64,000 bases of DNA. It comes from Entoloma clypeatum. Taxonomy: Eukaryota > Basidiomycota > Agaricomycetes > Agaricales > Entolomataceae. Where the stretch lies: NCBI GenBank assembly GCA_963565915.1, contig OY751488.1, forward strand, positions 2,356,001-2,420,000. Direction: 5' to 3'. The notes below the pieces were generated by a model. That model made no database searches. It saw only the letters and a list, made by a program, of their open reading frames with translations, and was not told the DNA's origin. The position numbers and the translations under genes are program-made. Of the stretch, positions 1 to 64,000 are shown one piece after another (within the stretch, counting starts at the first letter, position 1; each line of letters starts with the position of its first letter).

Positions 1-1968
1 GTTTTCCTCCTGAAGCCGTCGATTCAGTCCGTGCAGATAATTGTTCAGTTTCCCAGCGTTGAAACGGCCCACTCCTTGACCGGCACCTGCGCCAAAGCCC
101 ATTGAAGGGTCAAACGACGTGTTGACTCGGTGATGTGTAGTCAGGTCGTGTGAGGATGTGGTGGACAGGAATGATGCTCGATCGATTGCGCCGTCATATG
201 GTGACGAGGAGCCTGATACTGGCGCTACCGTAGTTCCAAATGAAGCCCTTCGTGTGCCAGAACGGTTTCTTGAGCTTGAATTGGACGTCGAGGTAGGGAC
301 AGCACAGGAGAGTGATTCAGGATCAGCCATCGCAGGAACGATAGCCTGTGCTAGAGGATGCGATGCGCGAGGAAATCTGCCTGTTCCAGGTCGCGGTCGG
401 GGCGTGAGGCCAGCAAAAGCTGCCTGCAGGCTGACTCTTGGACCTGGCGTGGACTCAAGTATACCCGACGTGGCTAGATGGACGTTGGTACGAGGATGAG
501 GAGTCGGGAATTCGAAACGTGGGCGGGTTGTCGAATTTATCACGGAGAGGAGAAAAGATTTACGGCGGGTGTGCGGGGTTAAGGGATCCTCTGGAGAGTT
601 ATGGTCTTGTTCTTGTATATCTTGATCGCTGGGTTGGTCCTCTTGCGAGTTAAGCACCTCATCAGAAGTGGGAACGACGAAACGGGCCCTACGAGGAAAA
701 GGTGGTATGGGAGTGAAAGTTACAGATTGAGCAGGGGAAGAGAGAGTACTCCCAAGATGACCGGGAGATTGTGTTTGTGTTTGAGGGGACGTGCGGTAGT
801 TTTGTGCATGAGGCGTTGGTACCCCATCCGATGAGAAAGTAGGCTCCTGTTCAGGAGAGGATCTTCCATGGTCCGGATCTTCCTCCGTAGTCGGTTCTTC
901 CTCTTGATGATGAATCCCCTCGCTATCTGAGGAGGAACCGTCGGTCAGCTGAGGAGCAGCGATTTGAATGTCTGTGATATCCATGGAGCGGATGCTGGTT
1001 TCAGGGTCTCCATCTTCATCCAAATAATTGTTTCGAGGCCGAAGAGGAATAACAGGTGAAGCCATATTCGATCTCGGAAGAGGTACAGAAGATGGGTTGG
1101 CAGGAGACTGAGGGTTTGATCGAGGAAGCCCAAAGGATCGAGTGCTTTGAGGGGTAGAGTTTGCGGGTGATGATGCCTGTGAAGAGCCTGTCCTTGAAAG
1201 AGAAGGTGTGCGTGTGCGTGCCGCGGGAGTTCTACGGAGGGCAACATTCCGATACTTGTCGAATGGAGATGGCTGATGAAGATAAGTTGCTAAATAGAAT
1301 GAGTAGATTCAGAAATGAATACACACCTTGGGTTCAGACTTGAGACTAACAGAGTAATCATAGTCCTTCTTGGGTGTCGTTGCCTCGTCCGTGAATGATT
1401 CCATGGGGTACGGAGAACCTGATCGACTGACGGATTGCAGAGCTTCCGTCAAAGAAAAATTCTTGTCATCGTTTTCTGGAGGAAGATAGACTCCGAGGAC
1501 ACTGCGTTTGCTCGGCTCCCCGTCGGTGTCTTCTTCATTCATGTAATGGGCCGCGCCAGGATCGGCGGTCACAGTTAACAAAGAAGGAATGACGCTAACA
1601 TCAAACATGTCGTAGTTCCCCCTTCTTGACATGGTACGAGATGCAGATAGACCCAAAGAGGATTTGGAGGCGCGTGAGGCTATCGAAGTGGCAACCCGAG
1701 CAGTGCTAGACGTGCTGGATGGAGGGCAGATGGTAGAAGCGATTGTATTATGTGCAGTGGTTGCTGCTGGCGTGGAATGTGTTGGCGAAGGCATATTGAG
1801 TAAGTCATCGTCAAGGATATCATTGGAGGACTGTGAGATCTCATAGAAGGGCTCGGCGTCGTCTGAAACTTCGAAAGGTGGCAAGGACGGAAGAGAGGGC
1901 ATTTCCCTACCCTCTATATCCTCTATCCTCCTCCATACTCGCGACGGTGTCTCTAGCATTGCTTCCAT
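1..1968 (-). CDS. Ser/Pro-rich low-complexity protein, 3' part cut by window edge
   Basis: The first exon (1327-1968) begins MEAMLETPSRVWRRIEDIEG, then acidic and Ser/Thr-rich stretches follow. A 54-bp intron (1273-1326, gtgtgt...catcag) joins it in frame to a long exon that stays open to base 1. That exon is rich in Ser, Pro, Thr and Arg, with repeated SP/TP dipeptides. The last visible residues, ending LNNYLHGLNRRLQEEN, look like the start of a coiled coil that continues outside the window. The combination of a disordered phospho-site-rich N-terminus and a coiled coil would suit a scaffold or cytoskeletal/spindle protein, but I do not recognise the family and assign no function. At least 630 residues are visible. 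Confidence 0.7.
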
Positions 1969-2208
1969 CGTGCAGGACGGTGTCCAGACGCGTGTTTTTG
2001 ATCGAGGTTCTGTTCCAAAACGCGTATGATCACATGACCGTGGTTTGATCGTTTACGGGTACCAGTGCTAAGCTTGCTATCAAACGTAGCTACTGACCAA
2101 TCTTTTGGGGTACAAAATAAGTACCAAGTGTTTATAACAGAGAACGGAGAACGATGGTCAAGAAATTCATAGTTTATCGTATCTTCAATCAATCGCCATG
2201 TCATTGTT

Positions 2209-3319
2209 TCAAGCAGCCCTGTGCCCGCCTTTTCGCCCAGAGGCTGTCGTCGTGCCTTTGCTAGACCCTTCTCCCTCGGTCGATTCTCTGCCTCGCTTCG
2301 CGTTTGGAACCTGGGACGGTGGGAGGAATCCTGCAAGAATAACATCCCCGGTTACCACCCCCATCTCATCCACTTGATCAATCATGACAGTCAGAATACC
2401 CGGTGTACTCTCCACGCACGCCGGAAACTGTACTGTTATTACCCCGTGCGTGATTTCTTCGGGTCTCTTCAACCATCGGCCATTGACATACGACCGATGG
2501 CAGCCACGTCGACCTTGCAACATCCACCGTGATAGTTGACGAGTCGGCAGAGACAGATACGATGATACAGATTGGTAGATTTTTACGCTTACATTTACAT
2601 GTCGCACGCTGACTCGTCGTAAAACATTGACAAAACATAATATCATATCAAGATTGGCGACAAAACCTGCTACTACCGTAGCAGAGTCCGCAAAACTCAA
2701 CTAATGGTATCAGAGGTCTAGAGAGGTCTAGTCTCCGTGGCTGACCTTGCTTGTGTACTGATGTCAATCGATCAGTATTATATCCCCAAGTCGGCGGTAT
2801 AGTGAGCAAGTTTCGATAAACCGATGGGAGTCTTATCTGGTTGAGTTGATCGGAAATGGCTTCAATCTGGGTCGTCCCCCACGTCCAGTTATTCACTGCG
2901 TGGGCAACAATGGCTTCCAATGGTTCGAATTCTTGCATCGGAAGAACAGTTGTTCAAGCGGCACTTCGCTATCATAGAAAAACAACCCCGAATACTGCCA
3001 GTTTCGGACGACACCGGCCGATGAAGAGAAATCGTGGAAATCTGAAATCCGCGCTAATGCCAACGGTGCCACTAAGATAGGCTACCCAGAGGTGCCTATG
3101 AAGCAAGACTGACATATCATGCCAGTGGTCCAAGGATGCGCTGGCGATCGTACATAGTGCCGTGGATGATATCGATTGACTCCAACACTGCCTCGATAAT
3201 AACTGCGTTGACGGGCAATCTTTAATCCTCAGCTCTCCGCCGGGCATCAAGGCACCACATGTTGCGTGAAATGTCCACGGTCCTCTTCGGGACCATGAAG
3301 GCTCTGTGATGTCCGACAC
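2209..3319 (-). other. Unresolved spliced ORF pieces, possible gene or relic
   Basis: Several minus-strand fragments look coding but were not joined into one frame. One piece begins MSDITEPSWSRRGPWTFHAT near 3319. A second follows a plausible acceptor near 3000 (YSGLFFYDSEVPLEQL). A third lies at 2760-2900 (LPSVYRNLLTIPPTWGYN). A fourth, ending at 2209, contains a VNGRWL...ILTVMIDQ stretch and a charged tail. The fourth faintly recalls carbohydrate-binding jelly-roll ends of beta-galactosidases, which is too weak to name it. It could be a real gene with many small exons or a decaying copy. Confidence 0.3.
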
Positions 3320-3704
3320 CTCATGAAAAACACGGTATGGGTCAAGGGTGTAGCTGCTCTGCCCTTGAGGGATTGCCTATTGCGGGAATTGAATTACCTT
3401 TTGTGGTTGCAGGCTGGCAAAGGGTTGAGTTTGGCAATTGTTATACTGTTGATCCGAAAAAAAGGCTGGCATCAGCTAAGACCGGGCCGGAACTCATCCG
3501 CGCGGAGAATCCGTGTGGAGTGAGAGTTTTATGTGCAAGGTTTATGGTCCGACCGATGAGAGAATGCCTTATTTAGACAATCACGCGAAAAATCGGCTGA
3601 GATCGAAAAGGACATCGAGATTGCTTGGACGTGCGGCCCCTTCAAAGTTGGACGTTTTTCTCTTCGTTCAGGACAGCAGACCCTCCTGCTCGTCATCCTC
3701 GTCG
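3320..3704. other. Intergenic, divergent 5' regions
   Basis: This stretch lies between the unresolved minus-strand ORF pieces and the REG1-like gene on the plus strand. Only short unsupported ORFs occur. It probably holds the REG1-like promoter and 5' leader. No clear TATA element or repeat was seen. Confidence 0.4.
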
Positions 3705-6700
3705 ATGGCAAACTATCTTCCCGTGCTTCTAGTCTCCGTCGCTGTCAACTCCATCCCTGACGATTCATCCGTCTCCACCCTTCCTCGTGGCCAAGTCGAC
3801 TACCTCTCACATGATTGGGAGGAGGAGGACGTCTGGCGCTCATGGCGCAATATGACCCGCCAGAAGAACGAAATTGCCAATGGCATCCGCCTCGAGAACG
3901 CCAGCTGGCGTACGTGGTGGAAACGTCGCAATGGTCTCGGTACAGTCACCCCAGAGACACTCAACTGGTCTGTCTGATCTACTCTTCTCTCCCGCTGTAA
4001 TCCTTACTGCCTGCAGGCTCAAGGACTCAGACGTGACCTGGCTCTATGGACCTTTACACACTGCTGTCGATTGGACACCACCCCCGAAATCGATCCTTGA
4101 TCCAGGCGATACTTCTTCATCTCTTCACACCCCCAACGCCAATGCTACCACTCACAAACCCATTCTGAAACACCGCAGCATCAGCCAGCTCCTCATCTCC
4201 TCCCTTCCCATCAGCCCCAAATTCATCAGCCCTTGTCAATCTGACGAGGATATTGATTATGCGTCGTATGCCCTACCCCTAGTACCCCCTCACCTCTCAG
4301 ATGAAAAGTGCAAGAAACGACGCCCAACCATTTCCCACACTAAGAGTGATAGTCATATCATGCGTTGGGGTTCCGACCGCGACTTCAGGAAAGATCTGCC
4401 GTCCCAAATCGATCCGCTACATGGTCCTCGAAATCCCACCCCCCAGCTACGTCCCCCACAGCTGGATAGCGTCAGTAGCTCAAACACGAGCTCTGACAGC
4501 GGTTCATCACCAGTCCAGCCACCTCCCCACAAGAAGAGGCATATCTCTTTCAACACCTTTGTGGAACAGTATATTGCCATAGAAAAGCCGAACAAGGCGA
4601 TAGGCGTTAGTCATGATGACGATGACGAGGAGGACGAGGACGAGGACGAGGACATGGAGAGCTGTGTGCCTCAAGGCATGCCAGGACGGTATCCATATGG
4701 AAGAAATGCATGGGGATATGATGATGGGTAAGTCAACACTTGCAATGTTCCCATGGTTCCTGGTTCTACACAGACCTGGATCCGCGAATCAAGGCGCTTG
4801 GACTGATTTGGGCTTCTCTGTTCTTACCAGCTATGAAGAAGACGAGGAAGAAGACTCCGCTGAAGAAGAGGCTGCGTCACTCTCTTTATGGGATGAAGGG
4901 TACGACGATAAGATCATACCAATGAGTGATTCAGATTTTCTCGAATGTGATGAGGTTGGATCGAAAGATGATCTCGTCGTACGTCTTCCATCTTATGATG
5001 CCCCACGGGCCACGAAATCATCCGCACGTTCGCCCTCTACTATTTCTACCACGTCATCATCATCATCTGCGTCGACCTCCACCTCCGCATCCACATCGTC
5101 TACATCGTCATATTCTGCCCAACCTAGAACTAGATCATCTAGACGGTCTAGCACGAGTACGACCAGCACCTGCCGCCCGCAAGTTCGTTCTGGGACCGCT
5201 GCACCATCATCTTCGAAGCATCGTCGCAAAAAAGACGCATCTCCCCTCATCCATTCACCTAGCGACACAGCCAACTTCTCACAACCGACTCACGTTACCA
5301 TTGCTCCGATCGCACCTACGATATTGAAGACTGGCACGCACAGCCACTACGGTGCGCCCGGAGGGTGGGTCGAAGGCTTCGGCGACGAAGGCGGAAGCGA
5401 TGATGGTCTATGGGGTGGTGCTGGTAGCCGTTGGTGGCATGGAGAGGATGAGCGGAAGACCGATGGTAGTGCAACGAGTGAAGGCACCAACACGCCAGTT
5501 GAATTGGTATTCGTCCCACCGCTAGGGAGTCATTATATGCGGCCGAGCCGCGATGCTGAGGAAGGGGAGAGGAAAGGAAGTGGCGACTTTTCGAGCGGAA
5601 CAAGTCATGGATCGCAGGGAGACATAGCGGGACATCAAGAGATGCACGCCCACTATAAGAAGAAATTTAGCATTGGCGATGATGCCGGTATCCCCAGTCC
5701 AGAGAGCGATCCCCTTGGTGCTACCGTTCCCACAGTCGTTATTCGGCGTCCTTTGGATGGTGGAATCAAGCATGATTCGTTTGATATCCCCAGAGGAATC
5801 AATTCAGACGAGGAGCAAATGGGTAATGGGAGAAAGGGAAGCAAGACGTTAGCTGGAGCCCCTTCAGAAGGTTTTAGAGGCCGAATCTCCTTCGTTTCTG
5901 GCACTGGCTGTCCGAAAAACGAGGAGCGGTCACGATCGAGATCGAGATCAAGAACACCCTCACCAGCAATCATATCACCCACAACCTCAGGAAACATCGC
6001 AGTCGTCTCCTCAGCGCCCTTACCTGCTTCATCCGACAGTGGAACCCCCATTGATCCTTCAACGGATCCTTTGCGCGCACGGAAGAGCGCTTCCATCTCG
6101 CCACCTTCATCGGCCTTGCTCTCTCCTCCTTTACGCGGCCGTGGTTTCAGGTCCCATCAGGACCTTCAGTCTCAGGCACAGACTCGCGGACGTTCGAGCA
6201 CGAGGACCGCGTCCTCTGACAGGGAGAGGTCAGTGAGCCAATATAGCTCATCATTGGGTAGCTTATCGCCTGAGGGGATTGAGCTGGGAGGTGCATACGC
6301 GAGTGGTAGGCTTGATAAGGAGTGGGAACGGGAAAGGCGGGGCAGCGATCGGGAGAGATCGAGAGGGAGAGAACGAACGGGCTCTAGGAGGATGAGCCAG
6401 AGCTTGAGTCCTGAGAGCCTGCAAGATAGTGTGATGAAAGTCGCGGCTGCGCTGGTTCCTCCTATGGTCCAGCCATCTAAATCAACCGCCTCTTCCTCCT
6501 CTTCCTCCTCATCCAGCACAGCGACGGTCGTCCCCGCTCACGTAGGCTTGTCCTCAGATTCTAATTCTGACACTCAGGAACTGGTCAATACATGCCCCAC
6601 ACCAACGAACTCCCCCGTGACCCCCATGCACTCCGGCCCTGCCAATGGTTCTTGGTACCAATCGCCGTCATCTCACCCCTCTAAGAGCAAGTCGTCTATT

Positions 6701-6913
6701 CGTATCTCTGCCCCCCATCCAGCCCAGCCCAGTACATCGTATAGTATTTCAATACCTCGCATCGATCAGTCTGCACCTTCCTCGCCGACCTCACCCCGCA
6801 GCCCGTCAAGTCCGACACGACCGGAAGTAACGATAGTTGGCAAGGCTGTGGAGATAGTTTCGTCTGCTGGAGCGTTTTTGGGACTCTGGCAGCATGCTGC
6901 CGTCGGTGAATAA
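3705..6913 (+). CDS. REG1/HEX2-like regulatory subunit of protein phosphatase 1
   Basis: Three exons (3705-3967, 4017-4727, 4831-6913) give 1018 residues in frame. The N-terminus carries the fungal DUF1752 signature (LSHDWEEEDVWRSWRN, LENASWRTWW, PETLNWLKDSDVTWLYGPL), with the first intron splitting the LNW/LKD junction. Further on, KKRHISFNTFVEQYIAIE contains RHISF, an RVxF-type PP1-docking motif at the same place as RHIHF in yeast Reg1. An acidic DDDDEEDEDEDED run and long Ser/Arg/Pro-rich tracts follow. In yeast, Reg1 targets the PP1 catalytic subunit Glc7 to Snf1 kinase in glucose repression; the same role here is inference. The C-terminus is mostly low complexity, so only the N-terminal half is diagnostic. 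Confidence 0.88.
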
Positions 6914-7905
6914 TATTGGTATGTACTTTCTATTGCCTCACTCTGGCTCCTCCTTACATATGATTAAAAGTGATTACTCTGGAATTCTTGGCGACTCCAA
7001 TGTCCACCTCCCTCACCCGGATTTCAACCTTGGACATCTCCACCCCTCCTACTTCGAACCCTTGGCCAAACCCATAATATGTTTTCAACGCCCGATTATC
7101 TGTGATTTGACTGCTTCCTAACCGAGTCTTGGACGCCAGACTATGATGCTTCTTGACACGTTTTTCCATCCCCATAACCATATTACCATACAGTAATTCC
7201 TTATATCCAACCTCGCTTTGAGCTGACTCGCATGTTGTGCATATTGCCCTGTACCGTCTCTCAAGCCAGCTCCTCCGCAAATGAACGTGTTGCGCAAAGA
7301 TTAACTCACCCCGTTGGTGACTTTGTTCGCATTCTGTATATACTCTTTGCAGCCTCCTCGCGCTGTATGGTACATAAAAGTATTTATTGCCCTGCTTTCC
7401 AACATTCGTCCATTCTTAAACTCTCCACGAACATGAATCCCTGCACCAACCAGTGTTTCCAACTTGGACTAATAGCTTTAAGCAGTAATCTGCACGTTCC
7501 TTTCAGATGTCTTTGAAGCATAATATGAACACAGAATGTCCCAGTTCTTCAGTTGCTCGATTCTCGAAGTTCGGACGTTTTCCTGAACAGTGAAACTGCG
7601 CAAGTATGGCTCTCCCTTGGATGCTCTGAGTCTTATGGCATGGTACCTTTTCTCGTGTTGAATCTGGTTGCCAGACCAGCCTGTCAAGGCCTCGTACAAA
7701 AACTCTACAAAACTACGTTGGCGGCCTATAAAATTTGTCACATTTTGTAGGTGATTTCTCACGGTTGCGCCGCTTCCTGAAAAGGTAACCGGGCTAACTT
7801 TGTACAAACAGAAAACATTTTGCCCACGACAGCGCCTTCTTTTCGCTCCCACACATACCTTAAAATCCATCCGAAGCGTCTCGCCTTCCACTCCACTCCT
7901 TCAAC
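6914..7905. other. Intergenic region, no supported gene
   Basis: About 1 kb separates the REG1-like gene from the next plus-strand gene. It is AT-richer than its neighbours and contains only short ORFs with no recognisable residues on either strand. It presumably holds the REG1 3' UTR and the promoter of the gene at 7906. Confidence 0.4.
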
Positions 7906-8847
7906 ATGGGGCGCGCCTTCTTCTCCGAAAAATATATCCCCGTCGTCGTGCGCACCGAACCCGACCTCGCCCCAACCGACCCATACGCGAAATGGAGCAG
8001 GTGGAACTACTTCGACCCTGATTCAGACCAGTTTTTCGACGACGCCCAACGCGAAACCTTCACTGACACTCAAGAATACGCCCAGGAACAGGAGCGCATC
8101 CGGAACTCGGTCGTACTAGATGGTGGCCGAGACAGCCCCGCCTCAAGCGAGGCCAGTGAGCCAGCGAGCGACAGCGACAGCCCAATGGCAGTTGGCCCCG
8201 ACGATCCCGCAGTTATCATGGCAGATGCGCACTCCCCTGCCGACTGGGAGCATCGCTTCCTCACCGCAAGCGCCGCCGACCCTGATTGGCGACGCGCCAG
8301 AAGCGATCGCCAAACGAACGATCAGATCGCTTACCCCCACGCAATCCCCGTCTACATTCCTCACGCAATGCGCAACCCATCTGCGGAAGGCACTGCAGAA
8401 CAAGCAAGGTCTCGTCGTCCCCCTCGCAACCGCTCGGCCACCGTTTCCTCCGTCTACCTTCCCCCCTCTTCACTTCGCAACTCCACCACCGCGACCGAAG
8501 TCAATAATCCCATCCGCGTTGATCCCTGGGCCCAATTCAGACGGGCCAACGTCACTCCCATTGTCATTCCGAACCAGCCCTCGACACCAGGCCCTATTTC
8601 CTCAGACTCCCCATCCACCCCGACAGACAACGTCCATCCACCACAGACCCAGGCCATCTTCACTCCTTCGCCGCCCCCCTCTGTCACTCCCCACCTCTAT
8701 ACGTGGAACCGCCGACCGCTTGGTATCCCGCCCTCCCCACTTGTAACCCAGGGCCCAGTGGGCATGCTGAACCCCAGCGCCCGTATGTCTCGTGCGCGCG
8801 TCAACGTCATTCCCACTCCAATGCGCGTCCAAAACGCTGCCATTTAA
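7906..8847 (+). CDS. Hypothetical Pro/Ser-rich protein, 313 aa
   Basis: This is a single intronless ORF starting MGRAFFSEKYIPVVVRTEPD. Codon usage is strongly C-ending, unlike the neighbouring intergenic DNA, which argues for a real gene. The first 60 residues are mixed and aromatic (KWSRWNYFDPDSDQFFDD). The remainder is dominated by Ser, Pro, Ala and Arg with no obvious domain, signal peptide or membrane segment. The N-terminus may be a short conserved motif in related fungi. I do not recognise a family and assign no function. Confidence 0.7.
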   Translation: MGRAFFSEKYIPVVVRTEPDLAPTDPYAKWSRWNYFDPDSDQFFDDAQRETFTDTQEYAQEQERIRNSVVLDGGRDSPASSEASEPASDSDSPMAVGPDDPAVIMADAHSPADWEHRFLTASAADPDWRRARSDRQTNDQIAYPHAIPVYIPHAMRNPSAEGTAEQARSRRPPRNRSATVSSVYLPPSSLRNSTTATEVNNPIRVDPWAQFRRANVTPIVIPNQPSTPGPISSDSPSTPTDNVHPPQTQAIFTPSPPPSVTPHLYTWNRRPLGIPPSPLVTQGPVGMLNPSARMSRARVNVIPTPMRVQNAAI

Positions 8848-9133
8848 ACTGTTGACAACAAAAAAGCTCCACTCTCGAAGCTCCTCTGTTCCCATGCTTG
8901 CCTTGATCTCGCTCTCTTTATATCTCTTCACTTATGCAACCTTGCCGCCCCGCTACATTTAGATCTGGATACCAAACACTCACATTCTTTTGCATATCCT
9001 GTACTTACACCACAGCAGTACGTAGCTAGCTGTACCATGGCCATCTCCATTATCTACCCGACCTTTGCTGTATTAATCGGAGATTGAGGGTGTATCGTTA
9101 GTCTTTCTGTATGCTGTTTTGCGCTGCGCCAAT

Positions 9134-10606
9134 TTATCCCCATCTCGTATCATATTGCCCAACGCTTTCCAAGAGTGACCAACCGATCATCGCAGAATCA
9201 GTGCAGGCTGGCGTCACGAATAAACACCATGTATCTTCCCCGCCTGCCCTTGGCAACCGGATAGACGGAGCTTTCACGGCGTTCGCAGTTTGTGAGATAT
9301 AAGATACAGGTGATGCGGAGATCGCGTGTGATGCGATGGCAATAAAAGGCTTTCGTGTGGGGTCCACATCGGCCCGCATCTTGAGTGTTGCACTGCAGAA
9401 AAGGTTGTTCAAAAATGATTATGAGAGAGAGAGAACAGTGCCTACATTCCGACATCGAGGATAGACTGAACGAAATCAGGATGGAGGAGCCCCTCCCAGC
9501 GCAGATGCGTGATGTCACCGATGTAGGACGGGGCTGGGGATTCATATACAGCGACGTACGGATCTACCCTGTCGTAGGCCTTGAGCCTGTCATACTTACA
9601 TTATTGCGACGCCTTGTTTGCCCGAAGAAAATGTGTGGATGGACGTACCTTTGGGAATGAAGCCCAGCCATTCCGACCCATTCAAATAACCCCACCATGT
9701 CAGCATCCCAGTCTTCCGCGTCTTCTGCAGATGTGGATGGCCGACTTCTCCGAGAGGGTTCGGGAATACGGACGTTGGTGGTTTTTGAGCATTGACAAGG
9801 TACATTCCGAAGCTCAGCATCAAGACCAGGCAAATTCGGGCCTAGGAAGAAATCGAGGTTCCAGAACAAGAAAAAAAAAATGCAAGCAGCCCACCGTCCT
9901 TCGAAGCATAAACGAGAGTCCACGGTCCCAGCCCTTCCATTTCCCTCCTCCCATCCCAAGCCTTGAGCGCCTCATCTCTCCTCTTCCGATTCGTCACCGT
10001 TTCCGCGTGCTTTTGCAAAGGAAGCCGAATCACTGCCGCAAATCTATGGTCACCTCGCCTCGTCGGCACAAAAAAAAAAGAACAATCAACACCGACTGAC
10101 CATACTGCTCTACCTGGTGCTTGAAAGGGAGTTTCTGGCCGATCAAACCGAGTCTTTCATACGTCTCTTTCGACACCGATAGAGTAAGCAAACCACGATT
10201 ATCGATACACCACGCGTCGTCGCTACCCCGGTCGGTGCCGAGCAGCAGGAAGGATCTGTCACAACAGGTAAGTGGAGGGGGCGGGATTCGTCAAGGACCT
10301 TCTTTTCTTCACTTTTCTGGTTCAAGAAGGCGTTCCGCGAAGGCCTCGTCGGCGATGTCAGATAGACGGATTCTCCCTGCGTAGTAGCGTGTTTCTAATT
10401 TCGAAAGCGCCGATTCCAAAACTTCAGAGAATGGGAAGATGACATCAATCTGGGAGGTCTTTTGAGGAAGCAGGTGAAGCTGAGGGTGGTCAGCGTACCT
10501 GACAAGTGAATGGATGTGCAGCAGCTAATTGTTGGAGTTTGACGGGAGAAGACTGCACGTCTGCGCTGATTTTTGTGCGACGATGTTCGGGCTGCGGATA
10601 GGTCAT
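9134..10606 (-). CDS. RPP40: RNase P/MRP subunit p40 (Rpp40-like)
   Basis: Seven exons (10499-10606, 10313-10458, 10091-10255, 9895-10043, 9649-9841, 9446-9586, 9134-9392) join to 386 residues. Recognisable blocks are SQIDVIFPFSEVLESALSKL, DNRGLLTLSVSKETYERLGL, the core LKAYDRVDPYVAVYE with ITHLRWEGLLHPDFVQ, and the end EDTWCLFV...ESVGQYDTRWG, which match what I know of fungal Rpp40. This subunit belongs to the nuclear RNase P/MRP ribonucleoproteins that process tRNA and rRNA precursors. The ATG at 10606 opens MTYPQPEHRR and is the only in-frame start. The family call rests on pattern memory. Confidence 0.78.
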
Positions 10607-10798
10607 GGATGCAATGCAGAAGTACACGTGTGCTTGTACAATGGTGCCATTAATTCAATTCTTCGTCGACGGCAGCGACATACAGTCACATCAACTACAA
10701 CTGTTTAGTATGGATTGCAATATATTCTATTAGTTTCCATGAGATCCAAGCATGACGTCTATGGGAGCAGAGTCGACATGAAGAAAGCAGCAGGACGA

Positions 10799-12434
10799 TC
10801 AAGCCAAGGGCGCCCGGAGGTATTTCCTACGGTACTTGGTATCGATGCTGTCCAGATAGTATGCGCCGGGCCAGATGTTGTCGACCGAGCCTTCGGGCGT
10901 GTAGTTGGACGCGTTGTGGTTCTTCTCCCGGAGCTGAGGGGGGAAAAAAGGGAAATCAGTCTCGTATCATACGCGAGGAGGGGGATGACTCTCACCGCCA
11001 ATGCATCGACAAATTCTTGCGGGTGAACAACCTTCATGTTGGCCAATCGGTTGAGGAGGTCCATCTTGTCTCTGATCTCGCTGGTATCACCCTTCACACG
11101 GAGTGTGAAGAAGCTGGCTGCACAACCACTTCCGAACGCAAAGAGACTGACACGTTTGCCCAACAATTCCACAGGCTCGACTGTTGAAAGCAAAGATGCG
11201 AGGCATCCGTAGAGAGAGCCGGTGTAGGTGTTTCCTAAGCGACGGGAGCAGGCCATCGAGGGATCGACTTTCTTGTTGAAGAGGGCTTTGCTCGCGGTGA
11301 TGAAGGTCTTTTCGACGTTCTTGTCCGTGAGGGACTGGGCTTGGGAAAGGCTGAGGAATTCCTCTGGCTTGGGAACATTGGCGAACCGCGGCGAGGTGGG
11401 CGCAGCGAGGAAGTCGTTGAAGTACAAGCGGCCGAAACCTTTGACGGCTTGCTTGCCGTACGGGCTGTGGAAGATGGAATAGTCGACATCTTCCAGCGAG
11501 AAGGGACCCTTCTCTGTCGAGCCGTTCGCATGACCGTTTGCCCTCTTGCCAGCCTTGGCCACCTTCTCCTTGAACCGGGCGTAGGCTTGGTCGAGGGCCG
11601 CGATATATGTTACGACGGAAACCGGACCATCGACTTCGGGGTATTCTGAGTCAAGCTTGGGCTTGTAGAAGTCATAAGTGTTCGCCATGTAATTTCCATG
11701 TATCGCTGGAGGCACGTTAGCGAGACATCATTGAGACAAGTTATGAACTGACGTTCAAAAACAACGGGGGCATTAGGTCCAATCAGGATAGCAACGGCAC
11801 CTGCACCACCAGCGGGACGTGCAGCACCCTCGGCATAAATGGCAATATCGCCTGCAACGACAATAGCATTGCGACCGTCCCACGAGCTTGATTCTATCCA
11901 GTTAACAGCGTTGAATAAGGCGGCGGTGGACCCGTAGCAAGCGTTCTTGGAGTCAATTCCTTCAATGTCCGTGTTGCCCGATTCGGAGAAGAGATCCATA
12001 AGGGTGGTCTTGACCGATTTTGACTTGTCAATGATGGTTTCGGTGCCAACGTCGATGCGACCGATTGATTTAGGGTCAATATTGTGCTTCTCAAGGAGAC
12101 CAGAAACGGCTGTGAAAATCTCATGAGAGAAAATGGCGGAAAATAGGGTACAAGCTTTTTACCGTTGAGGGCGAAGGAATTAATGTCTTCACGGTCGTCT
12201 GGCCATGCCATGTATTCTTGGCCGAGTCCTATGGTGTATTTGCCCTTGGGAACACCGTCGAAGACTTCGAGGTCGGCTTCAGAGATGCACTAGGTTTGGA
12301 CTGAAAAGCTGCTAGGGGACGCGAAGACGATGAAGACTGACCCGGCGAGGGAAATACATTTCCATGGCAAGGACACCGACATCTTTGGGGCGGGAGATTT
12401 CGAAGTCAAGGGTAGAGGAGACGGGGATGGTCAT
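10799..12434 (-). CDS. ERG13: Hydroxymethylglutaryl-CoA synthase
   Basis: Five exons (12342-12434, 12163-12289, 11753-12109, 10996-11705, 10799-10933) give 473 residues, a usual length for the cytosolic enzyme. It condenses acetyl-CoA with acetoacetyl-CoA to HMG-CoA at the head of the mevalonate/ergosterol pathway. Motifs seen include [15 protein letters not shown] near the N-terminus, KYTIGLGQ, the catalytic-cysteine block [18 protein letters not shown], and [14 protein letters not shown]. The C-terminal exon ends [17 protein letters not shown]. All introns are 47-62 bp with canonical GT-AG ends. No transit peptide is visible. Confidence 0.96.
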
Positions 12435-13366
12435 GGTGGAGGAGATAAATCGAGGACTGATGGGTCTTGTTGTCTATATATAAGGATTGTCATAAAATAA
12501 GTACTGATTGAAATGTGGTACGATACCTCCGACAGGAGGTGTACGTCCCTTGAGATACGGACAAATTATTAAGAGTACAATCTCCGAGCCTTGTCGTACA
12601 TATCCCCGCCCGTCCCCGCCCAATATTTTCGCATTCCCGCCCGCCTTACTAGGAATGCTATACGTCCACAAGTATTTCCTTCACCTTGCATTTCGCAGTG
12701 CCGGCCCTAATACTGCAGGAACAAATGTGTTCATGAAACCATTCCGAGACGGAAATTAGCTCAAGTCCATCTCTCTTGCCTGGAATATTTCACTACGACA
12801 AAATGTATTACCACAATCCTTCTCCATTTCTCTGGCAGCCACCACCGTGAGATGCTAAAGCGATATTCGGTCCTGTCATCGAGGCGCAGTGTAGGTTAGG
12901 GGTAGCCAGGGACGAGGAGCGCATGAGCAGCCGATGACCACCCGTCGAGCTGTCGAGCTGTCGCAGTTTTGGGACTAAGTACTTACCCATCAAACATGTT
13001 CCGCCTCTTGACAGGAATCCTATTGTTCAGCGACACCCCATCACCCCTGTGCACCCGATTTCAAGCAGCTCCGCCGATGGATGCCAGCGTTTTGTAAAAG
13101 AAGTTCTTTATTATACAGTAAATGTGATTGTGACTTCAAACCCATGATGCACTCTCTTCTGCAATCAAAAGGAGCAAGACCTTGAGAGATACAATCAAAC
13201 GAACAGAGCGAATGAGATTCGAATCGCTGAAATATCAAGCCAAATAGCACGCGGTGGGTTTGTCCGAGAGGCAGCCTTCAGGGATTTTGCAAAAATTCCT
13301 ATTGCAATTTCCATGTCACAATTGTGAAAGTATGAAATGCAAGACTATACTCAGAACGCCAAGACT
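12435..13366. other. Intergenic region, HMG-CoA synthase promoter
   Basis: Over 900 bp upstream of HMG-CoA synthase and downstream of the methyltransferase. Only short uninterpretable ORFs are present. I could not pick out a sterol-regulatory element by eye. No repeats or RNA genes were noticed. Confidence 0.4.
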
Positions 13367-14450
13367 TTACAACCTGACAACTGACCATACAAGCAGCCAG
13401 CCATCCTTTCTTCCTGTGCGAAATACATCAACCTCGACAAGTCTAGCTTCCACCGTAACTGGACATTCCCCAAAGACCTGATCTTGCCAGAGTTCTTGCC
13501 AGGTCTCGGGTGAATGGCAGAACATTGTGTAATTGGAACTTGGTGTCGGGCGGACGTCTTTCTCTGGTAACCCAACCTGAGACCCGAATATAACAGATCC
13601 TGGAAGCGCAGACAACAAGGCGGCGAGGCGGCGGGCGAGTTCCAATTGGTGGTTCTCATCGAATAAATGGAAAAACGAGGCCGCAAATATAGCGGATACA
13701 TGGCCCTGCAGTGGGATTAAAGATGGCAAGGAATGGAGAGCAGGGCGGAGAGTCTGTGGCAAGTCGGCGAAGGGTCCTCTGGAGAACATAAAACCTGGAT
13801 CAAACACATCACCCGCCAGGAAAGCGGCGGGGAAATTCTCGGGTGTCGTTTTGAACAATTCATGCCCAAAGTCCCAGAAGGCTGTTGTGTACATTCGATT
13901 ACCCATCAGGGATAAAGATTAGAAAGTGTGCACAGACCTTGCCGAAGGTCGGACGCGATGACGTTTTGAACAGGCCACCCGTCAGCGACTGCCTTTCTTG
14001 TGTCGTTCCCGACTATCAACGACAGATGAGGAGTGAGATCCCCATCAGAAGCAAACCTTACAGCAACATCCGATATCGAGAAGTATGGCATCTTCACGGG
14101 TTCGGCATAGCTCCAAGACGGATTGATAAACAGGCATACGTGATATTTTCATCCTGAACTTCCTCGCTTGAGTAAAAAGTCACGTTGGGACGACTGGCAT
14201 GCCTGGTGAAACTGAAGGAGCGGATGCAGGGATAGCCATAGATCTATGCATGGGCGAATTCAGATGAGAAGAGGTCCGCATACACTGAGAGGGTCTACAC
14301 ATCATAAGCCTTCTTCTGAACTGCGAGGATGTGGTGTTTCAATGTTTCGTCGTCCTCGATGCGGGTTTGAGATTTGAAGAATTGGATCTCGTCAGAGGTC
14401 AACGAGTATAGTCCCTCGTCAAGTGGGAGTTTCGTGGCATGGAGGGACAT
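13367..14450 (-). CDS. SAM-dependent methyltransferase of a basidiomycete family, 290 aa
   Basis: Five exons (14301-14450, 14203-14243, 14062-14153, 13938-14012, 13367-13881) give 290 residues. The SAM-binding motif I is AILLDIGCCFGNDTRKAVADGWP, followed by VIASDLRQ, AFWDFGHELF and AGDVFDP. GHVSAIFAASFFHLFDE and LVEVDVF...LLVWSVVRL close the Rossmann fold. I recall similar proteins of unknown substrate in agarics, some in secondary-metabolite clusters. The second intron (14154-14202) must use a GC donor (AG|GCATGC) to keep the frame. It is divergent from an MBOAT enzyme at 14687, so shared regulation is possible. The substrate is unknown. Confidence 0.88.
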
Positions 14451-14686
14451 GGGTGATGTTGTCGGAGTGTCGAACCGAAAACATGTGGAAGAATGGCAAT
14501 GAAGCTGGTAGTCTCCAGGAAGTCCGACACCCCTTCAAATGTGCGACGGCCTTGCATAGAAAGAATGTGGACTGAGGACTGTGGACCGGTGACCCCTGTG
14601 GCTGTTGGCAATTCCAATTCTCGCGGCCCTGGCTCGGCTTGAAGTGGTACGAGGCGACCAAAGTGGTCCTCCATTCTTGAAGAAGG
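14451..14686. promoter_or_regulatory. Divergent promoter between methyltransferase and MBOAT gene
   Basis: Only 236 bp separate the two start codons, so both genes must draw on this interval for transcription initiation. No palindromic operator or TATA box was convincing by eye. Assigned from geometry alone. Confidence 0.5.
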
Positions 14687-16039
14687 ATGTCATGGTCTGT
14701 TTCAACAAGTTGTCCGTGGATGAAATGCACCGCTGACCGAGGACAACCCAGGCTTGTCGAACTCATACCTCCAACCGATACCCGACAACCCTTGACTCTG
14801 CATTCTTTCTTTCATGACTTGCTGCCACCGCTGCTGTGCTACTATGTGACCGCAGTCCTCGTCCTTGTACCACGCACTCTTGTTCTCCGGACCGCCTTGC
14901 TGCCTTTGACGTTGTGGTTGGCTTTTAGAGCTGCCACGCGGCTCGATCTCTCGCTTGGGTATGACAGCGACAGGCTTGCCTATCTGAATCAAGGGCTTGC
15001 GGTGCGTCATATCGTTGATTCTCGTTCCTAACGGCGTCCTCAAGTTCCCTTATAGCTCGCCCTCACGACGCTTTGTATGCGGTCCATAACATGGTCATTT
15101 CAGAGAAAGCCTTTCCGGCGAGTCAAGACACTCGCCGGAGCGACTCCTCAGTTCTATGGCGACCGTGCAACTTCGACCGAGCCAAACTACAATCGGCTAG
15201 CTATTGATGCTTGGGATTTGTGCTGCAACCTACGCGGGTGTGGGTGGAATTGGTCGCTGAACCTCCAGATACCAGCAGAAACACGACCAACTCATTCAAG
15301 TGCGGCCTTCGTGAGCGCCACTTTTGTGTCGCTTGTTATGCACATCTTTTGGTTCGATATTTTGCACTACTGCGTCCAGTCGTTTGCTCCGTCAACGATT
15401 GGTTCTCCGAGAGGCGGCAGCATCTTCGATTCATCCCTCGCTCCGACGCATCGTTATTCAAGGTCGACCATGATCACCTTCATGTCAGGTCTAGTTATCT
15501 ACTGCGCTATTCAGATGGGTTATCTTTTCGCGACATTACTCGGCATCCTCGTTTTCAGGCAGCACTTGTCCCTGTGGCCACCCCTTTTCAAATCTCCCTG
15601 GCTGTCCACTTCGTTGACTCAGTTTTGGGCCAAACGGTGGCACCAGCTCTTCAGGGATAATTTTATCTCTCTTGGAGGATACCCGCTTTCTTTGGTAGCT
15701 GGACGCATCGGTGGCGTCATGGGCTCCTTCCTCGTCTCTGGAATACTTCATGACATTGGGTTGTGGGGCATGGGAAATGGTTCAGATTTTCGGAAAATTG
15801 GTGGCTTCTTTTTGGTCAATGGGGCCGGTATCCTCTTAGAGCATCTTTGGCGGAAGATCACTGGATCCAGAGTGGCCGGGTTCATTGGGTGGATATGGAC
15901 AGTAGCGTGGGTGATCGGGTGGGGTAACATTCTTGTGGATGCCTGGACTGAGAAGGGTTTGGTCGGAAGTCGTTTCATTCCGGTGCCTTCGCGGCCATCA
16001 ACATTCATCTTTGGTGCGCTCCCCAATGATACCATATAA
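14687..16039 (+). CDS. MBOAT / wax-synthase-like acyltransferase
   Basis: Two exons (14687-15001 and 15056-16039) give 432 residues. Several hydrophobic membrane segments are visible, for example PPLLCYYVTAVLVLVP, FVSATFVSLVMHIFWF and STMITFMSGLVIYC. The signature FWAKRWHQLFRDNF with a downstream GILHDIGLW block is typical of fungal wax-synthase-domain (MBOAT_2) proteins, which transfer acyl groups inside the membrane and often decorate terpenoids. The histidine in RWHQ and/or LHD is probably catalytic. The ATG at 14687 is the first in frame, but conserved-looking sequence starts about 30 residues later. The acceptor substrate is not known; the divergent methyltransferase neighbour is a possible partner. 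Confidence 0.82.
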
Positions 16040-16134
16040 TAAGAGATTGGATACACACATTCGTTCTTGCTAATTCTACTCCCGCTGCGTCCGGATGCTC
16101 TCGTCACCCGAGTAGTGTCTTAAGTTACTGTAGG

Positions 16135-17353
16135 CTATGAGGATATGATTCTATTTGCGTCGTCGAGGATGATGTTGTCAATGAGACGCGTTTTATCCAC
16201 CCACAACGCCCCGCTCAAGATGACCGGAACCGGATTCTGAGCGTCTCTCCGACCAACGCCATCCATAATCTCGAAATCCTCCGTACTGTTCATTTCCAAA
16301 TAATCTAAACGCATGTTGACTGCCAAGCCTTCCGTCTTGACGCGTGCTTGGCTCGCTTCAATAACGCTCAAGGCTTTTTCTATGCATTCCGCTTTCGTGG
16401 CGCCGGCGTCCCAATTCAGGTTAGCTGCCTGCAGCGCTTGGTATAGGGTGGGTGCAGCTTTGCGTCCGTCTTCCGTGAGATAAGCGTTCCTAGATGACAA
16501 TGCCAATCCGGTGGCAGGGTCGCGAGCAGTCGGTACAATACAAAGGTTCGCGGGATCGGGATGTGCGAGAAGGAGGTCCCTGCAAAGTCGTCGGAGGAGA
16601 AGCGCTTGTTGGATGTCTTTCTGGCCGAAATAAGACTTCGTGGGCTGCGTTGTGCAGAATGTTGATTAGATTAGCAAAAATGGAACGAGATGCGTGGCGT
16701 TGTGGACGAACCTCGACTGCATTGAAAAGCTTCGAGACCACGGTGGCTACGCCTCTGAAGAAGGTAGGGCGACTCTGGCCCTCCATTTGGTGACTAAAGC
16801 CTTTCACTTCGATAAAAGTCCCTTTCTGGGTGTCAATATTCTGGCTGATGCCAGAAGGATACATTTCCTGCACAGATGGCAAAAATACGGCGGACACTTG
16901 TCGCGACATGGAGTTCCCGACCTGCGACGGATCTGCAACAGCAAATGTTTGCGACTCTAGGAGTTCCAGATCTCGAGGCAGGGTGCGAGGATAGGTGGCA
17001 AGGTCCTCGTGTGGGGCAAACTGGGCAGGGTTGACGAAGATCGACAGGACAGTGAGGTCATTTTCTGCGAGGGACTTTCTCACTAGCGATTTCAGATAGA
17101 ATTCTCATATTTGGGGAAAATATGGGGCCTTACCGAGAGAAAGATGTCCTTCATGGAGCGCACCCATCGTTGGGACGAACCCGACTGACTGGCTTTCCCT
17201 GAAAGCTTGTCTCCTCCATTCCCGAAAGGACGCCACAGTGGTGAAGATCGGAATGGATGAGCGGGGGAGATCTGCTGTAGAGGTACCGTTCATCCCAACG
17301 GACGGCAGGGAAAGGAAACGTATAAGACGCTGAGAAAACAGATTTTTAACCAT
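16135..17353 (-). CDS. PAN6: Pantothenate synthetase (pantoate-beta-alanine ligase)
   Basis: Three exons (17134-17353, 16712-17082, 16135-16644) encode 366 residues. The enzyme joins pantoate and beta-alanine using ATP, the last step of vitamin B5 synthesis. Motifs seen are GFVPTMGALHEGHLSLV (HIGH-type ATP site), LSIFVNPAQFAPHEDLATYPR, KSYFGQKDIQQ, IVPTARDPATGLALSSRNAYL and RLDYLEM. There is a roughly 50-residue N-terminal extension before the core, which could include targeting information but has no clear signal. The usual PF-rich block near residue 180 is diverged. Introns are 51 and 67 bp, GT-AG. Confidence 0.96.
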
Positions 17354-17443
17354 CCACTGCGCTCATGTTACATATATGTCGACCACTTTTTTTTACAACC
17401 CGTGCTGCCATCGGATCAGATTAGATCTATTGTAATTAGGGTA

Positions 17444-18348
17444 TCATTGCGAACGCCTAATCTCCAGAGCCTCCCACTCCTTTCTCCATCGCAGCCAGTC
17501 ACTTTCACGCCCACCATCTGCCCAAACGGCCCAGCCATCACGTATTTGTAACCAAGTAGAGACAGGGTTTGTCAACAGACCGTATTTTATTGACCCAAAG
17601 ACTGAAGCGGGTCGTCGTCGTGGGATTAGCTCTGCAAAAATATAAAGGAGAGTTCCGAGGCTGGTGCCGATAGCAATCCCCCACAGGATCTGGTTGGCGT
17701 TGTGGTACCCAAGATAGAAGCTATAAACGATATGCACTGGTCAACTCACAAACTGGCTAACGTCCTGCAACATACCGAGAAAACGCGACTGCGCTGGCCC
17801 AAGTTATGAGGCCGGAATAGACGATTGTTCTCCATATTATATCAAGAAGGGGAGAGCCGGTCGAAGCAAATCTGTGCCGGAAATAGAGATGGCAGATGAG
17901 AAAAGATGCAAAGTACCCCATGTATTGGCTGTGCGAGGACGGAAAACCATAGCCATTTCCTATACTTTCTGTGTCCCACAAGCGGTTCAATCAACCGAAG
18001 ATGATAAGTAAAGAGGCGTACCGATAGGTCTATCTTGTTTGATGGCCTGCTTCAATAACCAGTTGAAGGCTTCGCCCGCCAATTGTCCGGCCCACATGAC
18101 TATCACGAGGTATTCCCGCGTCTGGACAGCTAATGCTGCATATGAGGCCTATAGGTTATCGATGATACATGTATGAGTTGAGATGAACAGAAATTACTTA
18201 CCATTAGGAGGATGGGACTGAGAGTTACCAAAGCCAATGATAGCGAGAATAAGGACGAGTCATCGTCTAGCGAAAATCAATAACACGGTGGTGGAGGGGA
18301 AATCAAGAAAAGCTGACAGAGGACGTGTGTAAGGTCCAGAGAGGTCAT
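17444..18348 (-). CDS. CAX4: Dolichyldiphosphatase (PAP2 family)
   Basis: Five exons (18318-18348, 18202-18266, 18022-18148, 17776-17959, 17444-17720) give 227 residues. The start MTSLDLTHVLYDD is typical. Three PAP2 motifs are present: LLKQAIKQDRP, GYGFPSSHSQ and SRFYLGYHNANQ. Hydrophobic segments indicate an ER multipass protein. It removes a phosphate from dolichyl pyrophosphate at the lumenal face, recycling the carrier for N-glycosylation. The fourth intron (17721-17775) was placed so that SR joins FYLGYH; the nearer acceptor at 17738 would introduce a stop. The gene is transcribed away from BCS1, with 106 bp between starts. Confidence 0.93.
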
Positions 18349-18454
18349 GAATTAGCACAGCCACCGAATATCCTTTCAACACGAGTCAGGTCAGAAATGC
18401 CGGAGCCGTACTCTCCATGATTTAAAAACGACAAAGTTGAGCACATCCTCCTCC
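18349..18454. promoter_or_regulatory. Shared promoter of dolichyldiphosphatase and BCS1-like genes
   Basis: The two start codons are only 106 bp apart on opposite strands, so this interval and the ends of both genes must carry both core promoters. No specific elements were identified. Confidence 0.5.
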
Positions 18455-20563
18455 ATGGATTTCCCCATCCAACACGTCCTTTCTGACGTCCTAGGTGATG
18501 GTGCGAATGTCACATCACCCGCACGTCCTATGCCCACCAATATCTTGGGCGCGCTATCCCTCATGTTCTCTTTTTCGGCGCTGCGTGACTGGGTAAAGCT
18601 CATCGTCATTGGAGGGTTCTTCGAGAGCTGCAGACGTCTTGGCTACACCATCTACCACAAAGTCATCAATCATTTCTACATCACTGTCGAGTTCCAGGAT
18701 CATGATGACAGCTATGGTGCGTCGTCGCCGAATCTCTGCATCGTTGCAAGCGTCTGAAAGAATATCGTCTTCCGGAAGATTGGATGATGGTTTGGCTCTC
18801 GAAACAAAAGATCTGGGGTATCTACGAATTCTTTTCCATATGCCTCGCGAATATTCACAACATTCGCCAGCTGAAGCGAGGGAACTCCAAGTCAGTACCA
18901 AATCTTTTGGTTTATCTGATTCCGCCGTCCTTGTACCTGGAGAGGAAGAAGACACAAGCGCTTTGGTATCCGGAGGCAGGAGACTGGCCTACATGCCCAT
19001 GCACAACACTACCCAAACTTTATGGTACAAAGGATCTTGGATGAGGGTCACCCGCAGCCAGACTCCATCAGGCTATCAAATGCGAGCAGAGGACAAACTG
19101 ACTCTCTGGTATGTTGTCCTCAGTCCATGTCGCGCGCCGGGTTTTTCATTTCGACGAAATGTCAGCATTATGACGAGACATCATCATCTTCTAAATTCCC
19201 TTCTTTTGGAGGCCAAGAAGGCATATATGGCAGCCAAAGAGGATAGCATCTGCGTTTACATGTCAGACATGTGAGTGCCCACACAAGATGCTTGTCAAGG
19301 CTATCTCTGAGCCTGCGAACCTAGCTCCAACGACTGGAGGCATGTGGCGTGTCGTCCCAAACGCCCCCTTCGCTCGATCATTCTCGATCCTGGTATCAAG
19401 GATCTCTTACTGGAGGACGCCAGAGACTTCTTGGCAAGCAAAGCATGGTACTCAGTCCGTGGAATTCCCTTTCGCCGAGGATACCTTCTTGTATGTCTCT
19501 CATCTATACTTACAGTCCTTTGATTCACCTGACTCCGGTTTGTGTAGCATGGAGCGCCAGGATCTGGGAAAACTAGCATCATCCACAGTCTTGCGGGTGA
19601 ATTAGGCCTTGACGTGTACATCATCTCGTTATCTCGTGCTGGCATGGATGACTCAGCTTTGAGTGAGCTCATCTCGGATCTACCAGGTAAGCGTTCGCAA
19701 AGTTATACTGAACGAAGCAATTCTCATAAAGGCTTCAAAAGTTGAATGTATTGCTTTAATGGAAGATATTGATGCCGCATTTACGCAAAGTCTTAACCGA
19801 GATGCACCAACACCAACAACGGGGTCTACCGGTAGCGAGTCTGATTCGCCCGACTCGCATAATGTTCCTCGTTCGACAAGGTGGGCACTTTTGTCTATAC
19901 TAGTCTAGTTTCTCTCACATCTGATGCGATGGCCGCAGCAGCAGGGTCAGCCTTAGCGGTCTCCTGAATGCACTTGACGGAATTGGGGCACAAGAGGGTA
20001 GAATTCTTTTTGCGACCACTAACAAATATTCTTCCCTTGATCCTGCGCTTTGCCGCCCGGGTCGTATGGACATCCACATCGAGTTCAGGCTTGCCAGTAA
20101 ATACCAAGCGGGCGAACTGTTTCGTTGTTTCTACCTCGCAGAGGACGACGAAGCGATGCATCATGGCGAAGAGGAGTCAGAGAAGGAGCGCTTGGATTCG
20201 GAATCCACTTCCGACTCCTATGACACTGATCTCATTGACCTCGGCGCATATTCATCGCGGACGTCAGCAAACACGGCCGCGACCTTCGCGCCTGGGGCCA
20301 CAACCTCCAAAACAAAAGTTGCCATCTTCGGCGACCTTCATTGCGGCCGTGCTGCTTCGAAGGTGTCTCGTGGCAGACTTTTGAAGCTGGCTGATCAATT
20401 TGAGGGTGCGATCCCTGAGCGCGAGTTCTCCATCGCCAGCCTTCAAGGCTATCTAATGGGGTACAAGATTCGGCCTATAGACGCTGTGAGATACATAGGA
20501 GCTTGGATTGAGAAGGAAAGATCGCCAAAGACCGCTGGAACGAACGACCCTCTCATCTCATAA
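18455..20563 (+). CDS. BCS1: BCS1-type AAA ATPase (mitochondrial chaperone BCS1 family)
   Basis: Eight exons join to 568 residues (18455-18716, 18779-18817, 18877-19108, 19166-19270, 19325-19490, 19548-19686, 19742-19880, 19939-20563). The N-terminal BCS1 domain has DSYDWMMVWLSKQKIW, LQVSTKSFGL, and PFRRGYLL just before the AAA core. Walker A is GAPGSGKTS, Walker B IALMEDIDAAF, followed by SGLLNALDGIGAQEGRILFATTN and the arginine-finger region CRPGRMDIHIEF. Bcs1 inserts the Rieske Fe/S protein into complex III; basidiomycetes carry several paralogues, so this copy may have another client. A long Ser/Asp-rich linker (about residues 410-470) and the C-terminal extension are unlike yeast Bcs1. 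Confidence 0.93.
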
Positions 20564-22235
20564 TTTGTCCGAGGAGTCGGACCCACCTCTCCGGAATTCT
20601 GCAAGCTGGTCCAAGGGAATCCACAGGAACAGAGGAAAGACATCTACCTCCATAATTTACGTACAGCCAGCGACAAGACAAAGAGCGCCGTCGTAAACCC
20701 AACGAGTGCATGATGATATACCAGATATACGCATTCTAACGCTCGGAAACCCGGCTTGTTTCATCAAGATAAGGCTCACTTTCTGTGAGCGCCTTTCTCC
20801 TAGTCATACTAGTGAGCAGACGTACACATGCGCCACCGAAATTCAGGTCGGCCAAGATAAAACAGCAGAAGGGGCTATGCTTAACAGCGTCAACTAGCGT
20901 CAACTATCCATATGGTCACAAGGGCAACCAGTTACACCTTTGCGCTTGGTGGATCAGGTGACTGTACGCCAACGGACCACAGAATTTTTGCTTCCATGAC
21001 GAAGAAAAAAGCATACTGTACGGGACCTAAAATATTGTCCCTGATGGGAAGCGTCTTGGTTGACTGTCGGCCACGTCGGCCACATGATGTCAACACTCAA
21101 CCAGAATGGGGATAATCAAAATTCCAGAATGGTCATTGGCATTTGCAATTTGCACCCCAATCACAGAGAGAAACGTTCGACAAGGCGGCTGGTAGGGGGG
21201 CAGTGGGGCACTAGCGCTGTGCCCACAGATACTGAGATGGACGGCCGATCGTTGAAAGGATTAGCGTCCGAATTGGGGTCTCCGCGGGCGTCGCGTCTGT
21301 CGAAACGCATGGCTTAGTCAACTGGCCGCCTCTCAACCTTCACTGTTTTTTTTAGTGTACTCAGCAAGTCCTTACTACTGCACAGGGCTGGACAGTTGTA
21401 CAAACTTGGTGCGACGGTACAATGATTTTCCAAGGCCCTCAACAAAAAGGTTCCGAACTGCCAAACGCATTGTCATTTCCCGAAATAGTCTAAGACTTGT
21501 GGTGACCACCTTGTCGGGCCGCGGGTGCTTGTTTATGTAGACCTCCTCATGATCATGATCAATTGAATTTGTTCGCCTCACTGCCAAAGAACACACAATT
21601 CTGGATCTCGATCTGAGGGCGACTTATGTACTGATTGAATATTGTCAGACATCAAAGCGGAGAAAAAATTCGCTCTTTGGCATAATTCGGCTAGGTCTTT
21701 TGAAAGCCGGCGATTCACCACACCCCCCCAGGGCCCAAGTAATTCCTTAAAAATGCGGCATAGTGGGTTTTGCACCTTTTCATCACCCTCAACCGTCGGC
21801 TCTGTTGGACAAATTTTATCCTGTCCTATGCAGGAATCACAATCATCACGACCTCCCCGGTATCAATTGGGATCTGGCTTGGAGAACAACGGTCACAGTC
21901 CTTGGTCGTGAGTTCTCGTCTCCTTCGGAGTGATTCAGTATCTCGCGTTTTCTCGGGAAATCTTTGTCCCTGCGTTGAGATGCACTTGCCGCCTTCTTTT
22001 CTCTCCCTTGTACAGATTATAAGGACCGTGCCACTGACGCCACAGGATTGCCACCGCGTTGTGCCACAGACCTTCTCATAGCATGCAGATTCAGTCACTT
22101 GTACATGGGGACGTGGGCTTTTCTCGGTGCCAGCCTACAAGACGGGAATCGGGAGATCGGAGTCTGCGCCACCCCAATCGACCGCTAGCGGCAAGCCCAG
22201 TCAGGTACACCGACACCCTCGGGTGCGAAGCATCC
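20564..22235. other. Intergenic region, no supported gene
   Basis: Nearly 1.7 kb with only short ORFs in all frames and no recognisable motif. Since genes here can be split into exons below 25 nt, a small heavily spliced gene cannot be excluded. No tRNA, terminal repeats or transposon remnants were recognised. Confidence 0.35.
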
Positions 22236-23435
22236 ATGAGCTGTTCTCGAGCGAGGTAGTAAGACTGATTCCAAGCACCGATTTGTCTCGCTGACAGAGA
22301 CATATTTCAGGGAAGCGCGGTCATCAGCTTCTTCAATCACTTTGCCGTCTTTCCGCGAGGCATTTCCTGACCAGTGAGCTGTTTGAATTTACACAGAAGG
22401 CACCCTGTGATCCACCATAAAACCACAGCGTCTTCCTGCCTGCCACGTACGGCAATCTACCGCAGTCAATCGCCCACAAACCTCCAAGTCCTTGGAACGA
22501 TCCTGATTGCTCCCGTAGCTCTGATGCGACATCCTCCTCAGCGTGGACTGATGACGATCAAAGTGTTCTGGGTTCCCCTTACAACACAGCGAGGTAACCT
22601 TGTTTTTGTTCTTGTCGAAGGAGAGGCCCTGACAAAACATGCCCAGGCCCCTCCCAAAAAATGACAGGTTCGCAACGCTCGTCCAACTCGCTCCTGTTAT
22701 TTCACGATGATCAACAGGTCTGACGCTCAAGAACAAGGGGTCCACCCAGCCGATTGGAGGATCTTCAGCTACAACGACGACAGCGGCAATGCACAGCTCC
22801 CTTCCTCTCCCAGTCCCGTAAAACGAATGTGGGAGCAGTACGCGGTGCAAGAAGCGGACGAAAACAGTATTCCTTATTACCAATGCCTTTGGAAAGGAGA
22901 CGAAGAATCGAGCTCTACATGTGATTACCAGTCGGAAAAACAGGCCATGAAGCGACACATCGAAGTGACCCACCTTAAAATAAAGTAAGCACGTTTCCTG
23001 GTCGGCGAGGTTTTGTCTGACATTTCGCCCAGGCCGCACCTGTGCCCGTACTGCGGCAAGGCATTTGGTCAGGTGAAATAGCACATCTGCTAGGCTGTGT
23101 TCCTTACTCAATGTTCGCCGCATATCAGAAAACTGCACTGAACGTTCACAAAGCAACTCAGTGAGTGTAAGATTTTACTAGGACGTCGGGCTACTGTGTA
23201 CTGAAAATTTCCCGTACCTCTTCTGCAGCACAGGTGAAACGCCGCTACAATGTCGTTTTCATTGTGGCGAAGCTTTCAGCGACCCTGCTCGACGACATCG
23301 ACATTACGAGAGAGCTCACGGTTACCGTCCAAAAGGCCGCCGAAAGGTAACAATAAAATTTCATTTCCATGTCGTGAGTTGAAATCCCACTCCCTGCATC
23401 AGAATCAGAAACGCAAGCCTCTCTCCAGGCTCTAG
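22236..23435 (+). CDS. Small C2H2 zinc-finger protein, 252 aa
   Basis: Nine small exons join without frame error (22236-22255, 22311-22373, 22429-22593, 22647-22667, 22718-22984, 23033-23072, 23129-23160, 23229-23346, 23403-23435). The N-terminal half is Ser-rich with ITLPSFREAFPDH. Three Cys2His2 units follow: a wide one (YQCLWKGDEESSSTC...KRHIEVTH), HLCPYCGKAFGQKTALNVHKATH, and LQCRFHCGEAFSDPARRHRHYERAH joined by a TGETP linker. A basic tail (KGRRK...QKRKPLSRL) could be a nuclear signal. Probably a nuclear DNA-binding protein; no ortholog is claimed. The start uses the first ATG from which all exons stay in frame. Confidence 0.85.
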
Positions 23436-26145
<2,710 letters not shown>

Positions 26146-27035
26146 ACGACAGAGATTAGAGTGGACAGAAGTGCATACTAGATGCATATAGAAAGTTGCC
26201 TTGTAAATTGTCGCGATTTGCTGCGAATCACCCCGTTTTCTTGTCTTTGAAATTGAAATGCAAAGCAGATAACTTCATGTGAGTTCAAAGCAGTTCTGAA
26301 GTGCCTGGACACATGGATGAGCACGGCTCATACATGCGCTTGGACTTGTATGGGATAATTGCAATTCCGCTCTTTACCTCTTCGAGGTACCTCCACAGAC
26401 ATGTCGAATTTTGGAACATAAATCTTGAGCTAAGAAGGTTCCTTTACCGTTTCCCCCAATTGACCAAATCTACCCAGCTTAATTTTGCCTTCGCTTTTTG
26501 CATAGTGTGCTTGCTCGACGTAATTGATTTGACATCTGGGAATTATCAGGCCTCGACTTCGTTCACCTTGCGAAGGTCCTAGCATAGCTGTTCCTATGGA
26601 CCGACCGCACTGACACGACATGATGCCGTTCGAACTGAAAAAAAACCCTTCAGCCTGAAGGTTGACGTGATAACAAGTAACTCCCTAGGAGAGGCAACAC
26701 AGGCTCGCACGATTCATTGCCCATGCGTTAGTGATATAATTGAAGAGTCTCTGTATTGTCTTGGAACATGCAAGCCCTACATCCTAACTTGGCAACAATG
26801 CTGTTACGGCGCGATTATAGCGTGGCCTCCAGATATCTTTTTTTTTTTTTCAAATATTTCAAGGAACCCTAGTTTTTCCCCCTTCCTCACAGAATCGAGG
26901 GTGCTCTCAATACCCGAAGCATAGCTAATTTCTAAATGAACAGAAATGCCAATGCATAGCAGGAAAGGCAGCCATGGTTTCAGTAGACTGTCCTACTCTT
27001 CCTCATTCAAGGGGATCAAATCTGCAGAAACGATA
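26146..27035. other. Convergent intergenic region
   Basis: Almost 900 bp between the 3' ends of phosphoglucomutase and the hydrate dehydratase gene. It contains a T-run near 26840 and short meaningless ORFs. No gene seen. Confidence 0.4.
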
Positions 27036-28336
27036 TTACAATTTCCCCTTGTCTTGACCTTGGAAGTCCTCTCCGAAGACAGTAGCAAACGCCTTCCCGA
27101 TTTCTGGAATCATGTCCTCTGTAACGACACTACGTCCTTCTTTGAAGAAGGCCCGGCGACTGGCGGTGCGTGTCACCATGCTCCCACCTACGGCGGCTAG
27201 TAATGGCACCCGGGAGATAGGGATCTGGTTGGTTTCGTGACTTTTCCCCATTGGTCAGCTTTCATACATGAGGAGAGAAAATAAACACACCCGAACGCGC
27301 CATCTTCATAGCACTTGCCCCATGCAAGGAATGCCCCAACGCAGCCACTTAGAATGTCCCCTTGTCCCCCACACCTCTTCAAGCCGCCCTCGATATCGAC
27401 TTCGATGGTTTCGACCGTCTTCTCTCTGCCTCCGTCCGTGCAATCTAGCTTGCTCTCTTCGAGATTGGCCGCCCCTCCTGTGGCATCCACGGCAATGACA
27501 TCCTTCAGACCTTTCTGGAGAACTGCGACACCTCCAAGAGCCTGCGACACCAAACCCGCGTGTTTCTCGGGGGGCGCTGCCCTATCTATACCGATCTGCT
27601 CCCTCAGACGTTTGAATTCCACAACGTTTGGGGTGATGACGGCGCGACGGTAGCCTTTAATCGTCGACAAGTCGTTTCCAGCCATCCAAAGGGCATCTGC
27701 GTCCAGCACGACGAACATCCCCTTTGACTGGGCCAATCTCAGAGCAAGTTTAGCGAAGGACTCCATGTAGGGCTCACGACCTAGTCCGGGACCGATGACG
27801 AGGACATGCAAGCGGGATAACAGAGATTCGAGGGTGGGCTTGACCTGTTCCGGGGTTCTGTAGCGAATCCTCAGAGAAGACATGGCAGCACAAGGTCATC
27901 TCCGCGTACAGTTCTTCGCGCAGGATGGGATGCACGATGAGATCTGGAGAATAAGACTTGATAGCGCTTGCAGCAGTTGGACAGCATATGACATGAGATA
28001 GATCGGCTCCCTATCATTTTGGGTATGGGAGGTGTATCGTCATGCAAGAGTTTGAGAGTCGACGTACAAGTCTTAGAGCGGATATCGCAGCAAAATACGG
28101 CGCACCCGTGTAACTGGCCAGTATCGTTCACCACCCCCGGCACCATGGGCTGACTAGAACTCACTCAAGAGCACCTCCAAGTACACCCACGCGACCTGAA
28201 GACCAGAGTCTCAGTGCTTCTGTTTTTTACGAGTAGAGACGTTTTGGGATGAACCGGATTGTCCTTTGTGTAGAGTACCATTGAGCGGAGGAATTAGTTG
28301 CTTCAATTGCTCGAGAAAGTGACGAGGGATGGTCAT
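27036..28336 (-). CDS. NAXD: ATP-dependent (S)-NAD(P)H-hydrate dehydratase
   Basis: Six exons (28255-28336, 28165-28195, 28068-28113, 27910-28010, 27291-27869, 27036-27240) make 347 residues. This repair enzyme dehydrates damaged NADHX/NADPHX with ATP. Motifs of the YjeF C-terminal/ribokinase-like fold are visible: [70 protein letters not shown] and the active-site block [20 protein letters not shown]. The fourth intron sits between REEL and [10 protein letters not shown] and is only 40 bp. There is no separate epimerase domain, as is usual in fungi. Confidence 0.94.
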
Positions 28337-29135
28337 TGTGGTGGATGGAAGTGTGTATTTTGGCAACACTACTATTGACCTCCACACACAAGCCCAGCAC
28401 CTAAGACCAGCAAGGCACTTGTTCCGCAATAACTAATCTCTGCCACTTATCCACTTCCAGGCAAGTGTTTCTGCTTGAATGTATACTCATCCTTCCCCCC
28501 TGGTTGATACCGAGGACCGAAGTATTGATGGCCACTTGTAGTCGCCGACGGAATGGTTATTTTTGCAACTTCGGGAGAGGGATCCATCTCGTTGTCTCAA
28601 ACGACGTACGCCATCTTTTTTGTATAGACTTCAACACAAATAAGCATCTCATTCAAATGCCATTTTATCCGGATACTCTGGAGCGTTCAAGCTTCCAGAG
28701 CAGAGGAGAGGGAAACATTCGGGACTTAAAGTAACCACATATTCCCCGGGCGTCTCGCGTGGGCCACAATAACAAGCTGTTTCCTGGCAAGAGTTCGAGT
28801 CTGCAATTTGGATCCCTTTCACAGTCGTTGAAAGGTATATAGGTCCTGCCGTCGAGGATGAACTTGAATGACCGCTCCCGATTCAACTTCAGCAGAGTCA
28901 TGTCCCAATCCATCCCTCAATGGTCCACGCGGCGTCCTTTGTTCAAAGGCGATTTCATGTGGACACTGGAAACAAAGGCCATACAACCACTTAGCGACGT
29001 TGGGCCTCACATTACTATCTATATCCGGCCCTCCATTGTCAATATGACCATGCACTGAACTATTTAAACTTCAAGAGCTAGTGTTTCCTGACGGGCGTCC
29101 AGGTACCGCCCCTCAGCTTTTTTTTTTCTTTCATC
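28337..29135. other. Intergenic region with a doubtful minus-strand ORF
   Basis: Between the dehydratase and the GH16 gene. On the minus strand at about 28665-28913 an ORF reads SFKFILDGRTYIPFND and LELLPGNSLLLWPTRD, which looks more like protein than the surrounding frames. It has no clear start or partner exons and I cannot name it. The rest shows nothing recognisable. Confidence 0.3.
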
Positions 29136-30420
29136 ATGATTTTTCCAACTACGATCCTTCTTTCTTCTCTTTATCTTGGAACTGTGGCAGGCCACATTCG
29201 AGCAGGCTCTGATAGGTCCCGGGGACATTCTCGATTGGCACGACTCCACAGCGTCATCCAGCCCCGGAAAACCTTCAAACTTGTCGATATGTATCAAGGG
29301 AATAGTTTCTTGAAGTGCGTCCTACCGTCAATCGCTGATATTAAAACTACTTATACCCTTACTCTGTTCGCACAGTGAGTGGGAATTTTTCACAGGGCAA
29401 GATCCCACTCATGGAAGCGTAGCGTTTCAAAGCAAGAGTGACGCGATATCTAAAGGATTGGCCATTGTACAGGCTGATGGCACCGCCGTCCTGGCCGTGG
29501 ATGATAAGACCGTGTTACCTGTCGGCACTCCACGCGATTCGTGAGTTTTCCTTGACGATGAATTGATGTACTTGAATGAACCCCTTCAGTGTCAGAATAA
29601 GCACCAAGAAAACATATACTGGTGGCTTATTCATCGCCGATTTCTTTGCCATGCCCCACGGATGCAGCGTTTGGCCTGCCTACTGGTTGGTCGCATTTGA
29701 TCATGATGCCACATCAAGCGCATAGTAACCTCTGAATCTGTATGTAGGTCTGTTGGCCCCAACTGGCCAACCGGAGGTAGGTCACCTCCCCCCCCCACAC
29801 CGAAATTCGCTGACATCATGGGCCAGGGGAGATTGATGTCCTTGAAGGCGTTCACAATCAAAACACCAATGTATATTCCCTCCACTCGAGTGCGGGCTGC
29901 ACCCTTTCGACTGACAACTTCAAAGTCACTGCCAAGGTGCTCAATACTCAGTGTGCTAGCGGCAACGGCCAAAACGCTGGTTGCAATTTCGTGGATGCGA
30001 GCACGTCATCATATGGCAAAGGCTTCAATCTGATCGGGGGTGGTGTCTACGCTCACTTGTGGGATGATTCTGGCATTAAGATATGGCACTTTGCGCGAAA
30101 CGCCATTCCGAACGACATCGCTGCCAAGCAACCAGATCCTTCGTCCTGGGGAACTCCAGCTGCGTTCTGGTCCTCGGCATCATGCGATTTCGCTACGCAT
30201 TTTCAGGATCATAGCTTGGTGTTGGATATTACGCTCTGTGGGGATTTGGGAAACCCGACCTTTTCTAGTGCGGGATGTAATGGGACCTGTGCTGGGGCCG
30301 TGGCTGATCCTACAAACTTCAAATGTGAGGGATTGGTTCTGGAAGATGCATTTCTGATCATAACAATACCTTCATCCAGTTGCGAAATTCGAAATGAACT
30401 ACATTGCTGTCTATCAGTAG
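29136..30420 (+). CDS. Secreted GH16 family endo-beta-glucanase
   Basis: Six exons (29136-29314, 29376-29540, 29590-29685, 29748-29776, 29827-30324, 30380-30420) give 335 residues. The start MIFPTTILLSSLYLGTVAG is a signal peptide, so the protein is secreted. GH16 landmarks are YQGNSFLNEWEFFTGQDPTHG, GGLFIADFFAMPHGCSVWPAYW, and the catalytic motif GEIDVLEGVH (E-x-D-x-x-E). Six or more cysteines in the C-terminal half suggest disulphides. Family members act on beta-1,3(4)-glucans or beta-1,3/1,6-glucan, consistent with cell-wall remodelling or plant-wall degradation. The exact specificity cannot be told. One intron (29777-29826) contains a run of nine or so cytosines. Confidence 0.93.
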
Positions 30421-30853
30421 TTTCCACCATGCTCAGCTTCCGAGCTTTCATCAACGATTTATAATGATTTTTCTTTTCGAGGGATGGGGGGATGCATACT
30501 AGGCCACATAATATACTGACTGTGTTTAATTTCTCATTCTGAATAAAATTGTACATGTAATTCCTCTCGTGATGTTACAGGATGTTACTCAGTCATTTGT
30601 TTGATGACTGCAAGTCATATTTCAAATGTGACGAAAATTGGACATATAAGCTAACTGCAGTCCTTGAACATGGTGACAATAGTACCAGCTGGCCCTATAA
30701 CCTCCGGGATGTAGTGCTTAAATTTGTTTACCTGGTGCGCCTCTCGAACGAGCGAGGGATACATAAAGTAATAAAAATGAAAATATTTACTTAACTGAGC
30801 GGGGATTGCCGAAGACCCGCTTGATTGATCCTCTTCCCGGTTCCGCTATCATC
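30421..30853. other. Intergenic region
   Basis: AT-rich interval between the GH16 stop and the Zn2Cys6-array gene. Likely GH16 3' UTR and promoter of the next gene. Nothing else seen. Confidence 0.4.
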
Positions 30854-32336
30854 ATGAATTCCGACCTGCGACCGGTTTCCGACAGCACCTCATCGGGTTG
30901 GCCAAGAAGAGCATCACGAGTACGCAATATTCTCCATCTTGCTCACTTCCAACAGATCTGATTCAATTACAGGCATGCGCGAGCTGCAGGTTCAGTCGTT
31001 TCTCTCAAGAGTTTCACCAACCATTTTGCTAATATGTCCCTCGAAGGCGCGATAAAACCCGATGCGATGGCGCGAGGTGTGACATTCAAAGTCAAGCCGA
31101 GAGATATACTCACCATAATGTGTTTAAATAGGCCGTGTGCAGGTTGCACTAAGAAAGGATTTGCGGATCAATGTGTAGATGGTTGTGATCCTTGTCGGCG
31201 CGCGCGCGTCCGCTGTGAGGACGGTAAACCATGCCAGAGATGCAGAGAAATGCAACTCGAATGTACGGAAGAAGTTATGGCAGTCAGCACTCGGCAAGAA
31301 CAGCATCCTGTGTCTCCGCGGCCATCGCGATCCAATCCTACTGAGCGCGCAAAACTGGCATGTACAAATTGTCGCAGAGATAACAAGAAGGTGGGTGAGA
31401 GCCTCTAGATCATTTCCTCAGATCTCAAGAAGTGCCAGTGCGACGACCAACGACCCTGCGGGCGCTGTGTCGCTCGCTCTGAGGAATGTGTACACGTTGG
31501 ACGCGGTCCCAAGCTTGTCAAATTACGGTGCGAAGGATGCAGGCAGGATGGAAAACGCTGTGAAGACGCGCGGCCTTGCATGTTCTGTGTGGAGAGCAAT
31601 CGAGAATGTGTCACGCAACCGCGAAAGGGCAGGGGCCATGGAACGCGCGTGAAGGCGGTACGTGACTAGCTGCTTTTCTCAGACTCCAAGGATCCGAATA
31701 ACGTTCTGTCTGATAGGCATGTATGACATGCAGGAAAGTATTTATCGGTTTCTTTTCTTCTCAAACTGAATGTCACCATCAACAGACGGGACAAGATACG
31801 ATGTGATGGTGTCAGGTATTGGCCTGATGCCATTCCCCTAGATTGATTATTGACTCATTGACCACTCAGGCCGTGCGCTTCTTGTGTCCGGAAGGGAGTA
31901 GAATGTATTGATCGGGCTTGCAAGGCATGTGCTAGGGAGGGTCTGGCGGCGGAATGCACACATCGAAAAGCTCAAGGTGCGGACTATGGAGGTGAGTCGA
32001 ATCCTAGGCCGGGTTATATCAATCCGACCGCTATCAGAGGGTGATGTAAATGCGACCCAAAACAACTCTCAAGTTCCAACGATGCCTGACAACCATTATC
32101 CGCAAGGTGCTCTGGTACTGCCACCGATCTCGCTGCCACCAGCGCACTCGATGTACGACCCAGGCCATCCTCACTTTTTTTACCCCCAGAATATGATGGG
32201 TCCAGGTCAACCACCGCCGCCAATGATGCAAGCATACATGCAACAAGAGCAGCGAGCTGCATATTATCCCATCATTGATCCTAATATCGACGCTGTATCT
32301 CGGGCGGGTGGTAGTGCGACCCAAGTCAGACCATAG
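30854..32336 (+). CDS. Protein with five tandem Zn2Cys6-type clusters, 352 aa
   Basis: Nine exons (30854-30919, 30973-30989, 31047-31076, 31132-31390, 31439-31657, 31717-31733, 31786-31815, 31870-31991, 32038-32336) close to 352 residues. Five modules fit C-x2-C-x6-C-x5-C-x2-C-x6/8-C: they start ACASCRRDKTRC, CDPCRRARVRC, CTNCRRDNKKC, CEGCRQDGKRC and CMTCRRDKIRC, and a half module CKACAREGLAAEC follows. The C-terminus is Pro/Met/Gln-rich. A normal fungal Zn2Cys6 regulator has one such cluster and a large middle homology region, which is absent here. Nuclear DNA binding is inferred. The frame requires the intron after exon 6 to use a non-canonical GA donor; see findings. Confidence 0.82.
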
Positions 32337-32690
32337 TTGGGACGAGGTGCTAGTGCTCAGTAGTCGCCATGTAATGTGTTTGCAGTGATTTGTACTCCGT
32401 CGCGTCCTGGCCCAAACGATAAATGTCAAAATCTCTGAACTGATACTAACTTGCAGACCATGCACCAGTCTTCTTCTTCCCCAGGACGGTATGCTCTACG
32501 CTACCAGCCAATATCCCTGATCTTCTCATTTCGTCAAGGCCATCTGTCAAATTCACATACCTCGATAGGCAAAAGGTACCCCGAGCCGCATTGTCCATTG
32601 TCTTTCTATTTCTCATTGTCGACATCAGAGAAAGACGGAAGCGGCCGAGTATGTACAAACGTATTGACTCGTCAATCTTCGCGTCTAGTA

Positions 32691-34403
32691 ATGAGACACC
32701 ACAGTGATCACTCGCCCTCTAATTCGGCCACCCAGAGCAAGGAGACTCTTGTCTCATCCAAGAAGAAGTCGAGCATCACGGCAGAAAAGGTGGTTGAGGT
32801 TTCATATGGTCGCGTCAGGAAATTCATGCTCTCACCAGGTCAGGGGAGGGACGATTCAGGTCGAGACCAGGTGCGTCGCGCAATATTCATACCATTTCTG
32901 ATCTTTACACAAATTTCTTCAGTTCGAACATTCCTGCCTCTAAACGCGCGCGACGCAATTCGGATGCTTCGACGAGGAGCGCAACCTCCACAAAGAAGGC
33001 CTCACACCGTTTATCATCCCTCATACCTCAAAACAAGGCTGCGAAACAAGCCCCGGCATCACCCACGACACCCGAAAGAAAGCCACCCTCGGTTGCCAGC
33101 GCGAGCAGCATGAAGCCGCCATCCTCACGGTTCGTCCGGTCTGATTGCCCCTAGACACAGGCTGATATTTGCTCTACAGGCGTCTGGGTACCCCAGACTC
33201 TGAAATGGACGATAACGTGTCCATTTCCGAATCCACAATCAGCGTCAAGGCGAAAAGGCGTCTTGAGCCGCAACGGATCCAATATTTTAAAAATCAACCA
33301 TTTTGCGGGAAGTTGGAGCCTCATGAAGCGGAATGTACGAAATGCGGTAAAGCTGTCAAGCTGGGCCGTGCCCAGACATACGCGGTGCGTCCTTGGGAAC
33401 GTCACAGGCGTCGCTGTGATCTTGTCCTTGCCCCTTCACCTTCGTTCGTGCTGTTCGCTTCAGATTTCATCACACTGTTCGCCTGACTTTTTGTACAGGA
33501 TTATCGCATCAGGAAGATATACAGGCAAAGAGGAGGATAGTGATGGAAACATGGCAGATGAAGGCTCACAAAGCTCAATCCGTCTTTTGGTCGAAGAGAG
33601 GAAAGCACTTCTAGAATCTGACCCATATGTGCTGAAGTTCCAGTGGGATGAAGTCACTTGTCGCAACTGCAACGCTACAGTAAAGCTATCTTCTCTCCAA
33701 GAGTACAAGCTATACAACTGGCAAAATCATCGCACGACCTGCGGCGGGGGATTGTATGTCATTATCCTATACTGTGAGAGCGCATCTGATGAATGCTTAT
33801 TCAAAGACCAAGCAACCGCGTTGAAACTGCTGCTCGGAAACTAAGGATAGTCAACGACTTACAGGCTGAGTCTTTCGGGACTCGCCACGTCGTCTGCAAT
33901 GTCTGCAAGAAGACGGTGATATTAAGTGGTGATGAGGATTACAACCTGAGTCCTTGGGAAGCACACAAGTCGGCCTGTTCTCGGTCAGTACTCGCAAGTG
34001 GATTTGAATGACAACCTGAATTGACCTTGCTCAAAGACCGGAAAAGACCCAAACGAACCAAGAAGCTTTAATGGAAGCAGATTTGGAAACTTCTGCGATT
34101 TCGACAATACCATTTCCCGTTCGATCACCCCCTTCAATTGCCTCGACGACCACAGAAAATACCCTTATTGCACCAGATAACCTAAGACGAGGCGACTCTT
34201 TGGATATTCATTGCATCAAGCGCACCCGCGAAGATGATGACGTCGATACGTCTCCGGACGACCCTGACGTCCGTCCTTTGAACCGTCCACGTACTGACGA
34301 GTCCGAAGATGCTGCCAAAGAAGACCCCAGTGCGATGGGTTGGGTGACGCTGCCGTTCCGAGCGTTTGTTAGAGGATTTCGCGAGAGTCTGAAGCGTGCG
34401 TAG
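32691..34403 (+). CDS. Protein with three C-x2-C-x16-W-x2-H-x3-C modules (5' end unresolved)
   Basis: Well supported exons are 32923-33129, 33180-33423, 33533-33753, 33807-33983 and 34037-34403; an upstream exon from about 32691 is likely but its junction is not solved. Three repeats occur: CTKCGKAVKL...WERHRRRC, CRNCNATVKL...WQNHRTTC and CNVCKKTVIL...WEAHKSAC, each with identical spacing and a conserved [VI]-x-LS and Tyr. The geometry is that of a C2HC zinc knuckle, close to the loose BED-finger formula. The N-terminus is basic and Ser-rich (SKRARRNSDAST), and the C-terminus ends GWVTLPFRAFVRGFRESLKRA. Function unknown; nucleic-acid binding is a guess. The acceptor at 33532 is chosen only to hold frame. 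Confidence 0.68.
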
Positions 34404-34675
34404 TATGTCTACTTTCTTGGTTATATCTTGTAGGTAAATATAGTTTATCGTCGCGCGTATGTCGGACATTGCCGCACGGAAACCGCAATGTGCAATCCCG
34501 GGGCCACGCTGTTTGCGACTCTCAACGATTTGCTCTTAGGTTTTGGGAGGGTTCCAAAAGGCAAGCCCGCCCAACGACAGGCCTGCAACCTTCCGCTAAG
34601 ATCCCTCTCGTTGTTATTAGCGCTCCCAATGCATTCTTCATCCTCCATGTCAGTGGCTTCGCCAATAATTACTAC

Positions 34676-35965
34676 ATGCCTCAATCTCCCCCAAGCAGTA
34701 CCAACGATGACAGTTACAAGGATCCTATGTCATCCCCCCCCTCGTTAGTCATTTCATTTCAATCAACAGGCCGTTCTTCCCCGCTTCACTGAACGCAACC
34801 TCAAAAAGCCTGACAGAAGTGGCTCACACTGCAGCTCAGAAAGCCCGGGAAAAGCAACTCAGAGACGACCCGATGGCAGTCGTTCTGGGTCCTCTTCACG
34901 TCCTTTGTAAACGCTGCAACGCGCGCATTAAGCTTTCTGCGAAGAGCTCGTACGATACCTGGCATTGGCGCACCCATAGATCGAGGTGCTTGAAGCGGCG
35001 CCAACCCAGTTCACCAGGGATACCGCAATCGCCGAAGAGCGTACGTATACTGATCTCAGAGGGAGGACTCTGTTTAGTCCTGACATCTAACGTGTCTCCA
35101 GGCCCCTGTTACGAGTCGTGTCAGGCGATCTCCAAGGCACAAGAAATCCGAAGCGTCATCGGACGAGCCTGAGCGACATGAAGCTTTGCGCACGAATCGA
35201 GTCCCTGTCGTTAAAGGCGAACCAAACAGGGGAAGGAAGGGAAAGCGGAAAATGTTGGATGCAGGAGGTTCTTCAGAAGCAGAGATAGCCCCCACTCAAT
35301 CCACGTCTCGGCCGACCATACGAATTCCAGCAGTGCAGCGGAAGGCTGGAGAGCAGTCAACGGAAGTTAAGCGAGAGAACTTGTTTGCGAGGTTTAGCAA
35401 GGCAAATGGTTACGGCTTGTTGCCACCATTGATAAGCCGTGAACCGAAGATACTTTCAACGGCGGAAGAGGGAGCCGGGAGGGAATCAGATGCGGGGCTG
35501 GGATCGTCCACCCAGCCAGTGTCTCAGCCGACCATACAAATTCCAACGGTGCAGCAAAAGGCTGGAGAGCAGTCGACGGAAGTTAAGCGAGAGGACTTGT
35601 CTGAGAGGTTTAGCAAGGCAAGGGGTTACGGCCCGTTGCCACCGATGAACTATGACCGGATACTTTCAACGACGGAAGAGGGGGCCGGGAGGGAATCAGA
35701 GAAAGATGCAGGGCTGGGATCATCCACCCAGCCAACATCTCCCCCTCGCCTCACTGAGGCAGTATTCGACGAGTATCTTATCCGCTCGAATCGCATGACG
35801 CGTCTGACCTTCCATGACCCCGACGCTTCCTCAAATTGGCGGGATTGGAGCTGGTCGCAGCTGCTTCTCCCTCAATTCGTCGAGTCTGTTTGCGATGACG
35901 ATTACGACAGTGACCTGTATTCGACCCCGATGTCGGTTCCTGCTTTTGCCTCGCCGTCCTTCTAA
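34676..35965 (+). CDS. Paralogous protein with one C-x2-C-x16-W-x2-H-x3-C module, 387 aa
   Basis: Modelled as three exons (34676-34743, 34809-35040, 35102-35965). One module, CKRCNARIKLSAKSSY...WRTHRSRC, has exactly the spacing found three times in the gene just upstream, on the same strand. It is preceded by a helix-like KAREKQLRDDPMAVVLGPLH segment. Downstream comes a basic linker (GRKGKRKMLDAGG) and a two-copy internal repeat of about 72 residues. The last 70 residues are acidic and aromatic (SNWRDWSWSQLLLPQFVE). No known family. The first exon is tentative: the nearest acceptor would give a 26-bp intron, so the next one (65-bp intron with a CTGAAC branch site) was used. Confidence 0.65.
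35306..35740 (+). repeat. Two-copy direct repeat, period about 216 bp, coding
   Basis: Two copies begin at TCTCGGCCGACCATA (35306) and TCTCAGCCGACCATA (35522) and run about 216 bp each. At protein level both contain QxKAGEQSTEVKRE, RFSKAxGYGxLPP and EEGAGRES. The copies differ by scattered substitutions and small in-frame indels, so the duplication is old enough to have diverged but remains in frame. Confidence 0.85.
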
Positions 35966-36228
35966 TTTCTCTCGTAATCTTCTCGTCAGCTCTGTTGTCG
36001 CTATCGCATGCTCTCGGCCGCTACGTGAAGCAATCAAACTGGTCATGTATTATATCATTGTACATAACCCAATCACCATTGTATTTAAAAGATTTTGCTA
36101 CTTGTAGTACTTCTCACTATGATAGTTGCGACACCCATAATATCGTAATCGCATAGTACACATTTCCCTATTGTTGGTCAAATGCAGCCATATTGTCAAA
36201 CATTGATCACAGTTCTTCTATTGGCTGT

Positions 36229-37916
36229 CTAGAGGCGGGGATCGACGATTCCTCCCTGCAGGATATTCATGATGACAGGATCTTCGGCCGCTCTCGATCC
36301 ACTGGATAGAATGAAAAATTCAGATGAAAGAAAGTGAATGAAACCAATGGACGTAGACTTGGACGCACATAACCAATCTGGCCACCTCAGACATCATAGT
36401 TCCGCTTGCCATATCAATTTTTTCCACAGCAGGATAACTGTCCGCACGCGATGGGCCCACATTTAACAACATGACTGACTTGTTCAGCTCCAAGGCGTGC
36501 TTGAGTAGCCTGCCAGTAATCGCCGCTTTTCATTCCCTGCCTGGTCTAGGGGGATCCCGGGAAGAACGTACCGAAAAGCAGAATACGTTGCTAGGGTTGT
36601 CCCGATTATGAGGAGTCTATCACAGGCCTCTATGCTTTGAAATCTTGGATATAGCAACGGCCTCGGATCAGTCAGACGTTGAAGATTAAGGGACTCACGA
36701 CTGGTCTTTGATATGTTTTGGAATGGATTCGCCGAAGAATATCACTTCTGGCTTATGCTGTAACGGTGTGCAATGAGGGGCTCAAGTATTGGGATGGGAA
36801 GGGGTATATTCACGACATTGTTTCGACGATTATTTGCTAGACAGGATGGGCAGTAGGGAACAACAAAATCTTGATAAGAAACCCCAAGATGTTCAATCGC
36901 AACCTGGACGTGTCAGGAATTGAGTCACCACAGCGAAGAGGGCTAAATAAAAAAAGTCGGCACTTACATCACCGTCTGGGTTCGTCCTGAGTGGTGTGGA
37001 TGTTTGTTGCATTTCGTCGACGAACTCTTTCCAGTTTGGATTAGCCGTAGTAATGCAAGCCTGGAACGATTCTCGGTCCACGGTGTGTCCGAATTTACAA
37101 TGCACTCGCTAGGTTTGAGGAAATGTTAGCGGATCGAGGCGGTTATACAGGATTCAGGCGCGAACATGCAAGGTTCCGTGAAGCTCTAAGATGGCACCTT
37201 TCAGTCGCGCGGAATCCCAGTGCTGGCTTGACGCATGGCGCAGAGCTTTTTGGTGCAGACCGTCGACATTCTGACCAAGTCGGATTTAAGCGCGACATGT
37301 CAAAGCATGCTTAAAGGCGTTTACTTGGGTGATTATATGACGAATGCTGGATGTGTGTTGCAAAGCGGCCAAGGCAAAGTGGGTGGTGTTTGGGAGAGCA
37401 TCCCGAACGGGCGGGTACCCCAGATACGATCTCAGCCTGCAGAACACGACTTAACGAGGACATGTTTGTTGTTGGAAAAACTGACCAGTAGCGTTGTCTG
37501 AGTAAAGGTCATGAGGCGCGTTGTAGATCTTCAAGTATATTCTACAGACCTGAAGAGATGGCCTTTCTCAGTTTCATCTGTGAGCTCGTGGTAGAATATC
37601 GGCCTTGAAGCAACCTATGTTCAAAGAGAAGAGAACCGAAGTCGAATGAACTTTACCTGTAGCTTGGGTTCATGTATCTTCCATCAGGACCTCGATAGGC
37701 TCGAATGCCTGAATCGACGCTCACGCCAGCGCCTGTCAGGACTGTGACATTGCCTTTGGCCAAGAATTCTGCTAATCGGTAGGTGGCCTCTGAGGGTGGT
37801 ATACGCCTTGCGGACGGGGATAGACTAGGGGTGCACGGCAAGCCTGGGACAGAGATCCGCATGTGACCGTCGGGAGGAAAGTATGCCGAGCGAGTGCTCT
37901 CGTCAACTACCACCAT
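36229..37916 (-). CDS. Sirtuin (NAD-dependent protein deacylase), SIRT4-like
   Basis: Eleven exons join to 371 residues: 37657-37916, 37550-37603, 37486-37497, 37325-37436, 37166-37270, 36968-37108, 36817-36903, 36699-36757, 36572-36643, 36369-36509, 36229-36301. NAD-binding GAGVSVDSGIRAYRG, the TQNVDGLH motif, LELHGTLH with the catalytic histidine, KPEVIFFGESI and LLIIGTTLATYSAF are present, ending VIGSRAAEDPVIMNIL. The zinc site has a second pair CPSC, but the first pair reads C-x2-G-H (HCKFGH) instead of C-x2-C. The third exon is only 12 nt. The start ATG interleaves with that of PEX7; Met19 is an alternative start. Mitochondrial location is likely for this class but unproven. Confidence 0.92.
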
Positions 37917-39161
37917 GAACCCCTACCCGAGCGTCCTCCAGACTCCCGGATTCGCGCACTATTCTCTCGCCTGGTCACCGTTCCATACGGCTCGTCTAGC
38001 GCTAGCATCTTCAGCCAACTTTGGCCTTGTTGGCAATGGACGCCTGCATCTGGTCTCTGTGGGCCCAGGGCCCGCGGGACCTCACACTTTAAGTCTTGAC
38101 AAGCAGTGGGTGGTCCCTGTTGGCCCAACCTGTTCTCGCCCCTGAGCGACGCGTCAGGTATGAAACGCAAGATGGAATCTATGACGTTGCTTGGTCTGAA
38201 ATTCACGAGAACCAATTGGTGACAGCCTCCGGTGATGGTTCAATACGACTTTGGGACGCTATGCTGAACGTGAGGACTCTTATTCCGTCCTTTAATCGCT
38301 CATCATTGACGGGGAGATACCAGGACTTGCCCATACACGCCTGGCAAGAACATACGCGCGAAGTCTTTTCCGTTGACTGGTCAAATTTGAAAAAGGACAC
38401 ATTTGCATCATCCTCCTGGGATGGAACCGTCAAACTGGTCCGTCAGTTCTCTGTATCAACGTGAAAGCACGTCCTGATTGAACGAAAGTGGGTGCCCGAT
38501 CGACCCCACTCTATCATGACATTACAGGCCCATCATTCCTGTGTATATCAAGCCCTCTTCTCCCCACACCAGCCCGATATCCTCGCCTCTTGTTCCACCG
38601 ACGGCACAGTCAAAATCTTTGATCTTCGGACGCCCGCCTACATGCCCGCCGGACCAGGCGTCAACAATTTCACAAATCCTATCCACGCCGCGGCACTGAC
38701 GGTCCCAGCCTCAGGAACTGAAATCCTTACTTTGGATTGGAACAAATATAAGCCATTTGTCATAGCAAGTGCCGGAGTCGACAAGACTATCAAGGTCTGG
38801 GATTGCAGGATGGTCAAGTTAGGGGAAGGAGCTGCCGTTGGTGGTGCTTGCGAAACGCAGCTTCTTGGCCATGAATACGCTGTGAGAAAAGTACAATGGA
38901 GTCCACATCGCGCCGAGGTTCTGGCCAGCGCCAGTTACGATATGACTTGCAGAGTGTATGTTCTATGTCCTTTTTGCAAACGACCGACTAAGTTCATGGT
39001 GTGACAGATGGAATATCGCACCCCCCGCTGGTCGAACGCAATTGATGTACATTCACGACCCACATACGGAATTTGTTGTTGGTTGCGCGTGGTCGTTATA
39101 TGAAGAGGGTCTGCTAGCGAGTTGCGGATGGGATAGTAAATTAAACGTTTTTCGTGTGTAA
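37915..39161 (+). CDS. PEX7: PEX7, peroxisomal PTS2 receptor (WD40)
   Basis: Five exons (37915-38105, 38158-38269, 38324-38437, 38489-38955, 39008-39161) give 345 residues. The N-terminus TPGFAHYSLAWSPFHTARLA matches Pex7. WD repeats are evident: IYDVAWSE...SGDGSIRLWD, VFSVDWS...SSSWDGTVKLW, VYQALFSP...CSTDGTVKIFDLR, ILTLDWNKY...AGVDKTIKVWD, VRKVQWSPH...SYDMTCRVW, VVGCAWS...CGWDSKLNVFRV. It carries thiolase-type PTS2 cargo into peroxisomes. Its ATG (37915-37917) shares the CATG tetranucleotide with the sirtuin start on the other strand, so each 5' leader must lie within the other gene. Confidence 0.95.
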
Positions 39162-39303
39162 TTGTGGTTGTTACTTGTATTCAGGTCCAATCTTGGCAAT
39201 CCGACCCATCACCGATAAGGTCTCCTTCAAACCTGCAGTGAGTCTCGAACCTATTTCACGACCCGTATACTAGAACACGACTCACTCCTAAACTGGTAGA
39301 AGG

Positions 39304-40158
39304 ATGCACGATGGCGGGACGGAACTGGATCCTACCGACATTTTTTCCAGCTCCCTCGAAAATCTCTACGATCATCAGCCGGTGACCGTCGCTTCAGCAG
39401 GTTCTGTTTATGATTACCACTGTGAAATCGCCTCTGGTGGCTCTGTCAAGCTTAAGCTCACGACGCCCGATACACTGCCCGCCAACTGGTTCCTTCACGC
39501 GTCTGACATCTGGGCATCTTCGCACTTTCTTGCTGATCACATATCTAGGCTTCAGCTTGACACCTTCAACGAGTCGAAGGCTGCCAGCGGACACGATGAA
39601 AAGATACGTGTCCTGGAGCTCGGCGCAGCCGCTGGCCTCCCAGGAATCTTGATAGCGAAAACGCACAGTAACGTTGATGTCACCATCAGTGACTATCCCG
39701 ACGAGCTCCTGATGAAAACGCTGGCGCACAATGTTCGCTTGAACGGCGTCGAGCATTCTTGTCGTGCAGTTGCGCACGCCTGGGGATCGGATCCCACTGA
39801 CCTACTGGGAGACGTTGGGATCGGGTTTGATGTCATTATTGCCGCGGACACGCTCTGGAATTCGAACCTACACACTGCTTTTATTGAAACCTTGCGATTG
39901 ACGCTGCGGCCGATATCTACAGCACGTATGCATCTGGTAGCAGGGCTTCACACGGGTCGATATACTATACAGTCATTTGTGGGTGCGGCGGAGGAAGCTG
40001 GGTTGGAAGTCGAGAACGCGTGTGAGATGGAGATTAAGGGTTCTAGGACGCGAGTATGGAGTGTTGTCGAGGATGCAGATAGTAGCGAAAGGAGGAGGTG
40101 GGTTGTTTGGATAGTACTACGGTGGAAAACTTGCGGAGGGGAAGCAAGTTATGATTAA
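39304..40158 (+). CDS. EFM7: EFM7-like protein lysine/N-terminal methyltransferase
   Basis: Single-exon ORF of 284 residues. Methyltransf_16 motifs are clear: the pre-motif LPANWFLHASDIWASSHFLADH, motif I RVLELGAAAGLPGI, the acidic DYPDELLM, and the post-II motif IIAADTLWNSNLH. In yeast Efm7 (Nnt1) methylates elongation factor EF1A at its N-terminal Gly and adjacent Lys. The C-terminal RRWVVWIVLRWK also fits the family. It is transcribed in the same direction as PEX7, 142 bp downstream. The assignment between EFM7 and close family-16 methyltransferases is by resemblance. Confidence 0.82.
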   Translation: MHDGGTELDPTDIFSSSLENLYDHQPVTVASAGSVYDYHCEIASGGSVKLKLTTPDTLPANWFLHASDIWASSHFLADHISRLQLDTFNESKAASGHDEKIRVLELGAAAGLPGILIAKTHSNVDVTISDYPDELLMKTLAHNVRLNGVEHSCRAVAHAWGSDPTDLLGDVGIGFDVIIAADTLWNSNLHTAFIETLRLTLRPISTARMHLVAGLHTGRYTIQSFVGAAEEAGLEVENACEMEIKGSRTRVWSVVEDADSSERRRWVVWIVLRWKTCGGEASYD

Positions 40159-40417
40159 TGGAGATGACATTGGCAACTTGAAAGTAGAATAAAGCATACA
40201 GGAGCATAGACTGATGTACCAGCATTCGTCCATCGGGCTTCAAACAGGGGGTCCAACTACATATAGATCAAGCTGTTGGGTAGTCCATAATAAAAACTTG
40301 CGCAGGATCAGAAGATTGCGGGTTGATCCATTTCTAATGCTTATCAGAACGCGATCTACTAGTTTGAGATGTGCCGAACGTGAGGATATTAACCGGTCGA
40401 CCTCCATCCCGGTTTTC

Positions 40418-42070
40418 CTAGAGGTAGTTCCATGAGATCTGAGTCCAAACACTGAAAGCAAACATGAACCATACCAAGAACAAAACGATGTTGTCTTCGG
40501 TCACTCGGATATGCTCTAATGTACGTCCATCCACTGTCTTCGTGGGCACTTCCCGTGTGACCTCGTTGGGAATGAGACTAGTTCGCTGTCCGATCCATGA
40601 CCAAGCGCGACTTGGGTGACATGCCTCGTGATCGGGGAACGGGGCGAAATCTACGATGTTCAACCGGGAGAAATAAACACTGGAACGAGAGGCTTTGGCG
40701 TGAATTGCGTCCAGAAAGACAACTTTACTGCCGACAACATGAGGATCTTGGACCATGGGAGATACATCGCGGACAAGACAGTATTGGTTCCATTGAGCCC
40801 ATGGAACCCTGAGGTGATCCCTGCGCAGAGGAGTCCTGAAATAGGACTCATTGATGACGAGCCAGCTACGAATAGGAGGGGTTCCAGCTTCAGATGGTGA
40901 TCTAACTGCGAGGAGTAACACGCGGTTAGAGGGGTCGGAGTAGAACATCGCCTCGGAAGAGGAAGCACGATCCGTCAGCGGCGACGTGTTCGGGGAGAAA
41001 CCAATGAGTGATGCACTCCAAGAATCAGGAAGCTCATATTCGCGCTCCACGGTGACTCTTCCTAGGTCAGTGATGTTGTACATGGCCAGTAAGGGATGAC
41101 CATGGCTTCTTCGGAAGACGAGCAGGCAATTCTCGTTCAAGAAATGGATGTCATTTTCATCGAGCCACTGACAAAGGGGAAATTTTAGGTTGAGGCCTTT
41201 AACAAAGGTTGAGATGATACCATTGCTTGAAACCTGCGCCAATTCAGGATGAGATGCTTCATTTTTCCTCCCGTAAATTCAAAAGAGATCGCCATTTTTT
41301 GACCACATATAGTCATAGCCATATTGACAACAGAGGTAGAACCTATGCTGAAGTCATATATGCCGCTATGAGCTCGAGGGTGTTTATTAAGGGTCCAGAG
41401 ATCGCGGAAGTATAATATAACGCCAATGCTGTTCTGGGTCCTGTCATGACAGAGGTTAAAGGCTGCTCAGAGAGGATGTCGAGATGGACCCACCTCAAAA
41501 GGTGGCTCATCACGACTAGAGATTGAGCTCGATCAATCGCAATGTTCTCAACTTCAGGGGTATTGAACTTCAGGTGCCGGGTGTGTGCCGGGGCTCTGCC
41601 GGTACGCATGGATGGGAGTTCTGCCAACTCTAGTGTATATTGGGCAGCCTGAGCGCGGATTTGGTGGAGAAACCCGGCTGAAACGCCAGTGCGTGCATGA
41701 GGGGGGATGAGCTGTTTGAACTCATGGATCCAATTAAGCCTTGGCCAATCCTTTTTGTAGCTTAGGAGAAGTTGAAGGCGTCCTACGGGAGATCGGTGCG
41801 AGTGAGGGGCTGGTCCATCCTTCATTCCTGCTGAAGCAAGCTCGAAAATATAGAGAAGCGGTGTGTAGTCCATGACGAGGTAGATAATCCTTTTGAAAGC
41901 CTGAATGGTGCATTTAAGCTTCATGGAAAGGGGAACCCAATGGTAAAGCTTGAGGGGCTTACCTGACAGGCCTGCCACAAGGACGGTGGATCCAGATTGG
42001 CTAAGATCAAGATCAAGACATCGTTGGATATCTTATAGCGCCGCGCAGTAGTGAGACGGTGAGGAGACAT
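40418..42070 (-). CDS. F-box domain protein, 494 aa
   Basis: Four exons (41963-42070, 41494-41900, 41221-41440, 40418-41167) join to 494 residues. The N-terminal F-box reads YKISNDVLILILANLDPPSLWQACQ, followed by the agaric-typical AFKRIIYLVMDYTPLLYIFELA. The rest resembles the C-terminal parts of the many fast-evolving mushroom F-box proteins (ILYFRDLWTL, MAISFEFTGG, LLVFRRSHGHPLLAMYNI). Such proteins bind Skp1 in SCF ubiquitin ligases; the substrate is unknown. The 3' end is open to the stop at 40418 and might be shortened by an extra intron. Confidence 0.8.
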
Positions 42071-42073
42071 CTT

Positions 42074-42301
42074 TTAGATGAGTGCATACCGTTTCTTCTT
42101 GAAGATTTTATAGTCGAGGGCTCCTTTGACAAAGACAAGAAAGAAAAATAAGACAGTTACGGTCGACGTCGGCGCATAAGACACTCGAAGGGTGTCGTTA
42201 GGTGTAGTGTTGAATTGGTTGTGCTGGAGCCGCGCAAAAGTTGAAGAAATAGAGCTTTTGGTTGTCATTGTGTTCGATGTGACGGGTACCCAGAGTTCCA
42301 T
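42074..42301 (-). other. 75-codon upstream ORF ending 4 nt before the F-box gene
   Basis: An ATG ORF (MELWVPVTSNT...) ends with TAA at 42074-42076, just upstream of the F-box start at 42070. It has one hydrophobic segment (STVTVLFFFLVFVKGAL). It could be a uORF in the F-box leader, a small membrane protein, or chance. Confidence 0.25.
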
Positions 42302-42519
42302 GGCGCTGTCATGTCGACGACGTCCAGAGCTTTGTCGCTGAAAGAAGGTTTCGGACAAACACAATAAGGGCCCGACGTTTGGGTCGGACTTGCCGTTTTG
42401 GTAAATTAATGCATTTAGTAATTGCGAACCGACGGTTAGGTGACATTGTCCAACTCAGAATAATAACGCCTTTGTCTTTGCGATCAGATCTTGCTGACTC
42501 ATCGTCTTGCCTACACAAC

Positions 42520-42987
42520 ATGGTCTGCAAGAAATGCGAATCGGCAAGTTCTGTCCCCAATACCCTTTCAATCAGTACTTACTACCCACTCACAGAAGTT
42601 ATCAAAAGTCGCGGCACCTGACCCATTCACCTCCAGCTCAGCAAGCATCAAGGAGGGCACAAGAAAGGTCGGCGAAAACAAGCTTCTCAGTCGGCCTGGA
42701 AGTTCCAAGAACCGCTTCCAGGTGAGTGCTGCACGTTCTCTAGAACAACATACCCATCATTGAACTTTACTTTCCAGCCCTACCAAGGGAAATGTAAGGA
42801 CTGTAAACAGCCAGTCACTCAAAATAAGGCAAAATATTGTCATGGTGCGTCATGCCCGCCATCTCAGCTTTCACTAAGATCTAACAGTTCATCATGATCC
42901 CTAGGTTGTGCATACAAGAAAGGTCTATGTTCAATATGTGGCAAGCAGATACTGGATACAACAGGTTATGTCATGTCGAGCAAGTAG
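42520..42987 (+). CDS. CRIPT: CRIPT-like cysteine-rich protein
   Basis: Four exons (42520-42543, 42596-42721, 42778-42844, 42905-42987) give 99 residues, the family length. It starts MVCKKCESKLSKVAAPD and contains the paired CxxC units CKDCKQPV, CHGCAYKKGLCSICGKQILDT. CRIPT is a conserved zinc-binding protein; in animals it binds PDZ domains and in other eukaryotes it is linked to the minor spliceosome. The first intron uses a GC donor with an otherwise perfect consensus (TCG|GCAAGT), the only way to keep frame. The C-terminal PDZ-ligand of animals is absent (ends GYVMSSK). Confidence 0.94.
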
Positions 42988-43165
42988 GGTCTCTGGAGCT
43001 TAGTCGAGGGTAGGATATTGTACTGATACCATCCACTTGTTGTAATCATAGCCAGTCAATAGACTTCTTTACAATGCAAACCCAACTATTGAAAAAAAAA
43101 AAAAGCACATTAGTTGTATTGGCAGGAGATATCGAACTCTATATATGTTGTGTATCCAATGTCGT

Positions 43166-46100
43166 TCAAGATTCGTCCATATGCATCGCCTCCCTCCGTT
43201 GTTCATGAATTTCTTCGTCTATAGTATTCGTCGTCAAGAAACGCCAGACGTAGACATGCTTCGTCTGTCCAAACCTAACCAAACGACCAACAGCCTGTGT
43301 TTCACAGGCCTTGTAGATCTCCTTGGATGGTGCCAGCAAGGGTGATAGGAAGATCGCATGATTAGCAGACGTCAAATTCGCTCCGCTTGCAGATTCGTCC
43401 ATGACATTCAACAAAAGCACGCGTTCGCTGCTCCCGTTTTGAAAGTGTTCCAAGTTCTTGCTTTTCTGGTGCGCAGTGCCTTTGATCTCAAGGAATTTGA
43501 TCTTGTTATATGTGAAAGCCTCTGTGACCTTCTTCATCAAGTCTGGAAACTGGACGAAGACAAGGACCCTCTCGTCTTTCTGAACATTCTTCCTATAATT
43601 CTGTGAATCAGTGGCACTTAACGGGACCACTGGAGACGAACTTTATGAGGTCAACGACTTTTTCTAGTTTCATTCCAAAGTGCTTCTTGTGGCTATCCCG
43701 AGTCTCATCATCCACCCCCAGCGTTTCCGCCTTGACGACGTTGAGAACGCGGGCAGCAGATTTGCACGCTCCAGATCCCGCATACACGCATTCCTCCTTT
43801 TCCGCGGAAGCTTTCACGCAGTCGAAGCATCCCATATGACCACAAGATGAGAGGACGGCCACATCGCTAATAGGAACGCTTTGGCGTTCGCAAACTGGGC
43901 AGGGAACCACGGGCGGCACCTCCCGGTTCTTCTGAAGGTCACGGACGACAGTGAAATAACGGAGGGAGCGAACACGGCCAACAAGTTCCTTGGTCAATCG
44001 TCTGATCTCGTGCGTCTTCTCGCGGTGCTCCCAGGCTGCCTCCTTCACCTTCTCCGAAAGCTTCACTTCCTGAGATTTTGCTTTGTTTCTGGGTGCCACA
44101 ACTCCGGTTTCGTCGAGTAACTCGACAATCATAGCAGAAGCCTCTTTGTCATCAACGCCGTCCTCTCCCCTCGAGACACGGACCCATTCGATGAACATGG
44201 ATTCGGAACCAGTGTTTCCAAGAATTTTTTCGCGTTTTGCACCTTCTTTGATGGCCTTTAGAAGGTCGGCCTTGCATTCGTCGAGTTGCTTCTGCCGTTC
44301 CTTAACGATGACATCACATGCTTTCATGGCATTGTCATTAGATGTATCGAGATCGAAATGCGAACACCGCTTTAATAAAGCTTCTTCTGCAGACCTGAGT
44401 TCATGCTAGTAAGCATTGGGGAAAGTCATATTTGGGTTGGTTCTCTCACTTGCTCTCTCCAAGAGACTGTGCAAGCCGTCGTTCTCTATCGCTCTCCGTC
44501 TTCTTGCCGCGTTTGATCGTCATATCAAGGGCACGCAAATGATGTTCGAGTTCCAGATAAATGGCACGTTCTGCTGCAGGAAGGATGATCTTCTCGACCT
44601 TCTCCGTCCAAGGAATTTCGTCGATTTCGGCGATGTTCTGGATTGCAGTTGTTGGTGTGAAGAAATATTGAGCAAGTTGCAAAAAATACCTGGCGAACGA
44701 AGCGATCGAGGAAGGCTTGGCCAATCTCGTGTCTGTGAGCGTGCCATTCCAAACTATGGACTTCTCGGAAAGAATGAAACCGTTCCACAGCTGCAAACTA
44801 AATTAAGAAAAAATACGAAAGACGGGATATTGGGTCACATACCAGTTTGTTCCCTGCGGCGTTTCTTGACTTCTGAAGACTGGCCTTCAGCGTCATCGTC
44901 AACGCCGAGATGCACATTCAAAAAGGCAGCAATGGTCTTCAAGGCCCCGAAATCGTGAATCGGAGGTGTTCCCGAAAGGACCCAATGACGTTCTGCAGTG
45001 AGCCTCGTTACTAGAGCATGTATTTTGCCGTCGAGATAAGTATATTCATCGACGACCTTTCGGGCGAAATGAAACATCTCCAGAGGGGGCGCTTGCATCT
45101 TTGTCCAATCTTTTTGAACTGCCTTGGATTCAAGTTTCCATGGGTCGCTGTTGGCGCGCTTCTGTTTCTTCGCTGGACGTTCGTCAGCGTCTGCAGCTTT
45201 GCGTTTTCCTTTGGCGGGCACATCGTCAACATCCATGTCATCGTCATCAGTATTGGCATTCGAGCTAGATGCATCCGATTTCTTTCCAGCGGACTTCGGA
45301 CGAGAGATAGCTTTTGGTTTCGATGCTTTAGACTTTGACGCGACGGGCTTCGAGCTCGTGCTCTCAGCGTCTGAGTTGAAGGACGACTCATCGACCTCTG
45401 AATCCGAATCTTCTGCAGGGCTAGCTTCATAGTCGGATGACTCGCTGCTCGCTCTGGAGGCCTTCTTTAGTTTCTGAGCCTTGGAGGGTTTCTTGGATTT
45501 TTTGGGGTTTTCCTCTTCACTGACCGAATCATCTTCATCTTCGGAGATGACCATCACCTTCTTGGTGGCCGTACGACGTCTGTTCTTCGGAGGGGCAATC
45601 AATTCGATATCACTCTCTGGAGGATCTTCGGCGCCAGACGAAGGCGCTGATGACCTTTCAGCATTCTTGAAGGACTTGCCTGGGGGAAGCGTATCAATAT
45701 AAACTTCGACTCTGCGCCCTGAAGGAGAGTTCCGATCACCAGGTGCTTTGCCATTAGCGGTGGTACTTTTGGCGACAGCACCTTTGGCACCCTTCACTGC
45801 CGGCTTGGCCTCAGCATTCGCATGGGCCTTGTCCGCGGCTTCGCGATACGATTTGCCCTTGAGGCGTTTGGATTGAACCCGGGCGGCTGCTTCATTTGCT
45901 AGAGGATGTAATCAGTATAATCAGTTTGCGTAAGGAGAATGGCAAGGTCGTTGAGTGCTCGCCTTCTTTCTCTGTTTTCTTAATGTGCTGCATAACAGTC
46001 AACGAGCCTTCGTCCTGCAGAAGATCTGTCTGCGACTTCAGGGATTCAATGGATTTGTCAAGATATGCATTGAAATGACGTCCGTCCTTAGCTGGGAGCT

Positions 46101-49100
46101 CGCCCGCAGCAGCAAGGAGCTGAAGATTCTCGAGATAGACATTGCTTTTGAAGATATTAGATGCCACCACGATGATGTCGGCTTCCTGAAAATCTTCAAT
46201 AGTTGTCCCGTTAAGGTTCGTTACCGTGGATAACACCAAAATCTTAAATCGCTTTTTGGTGAACTTCTCTACCTCTGATTTCCATTGCCGCGTCAAGTGA
46301 GGGGGGACAATGATCAGCGATCCCTTAATGGAGATTTTGCCTGGAACGCGACCCATCTTCTTGAACTCTTTTTCGACATCCTTGGAGTTACAATCAATCA
46401 AGCCCAAGGTGATTGCGGTTTTCCCGTAACCAACCTCGTCAGCGAGTACACCCCCTCGGATATGCACTGGTCTTTGAGCGCGGCCCTCTGCTCTCCAACT
46501 CAGGGGAGTCAGGATTGCTTCCGATATCTCTTCCTCGACGAAGGGTGCTGCATGACGTGACTCTTGGCAAATCATCCACTGCAGAGAACGCAATTGCTCG
46601 GGTCGTAGACCTAGTTTAAATGAAGGTGGTTGATCATGCTGTTTGTCGGTCTTGTTGCTGAGGATTTTGAAAGGAGGTAGTGAGATTGTAGCACGTGGTG
46701 TAAAATTCGTGTTTATCCGCCATGAAAGGGATGGCGCGTCCGGACGATTTACGGAAGGCAATCGTGAAAACGCCCGATGCAACAAAGATGGAATATTTAC
46801 TCCAACACGGACAGTGCCAGTATCATCGTCGCCGAGACGGAGCTGTGTGACAAACGGACTCGGGCGTCGCTTTAGCCTTCGCTCGTATTCTCCGGCTTGT
46901 ACAGGGTCCTCCACGGCAAGTGTCTTCTTTCCAACAGAAACCCAGTCCAATCTCGGAGCAGGAGGAGAACAACGATCACAATTGGTGATGCCCTCAACGG
47001 ATGCCACTGTTTGCCAAGTAGTGAGTTTCTCGTCAACATGGCGAACACGTTCCAAGAGCCAAGCCAACGCCTGAAAAGTGCTCCGTTCATGGACCTTATC
47101 CACTTCTTTCCATACATCACGCGACCATTCCGATCCAGCTTGCCCTCGGAGAGAAACGCTGCAAACCAGAAGGGCATGTGCATCACAGCACGAATCGTTA
47201 GACACCGGTACTTCGAGTGACTTGGCGGGGATTCCAAAATGAGCGTCATGGTCAGTAGAGGGCTGTCGTTCATTTGAATTCGACGACGGGCGATGACTAC
47301 GTTTAATCAACACACCTGAAGGTTGACGTCCCCGGCAGCCATCCATTTGCATGGAATATAACACGTGACATCCTCTTCTTTATTTGTCTGCCTCCACGCA
47401 GGATCCAATTGGCAAATGATGGGGCGAGTTTCCCCGTATTCGTAGCGTCGATTGCTGTTGGAAAAGACAAAGCAGTCCTGGGAATCGTCCGTGCGATGGG
47501 GGTCCAAAAGCATGAACACCGGAGGTAAGCCAAAATCGGCATCCGTTGCTCGCCTTTTGTGTAATGCTCCATTTGCTGTACCACACTTATCGAGCAGGTC
47601 GTATGTGCCTCCGATGTCGCGATCAAATAAGTCGGATTGATCTTTGGGGACAGTGATCCGGATACTGGAATGAACTTCTTTATTCCTGAACTCTTCGCTG
47701 GTCAAACCCAAGCGTGCTTCCCACGAAGGGACTAGTTCCCCAACGCCTTCCAGTTTGATAGAAACGGAAGTCGAGTGTGGCAAGGCAAATTCCCATCGGC
47801 CAGAGAACAGTTCATCACGTATAGCCATCCTACCGATTGGTGACTCCAATACTCGACGAATATCGGCATTTGCTGGATCGGAATTCTCTGGTTTAGCATA
47901 CAGCCGCCACTCGGGTTGTTGGGAGTGCAGAAGAAGTTCCAAAGACGCAACTGGAGATCGATACACTGCACTCCAAATATCTTGTCTTTTCGTTTCAACG
48001 AATCGTAACTCCGACCCAGATACTCGTTTCACAGCGGCGCACCAGCTTGACCACCGCTTTGCAGGAATGTCAACCCCTGCAGATCTCTTCAGGCCATCCA
48101 GGAGCTCCTGTGTAACGTTGGATAACGTTATGCACATAGGAAGGGTGGACTTGAGTTCATTGGCGAAGTCAGAAGGCGACAATCTAGGATTTGCACTGAG
48201 ATCAATTGGAAGAGGGTTGTGCTCTGGTCGTCCACCACATTTCTTGCAGGAAGAGGTATCACAATCTTTGCAGCGGAATAGCTCCCGAATTGTCATATCT
48301 ACCCGACCCTCGCATTGACAGAGACGAGTGCTTTTGTTGGCATCCGCGAGAAGTTGAGTCAAGGAACAGGCGCTCGTGACAGATAGGTCCAGTGGTTCGT
48401 AAACGAGCTGGTCTTCACCCACAATACTACTCGCAGATGTGGCGCCAACAGCGGGGTCGACGTCCATAACATCCGAATCAGCGTCAGCCTCGCCCGTCGC
48501 CTTCATCTCATAACTTTGTGTGTCATCGCCGGCTTTGAGAAGTTTCTTCCCCGTTACTAGTGCCGCTAGAATGCATGCGCCAACCACGGTCGTCGACATG
48601 GCATTACCAGCTAGGTCAGCCAGTTGGTCCTCAGTCTCGCGAGTGAGAAGAAGTTTATCGACAGGGAGACCCTGCATTGACAACGCTTCTAGACCAACCA
48701 TCGGACCACCGCGGTTGGTAATGTAGGGAATCATGGATGGTGTCAGGCAAGGACAGATGCCAACTTTGCCGGAGCCAATGGTCCTGTCGACGTTTTGGGA
48801 TAGGTTCCATACTTGGCTAACCAACGAGAGGAAAAGATAGAGCAGTGAGGGTCGGATATGAATCGAATCACAGAGTTACTCACGTCTTATAGCTTGGGTC
48901 GATTCCTTTGCTCGCCGAACGAAGAAGACTGATGTCCATTAAATCCCATACCCTCTCTACCTGACCAACTCCCCAGTCTCCCCAAGCAAAGTCCGGCAAT
49001 TTACAAAATCCGCCTAGCGCGTGGTAAGTGGTCAAATAAGTGACGCGAGGATATGAGACACACCTTCATCCCAACTGGTTAATGGTCGTTTGGAGCCCAA

Positions 49101-50234
49101 TAATTCTTCTAGTCTAGCCCTTTGATGGCGAGATTCACAGCGACCCCAGTCGGTGCGACCTGTGCGGCGGTCTACAGCATTGTAACTCTCCTGCACAAGT
49201 TTTTGGCGAGCCTGGTGGATACGAGGATCATCGGATGCAAGGAGAAAAGCATCCAGAGTGGAGGAGGCAGGGCGTTTGAGCTTGTTTTTGACCCAGTCAC
49301 TCCATTCATCTGGTATGCTGGACTTCTTTTTGTTAACAGCGACAAGATAAACCCTGGTACGAGTGTGAGGAATGTAGTAGTGCTTCGTGTCGACTCGCTG
49401 GAAGGCAGCGCTATAGCCATTTTGCTCGAAGTACAACTGTACCTTTGTCCAAGGCGCCGAGCAAACGTTTTCTAGGATGACAATAGGCGGTCGGTGTCTA
49501 TCCACCCACGTCATCATTCCACGGAATGTTCGCCCTGATTCGCCGTTAGCATCGATGTCCTGTTTCTGAGTGTTGAGGTTGGAGTAATCGACGCATGAAG
49601 TTCCCGCAATAAGCATGTCAACGTCGCCTGGCACTGGGACCAGGGCTCCATAAGCAGTATGTCTGTTGATTGTGAGTTTATGACAAGAGCGCATGTTGGG
49701 ATATCCTTACGCTTCATCATCTCCAAGCTCGCAGACATCCCGAAAGAGAATGGGTGGATGAAAGTTCCGTTCTATATAGGCCTGCTTGAAAGGTTCTATT
49801 TCGCAAGAGAACACGTGTTCAACGTCGAGATCGATTCCATGTTGTTCTTGAATAGACTTCTGTATCAATTCAAGCGCCAAAAGGGGTGATTCTGTGCCAG
49901 AACACATTGTTGCTACGCGTAACTTACGCCCTACGACATGCTTCGCGACCTCTTTGATTTGGGGAATGTGACTAACAAGGTCCAAAAAGATAGACGGAAT
50001 ATCATGGATGGGTGGCAAATCGGAAGCATCCAGTGGGGAAGCCTTCGTGGCTTTCTTTGTTGTTGCACGGGTAGTCTCAACATCCAATTCAGATTCGTTG
50101 GATTCCTCCTCGGCTTGTGAAGACACATCGACAATGTCGTCGTTGTCCTTCGGCTCTGTCGCTTTGCCTCCAAAGAAGCTGGTTAGTGATTTTTGGCCCT
50201 TGGGACGCGTCGTCGAGATCTTTCCCTTTGCCAT
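43166..50234 (-). CDS. DNMT5: DNMT5-type DNA methyltransferase with RING and SNF2 helicase domains
   Basis: Ten exons (49711-50234, 49064-49662, 48884-49013, 47316-48816, 45963-47262, 44843-45898, 44690-44790, 44450-44637, 43642-44394, 43166-43592) give 2192 residues. The methyltransferase part has motif I TMCSGTESPLLAL, motif IV AGTSCVDYS (SC in place of PC), motif VI ILENVCSAPW, motif VIII HYYIPHTRTRVYLVAV and motif X LAGNAMSTTVV. The SNF2 part has GGVLADEVGYGKT, IIVPPHLTRQWKSEV and VVDEYTYL, then a RING (CPVCERQS...SCGHMGCFDC) and helicase C (VLVFVQFPDL...GRLVRFGQTKHVYVW). DNMT5 is the ATP-dependent CpG maintenance enzyme known from Cryptococcus. No N-terminal chromodomain is visible; QKSLTSFF near residue 14 looks like a PIP box. 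A charged disordered insert lies between the helicase lobes. Confidence 0.95.
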
Positions 50235-50377
50235 TGTGGAAAAGAATTGGTGTGAGGTGAAGAGCTGTCAGGGTCTTGTCATCCCACTCTTGTTGTCACA
50301 TTCGCGTGATGTCACATCGTGACGTTGATGGTCGTCCAGAGTGTGTCCATCAGTTCACTGGCTGTAAAACCCCCACG
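50235..50377. promoter_or_regulatory. Divergent promoter of DNMT5 and PAP2 phosphatase
   Basis: Start codons on opposite strands are 143 bp apart. The interval contains CGTGATGTCACATCGTGACG, an imperfect inverted arrangement of TGA/TCA half-sites resembling bZIP sites. Function is inferred from position only. Confidence 0.45.
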
Positions 50378-51598
50378 ATGCGTCCAGAAATCAGCGGCAT
50401 ACGCGAGCGAATTGTCGGTAGAAATGGCTTGGACTGGCTGGACAGATCGTATGGAATAGACTGGTGCGCTCCTTCCTTCACGTGACGGGAAATTCATGAT
50501 GTCCTTTTTTCAACCAGGCTAGTGATCTTGGGCATCTGGATGCTCTCCTGGGCTGTATACAAGACACCTATCTTTGAGCGGGAATTTGACCTTAATGACC
50601 CTTTAATCAATCACCCGATTCGCCATGACCAGTATGTTTATACTTCCCACTCCTAGTGTTCAGTCGGTATTCATCCTTTCAGAGTTAGCTCTGCAATGAA
50701 CTTCTTTCTCAGTTTTTGGGTGCCCACAGTTATCGTGGGTGTAAATGGACTCCTGAACCACTCTTTGTTAGAAATTCACCACGGAATCATTGCTCTCTTA
50801 GCTGGACAGTGCGTACCATTGATTATGTGGCACTGAAATGTATGTGATACAGTTGCAGGGGCCTAACCACTCTAATCACTGTTCTCGGGAAACACCTCAT
50901 AGGTGTGTCACTCTCTTGTCCATTGATCAATGTAAGAGGCTATTTTCTCCGTTTTCAAACTCCAAGGCCGACTCCGCCCTGATTTTCTTGCGCGATGTAA
51001 CTGGGACAAAGTTCTTGGAGCATGCACTGGGCAAGTTTTAACAAGTATCATGCTATTTTATCCTATTCACTCCCATATCGTAGCCCTCTCGAACGCATAC
51101 TGGGCGGACGGCAATCCTTCCCATCAGGTCATTCGTCAACGGCATTCTCTGGGATGACTTTTCTGGCTCTCTGGCTTGCTGGGAAAACAGCATCTTGGTC
51201 CTTTACTACGCCAAGGCGGCCAAGTTCGCTGAAATCAAGCCGGATGGCTAGCTTTTTTCTAACCCTTTTGCCGATTTTGTGGGCATCGTTCGTAGCAATA
51301 ACCCGACTCCAGGATTATGTGAGAAGCAGTTCTTTTACTGCTTTGCACGTAGCTAAATTGTCCATGAAATCAGAGGCATCATAAAGAGGATGTCCTCACA
51401 GGTGCCCTGATTGGCATTACTTGCGCAATGCTCAGCTATTTGATCTTTTGGCCGAGTCCTTTCTTGGCTAAGAATTTCGAAGAGAATGTATTCGGTAAGC
51501 CCAGGATGCTTTATGTCCTTGCAGACAAGAGGATAGGGGACGTTGAGTTTCAATTGACTCGACTGGAGGACGAGCTCGAGACCGGGATTGTATATTAA
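50378..51598 (+). CDS. PAP2-family lipid phosphatase (DPP1/LPP1-like)
   Basis: Seven exons (50378-50463, 50518-50631, 50683-50808, 50859-50902, 50967-51030, 51084-51318, 51374-51598) give 297 residues. PAP2 motifs are GKHLIGRLRPDFLARC, SFPSGHSSTAFSG, and RLQDYRHHKEDVLTGALIG. Six hydrophobic segments are evident, for example LVILGIWMLSWAVYKT, VPTVIVGVNGLLN and FFLTLLPILWASFVAI. Such enzymes dephosphorylate diacylglycerol pyrophosphate and phosphatidate. Yeast Dpp1 sits in the vacuole membrane. The fifth intron (51031-51083) needs a GC donor (TGG|GCAAGT) to join ACTG to PLERILGGR. A GTAAG at 51494 would give a 30-bp intron and was read through. Confidence 0.93.
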
Positions 51599-51634
51599 TA
51601 AAGAAGAAACAGTTACAAAATTGTTCTATCATGA

Positions 51635-54066
51635 TCAGGATACTGGCTCTCGAACGAACAACCATTTATCCCCTACTTTTTGCATTCGGCCACCCCCTCC
51701 CGCGTTCTGTGGCTGCTGGCTCGTTTCTGTTGTTTCGATACTCGCGCTTGGACTTGAACCTCCCCCAAGAACAACCGCATCTGTATCGTGATTACTGTCA
51801 CTATACGTCCATTTTCCGTGTCCATTTCGGGTGTTGCCGTTACTGTACGGCCCTCCTCCTCGACCCCTGCCAGTGGCAAACCCACTACCTCCATCATCAG
51901 GATTTATCCACCCTTGCGTAGACGAATTCGACCAATCGCATGAGTTAGCTAGCGAGGCCTGAGCCGCGACAAGAAACTGCATGAGCTGCTCCATCGTTGG
52001 CAGATGCCCATGTGTAACCTGCCACATCTTTCCAAGCCCTTCCCACGCGGAGGGTGAAGTAAAATCAAAAGTCGCAGGGTTAAAGTTTTCCATTCCTGAT
52101 TGCGCTGAGACTGTATTCGAGGTAAAGGGAGCACTATGAGTGCTTGAAGATGTATTCGCAGCTATTGAAGGTGTTAAGGACATTTGGTCGTGATTACTCG
52201 GGAGGGCAAGGGCAGGCGATTTTTCTTTCGCTGGCGGTTCAGAGAGCGCTGGTGGGGGCGGGGGTGGAGGTGTGGGTGTAGTGGTGGGTTTCGGCGGGGC
52301 TGGAGTATCGCCGTTGGGAGATTGAGGTCTGATGTCACGACCAAACTCGTCCTTGTCTGGGTCTCTAAGACCGTCTGGTGGATCTCGTCGTCCCCTGAAT
52401 CCCGTCGGCCTCCTTGGGGGGCTGTAGGGTCTCACGTTGCGTCTACCTCCGGATCTACTAGGAGGACTTCTAGACCGGCTGCGCCAAACTCTGCGGACAG
52501 GACTCCGATCCTCTCTCTCTCGGTCTCTGTAACGGTCACGATCACGATCATCCCATCGGCGGCCCTCACCTCGCCAGCGGCCACGGAAGCCACCTCTAGA
52601 GTCGCCTCTCGAGCTTTGACGCTCGTCAACTTGATTATCGTATGTATTCACACGCTCCGGGCTTTGCGGCAGGTTTTGTCTTCGATTTTTAGGATGATTG
52701 TTATGTGTGGCTTCTTCCCGGTATGAAGATCCGCCCGTATATGCATGACCCGTTTGTGGGGGGGAGGCCTGAAGAGTTGGTTGTGAAGGAGCTGCATTAC
52801 TCGCTGTCTGTGCTAATGTTAACTGCTGCAGAACCGCTAGTTGTGCTGCATCCAGCCCAGCCCCAGATTCCGTGTTTGGCGTTGTTTGTCTGCAAACCAC
52901 ATGAGAACAGAACGAGGTCAATACCAGATGTCAGCTCACGCGGGTATGGCGGGGGCGTTGGCGGCCTGTGCCAATAATGCCAGCAAGGTGGCTTGCGGGT
53001 CCATAACGGGAGTCATCGAACTCTCTGAAATTGATGGGACTGATTGCCCAGCCGCCGTTCGGGGGTCGGACGTTGTCAACGGTTTCATTTCGGACACTGA
53101 GGCAAAAAACAATACGAGCGATATTTCAGTTGCGTTCTCACGTCGCTCGAGGAGATGCAAAAAAAGTTGGCTGGATTATACAGGTGGGGAAATACTTAGC
53201 GAACGTGTCTGAACATCGATATGCACCTTGTTCTGTTCCCTCCACCACATCCGTCAGCCGCGAAAGAATGTGGGATGGAAATGTGTTTCCCTTCACCCAT
53301 ATGTCAAGAATCTTCTTCGTTTTTTCCTGTAATCAAATGAGGAATCATATCAAGTCAGGATGATTGCTATTATACGGGTTCAGAAAACCAGTGATGATGT
53401 GATGCTTCGTGTTGGACTTGGTTAGATATAGGGTGGTGAAGATGGGACTCTCAAGCACGCGAATCGATACTTGTGAAGTCACCACCAGGAAATCCGGAGA
53501 CATGGGGCCATAAGTCCAACGAGACAGGTACAGCACCACGACAAATAGCCACGATCTTTGAGTTAAGAATTGAGTAATATAACGGACCTTCGACTCAGAG
53601 CTACCGATGGCGATCATGTCCTGAAACAAGCCTTCAAGGACACCCTCGACTTTCCGTAGAAAAGTGGCACAATTTCCGGTCATTGAATTGACGTCGCCAA
53701 CAATACCATGTTTGGTGGCTTGGTGCCTTGCGGCCCTGCAGAGAGCATCGAAAATATAAAGGCTTGACACCTTGGCGGACGGCTGAAGAGATTTATGTGT
53801 GCGGTAAAGAATGGATACTAGTTGGGTATCTTGCTAAAGACGAATAGCACATTAGAAACGTGTAGAGCGGATTGAGAAGGGTATATTGAAAACAGTATGC
53901 TTGCCTCCATCGATTTCATCGCGATGTCCGTCAAGTTGCCCATCTTCGAGGCAGATAATCGCTTCGCTTGGACCACATCCTTCAGCAGTGTCTCGAAGGC
54001 CTTTGCTTAAGGTTAGAGCCAGTGGCGATGTTTCCAAAGGCAAGGACTTGCCTCAACAGGAGCCAT
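51635..54066 (-). CDS. CID-domain RNA-processing protein with RS/RD-rich tail
   Basis: Six exons (54052-54066, 53905-54000, 53588-53833, 53227-53326, 52940-53096, 51635-52889) give 622 residues. The CTD-interacting domain spans about residues 6-150: FETLLKDVVQAKRLSASKMG, DTQLVSILYRTHKSL, SLYIFDALCRAARHQ, ILDIWVKGNTFPSHILSRL. DPQATLLALLAQAANA follows, then RGGFRGRWRGEGRRWDDRDR and RSRSRSPPSRS tracts and poly-Pro. This is the plan of Nrd1/Seb1/SCAF-type proteins that bind the RNA polymerase II CTD and guide termination or splicing. No RRM was seen. The first two introns both need GC donors. The third is unusually long (261 bp), and a 130-bp intron at 53097-53226 could hide a small exon. Confidence 0.85.
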
Positions 54067-54190
54067 AGGGCTTGGCTGCAGCAAGAATAGGCGTTTACAA
54101 CGTTGAACTTGGGCAGTGAGTACAAGGAAGACCGTGCTGCTGTGTTTGTTTTTGTTTTCTTGGTCTGTGCGCTTGTACCCATCTGTTCCA
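54067..54190. promoter_or_regulatory. Divergent region between CID gene and PET117
   Basis: 124 bp between start codons on opposite strands. It may contain a non-coding first exon and intron of PET117, because GTGAGT at 54116 and ...TCCAATGCAG at 54186-54195 look like a donor and acceptor. Confidence 0.4.
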
Positions 54191-54478
54191 ATGCAGGAAA
54201 GGGGAGCTAGGCTGACCCTCTTCAGTGCGATCTTGTTCACGAGTTTCACAATATGGGCTGTACATTGGCAACAGGATCAAGAACGAAAGGCGAGACGTCC
54301 TCGAAAAGACTCATCAATGCTCGGGCTTACTTTTCATGACCAGAACATGTATAAAGGCGTCCTTCGTGATGATGAAAGGCGAAGAGAAAAGCAGAGAAAG
54401 AGAGAAGAAGAGTTGCAAGAATCAAGGAGGAAACGTGAACTCTACGAGAGTGTTCAAATTGTGGAAAGGCAAGGTTGA
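54191..54478 (+). CDS. PET117: PET117-like cytochrome c oxidase assembly factor
   Basis: One hydrophobic segment (LTLFSAILFTSFTIWAVHWQQ) is followed by the family signature MYKGVLRDDERRREKQRKRE and ELYESVQIVE. Pet117 is a small mitochondrial inner-membrane protein needed for complex IV assembly. Unspliced the ORF is 95 residues. Removing 54290-54343 (54 bp, GCGAGA...CCAG) gives a 77-residue protein that aligns the membrane segment directly with MYKGVLRD as in other Pet117 proteins. That intron would be GC-AG and is a multiple of three without a stop, so retention is also possible. The ATG at 54191 is the only upstream in-frame start. Confidence 0.8.
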   Translation: MQERGARLTLFSAILFTSFTIWAVHWQQDQERKARRPRKDSSMLGLTFHDQNMYKGVLRDDERRREKQRKREEELQESRRKRELYESVQIVERQG

Positions 54479-55267
54479 GCGATGATTGACCTCACGACTT
54501 CGTGCGTAATCGAATGGGATTGTTTGATAGCCAATGCCCAGTCTATTCACGTCTAGGGCAATATTTTCCCTCACCTTCTTGAGGTTAATAACTCGAACAG
54601 TGAAATTTGCAACTATCTTCTCATCGTCCTCTCGTCGCTGAAGACAAGCTGCCATGTGGTGTCCGAGTGCAGTCACTGCAAACGCCCTGCTACTATCTGT
54701 CTTTCCTTCTCGTCGGCCTCTTCGATTGCGCACACTCCAAATCCCCATAGTTTCGGCTGCGTAAACCCCTTCTCTGCTCAATGTTAGATCACCTTTGGAT
54801 ACCGACAGAAGGCCCTGGCACGACGCTCATGAGGCGGTAAACTGGTCATCATCCTGCGACCATTGCAGCCAATGGGACGGTCAATGACATGTATACAACC
54901 TTGTGGTCTTTCATGGGAGACAGCGCAGTATCATAGACAGGCGGCGCGGTCCTTGGCGGCAACGCAACGGGAAACACATCGTTCGGGCACGAAACCCTAA
55001 GACCACAAGCATTACACCGTGACGTCAGGGGTACCTTCTGGGTCGGAATTAAATTTATACACGATATATAAAGAAATAATACTTCAATACCATCACTCAA
55101 AAAAAAAAAAAAAAAAATTTAAACATGTACATAACCATCAATCCATGCCATACCCACCCACTCCATCTCGTCAGACCAGCAACGCCTGCGCATCACAGCC
55201 AGTCCGTCACCAATAGCTAGCTAGCACCAAGCAATTCCGTGCCCAGCGCTTGGCTCGCGCGTCAACA
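54479..55267. other. Intergenic region with poly-A tract
   Basis: Nearly 800 bp between PET117 and the F-box/LRR gene. A 19-base A-run occurs near 55099. A minus-strand ORF at 54422-54781 (AETMGIWSVRNRRGRRE..., KVRENIALDVNRLGIGY) is somewhat protein-like but has no partner exons and no family. Confidence 0.35.
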
Positions 55268-56874
55268 ATGCAGCCAGCTCTACTCATCGACGAGATCCTC
55301 CGGAACATATTCCAGTATTGCTTGGATGAATTCCCAGGAACACTCGCTGCCCTAGCCAGAAGTTGTCGGGCATGGTCAGAGCCCGCGTTGGACTCCCTCT
55401 GGTCACATTTATCATCCATTGCGCCATTGCTTCAACTTATTCCTGGCGTCTCATTGCACGATGGAATCTATGTAAGACTTCCTGGCGGGTAAATATAAGC
55501 TTACACTGAATGAACCTACAGAAATTCCATCACTCGACAGACTTCCCGGATTTGACGCATTTTCGCTTCTATGCCTGTCGCGTCAAATACATAAATTACC
55601 GTCACAGCGTCAAGGTTCACCCGGACATTCCCCCCTTCTTCATGAGCCATAATCGTACTTCCTTATGTCATCTGCTTTCGTCGCTGCGTTCTGTACGCAT
55701 TTCAGCTCCAGCGTGCGATCGCATGGAACTTCTTCTTGGCCTATCTCACGTCCTTCGTCGGGTAACCCTCGATCTCAGCTTCAAGTCAAAGACCCCAAAA
55801 ATTTCCGAGGGACGTATCTCCCGATATCTTACCGATGCCCTGAGGGTTGCTCCCGGTCTTCGGCATCTGAGCGTTCGTGGAGCATTAACACCCGAGGGCA
55901 TGGATATAATCTCTTCGATGAAAAATCTCAGCACTCTTTCCTTGCGTTCAGGTTCTTCAATGCCTCTCAACACATTAGTAGCCATAGCGGGTTTCCAGCA
56001 ACTTGTAGAGCTCAAATTACATGCTGCTCACCTCAATGCCGATGACCTTTCACATGCTCTTCCTATCCAGAGTCCCGCCAATCTGCCATCGCTGAAGAAG
56101 CTGCATATTCGAGCTCAGTCACGTTTTCTAGAACTTTTCCTGGATATCTTGTCCATGGAGAGTCTACATACCCTGCATATCGAGGCTCATGAGCCAACGA
56201 AAACCCCAATATCATGGGACCGAATTTTTACCTCGATTTCTAGCACAGCAGCAAACACACTGCGAAACCTTATTATTGAACGACACGTCGAATTAGAAGC
56301 CCTTGACGATTCAGTTGCCAGCCATATCCAACGATCGAAAGCAACTGTCCAGATTCCGTTCAGCGATTTCCGGATTCTGGGTAAGCTTCCCCACCTCCAG
56401 CGCCTGATCTTAGATACGACACTTCCTCTTGATATTTGTGATGCCGAGCTGGAAACTCTAGTCACGTCCTGGCCAGAACTTGAACATCTTGATCTCGGAT
56501 TGTTGCCCACACCGTGCCATGTCGCGTTACAGGCAAGGCCCCCAATGACTTCAAGATCTCTGGAGATTATTGCTTCGAAAGCGCCGAAACTTACCACAGT
56601 CATTTTTACCGCGGACCTATCCGACATTGCCCACTCCACTAAGACACCCGATTCGATTTCTCAACACGCATTGAGCCGGATGACACTTGGGTGCCCGTCG
56701 GTTCCAGACCAGGATGTGGTAGCACCGTATCTTCATAATCTATATCCCTCTTTGCTGAAAATTGATGGGTTACCCGAACATACAAAGCTTTGGGCCGACG
56801 TACAAGCAGCTTTGGAGAAGCTTACTCCCCATGAATCGAAATACACCGTTCTACGCGGACTAACCTGGCAATGA
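55268..56874 (+). CDS. F-box protein with leucine-rich C-terminal region, 518 aa
   Basis: Two exons (55268-55471, 55522-56874). The N-terminal F-box reads LLIDEILRNIFQYCLDEFPGTLAALARSCRAWSEPALDSLW. The remainder has repeated leucine-rich segments (LRHLSVRGALTPEGMDII, LSTLSLRSGS, LKKLHIRAQSRF, LHTLHIEAHE, LQRLILDTTLP, LEHLDLGLLP), consistent with a curved LRR-like fold for substrate recognition in an SCF ubiquitin ligase. Mushrooms have large expanded families of this type; no ortholog is assigned. The single intron is 50 bp, GT-AG. Confidence 0.88.
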
Positions 56875-57185
56875 GCCGCTCAGACTTACAACCTAGACTT
56901 CTATTCTATTCACGGGGATCCTGTCCGCATAGTAACATATATCATTTAGAGCGCCTGTGTCTGGATTGACCCTACTTCTTATAACACATGCCCTCCTCCT
57001 CAGTATATAGAAACAAGGAGTATTTTCGACATTGACAGTGGCTGGTGCCAGGGGCGCTGTCCGCTCAGTCGGCGTGGATCGGATTATCGGAACATCTAAT
57101 CAGCGATCCGAGGAATTCCGTCCCGCATTGACCGCGACGCCTTTTCCTTTCTCTCTCTTCATACACCTCTTCCAAGAAACAGACA
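56875..57185. other. Aldolase promoter and 5' leader region
   Basis: About 310 bp between the F-box gene stop and the aldolase start. It contains TATATAGAA at about 57003, a plausible TATA box for a strongly expressed glycolytic gene, and a pyrimidine-rich stretch (CCTTTTCCTTTCTCTCTC region near 57140-57160) as often seen before fungal transcription starts. Confidence 0.45.
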
Positions 57186-58806
57186 ATGGGCGTCCTCGAT
57201 ATCGTTCCCGTAAGTTCAATCCTTGTATATTATCAGCATTCGATCTGATTCAGTCCTCCAGGCGGGTGTGCTGACTGGCAATAACGTCAGAATACTCTTC
57301 GAATATGCGAAAGAGAATAAGGCAAGTCAGAGAACATCACTCCGTACGATCGAAGGCAGACACTGACGACCTCCCCCAAAGTTTGCCATCCCCGTAAGTT
57401 TCACGCCATCCCGCACAGCTAATGCTAGATATCGACATCATGTCATTTCAGGCCATCGTTAGTGTCCTCTTGCTAGAGATGTTTCGCCTGATTGAACCGT
57501 CCTCGTAGAATGTGACCTCGTCATCGACAGCGAATGCTGTTCTCGAGGCTGCCAGGTGCATCTAGGCTTTGTCATTCACCTTATATCTTCTCATGGAGTT
57601 CCAGAGACATCAAGGCGCCAATCATAATCCAGGTTTCACAAGGAGGCAGCGCCTTCTTCGCCGGGAAAGGTTTGTCAAACGACAAACAACAGGCCTCTAT
57701 CGCCGGTGCAGTGGCTGCTGCTCTCCATGTCCGCGCTGTCGCGAAGGAATATGGCGTGTAAGTGATTTTGCCTTCTCAGCGTTTTAGATGTACCGAGTAC
57801 CCCCGTCTTTCAGGCCCGTTGTCCTTCACAGTGATCACTGTGCAAAGAAACTCCTTCCCTGGTTCGACGGAATGCTCGCGGCAGATGAGGAGTACTTCAA
57901 GGCCCACCAAGAACCTCTTTTCTCCTCCCACATGCTCGATTTGTCCGAGGATCCGAAAGAGGAAAACATCGCAACCTGCGTGAAGTATTTCAAGCGCATG
58001 GCTCCCCTCGGACTCTGGCTCGAGATGGAGATCGGCATCACTGGCGGTGAAGAAGACGGCGTCGACAATACTGGTGTCGACAACGCAAGCTTATACACTC
58101 AGCCGGAGGACGTCTATGACGTCTACGATGCGCTGATCAAGATCTCTCCCAACTTCAGTATCGCTGCTGCGTTTGGCAATGTCCACGGCGTTTACAAACC
58201 CGGAAACGTGAAGTTGCACCCTGACTTGTTGGGCAAGCACCAAGCGTATGCCAGCGAAAAACTCGAGGGCAAGCTTGAAAAGGCCTTGTGAGTGCTGTTA
58301 CACATCGCCCAGTGTTCCGGTACTAACACCGTGAACACCAGGTTCCTCGTCTTCCATGGAGGATCTGGATCCACTAAAGAGGAAATTACCACTGCTGTCG
58401 GACACGGTGTCGTCAAGATGAACGTTGATACTGACACCCAGTTCGCATACTTGTGTGGTATTCGTGTATGCAATTTTTTCTTATGCGTGCGGTTCGAAGG
58501 TGGACTCAAAGAATCATCATAGGACTTTGTCGATACAAAGAAAGCATACTTGCAGACGCAAGTTGGCAACCCCGAGGCTCCTGACAAGCCTAACAAGAAG
58601 GTATATTTCAAGCCTCTATGAGCGAGTTGTTTTGCTGTAAGTTATGACTTTAGTACTATGACCCTCGTGTATGGGTGCGTGAGGGTGAGAAGACTCTTTC
58701 CGCCCGCGTCAAACAGGCCTGTGCCGATCTTGGAAACACCAGTATGTACACCCTAACACGTTTTCTGCTATCGTGACTGATTCGTTGACGCGTAGATCGC
58801 CTGTGA
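57186..58806 (+). CDS. FBA1: Fructose-bisphosphate aldolase, class II
   Basis: Eleven exons (57186-57209, 57262-57321, 57382-57393, 57452-57457, 57509-57555, 57605-57757, 57814-58287, 58342-58465, 58523-58600, 58654-58741, 58796-58806) give 358 residues. This glycolytic enzyme cleaves fructose-1,6-bisphosphate; class II enzymes use zinc. Seen are IIIQVSQGGSAFFAGKG, the zinc/catalytic block VVLHSDHCAKKLLPWFDGM, EMEIGITGGEEDGVDN, GNVHGVYKPGNVKL, and LVFHGGSGSTKEEI with KMNVDTDTQFAY. Exon 3 is 12 nt (FAIP) and exon 4 just 6 nt (AI), both flanked by sound splice sites. The second intron has a GC donor (AAG|GCAAGT). Confidence 0.97.
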
Positions 58807-59047
58807 TAACTGTCGCTATATAGACCAACAAAGAACAAACTGTACACATTAGACCGTGTCAAGCATTTGCATAAGAATCAACTTTTGAGATGGTGCTCAT
58901 GATAGCCTCAGCTGTGCACGCGACTAATCAATCAGAAACAGCTTATGAGCTTCATCGTAATGAGTGCCGTAGTCAAACATGGATATTTAGAACATAGGGC
59001 CAAAAAAAGTCACGAGGCAATGAATACAGTGGCAAGTACAGAGATCC

Positions 59048-59747
<700 letters not shown>

Positions 59748-59923
59748 TTTGAAAGCGGACGCTTTCGTCTGTCCAACGAGGTGAACGATGGAGTCTTCGA
59801 GAAAGCAAGAGCCGACGTTGATAAGCAGGTTTCTGTTGATACTTGTACGAAAATTAAGGTTTGAGACACGTGATGTTACAGTAAGGCAGGTCACGGTCAG
59901 TACTGTAACTTGCTGGGTCCGTC
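59748..59923. promoter_or_regulatory. Divergent promoter of ubiquitin-S27a and RFC3
   Basis: 176 bp separate the two starts. A CACGTG E-box lies at 59877-59882, and an inverted TTACAGTA...TACTGTAA arrangement flanks 59886-59908. Both are candidate regulatory sites; function is inferred. Confidence 0.5.
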
Positions 59924-61301
59924 ATGGATAGTGACGAAGATATGATGGATGTTGAGCCCGTCCCGTTGACGGCGAAAGGGAAAGGAAAGGCTGTCGAACA
60001 AGACATCGACCGTGATAACTTGCCATGGTAAACTCACATTCTTTATCGAATAAAACAGATTTCACAATGCATAAGGGTGGAGAAGTACCGACCAGTGACC
60101 TTGGACGACGTTGTCTCGCACAAGGACATAACCAACACAAGTGTGTCGTGTCGTTTTTAATCACCCGACTTCCACTGATGATAAGTGGACCTGAAGTTGA
60201 AAAGTTCATCGAAAAGAATAGGCTACCACATCTTCTCTTCTACGGTCCTCCTGGGACGGGGAAAACCTCCACAATCCTAGCAGTCGCCCGGCGAATATAC
60301 GGTCCCGACTACCGCAAACAAATCCTTGAAGTGGGTTACCATTTGTCAATATTAGGAGCCTTCCCCGTTCACGACCACGCAAAAAGCTCAATGCATCAGA
60401 CGAACGTGGCATCGATGTCGTCCGGGAACAGATCAAACAATTTGCAGAGACACGGACGCTCTTTGCGAAGGGCTATAAACTCATTATCCTCGATGAAGCA
60501 GATATGATGACGCAGGCTGCGCAAGCTGCCCTTCGCCGCGTAATTGAACAGTATACGAAAAACGTCCGCTTTTGCATTATCTGCAACTATGTCAACAAGA
60601 TCATTCCAGCGATTCAGAGTCGATGCACGCGATTCAGGTTCTCTCCACTCCCAATCACCGAGGTTGAAAAACGAGTCGATTATGTGGTGGCAACAGAGAA
60701 GTGAGTGGATTACAGTCATTCAGGCAGTCCCCATCTGATGGCACTGGACTATGGTTAGAGTTAATCTTACAAACGGCGGAAAGAAAGCACTCCTTAAATT
60801 GTCCAAAGGAGACATGCGACGCGCCCTTAACATTCTCCAAGCTTGCCATGCTGCATACGACATCACCGGAGAAACCGAAATATACAATTGTACTGGCAAT
60901 CCACATCCTTCCGATATTGAAACTATCGTGAACTCGATGCTGTCTGATGAATTTACCATATCATACCAGAGTACGATTTCTGTCGTATTTCCTGTGTTCT
61001 CCCTTTGACCTGGATATGAAGTGATATCTAGGTTAAAGACTGAGAGAGGTCTTGCTCTGCAGGATCTCATCATGGGTGCTTATGACTACGTTGAGACGAT
61101 TGAGATAAAACCACATGCTCGAGTCTACCTCCTGGATCACATAGCCACCACAGAGTACGTTTGCTCATTATCAATCATGCTTTTGTCAGCTAATGGAGAC
61201 CTAGGTACCGGCTTTCGACTGGAGCAAACGAAAAACTTCAGTTGACAGCTCTGTTAGGTGCGTTCAAGAACGGAGTAGAACTAGCTGCGAAGAATACTTG
61301 A
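59924..61301 (+). CDS. RFC3: Replication factor C subunit 3 (clamp loader)
   Basis: Seven exons (59924-60027, 60076-60140, 60197-60330, 60387-60700, 60759-60970, 61022-61154, 61205-61301) join to 352 residues. Clamp-loader boxes are intact: [13 protein letters not shown], Walker [30 protein letters not shown], Walker [11 protein letters not shown], sensor I/SRC motif [13 protein letters not shown], and sensor [16 protein letters not shown]. The C-terminal helical collar follows ([16 protein letters not shown]). Rfc3 is one of the small subunits of the pentamer that loads PCNA. An acidic N-terminal extension of about 30 residues precedes the core. Confidence 0.96.
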
Positions 61302-61369
61302 ATGTATCGTGGGTTTGTAGGAATTTGAAATAAATGCATATTGACCATTCAGAGTGGCAAGTGAGGATT

Positions 61370-63735
61370 TCAAACAGAAGCCCCATTCTGTGTCTTTGTA
61401 ACGCTAGTGATAGCACACCCGAAGGGATGAGAGCCTGTAAGACGACAACCAGCAATGAGCTCCGTGGAATCCTTGGCGTCTCTTTGAACTTCCGGCGAAA
61501 TTGTTACATGACCTATGCCGTATGCGGCGAAGCGATCTTGCAAATATTGTTCTGTCTTCTCCCATTCTTCCAGAGCCATGCCCTTTGGAACGCAGACATG
61601 GAGCGATGCCAAGATTATTCTGTTGGTGAGATATGGGTGGATTGTGCCAGAAGGCGCTCGAGGAAAACGCACGATTGGGAAAGATGCCACACATGCAGGT
61701 CATGCACCGAGAGGACGTTGGGAACCTATACTCGAGTCATTAACGCGGGATACTTCGAGGACGAGACAGATCCACTGACCGCCAGGAGGTCGTCTTTAAT
61801 TTTTTCTAGGTCAAGGAATGAAGGGGTTGCTTCGAGAAGGATACGACCTGACTTCAAAGCTGTGGAGTGATCGATGATTAATGAACGGCTATATGAGGAG
61901 AACTTACTCATTGGGACCGCACTCCCAAATATGATGAGACTGATAATAAGAGAAACGGCGGGGTCGGCATAAAACCTATGGGGTGATTGCACCTTCCAAA
62001 TTATAATGGCGGACAGGATGACCGCAACGTCTGAGCAGATTGTGAGATAGGGATGCGCCGCGATCAGGGATCTTCATACTGTTCACTGCATCGCCAAAGA
62101 GGTGGATCAAGACGCCGAGGAGGTTCAAATTGTGTTGAGGGGCAGCAGCGGCTTGGTTGACTGTATGATGGTGGAGGGCGTGCTGACAATGACTATCAAG
62201 TGTCGTCGGTTCTAGTTCGTATGATTATACTCACGACCCTATCCCGAAGCTCAGCTGTTTCGAGTTTTCCCTGGTGAATCAACTCCATCGTATCGGTGCT
62301 ATGCCCATGCTCAACAGGTCCATGTTCTATGGGATGTGCAAATCGATTGCGTGCAATCAACAAAAAAACACTCACCGTGCTCCATCAAGTGGGTGCCATG
62401 TCCATGTCCATGTTCACCATGTGAATGTCCACCATGTCTAGGCCCGCTGTGTTCTATAGGATGCGTAAATCGATTGCGTGCAATCAACAAAAAGAACACT
62501 CACCGTGCTCCAACGCGTCGATGCCATGTTCATGTTCACCATGTTCACCATGTGAATGTCCACCGTGTTCTATAGGATGCGCGAATCAATCACATGCAAT
62601 CAACAAAAAGTTCGAACACTCACCGTGCTCCAACGCGTTGGGGCCATGTCCATGTCCACCACGTTCTATAGGATGCCAAGTCGGTTGTGTGCAATCAACG
62701 AAAAGAAGGACACTCACCACGCTCCATCGCGTCGGTGCCATGTCCATGTTCACCGTGCGAATGCCCACCAAGTTCTATAAGATGCCGAATCGATTGCGTG
62801 CAACCAACGAAAGAAGAATACTCACCGTGCTCCATCGCGTCGGTGCCATATCCACGTTCGCCATGTTCACCATGCGAATGTCCACCGTGTTCTATAGCGT
62901 GCGCGATTCGATTGCATGCAATCAACAAAAAGAAGAACACTCACCGTGGACGGCAAGGATACTTACGATATTGAGGCATAGGCCGATGCTGCCGATGATG
63001 AGCACCTGAATGGGAGCCTTTATCTCCTCGAGGTTGATAAATCTTTCGATGGATTGTAGGAAAATGGACAGCGCCAGTGCAAGCAAGAAAACACCATTGA
63101 AAAATGCACCTGGAGAAATCCAACCTGATGCAGATGCTTAATTAATGGATAAACGCACCAACAAATTCTGCTCGAAGGAAAGCGAATGTAAATTTGGCAT
63201 TCTAACCCCGACATTTTCGTCAACAGACTGTTTGTAGCGATGCATCGAATGTGCTCACAGGCTTCCCTTTCTCATGGAGCTAAGAGAACATTGTAAGTCC
63301 CGTTGCAAGACATCAGGCGATTAAGACTAAACACAAACATGGGCTGCCACGAAGGCTATTGCGCTGTTCAGACAAGAACTTAGACTTTGAGGAAAGCTTT
63401 ATGAACAGGGCTTGCTTACTACGCCACGATATCCTGAATGACGGATTGTGTTAAAACACGACCAATGACTCAAAATCCTAATCCCCGAGACTCACATTAA
63501 GGTAATGGAACTATGTGGCGCAAGGCTCAGTGGCGTAAGTGGAACGTCCATGGGAAGAGGACACAAACAGCATCTGCAATGAGGGCCAAACTCTTGGTCC
63601 GGAATCCAGCTGTAATGCACGAATTCGAGCTAACAATTGGGTCATAGGAAGGAGAGGAGACGCACTAGTGATTTCGGCAAGAAAGAACGCTAAGCTGATA
63701 CACAGGACAATCCCGATGCGAGTTGTATTCTTCAT
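61370..63735 (-). CDS. CDF zinc transporter (ZRC1/COT1-like) with cassette-expanded His-rich loop
   Basis: Nineteen exons in 2.37 kb give 466 residues (63666-63735, 63569-63609, 63496-63510, 63423-63433, 63339-63363, 63259-63279, 63159-63201, 62945-63109, 62826-62891, 62718-62774, 62624-62665, 62504-62569, 62376-62453, 62235-62326, 62080-62182, 61908-62030, 61780-61859, 61673-61725, 61370-61619). Six membrane segments are expected. Zinc-site HxxxD motifs occur in TM2 (DAFHYLNDIVA) and TM5 (LIHLFGDAVN). The C-terminal domain has VHDLHVWHLSQS. Between TM4 and TM5, five tandem exons plus the start of a sixth each add a GGHSHGEHG-type stretch. Fungal relatives move zinc from cytosol into the vacuole; that role here is inferred. 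Confidence 0.92.
62327..62944 (-). repeat. Tandem intron+exon cassette array in the zinc transporter gene
   Basis: Six introns (62892-62944, 62775-62825, 62666-62717, 62570-62623, 62454-62503, 62327-62375; 49-54 bp) share the plan GTGAGTG..CTTTTTGTTGATTGCA.GCAATCGAT....CATCCTATAG with few differences. They alternate with five exons of 66, 57, 42, 66 and 78 nt that all begin with AA(C) after a G of the previous exon and end GAGCACG or close. Every exon is phase 1 on both sides and a multiple of three. The array clearly arose by repeated duplication of one intron-exon unit of about 100-125 bp. Confidence 0.93.
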
Positions 63736-64000
63736 GACGGGAGTTCCTGCGGGTTATAGGTTTATGGCAGATACAGGACGACGATGGACTATATATACAT
63801 AAACACACAGCCGCATGTCACTTACTATCAGTAGAGTCTGCCAGGGGTCACACATTGCAAAGCTCAAGAGAGATGGAAATTATAAGATATAACTATTAGA
63901 TTGGGTTTGATCCACAGGGGACCTGGAACACGTACTGGTACGGTAATCTCGTAAAATTCCGTCCCAGAGTTATCCCCTCCATCCGGGGGTCGGGGGAAAG
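63736..64000. other. Right-edge region upstream of the zinc transporter
   Basis: 265 bp to the window end. It contains ATATATAC near 63790, a possible TATA element about 60 bp upstream of the transporter start. No further gene could be supported. Confidence 0.4.

Follow-up and report, generated by a model that had tools for sequence, protein, structure and literature searches.

The histidine-rich cytosolic loop of a zinc transporter encoded in Entoloma clypeatum has very probably grown from about 60 to 165 residues through tandem duplication of a unit made up of one small intron and one small exon, with the introns constitutively removed and more cytosolic zinc-binding histidines as the outcome. 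A neighbouring copy of the same gene carries no such units, and the two loci together allow the origin of the expansion to be followed in some detail.

The transporter gene and its cassette array

The gene model occupies the minus strand (63735-61370) of the window, by which is meant the whole 64,000-nucleotide stretch of DNA analysed. The introns are all of the GT-AG type in the final gene model, and the reading frame remains open across all 19 exons. The protein matches the Pfam families PF01545 (Cation_efflux; 122.6 bits, cut-off 26.6) and PF16916 (ZT_dimer, the C-terminal dimerisation domain; 43.7 bits, cut-off 26.7), as well as the NCBIfam model TIGR01297 (207.8 bits, cut-off 82.35), and these matches above cut-off uphold the call of a CDF transporter made in an earlier note on this DNA. 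The HxxxD zinc-site motifs of zinc CDFs, as defined in PMC10932157, are found in the translated gene as HYLND in TM2 and HLFGD in TM5. By its sequence the window gene is thus a CDF (SLC30) zinc transporter, Zrc1/ZnT1-like and of the vacuole type, with zinc transport as its predicted activity. The protein aligns to human ZnT1 and ZnT10 (PDB sequence matches), with its histidine-rich part after TM4 as in ZnT1, an alignment that confirms the placement of the array in the TM4-TM5 histidine loop. This loop is bounded by CLNIVS and HLFGD and contains 38 His among its 165 residues. With most of the array left out, core residues are 64-74% identical to those of six compared homologues, the best of which is from Hypsizygus marmoreus. 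The top named homologues of the CDF protein belong to the Agaricales, with H. marmoreus first among those named, and the same is true of an HMG-CoA synthase reading frame. Upstream, the TM2-TM3 region is encoded by four microexons in a row (15, 14, 25 and 21 nt, at 63510-63496, 63433-63420, 63363-63339 and 63279-63259), all four of which are shared by the neighbouring copy.

Between TM4 and TM5, positions 62944-62327 are composed of exactly six similar introns around five small exons (Table 1), and the outer bounds of these introns coincide exactly with the coordinates given for the array in the earlier note. All five cassette exons are multiples of three nucleotides in length and of phase 1-1, and the flanking exons 8 and 14 join the array in phase 1, so that the symmetry claimed for cassettes and flanks is real. 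Each of the six introns starts with GTGAGT and ends in TATAG or CATAG. Over aligned bases they are 77-94% identical in pairwise comparison, with a mean identity over the longer sequence of 82%, against a mean of 56% and a maximum of 64% among the 12 other introns of the gene (66 pairs) and a mean of 58% and a maximum of 66% between array introns and the others. Their length range of 49-54 bp had been given correctly, but to call them near-identical was an overstatement at this range of identity and a mean divergence of 13%. Repeated 12-mers occur 225 times in the array span, compared with 0-4 times in 20 dinucleotide-keeping shuffles. Because the exons are alike too, with a mean divergence between units of 12% as against 13% for the introns, the repeating unit is an intron together with an exon. 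The number of histidines differs widely from cassette to cassette, and some have been lost.

Table 1. Exons and introns of the transporter gene in and around the cassette array (window positions).
Feature	Positions	Strand	Description
CDF zinc-transporter gene	61370..63735	-	19 exons, 467 aa predicted; GT-AG splice model and agreement with paralog and homologues; Pfam, TIGR01297
Exon 8	62945..63109	-	encodes TM4 and the last part of the TM3 region; final bases ...CACG, in phase 1; array donor side
Array intron 8	62892..62944	-	53 nt
Cassette exon 9	62826..62891	-	66 nt; EHGGHSHGEHGERGYGTDAMEH
Array intron 9	62775..62825	-	51 nt; sole array intron leaving the frame open if retained (484 aa)
Cassette exon 10	62718..62774	-	57 nt; ELGGHSHGEHGHGTDAMER
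Array intron 10	62666..62717	-	52 nt
Cassette exon 11	62624..62665	-	42 nt; ERGGHGHGPNALEH
Array intron 11	62570..62623	-	54 nt
Cassette exon 12	62504..62569	-	66 nt; EHGGHSHGEHGEHEHGIDALEH
Array intron 12	62454..62503	-	50 nt
Cassette exon 13	62376..62453	-	78 nt; EHSGPRHGGHSHGEHGHGHGTHLMEH
Array intron 13	62327..62375	-	49 nt
Exon 14	62235..62326	-	original post-intron loop exon; counterpart of paralog exon 9

Origin and age of the expansion

The tandem paralog (G000:C6:2425299-2423469) shares its contig and orientation with the window gene but is situated outside the window, at a distance of 5.6 kb from start to start. It encodes a CDF protein of 367 residues in 14 exons, which match, one for one, those exons of the window gene that are not cassettes. 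Where the window gene has its array, the paralog contains a single 56-nt intron and no cassettes, and its loop comprises 60 residues with 9 His, as against the 165 and 38 of the window gene. Among the top 120 homologues listed of 1530 found, the loop has a median length of 62 residues and a maximum of 87, with no more than 19 His, and none reaches 100 residues; this survey covered candidates of 0.55-1.75 times the query length, and small exons may be missing from some of their gene predictions. In one homologue (P0029) the predicted protein contains additional residues at the equivalent site; they resemble a translated intron, which would fit a shared intron position. Used by itself as the query (residues 121-250), the array gave zero matches at E <= 0.001 among 7994 candidates, a result that carries no weight because known CDF proteins were missed too. 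No intermediate with one to four cassettes was seen in the paralog and the 120 listed homologues.

Because the paralog is without cassettes and none of the listed homologues has a loop of at least 100 residues, the array is most likely a derived expansion, in which the last four nucleotides of exon 8 would have been duplicated together with intron 8 and the beginning of the exon behind it. All five cassettes end in ...GGAG C(A/G)(C/T)G, resembling the CACG end of exon 8. Exon 10 itself ends in CGTG and the other cassettes in a CACG-type copy, and the preceding GGAG matches the interior of exon 14. The first duplication would have been in frame by luck, one breakpoint following ATGGAG in the downstream exon and the other preceding CACG in exon 8. 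Each duplicated unit would bring with it a complete donor and acceptor, and later in-register unequal crossover or slippage would gain a whole coding unit of 3n nucleotides each time, while length errors within the introns would be harmless. The copies of intron and exon lie head to tail and are alike in both parts, their symmetric phase and frame are kept, and the unexpanded relative has a single copy of the site, all as in internal tandem exon duplication. The proposal that the loop can be lengthened by genomic addition of cassettes is thereby borne out, with none in the tandem paralog against five in the window gene. By its sequence the array is an intron-carrying internal duplication, a known process, which is well supported as anatomy and unproven as regulation.

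Over exons 1-8 the window gene and the paralog differ with a dS of 0.31 and a dN/dS of 0.09, values of purifying selection on these exons. The dS falls to 0.05 over exons 15-18, and the introns of the two copies are 96-100% identical in the 3' part and 75-98% in the 5' part. These values suggest that the 3' part was gene-converted after the duplication, with conversion apparently reaching as far as the array. Divergence between units is 8-19% when each exon is taken with the following intron and 10-16% when each intron is taken with the following exon, and single array introns differ by 6-23%. Set against the divergence of the gene copies, these differences between units suggest that the array is at most as old as the gene duplication. 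A loop of variable copy number at the present day, as envisaged in the earlier note, did not find support, as no pair of units looks freshly copied.

The surroundings of the two copies have features of their own. In 100-nt blocks compared with the paralog locus (L009), the 3' part of the window gene (~62240-61570) is 91-100% identical and the 5' part 74-95%. The duplicated block extends beyond the transporter, with the end of a neighbouring reading frame on the plus strand (60927-61325) having a partial copy of 73% identity at L009 5800-6150. This reading frame, which we take to be AAA/replication-factor-C-like, has a Pfam match under the cut-off only. Between or beside the transporter copies, a 1.3-kb stretch (L009 4070-5377) shares 98% identity with a second one that lies elsewhere on the contig, farther along (L010 253-1561), and is perhaps a mobile element.

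Constraint, splicing and alternative explanations

Most likely, all six array introns are constitutively removed to give one protein with a permanently longer loop. Whether this longer loop is of use to the cell is a separate matter. The longer copy may be spliced and made while the array is a neutral by-product of duplication, tolerated and without effect on transport, and this explanation, though the less likely one, has several observations on its side. The synonymous share of differences among cassettes is 0.30, close to the neutral expectation of 0.28 (95th percentile 0.43), so that substitutions within cassettes appear neutral-like and this measure reveals no constraint on the loop at the level of codons; the loop sequence seems to be loosely constrained. 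The short-loop paralog and the homologues also manage without an array, which could accordingly be tolerated, not useful. However, all five cassette exons have held the frame, whereas introns of equal age have drifted in length to 49, 50, 51, 52, 53 and 54 nt, lengths that take every residue modulo 3. This contrast fits a constraint on frame, with codon-repeat slippage as a partial source of the exon length changes, and the remainder of the gene is under purifying selection.

It is very improbable that the loop is tuned by splicing, in the sense that cassettes are skipped in varying combinations to leave 10 to 38 loop His in a mix that follows zinc supply. The count of 32 in-frame skipping combinations given in the earlier note is right as arithmetic: every one remains open to one stop and yields a protein of 364-467 residues with 10-38 loop His, and the form that skips all cassettes (364 residues) is about the length of the paralog. 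The array splice sites are also alike, such that one donor could pair with several acceptors. In a study of 23 fungal species, though, intron retention made up 61% of alternative-splicing events and skipped exons 3%, and intron definition has been proposed for fungi (PMC3925392, in excerpt); with skipped exons so rare, the suggested splice tuning is not supported. Moreover, phase symmetry is an automatic outcome of tandem duplication, passed on with each copied unit, and does not by itself argue for regulated skipping. Retention of a single intron would give a truncated protein for five of the six array introns, and retention of intron 9, which contains no in-frame stop, would add 17 residues in frame. 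The more specific proposal of a zinc rheostat, in which the number of cassettes included would vary with zinc so that the loop carries some 10-38 His beside a fixed short-loop paralog, is likewise highly improbable.

Repeated insertion of introner-like mobile introns into a repetitive exon would account for six similar introns within one gene, and the intron core is partly palindromic (GATTGCATGCAATC, intron 8), but the likeness of the units runs on through the exons. In addition, when no more than one mismatch is allowed, a 20-nt probe from the intron core matches the whole genome at only five places, four in the array and one in the intron of the paralog, and on this basis mobile introns are an extremely unlikely source. 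Outside the locus there are 18 weaker places with 2-3 mismatches, compared with one for a control pattern that is not a strict control, the core being palindromic. At the five of these 18 that were inspected, likeness was essentially confined to the probe, and GTGAGT was not seen upstream. The probe is short (20 nt), and a longer DNA search missed even the intron of the paralog. One intron sequence at unrelated sites, as introner elements would present, was not found among the close matches, which are confined to the array and the intron of the paralog, or at the five weaker places inspected.

Tandem repeats may be misassembled, but an assembly artefact is unlikely because the units differ by 8-19% and in length, and the open frame of 19 exons and low dN/dS likewise speak against a decayed gene; the chance of either is slight in the extreme.

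As a separate observation, a near-perfect palindrome (GATTGCATGCAATC in intron 8, e.g. 62926-62907) occupies the central part of most array introns, as it does in the intron of the paralog. Seven introns folded for hairpins gave z-scores of -1.42 to 1.22 and no structural signal, and Rfam gave zero matches in 60000-64000.

Functional implications and known parallels

ZnT1, ZnT7, the yeast proteins Zrc1/Cot1 and plant MTP1 resemble the window protein in their long cytosolic histidine loop between TM4 and TM5, in HxxxD on TM2 and TM5, and in their C-terminal domain. The roles assigned to this loop within the CDF family include those of zinc buffer, selectivity filter, sensor or zinc-capture loop. 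Deletion of the loop abolishes transport by ZnT7, and deletion of its first half raises the activity of AtMTP1 (all from an excerpt of PMC10932157). The long-loop protein would offer more cytosolic zinc-binding histidines than its short-loop neighbour, in a buffer, sensor or zinc-capture role, and by analogy the two proteins may be unlike in their affinity for zinc, their selectivity or their set point. They represent a natural experiment, as two adjacent and otherwise very similar zinc transporters with loops set apart by five genomic cassettes, through which the function of the histidine loop in CDF proteins, a matter of debate, becomes testable with natural length variants. An intron inside the duplicated unit can also make a low-complexity loop extensible with the frame undamaged. 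We know of no repeated intron-exon units in ZnT1, ZnT7, Zrc1/Cot1 or MTP1. A splice variant of plant MTP1 may lack part of the histidine-rich stretch.

In the earlier note, repeated intron-exon units were said not to be known for His-rich loops, which goes too far as a general statement (AcMT1, PMC12508003; spider silk, PMC9779670); for the histidine loop of CDF proteins itself, no report was found in the accessible literature, a scope that leaves out most subscription journals. AcMT1, a metallothionein of the mushroom Agaricus crocodilinus, was lengthened by an intron-carrying internal duplication, whose copied segment spans part of one exon, the intron behind it and the opening base of the exon that follows. 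Like the window gene, it belongs to the Agaricales, has small introns (~50 bp) and encodes a metal-binding protein that has been lengthened; unlike it, AcMT1 is a soluble, Cys-rich metallothionein with one duplication (PMC12508003). In the window gene there are five phase-symmetric units, whose introns continue to resemble one another, and they encode part of a His-rich loop in a membrane transporter.

Spider silk genes (flagelliform spidroin and Argiope MaSp2) share with the array their head-to-tail exon-intron units, a low-complexity region and mutually similar introns, which in silk are thought to guide unequal crossover. They differ in that they encode structural fibre proteins with homogenised units (PMC9779670, as excerpted). 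The five units of the window array, by contrast, belong to a transporter loop, differ from one another by 8-19% and show no trace of having been homogenised recently. Elastin and the PEVK region of titin, in which many small in-frame symmetric exons encode a flexible region, are animal genes with demonstrated alternative splicing. The array is similar to these in its small symmetric exons.

Histidine enrichment and internal repeats are also encountered in this genome without introns. At another CDF-like locus (L011; G000:C6:3663500-3667500), a long HSHSH-rich stretch lies within one open frame of 672 codons, and enrichment there is by the usual in-exon route. In the window itself, a 216-bp tandem duplication (two copies, 35305-35734) lies in one open frame of the plus strand and contains no intron, as an ordinary in-exon repeat.
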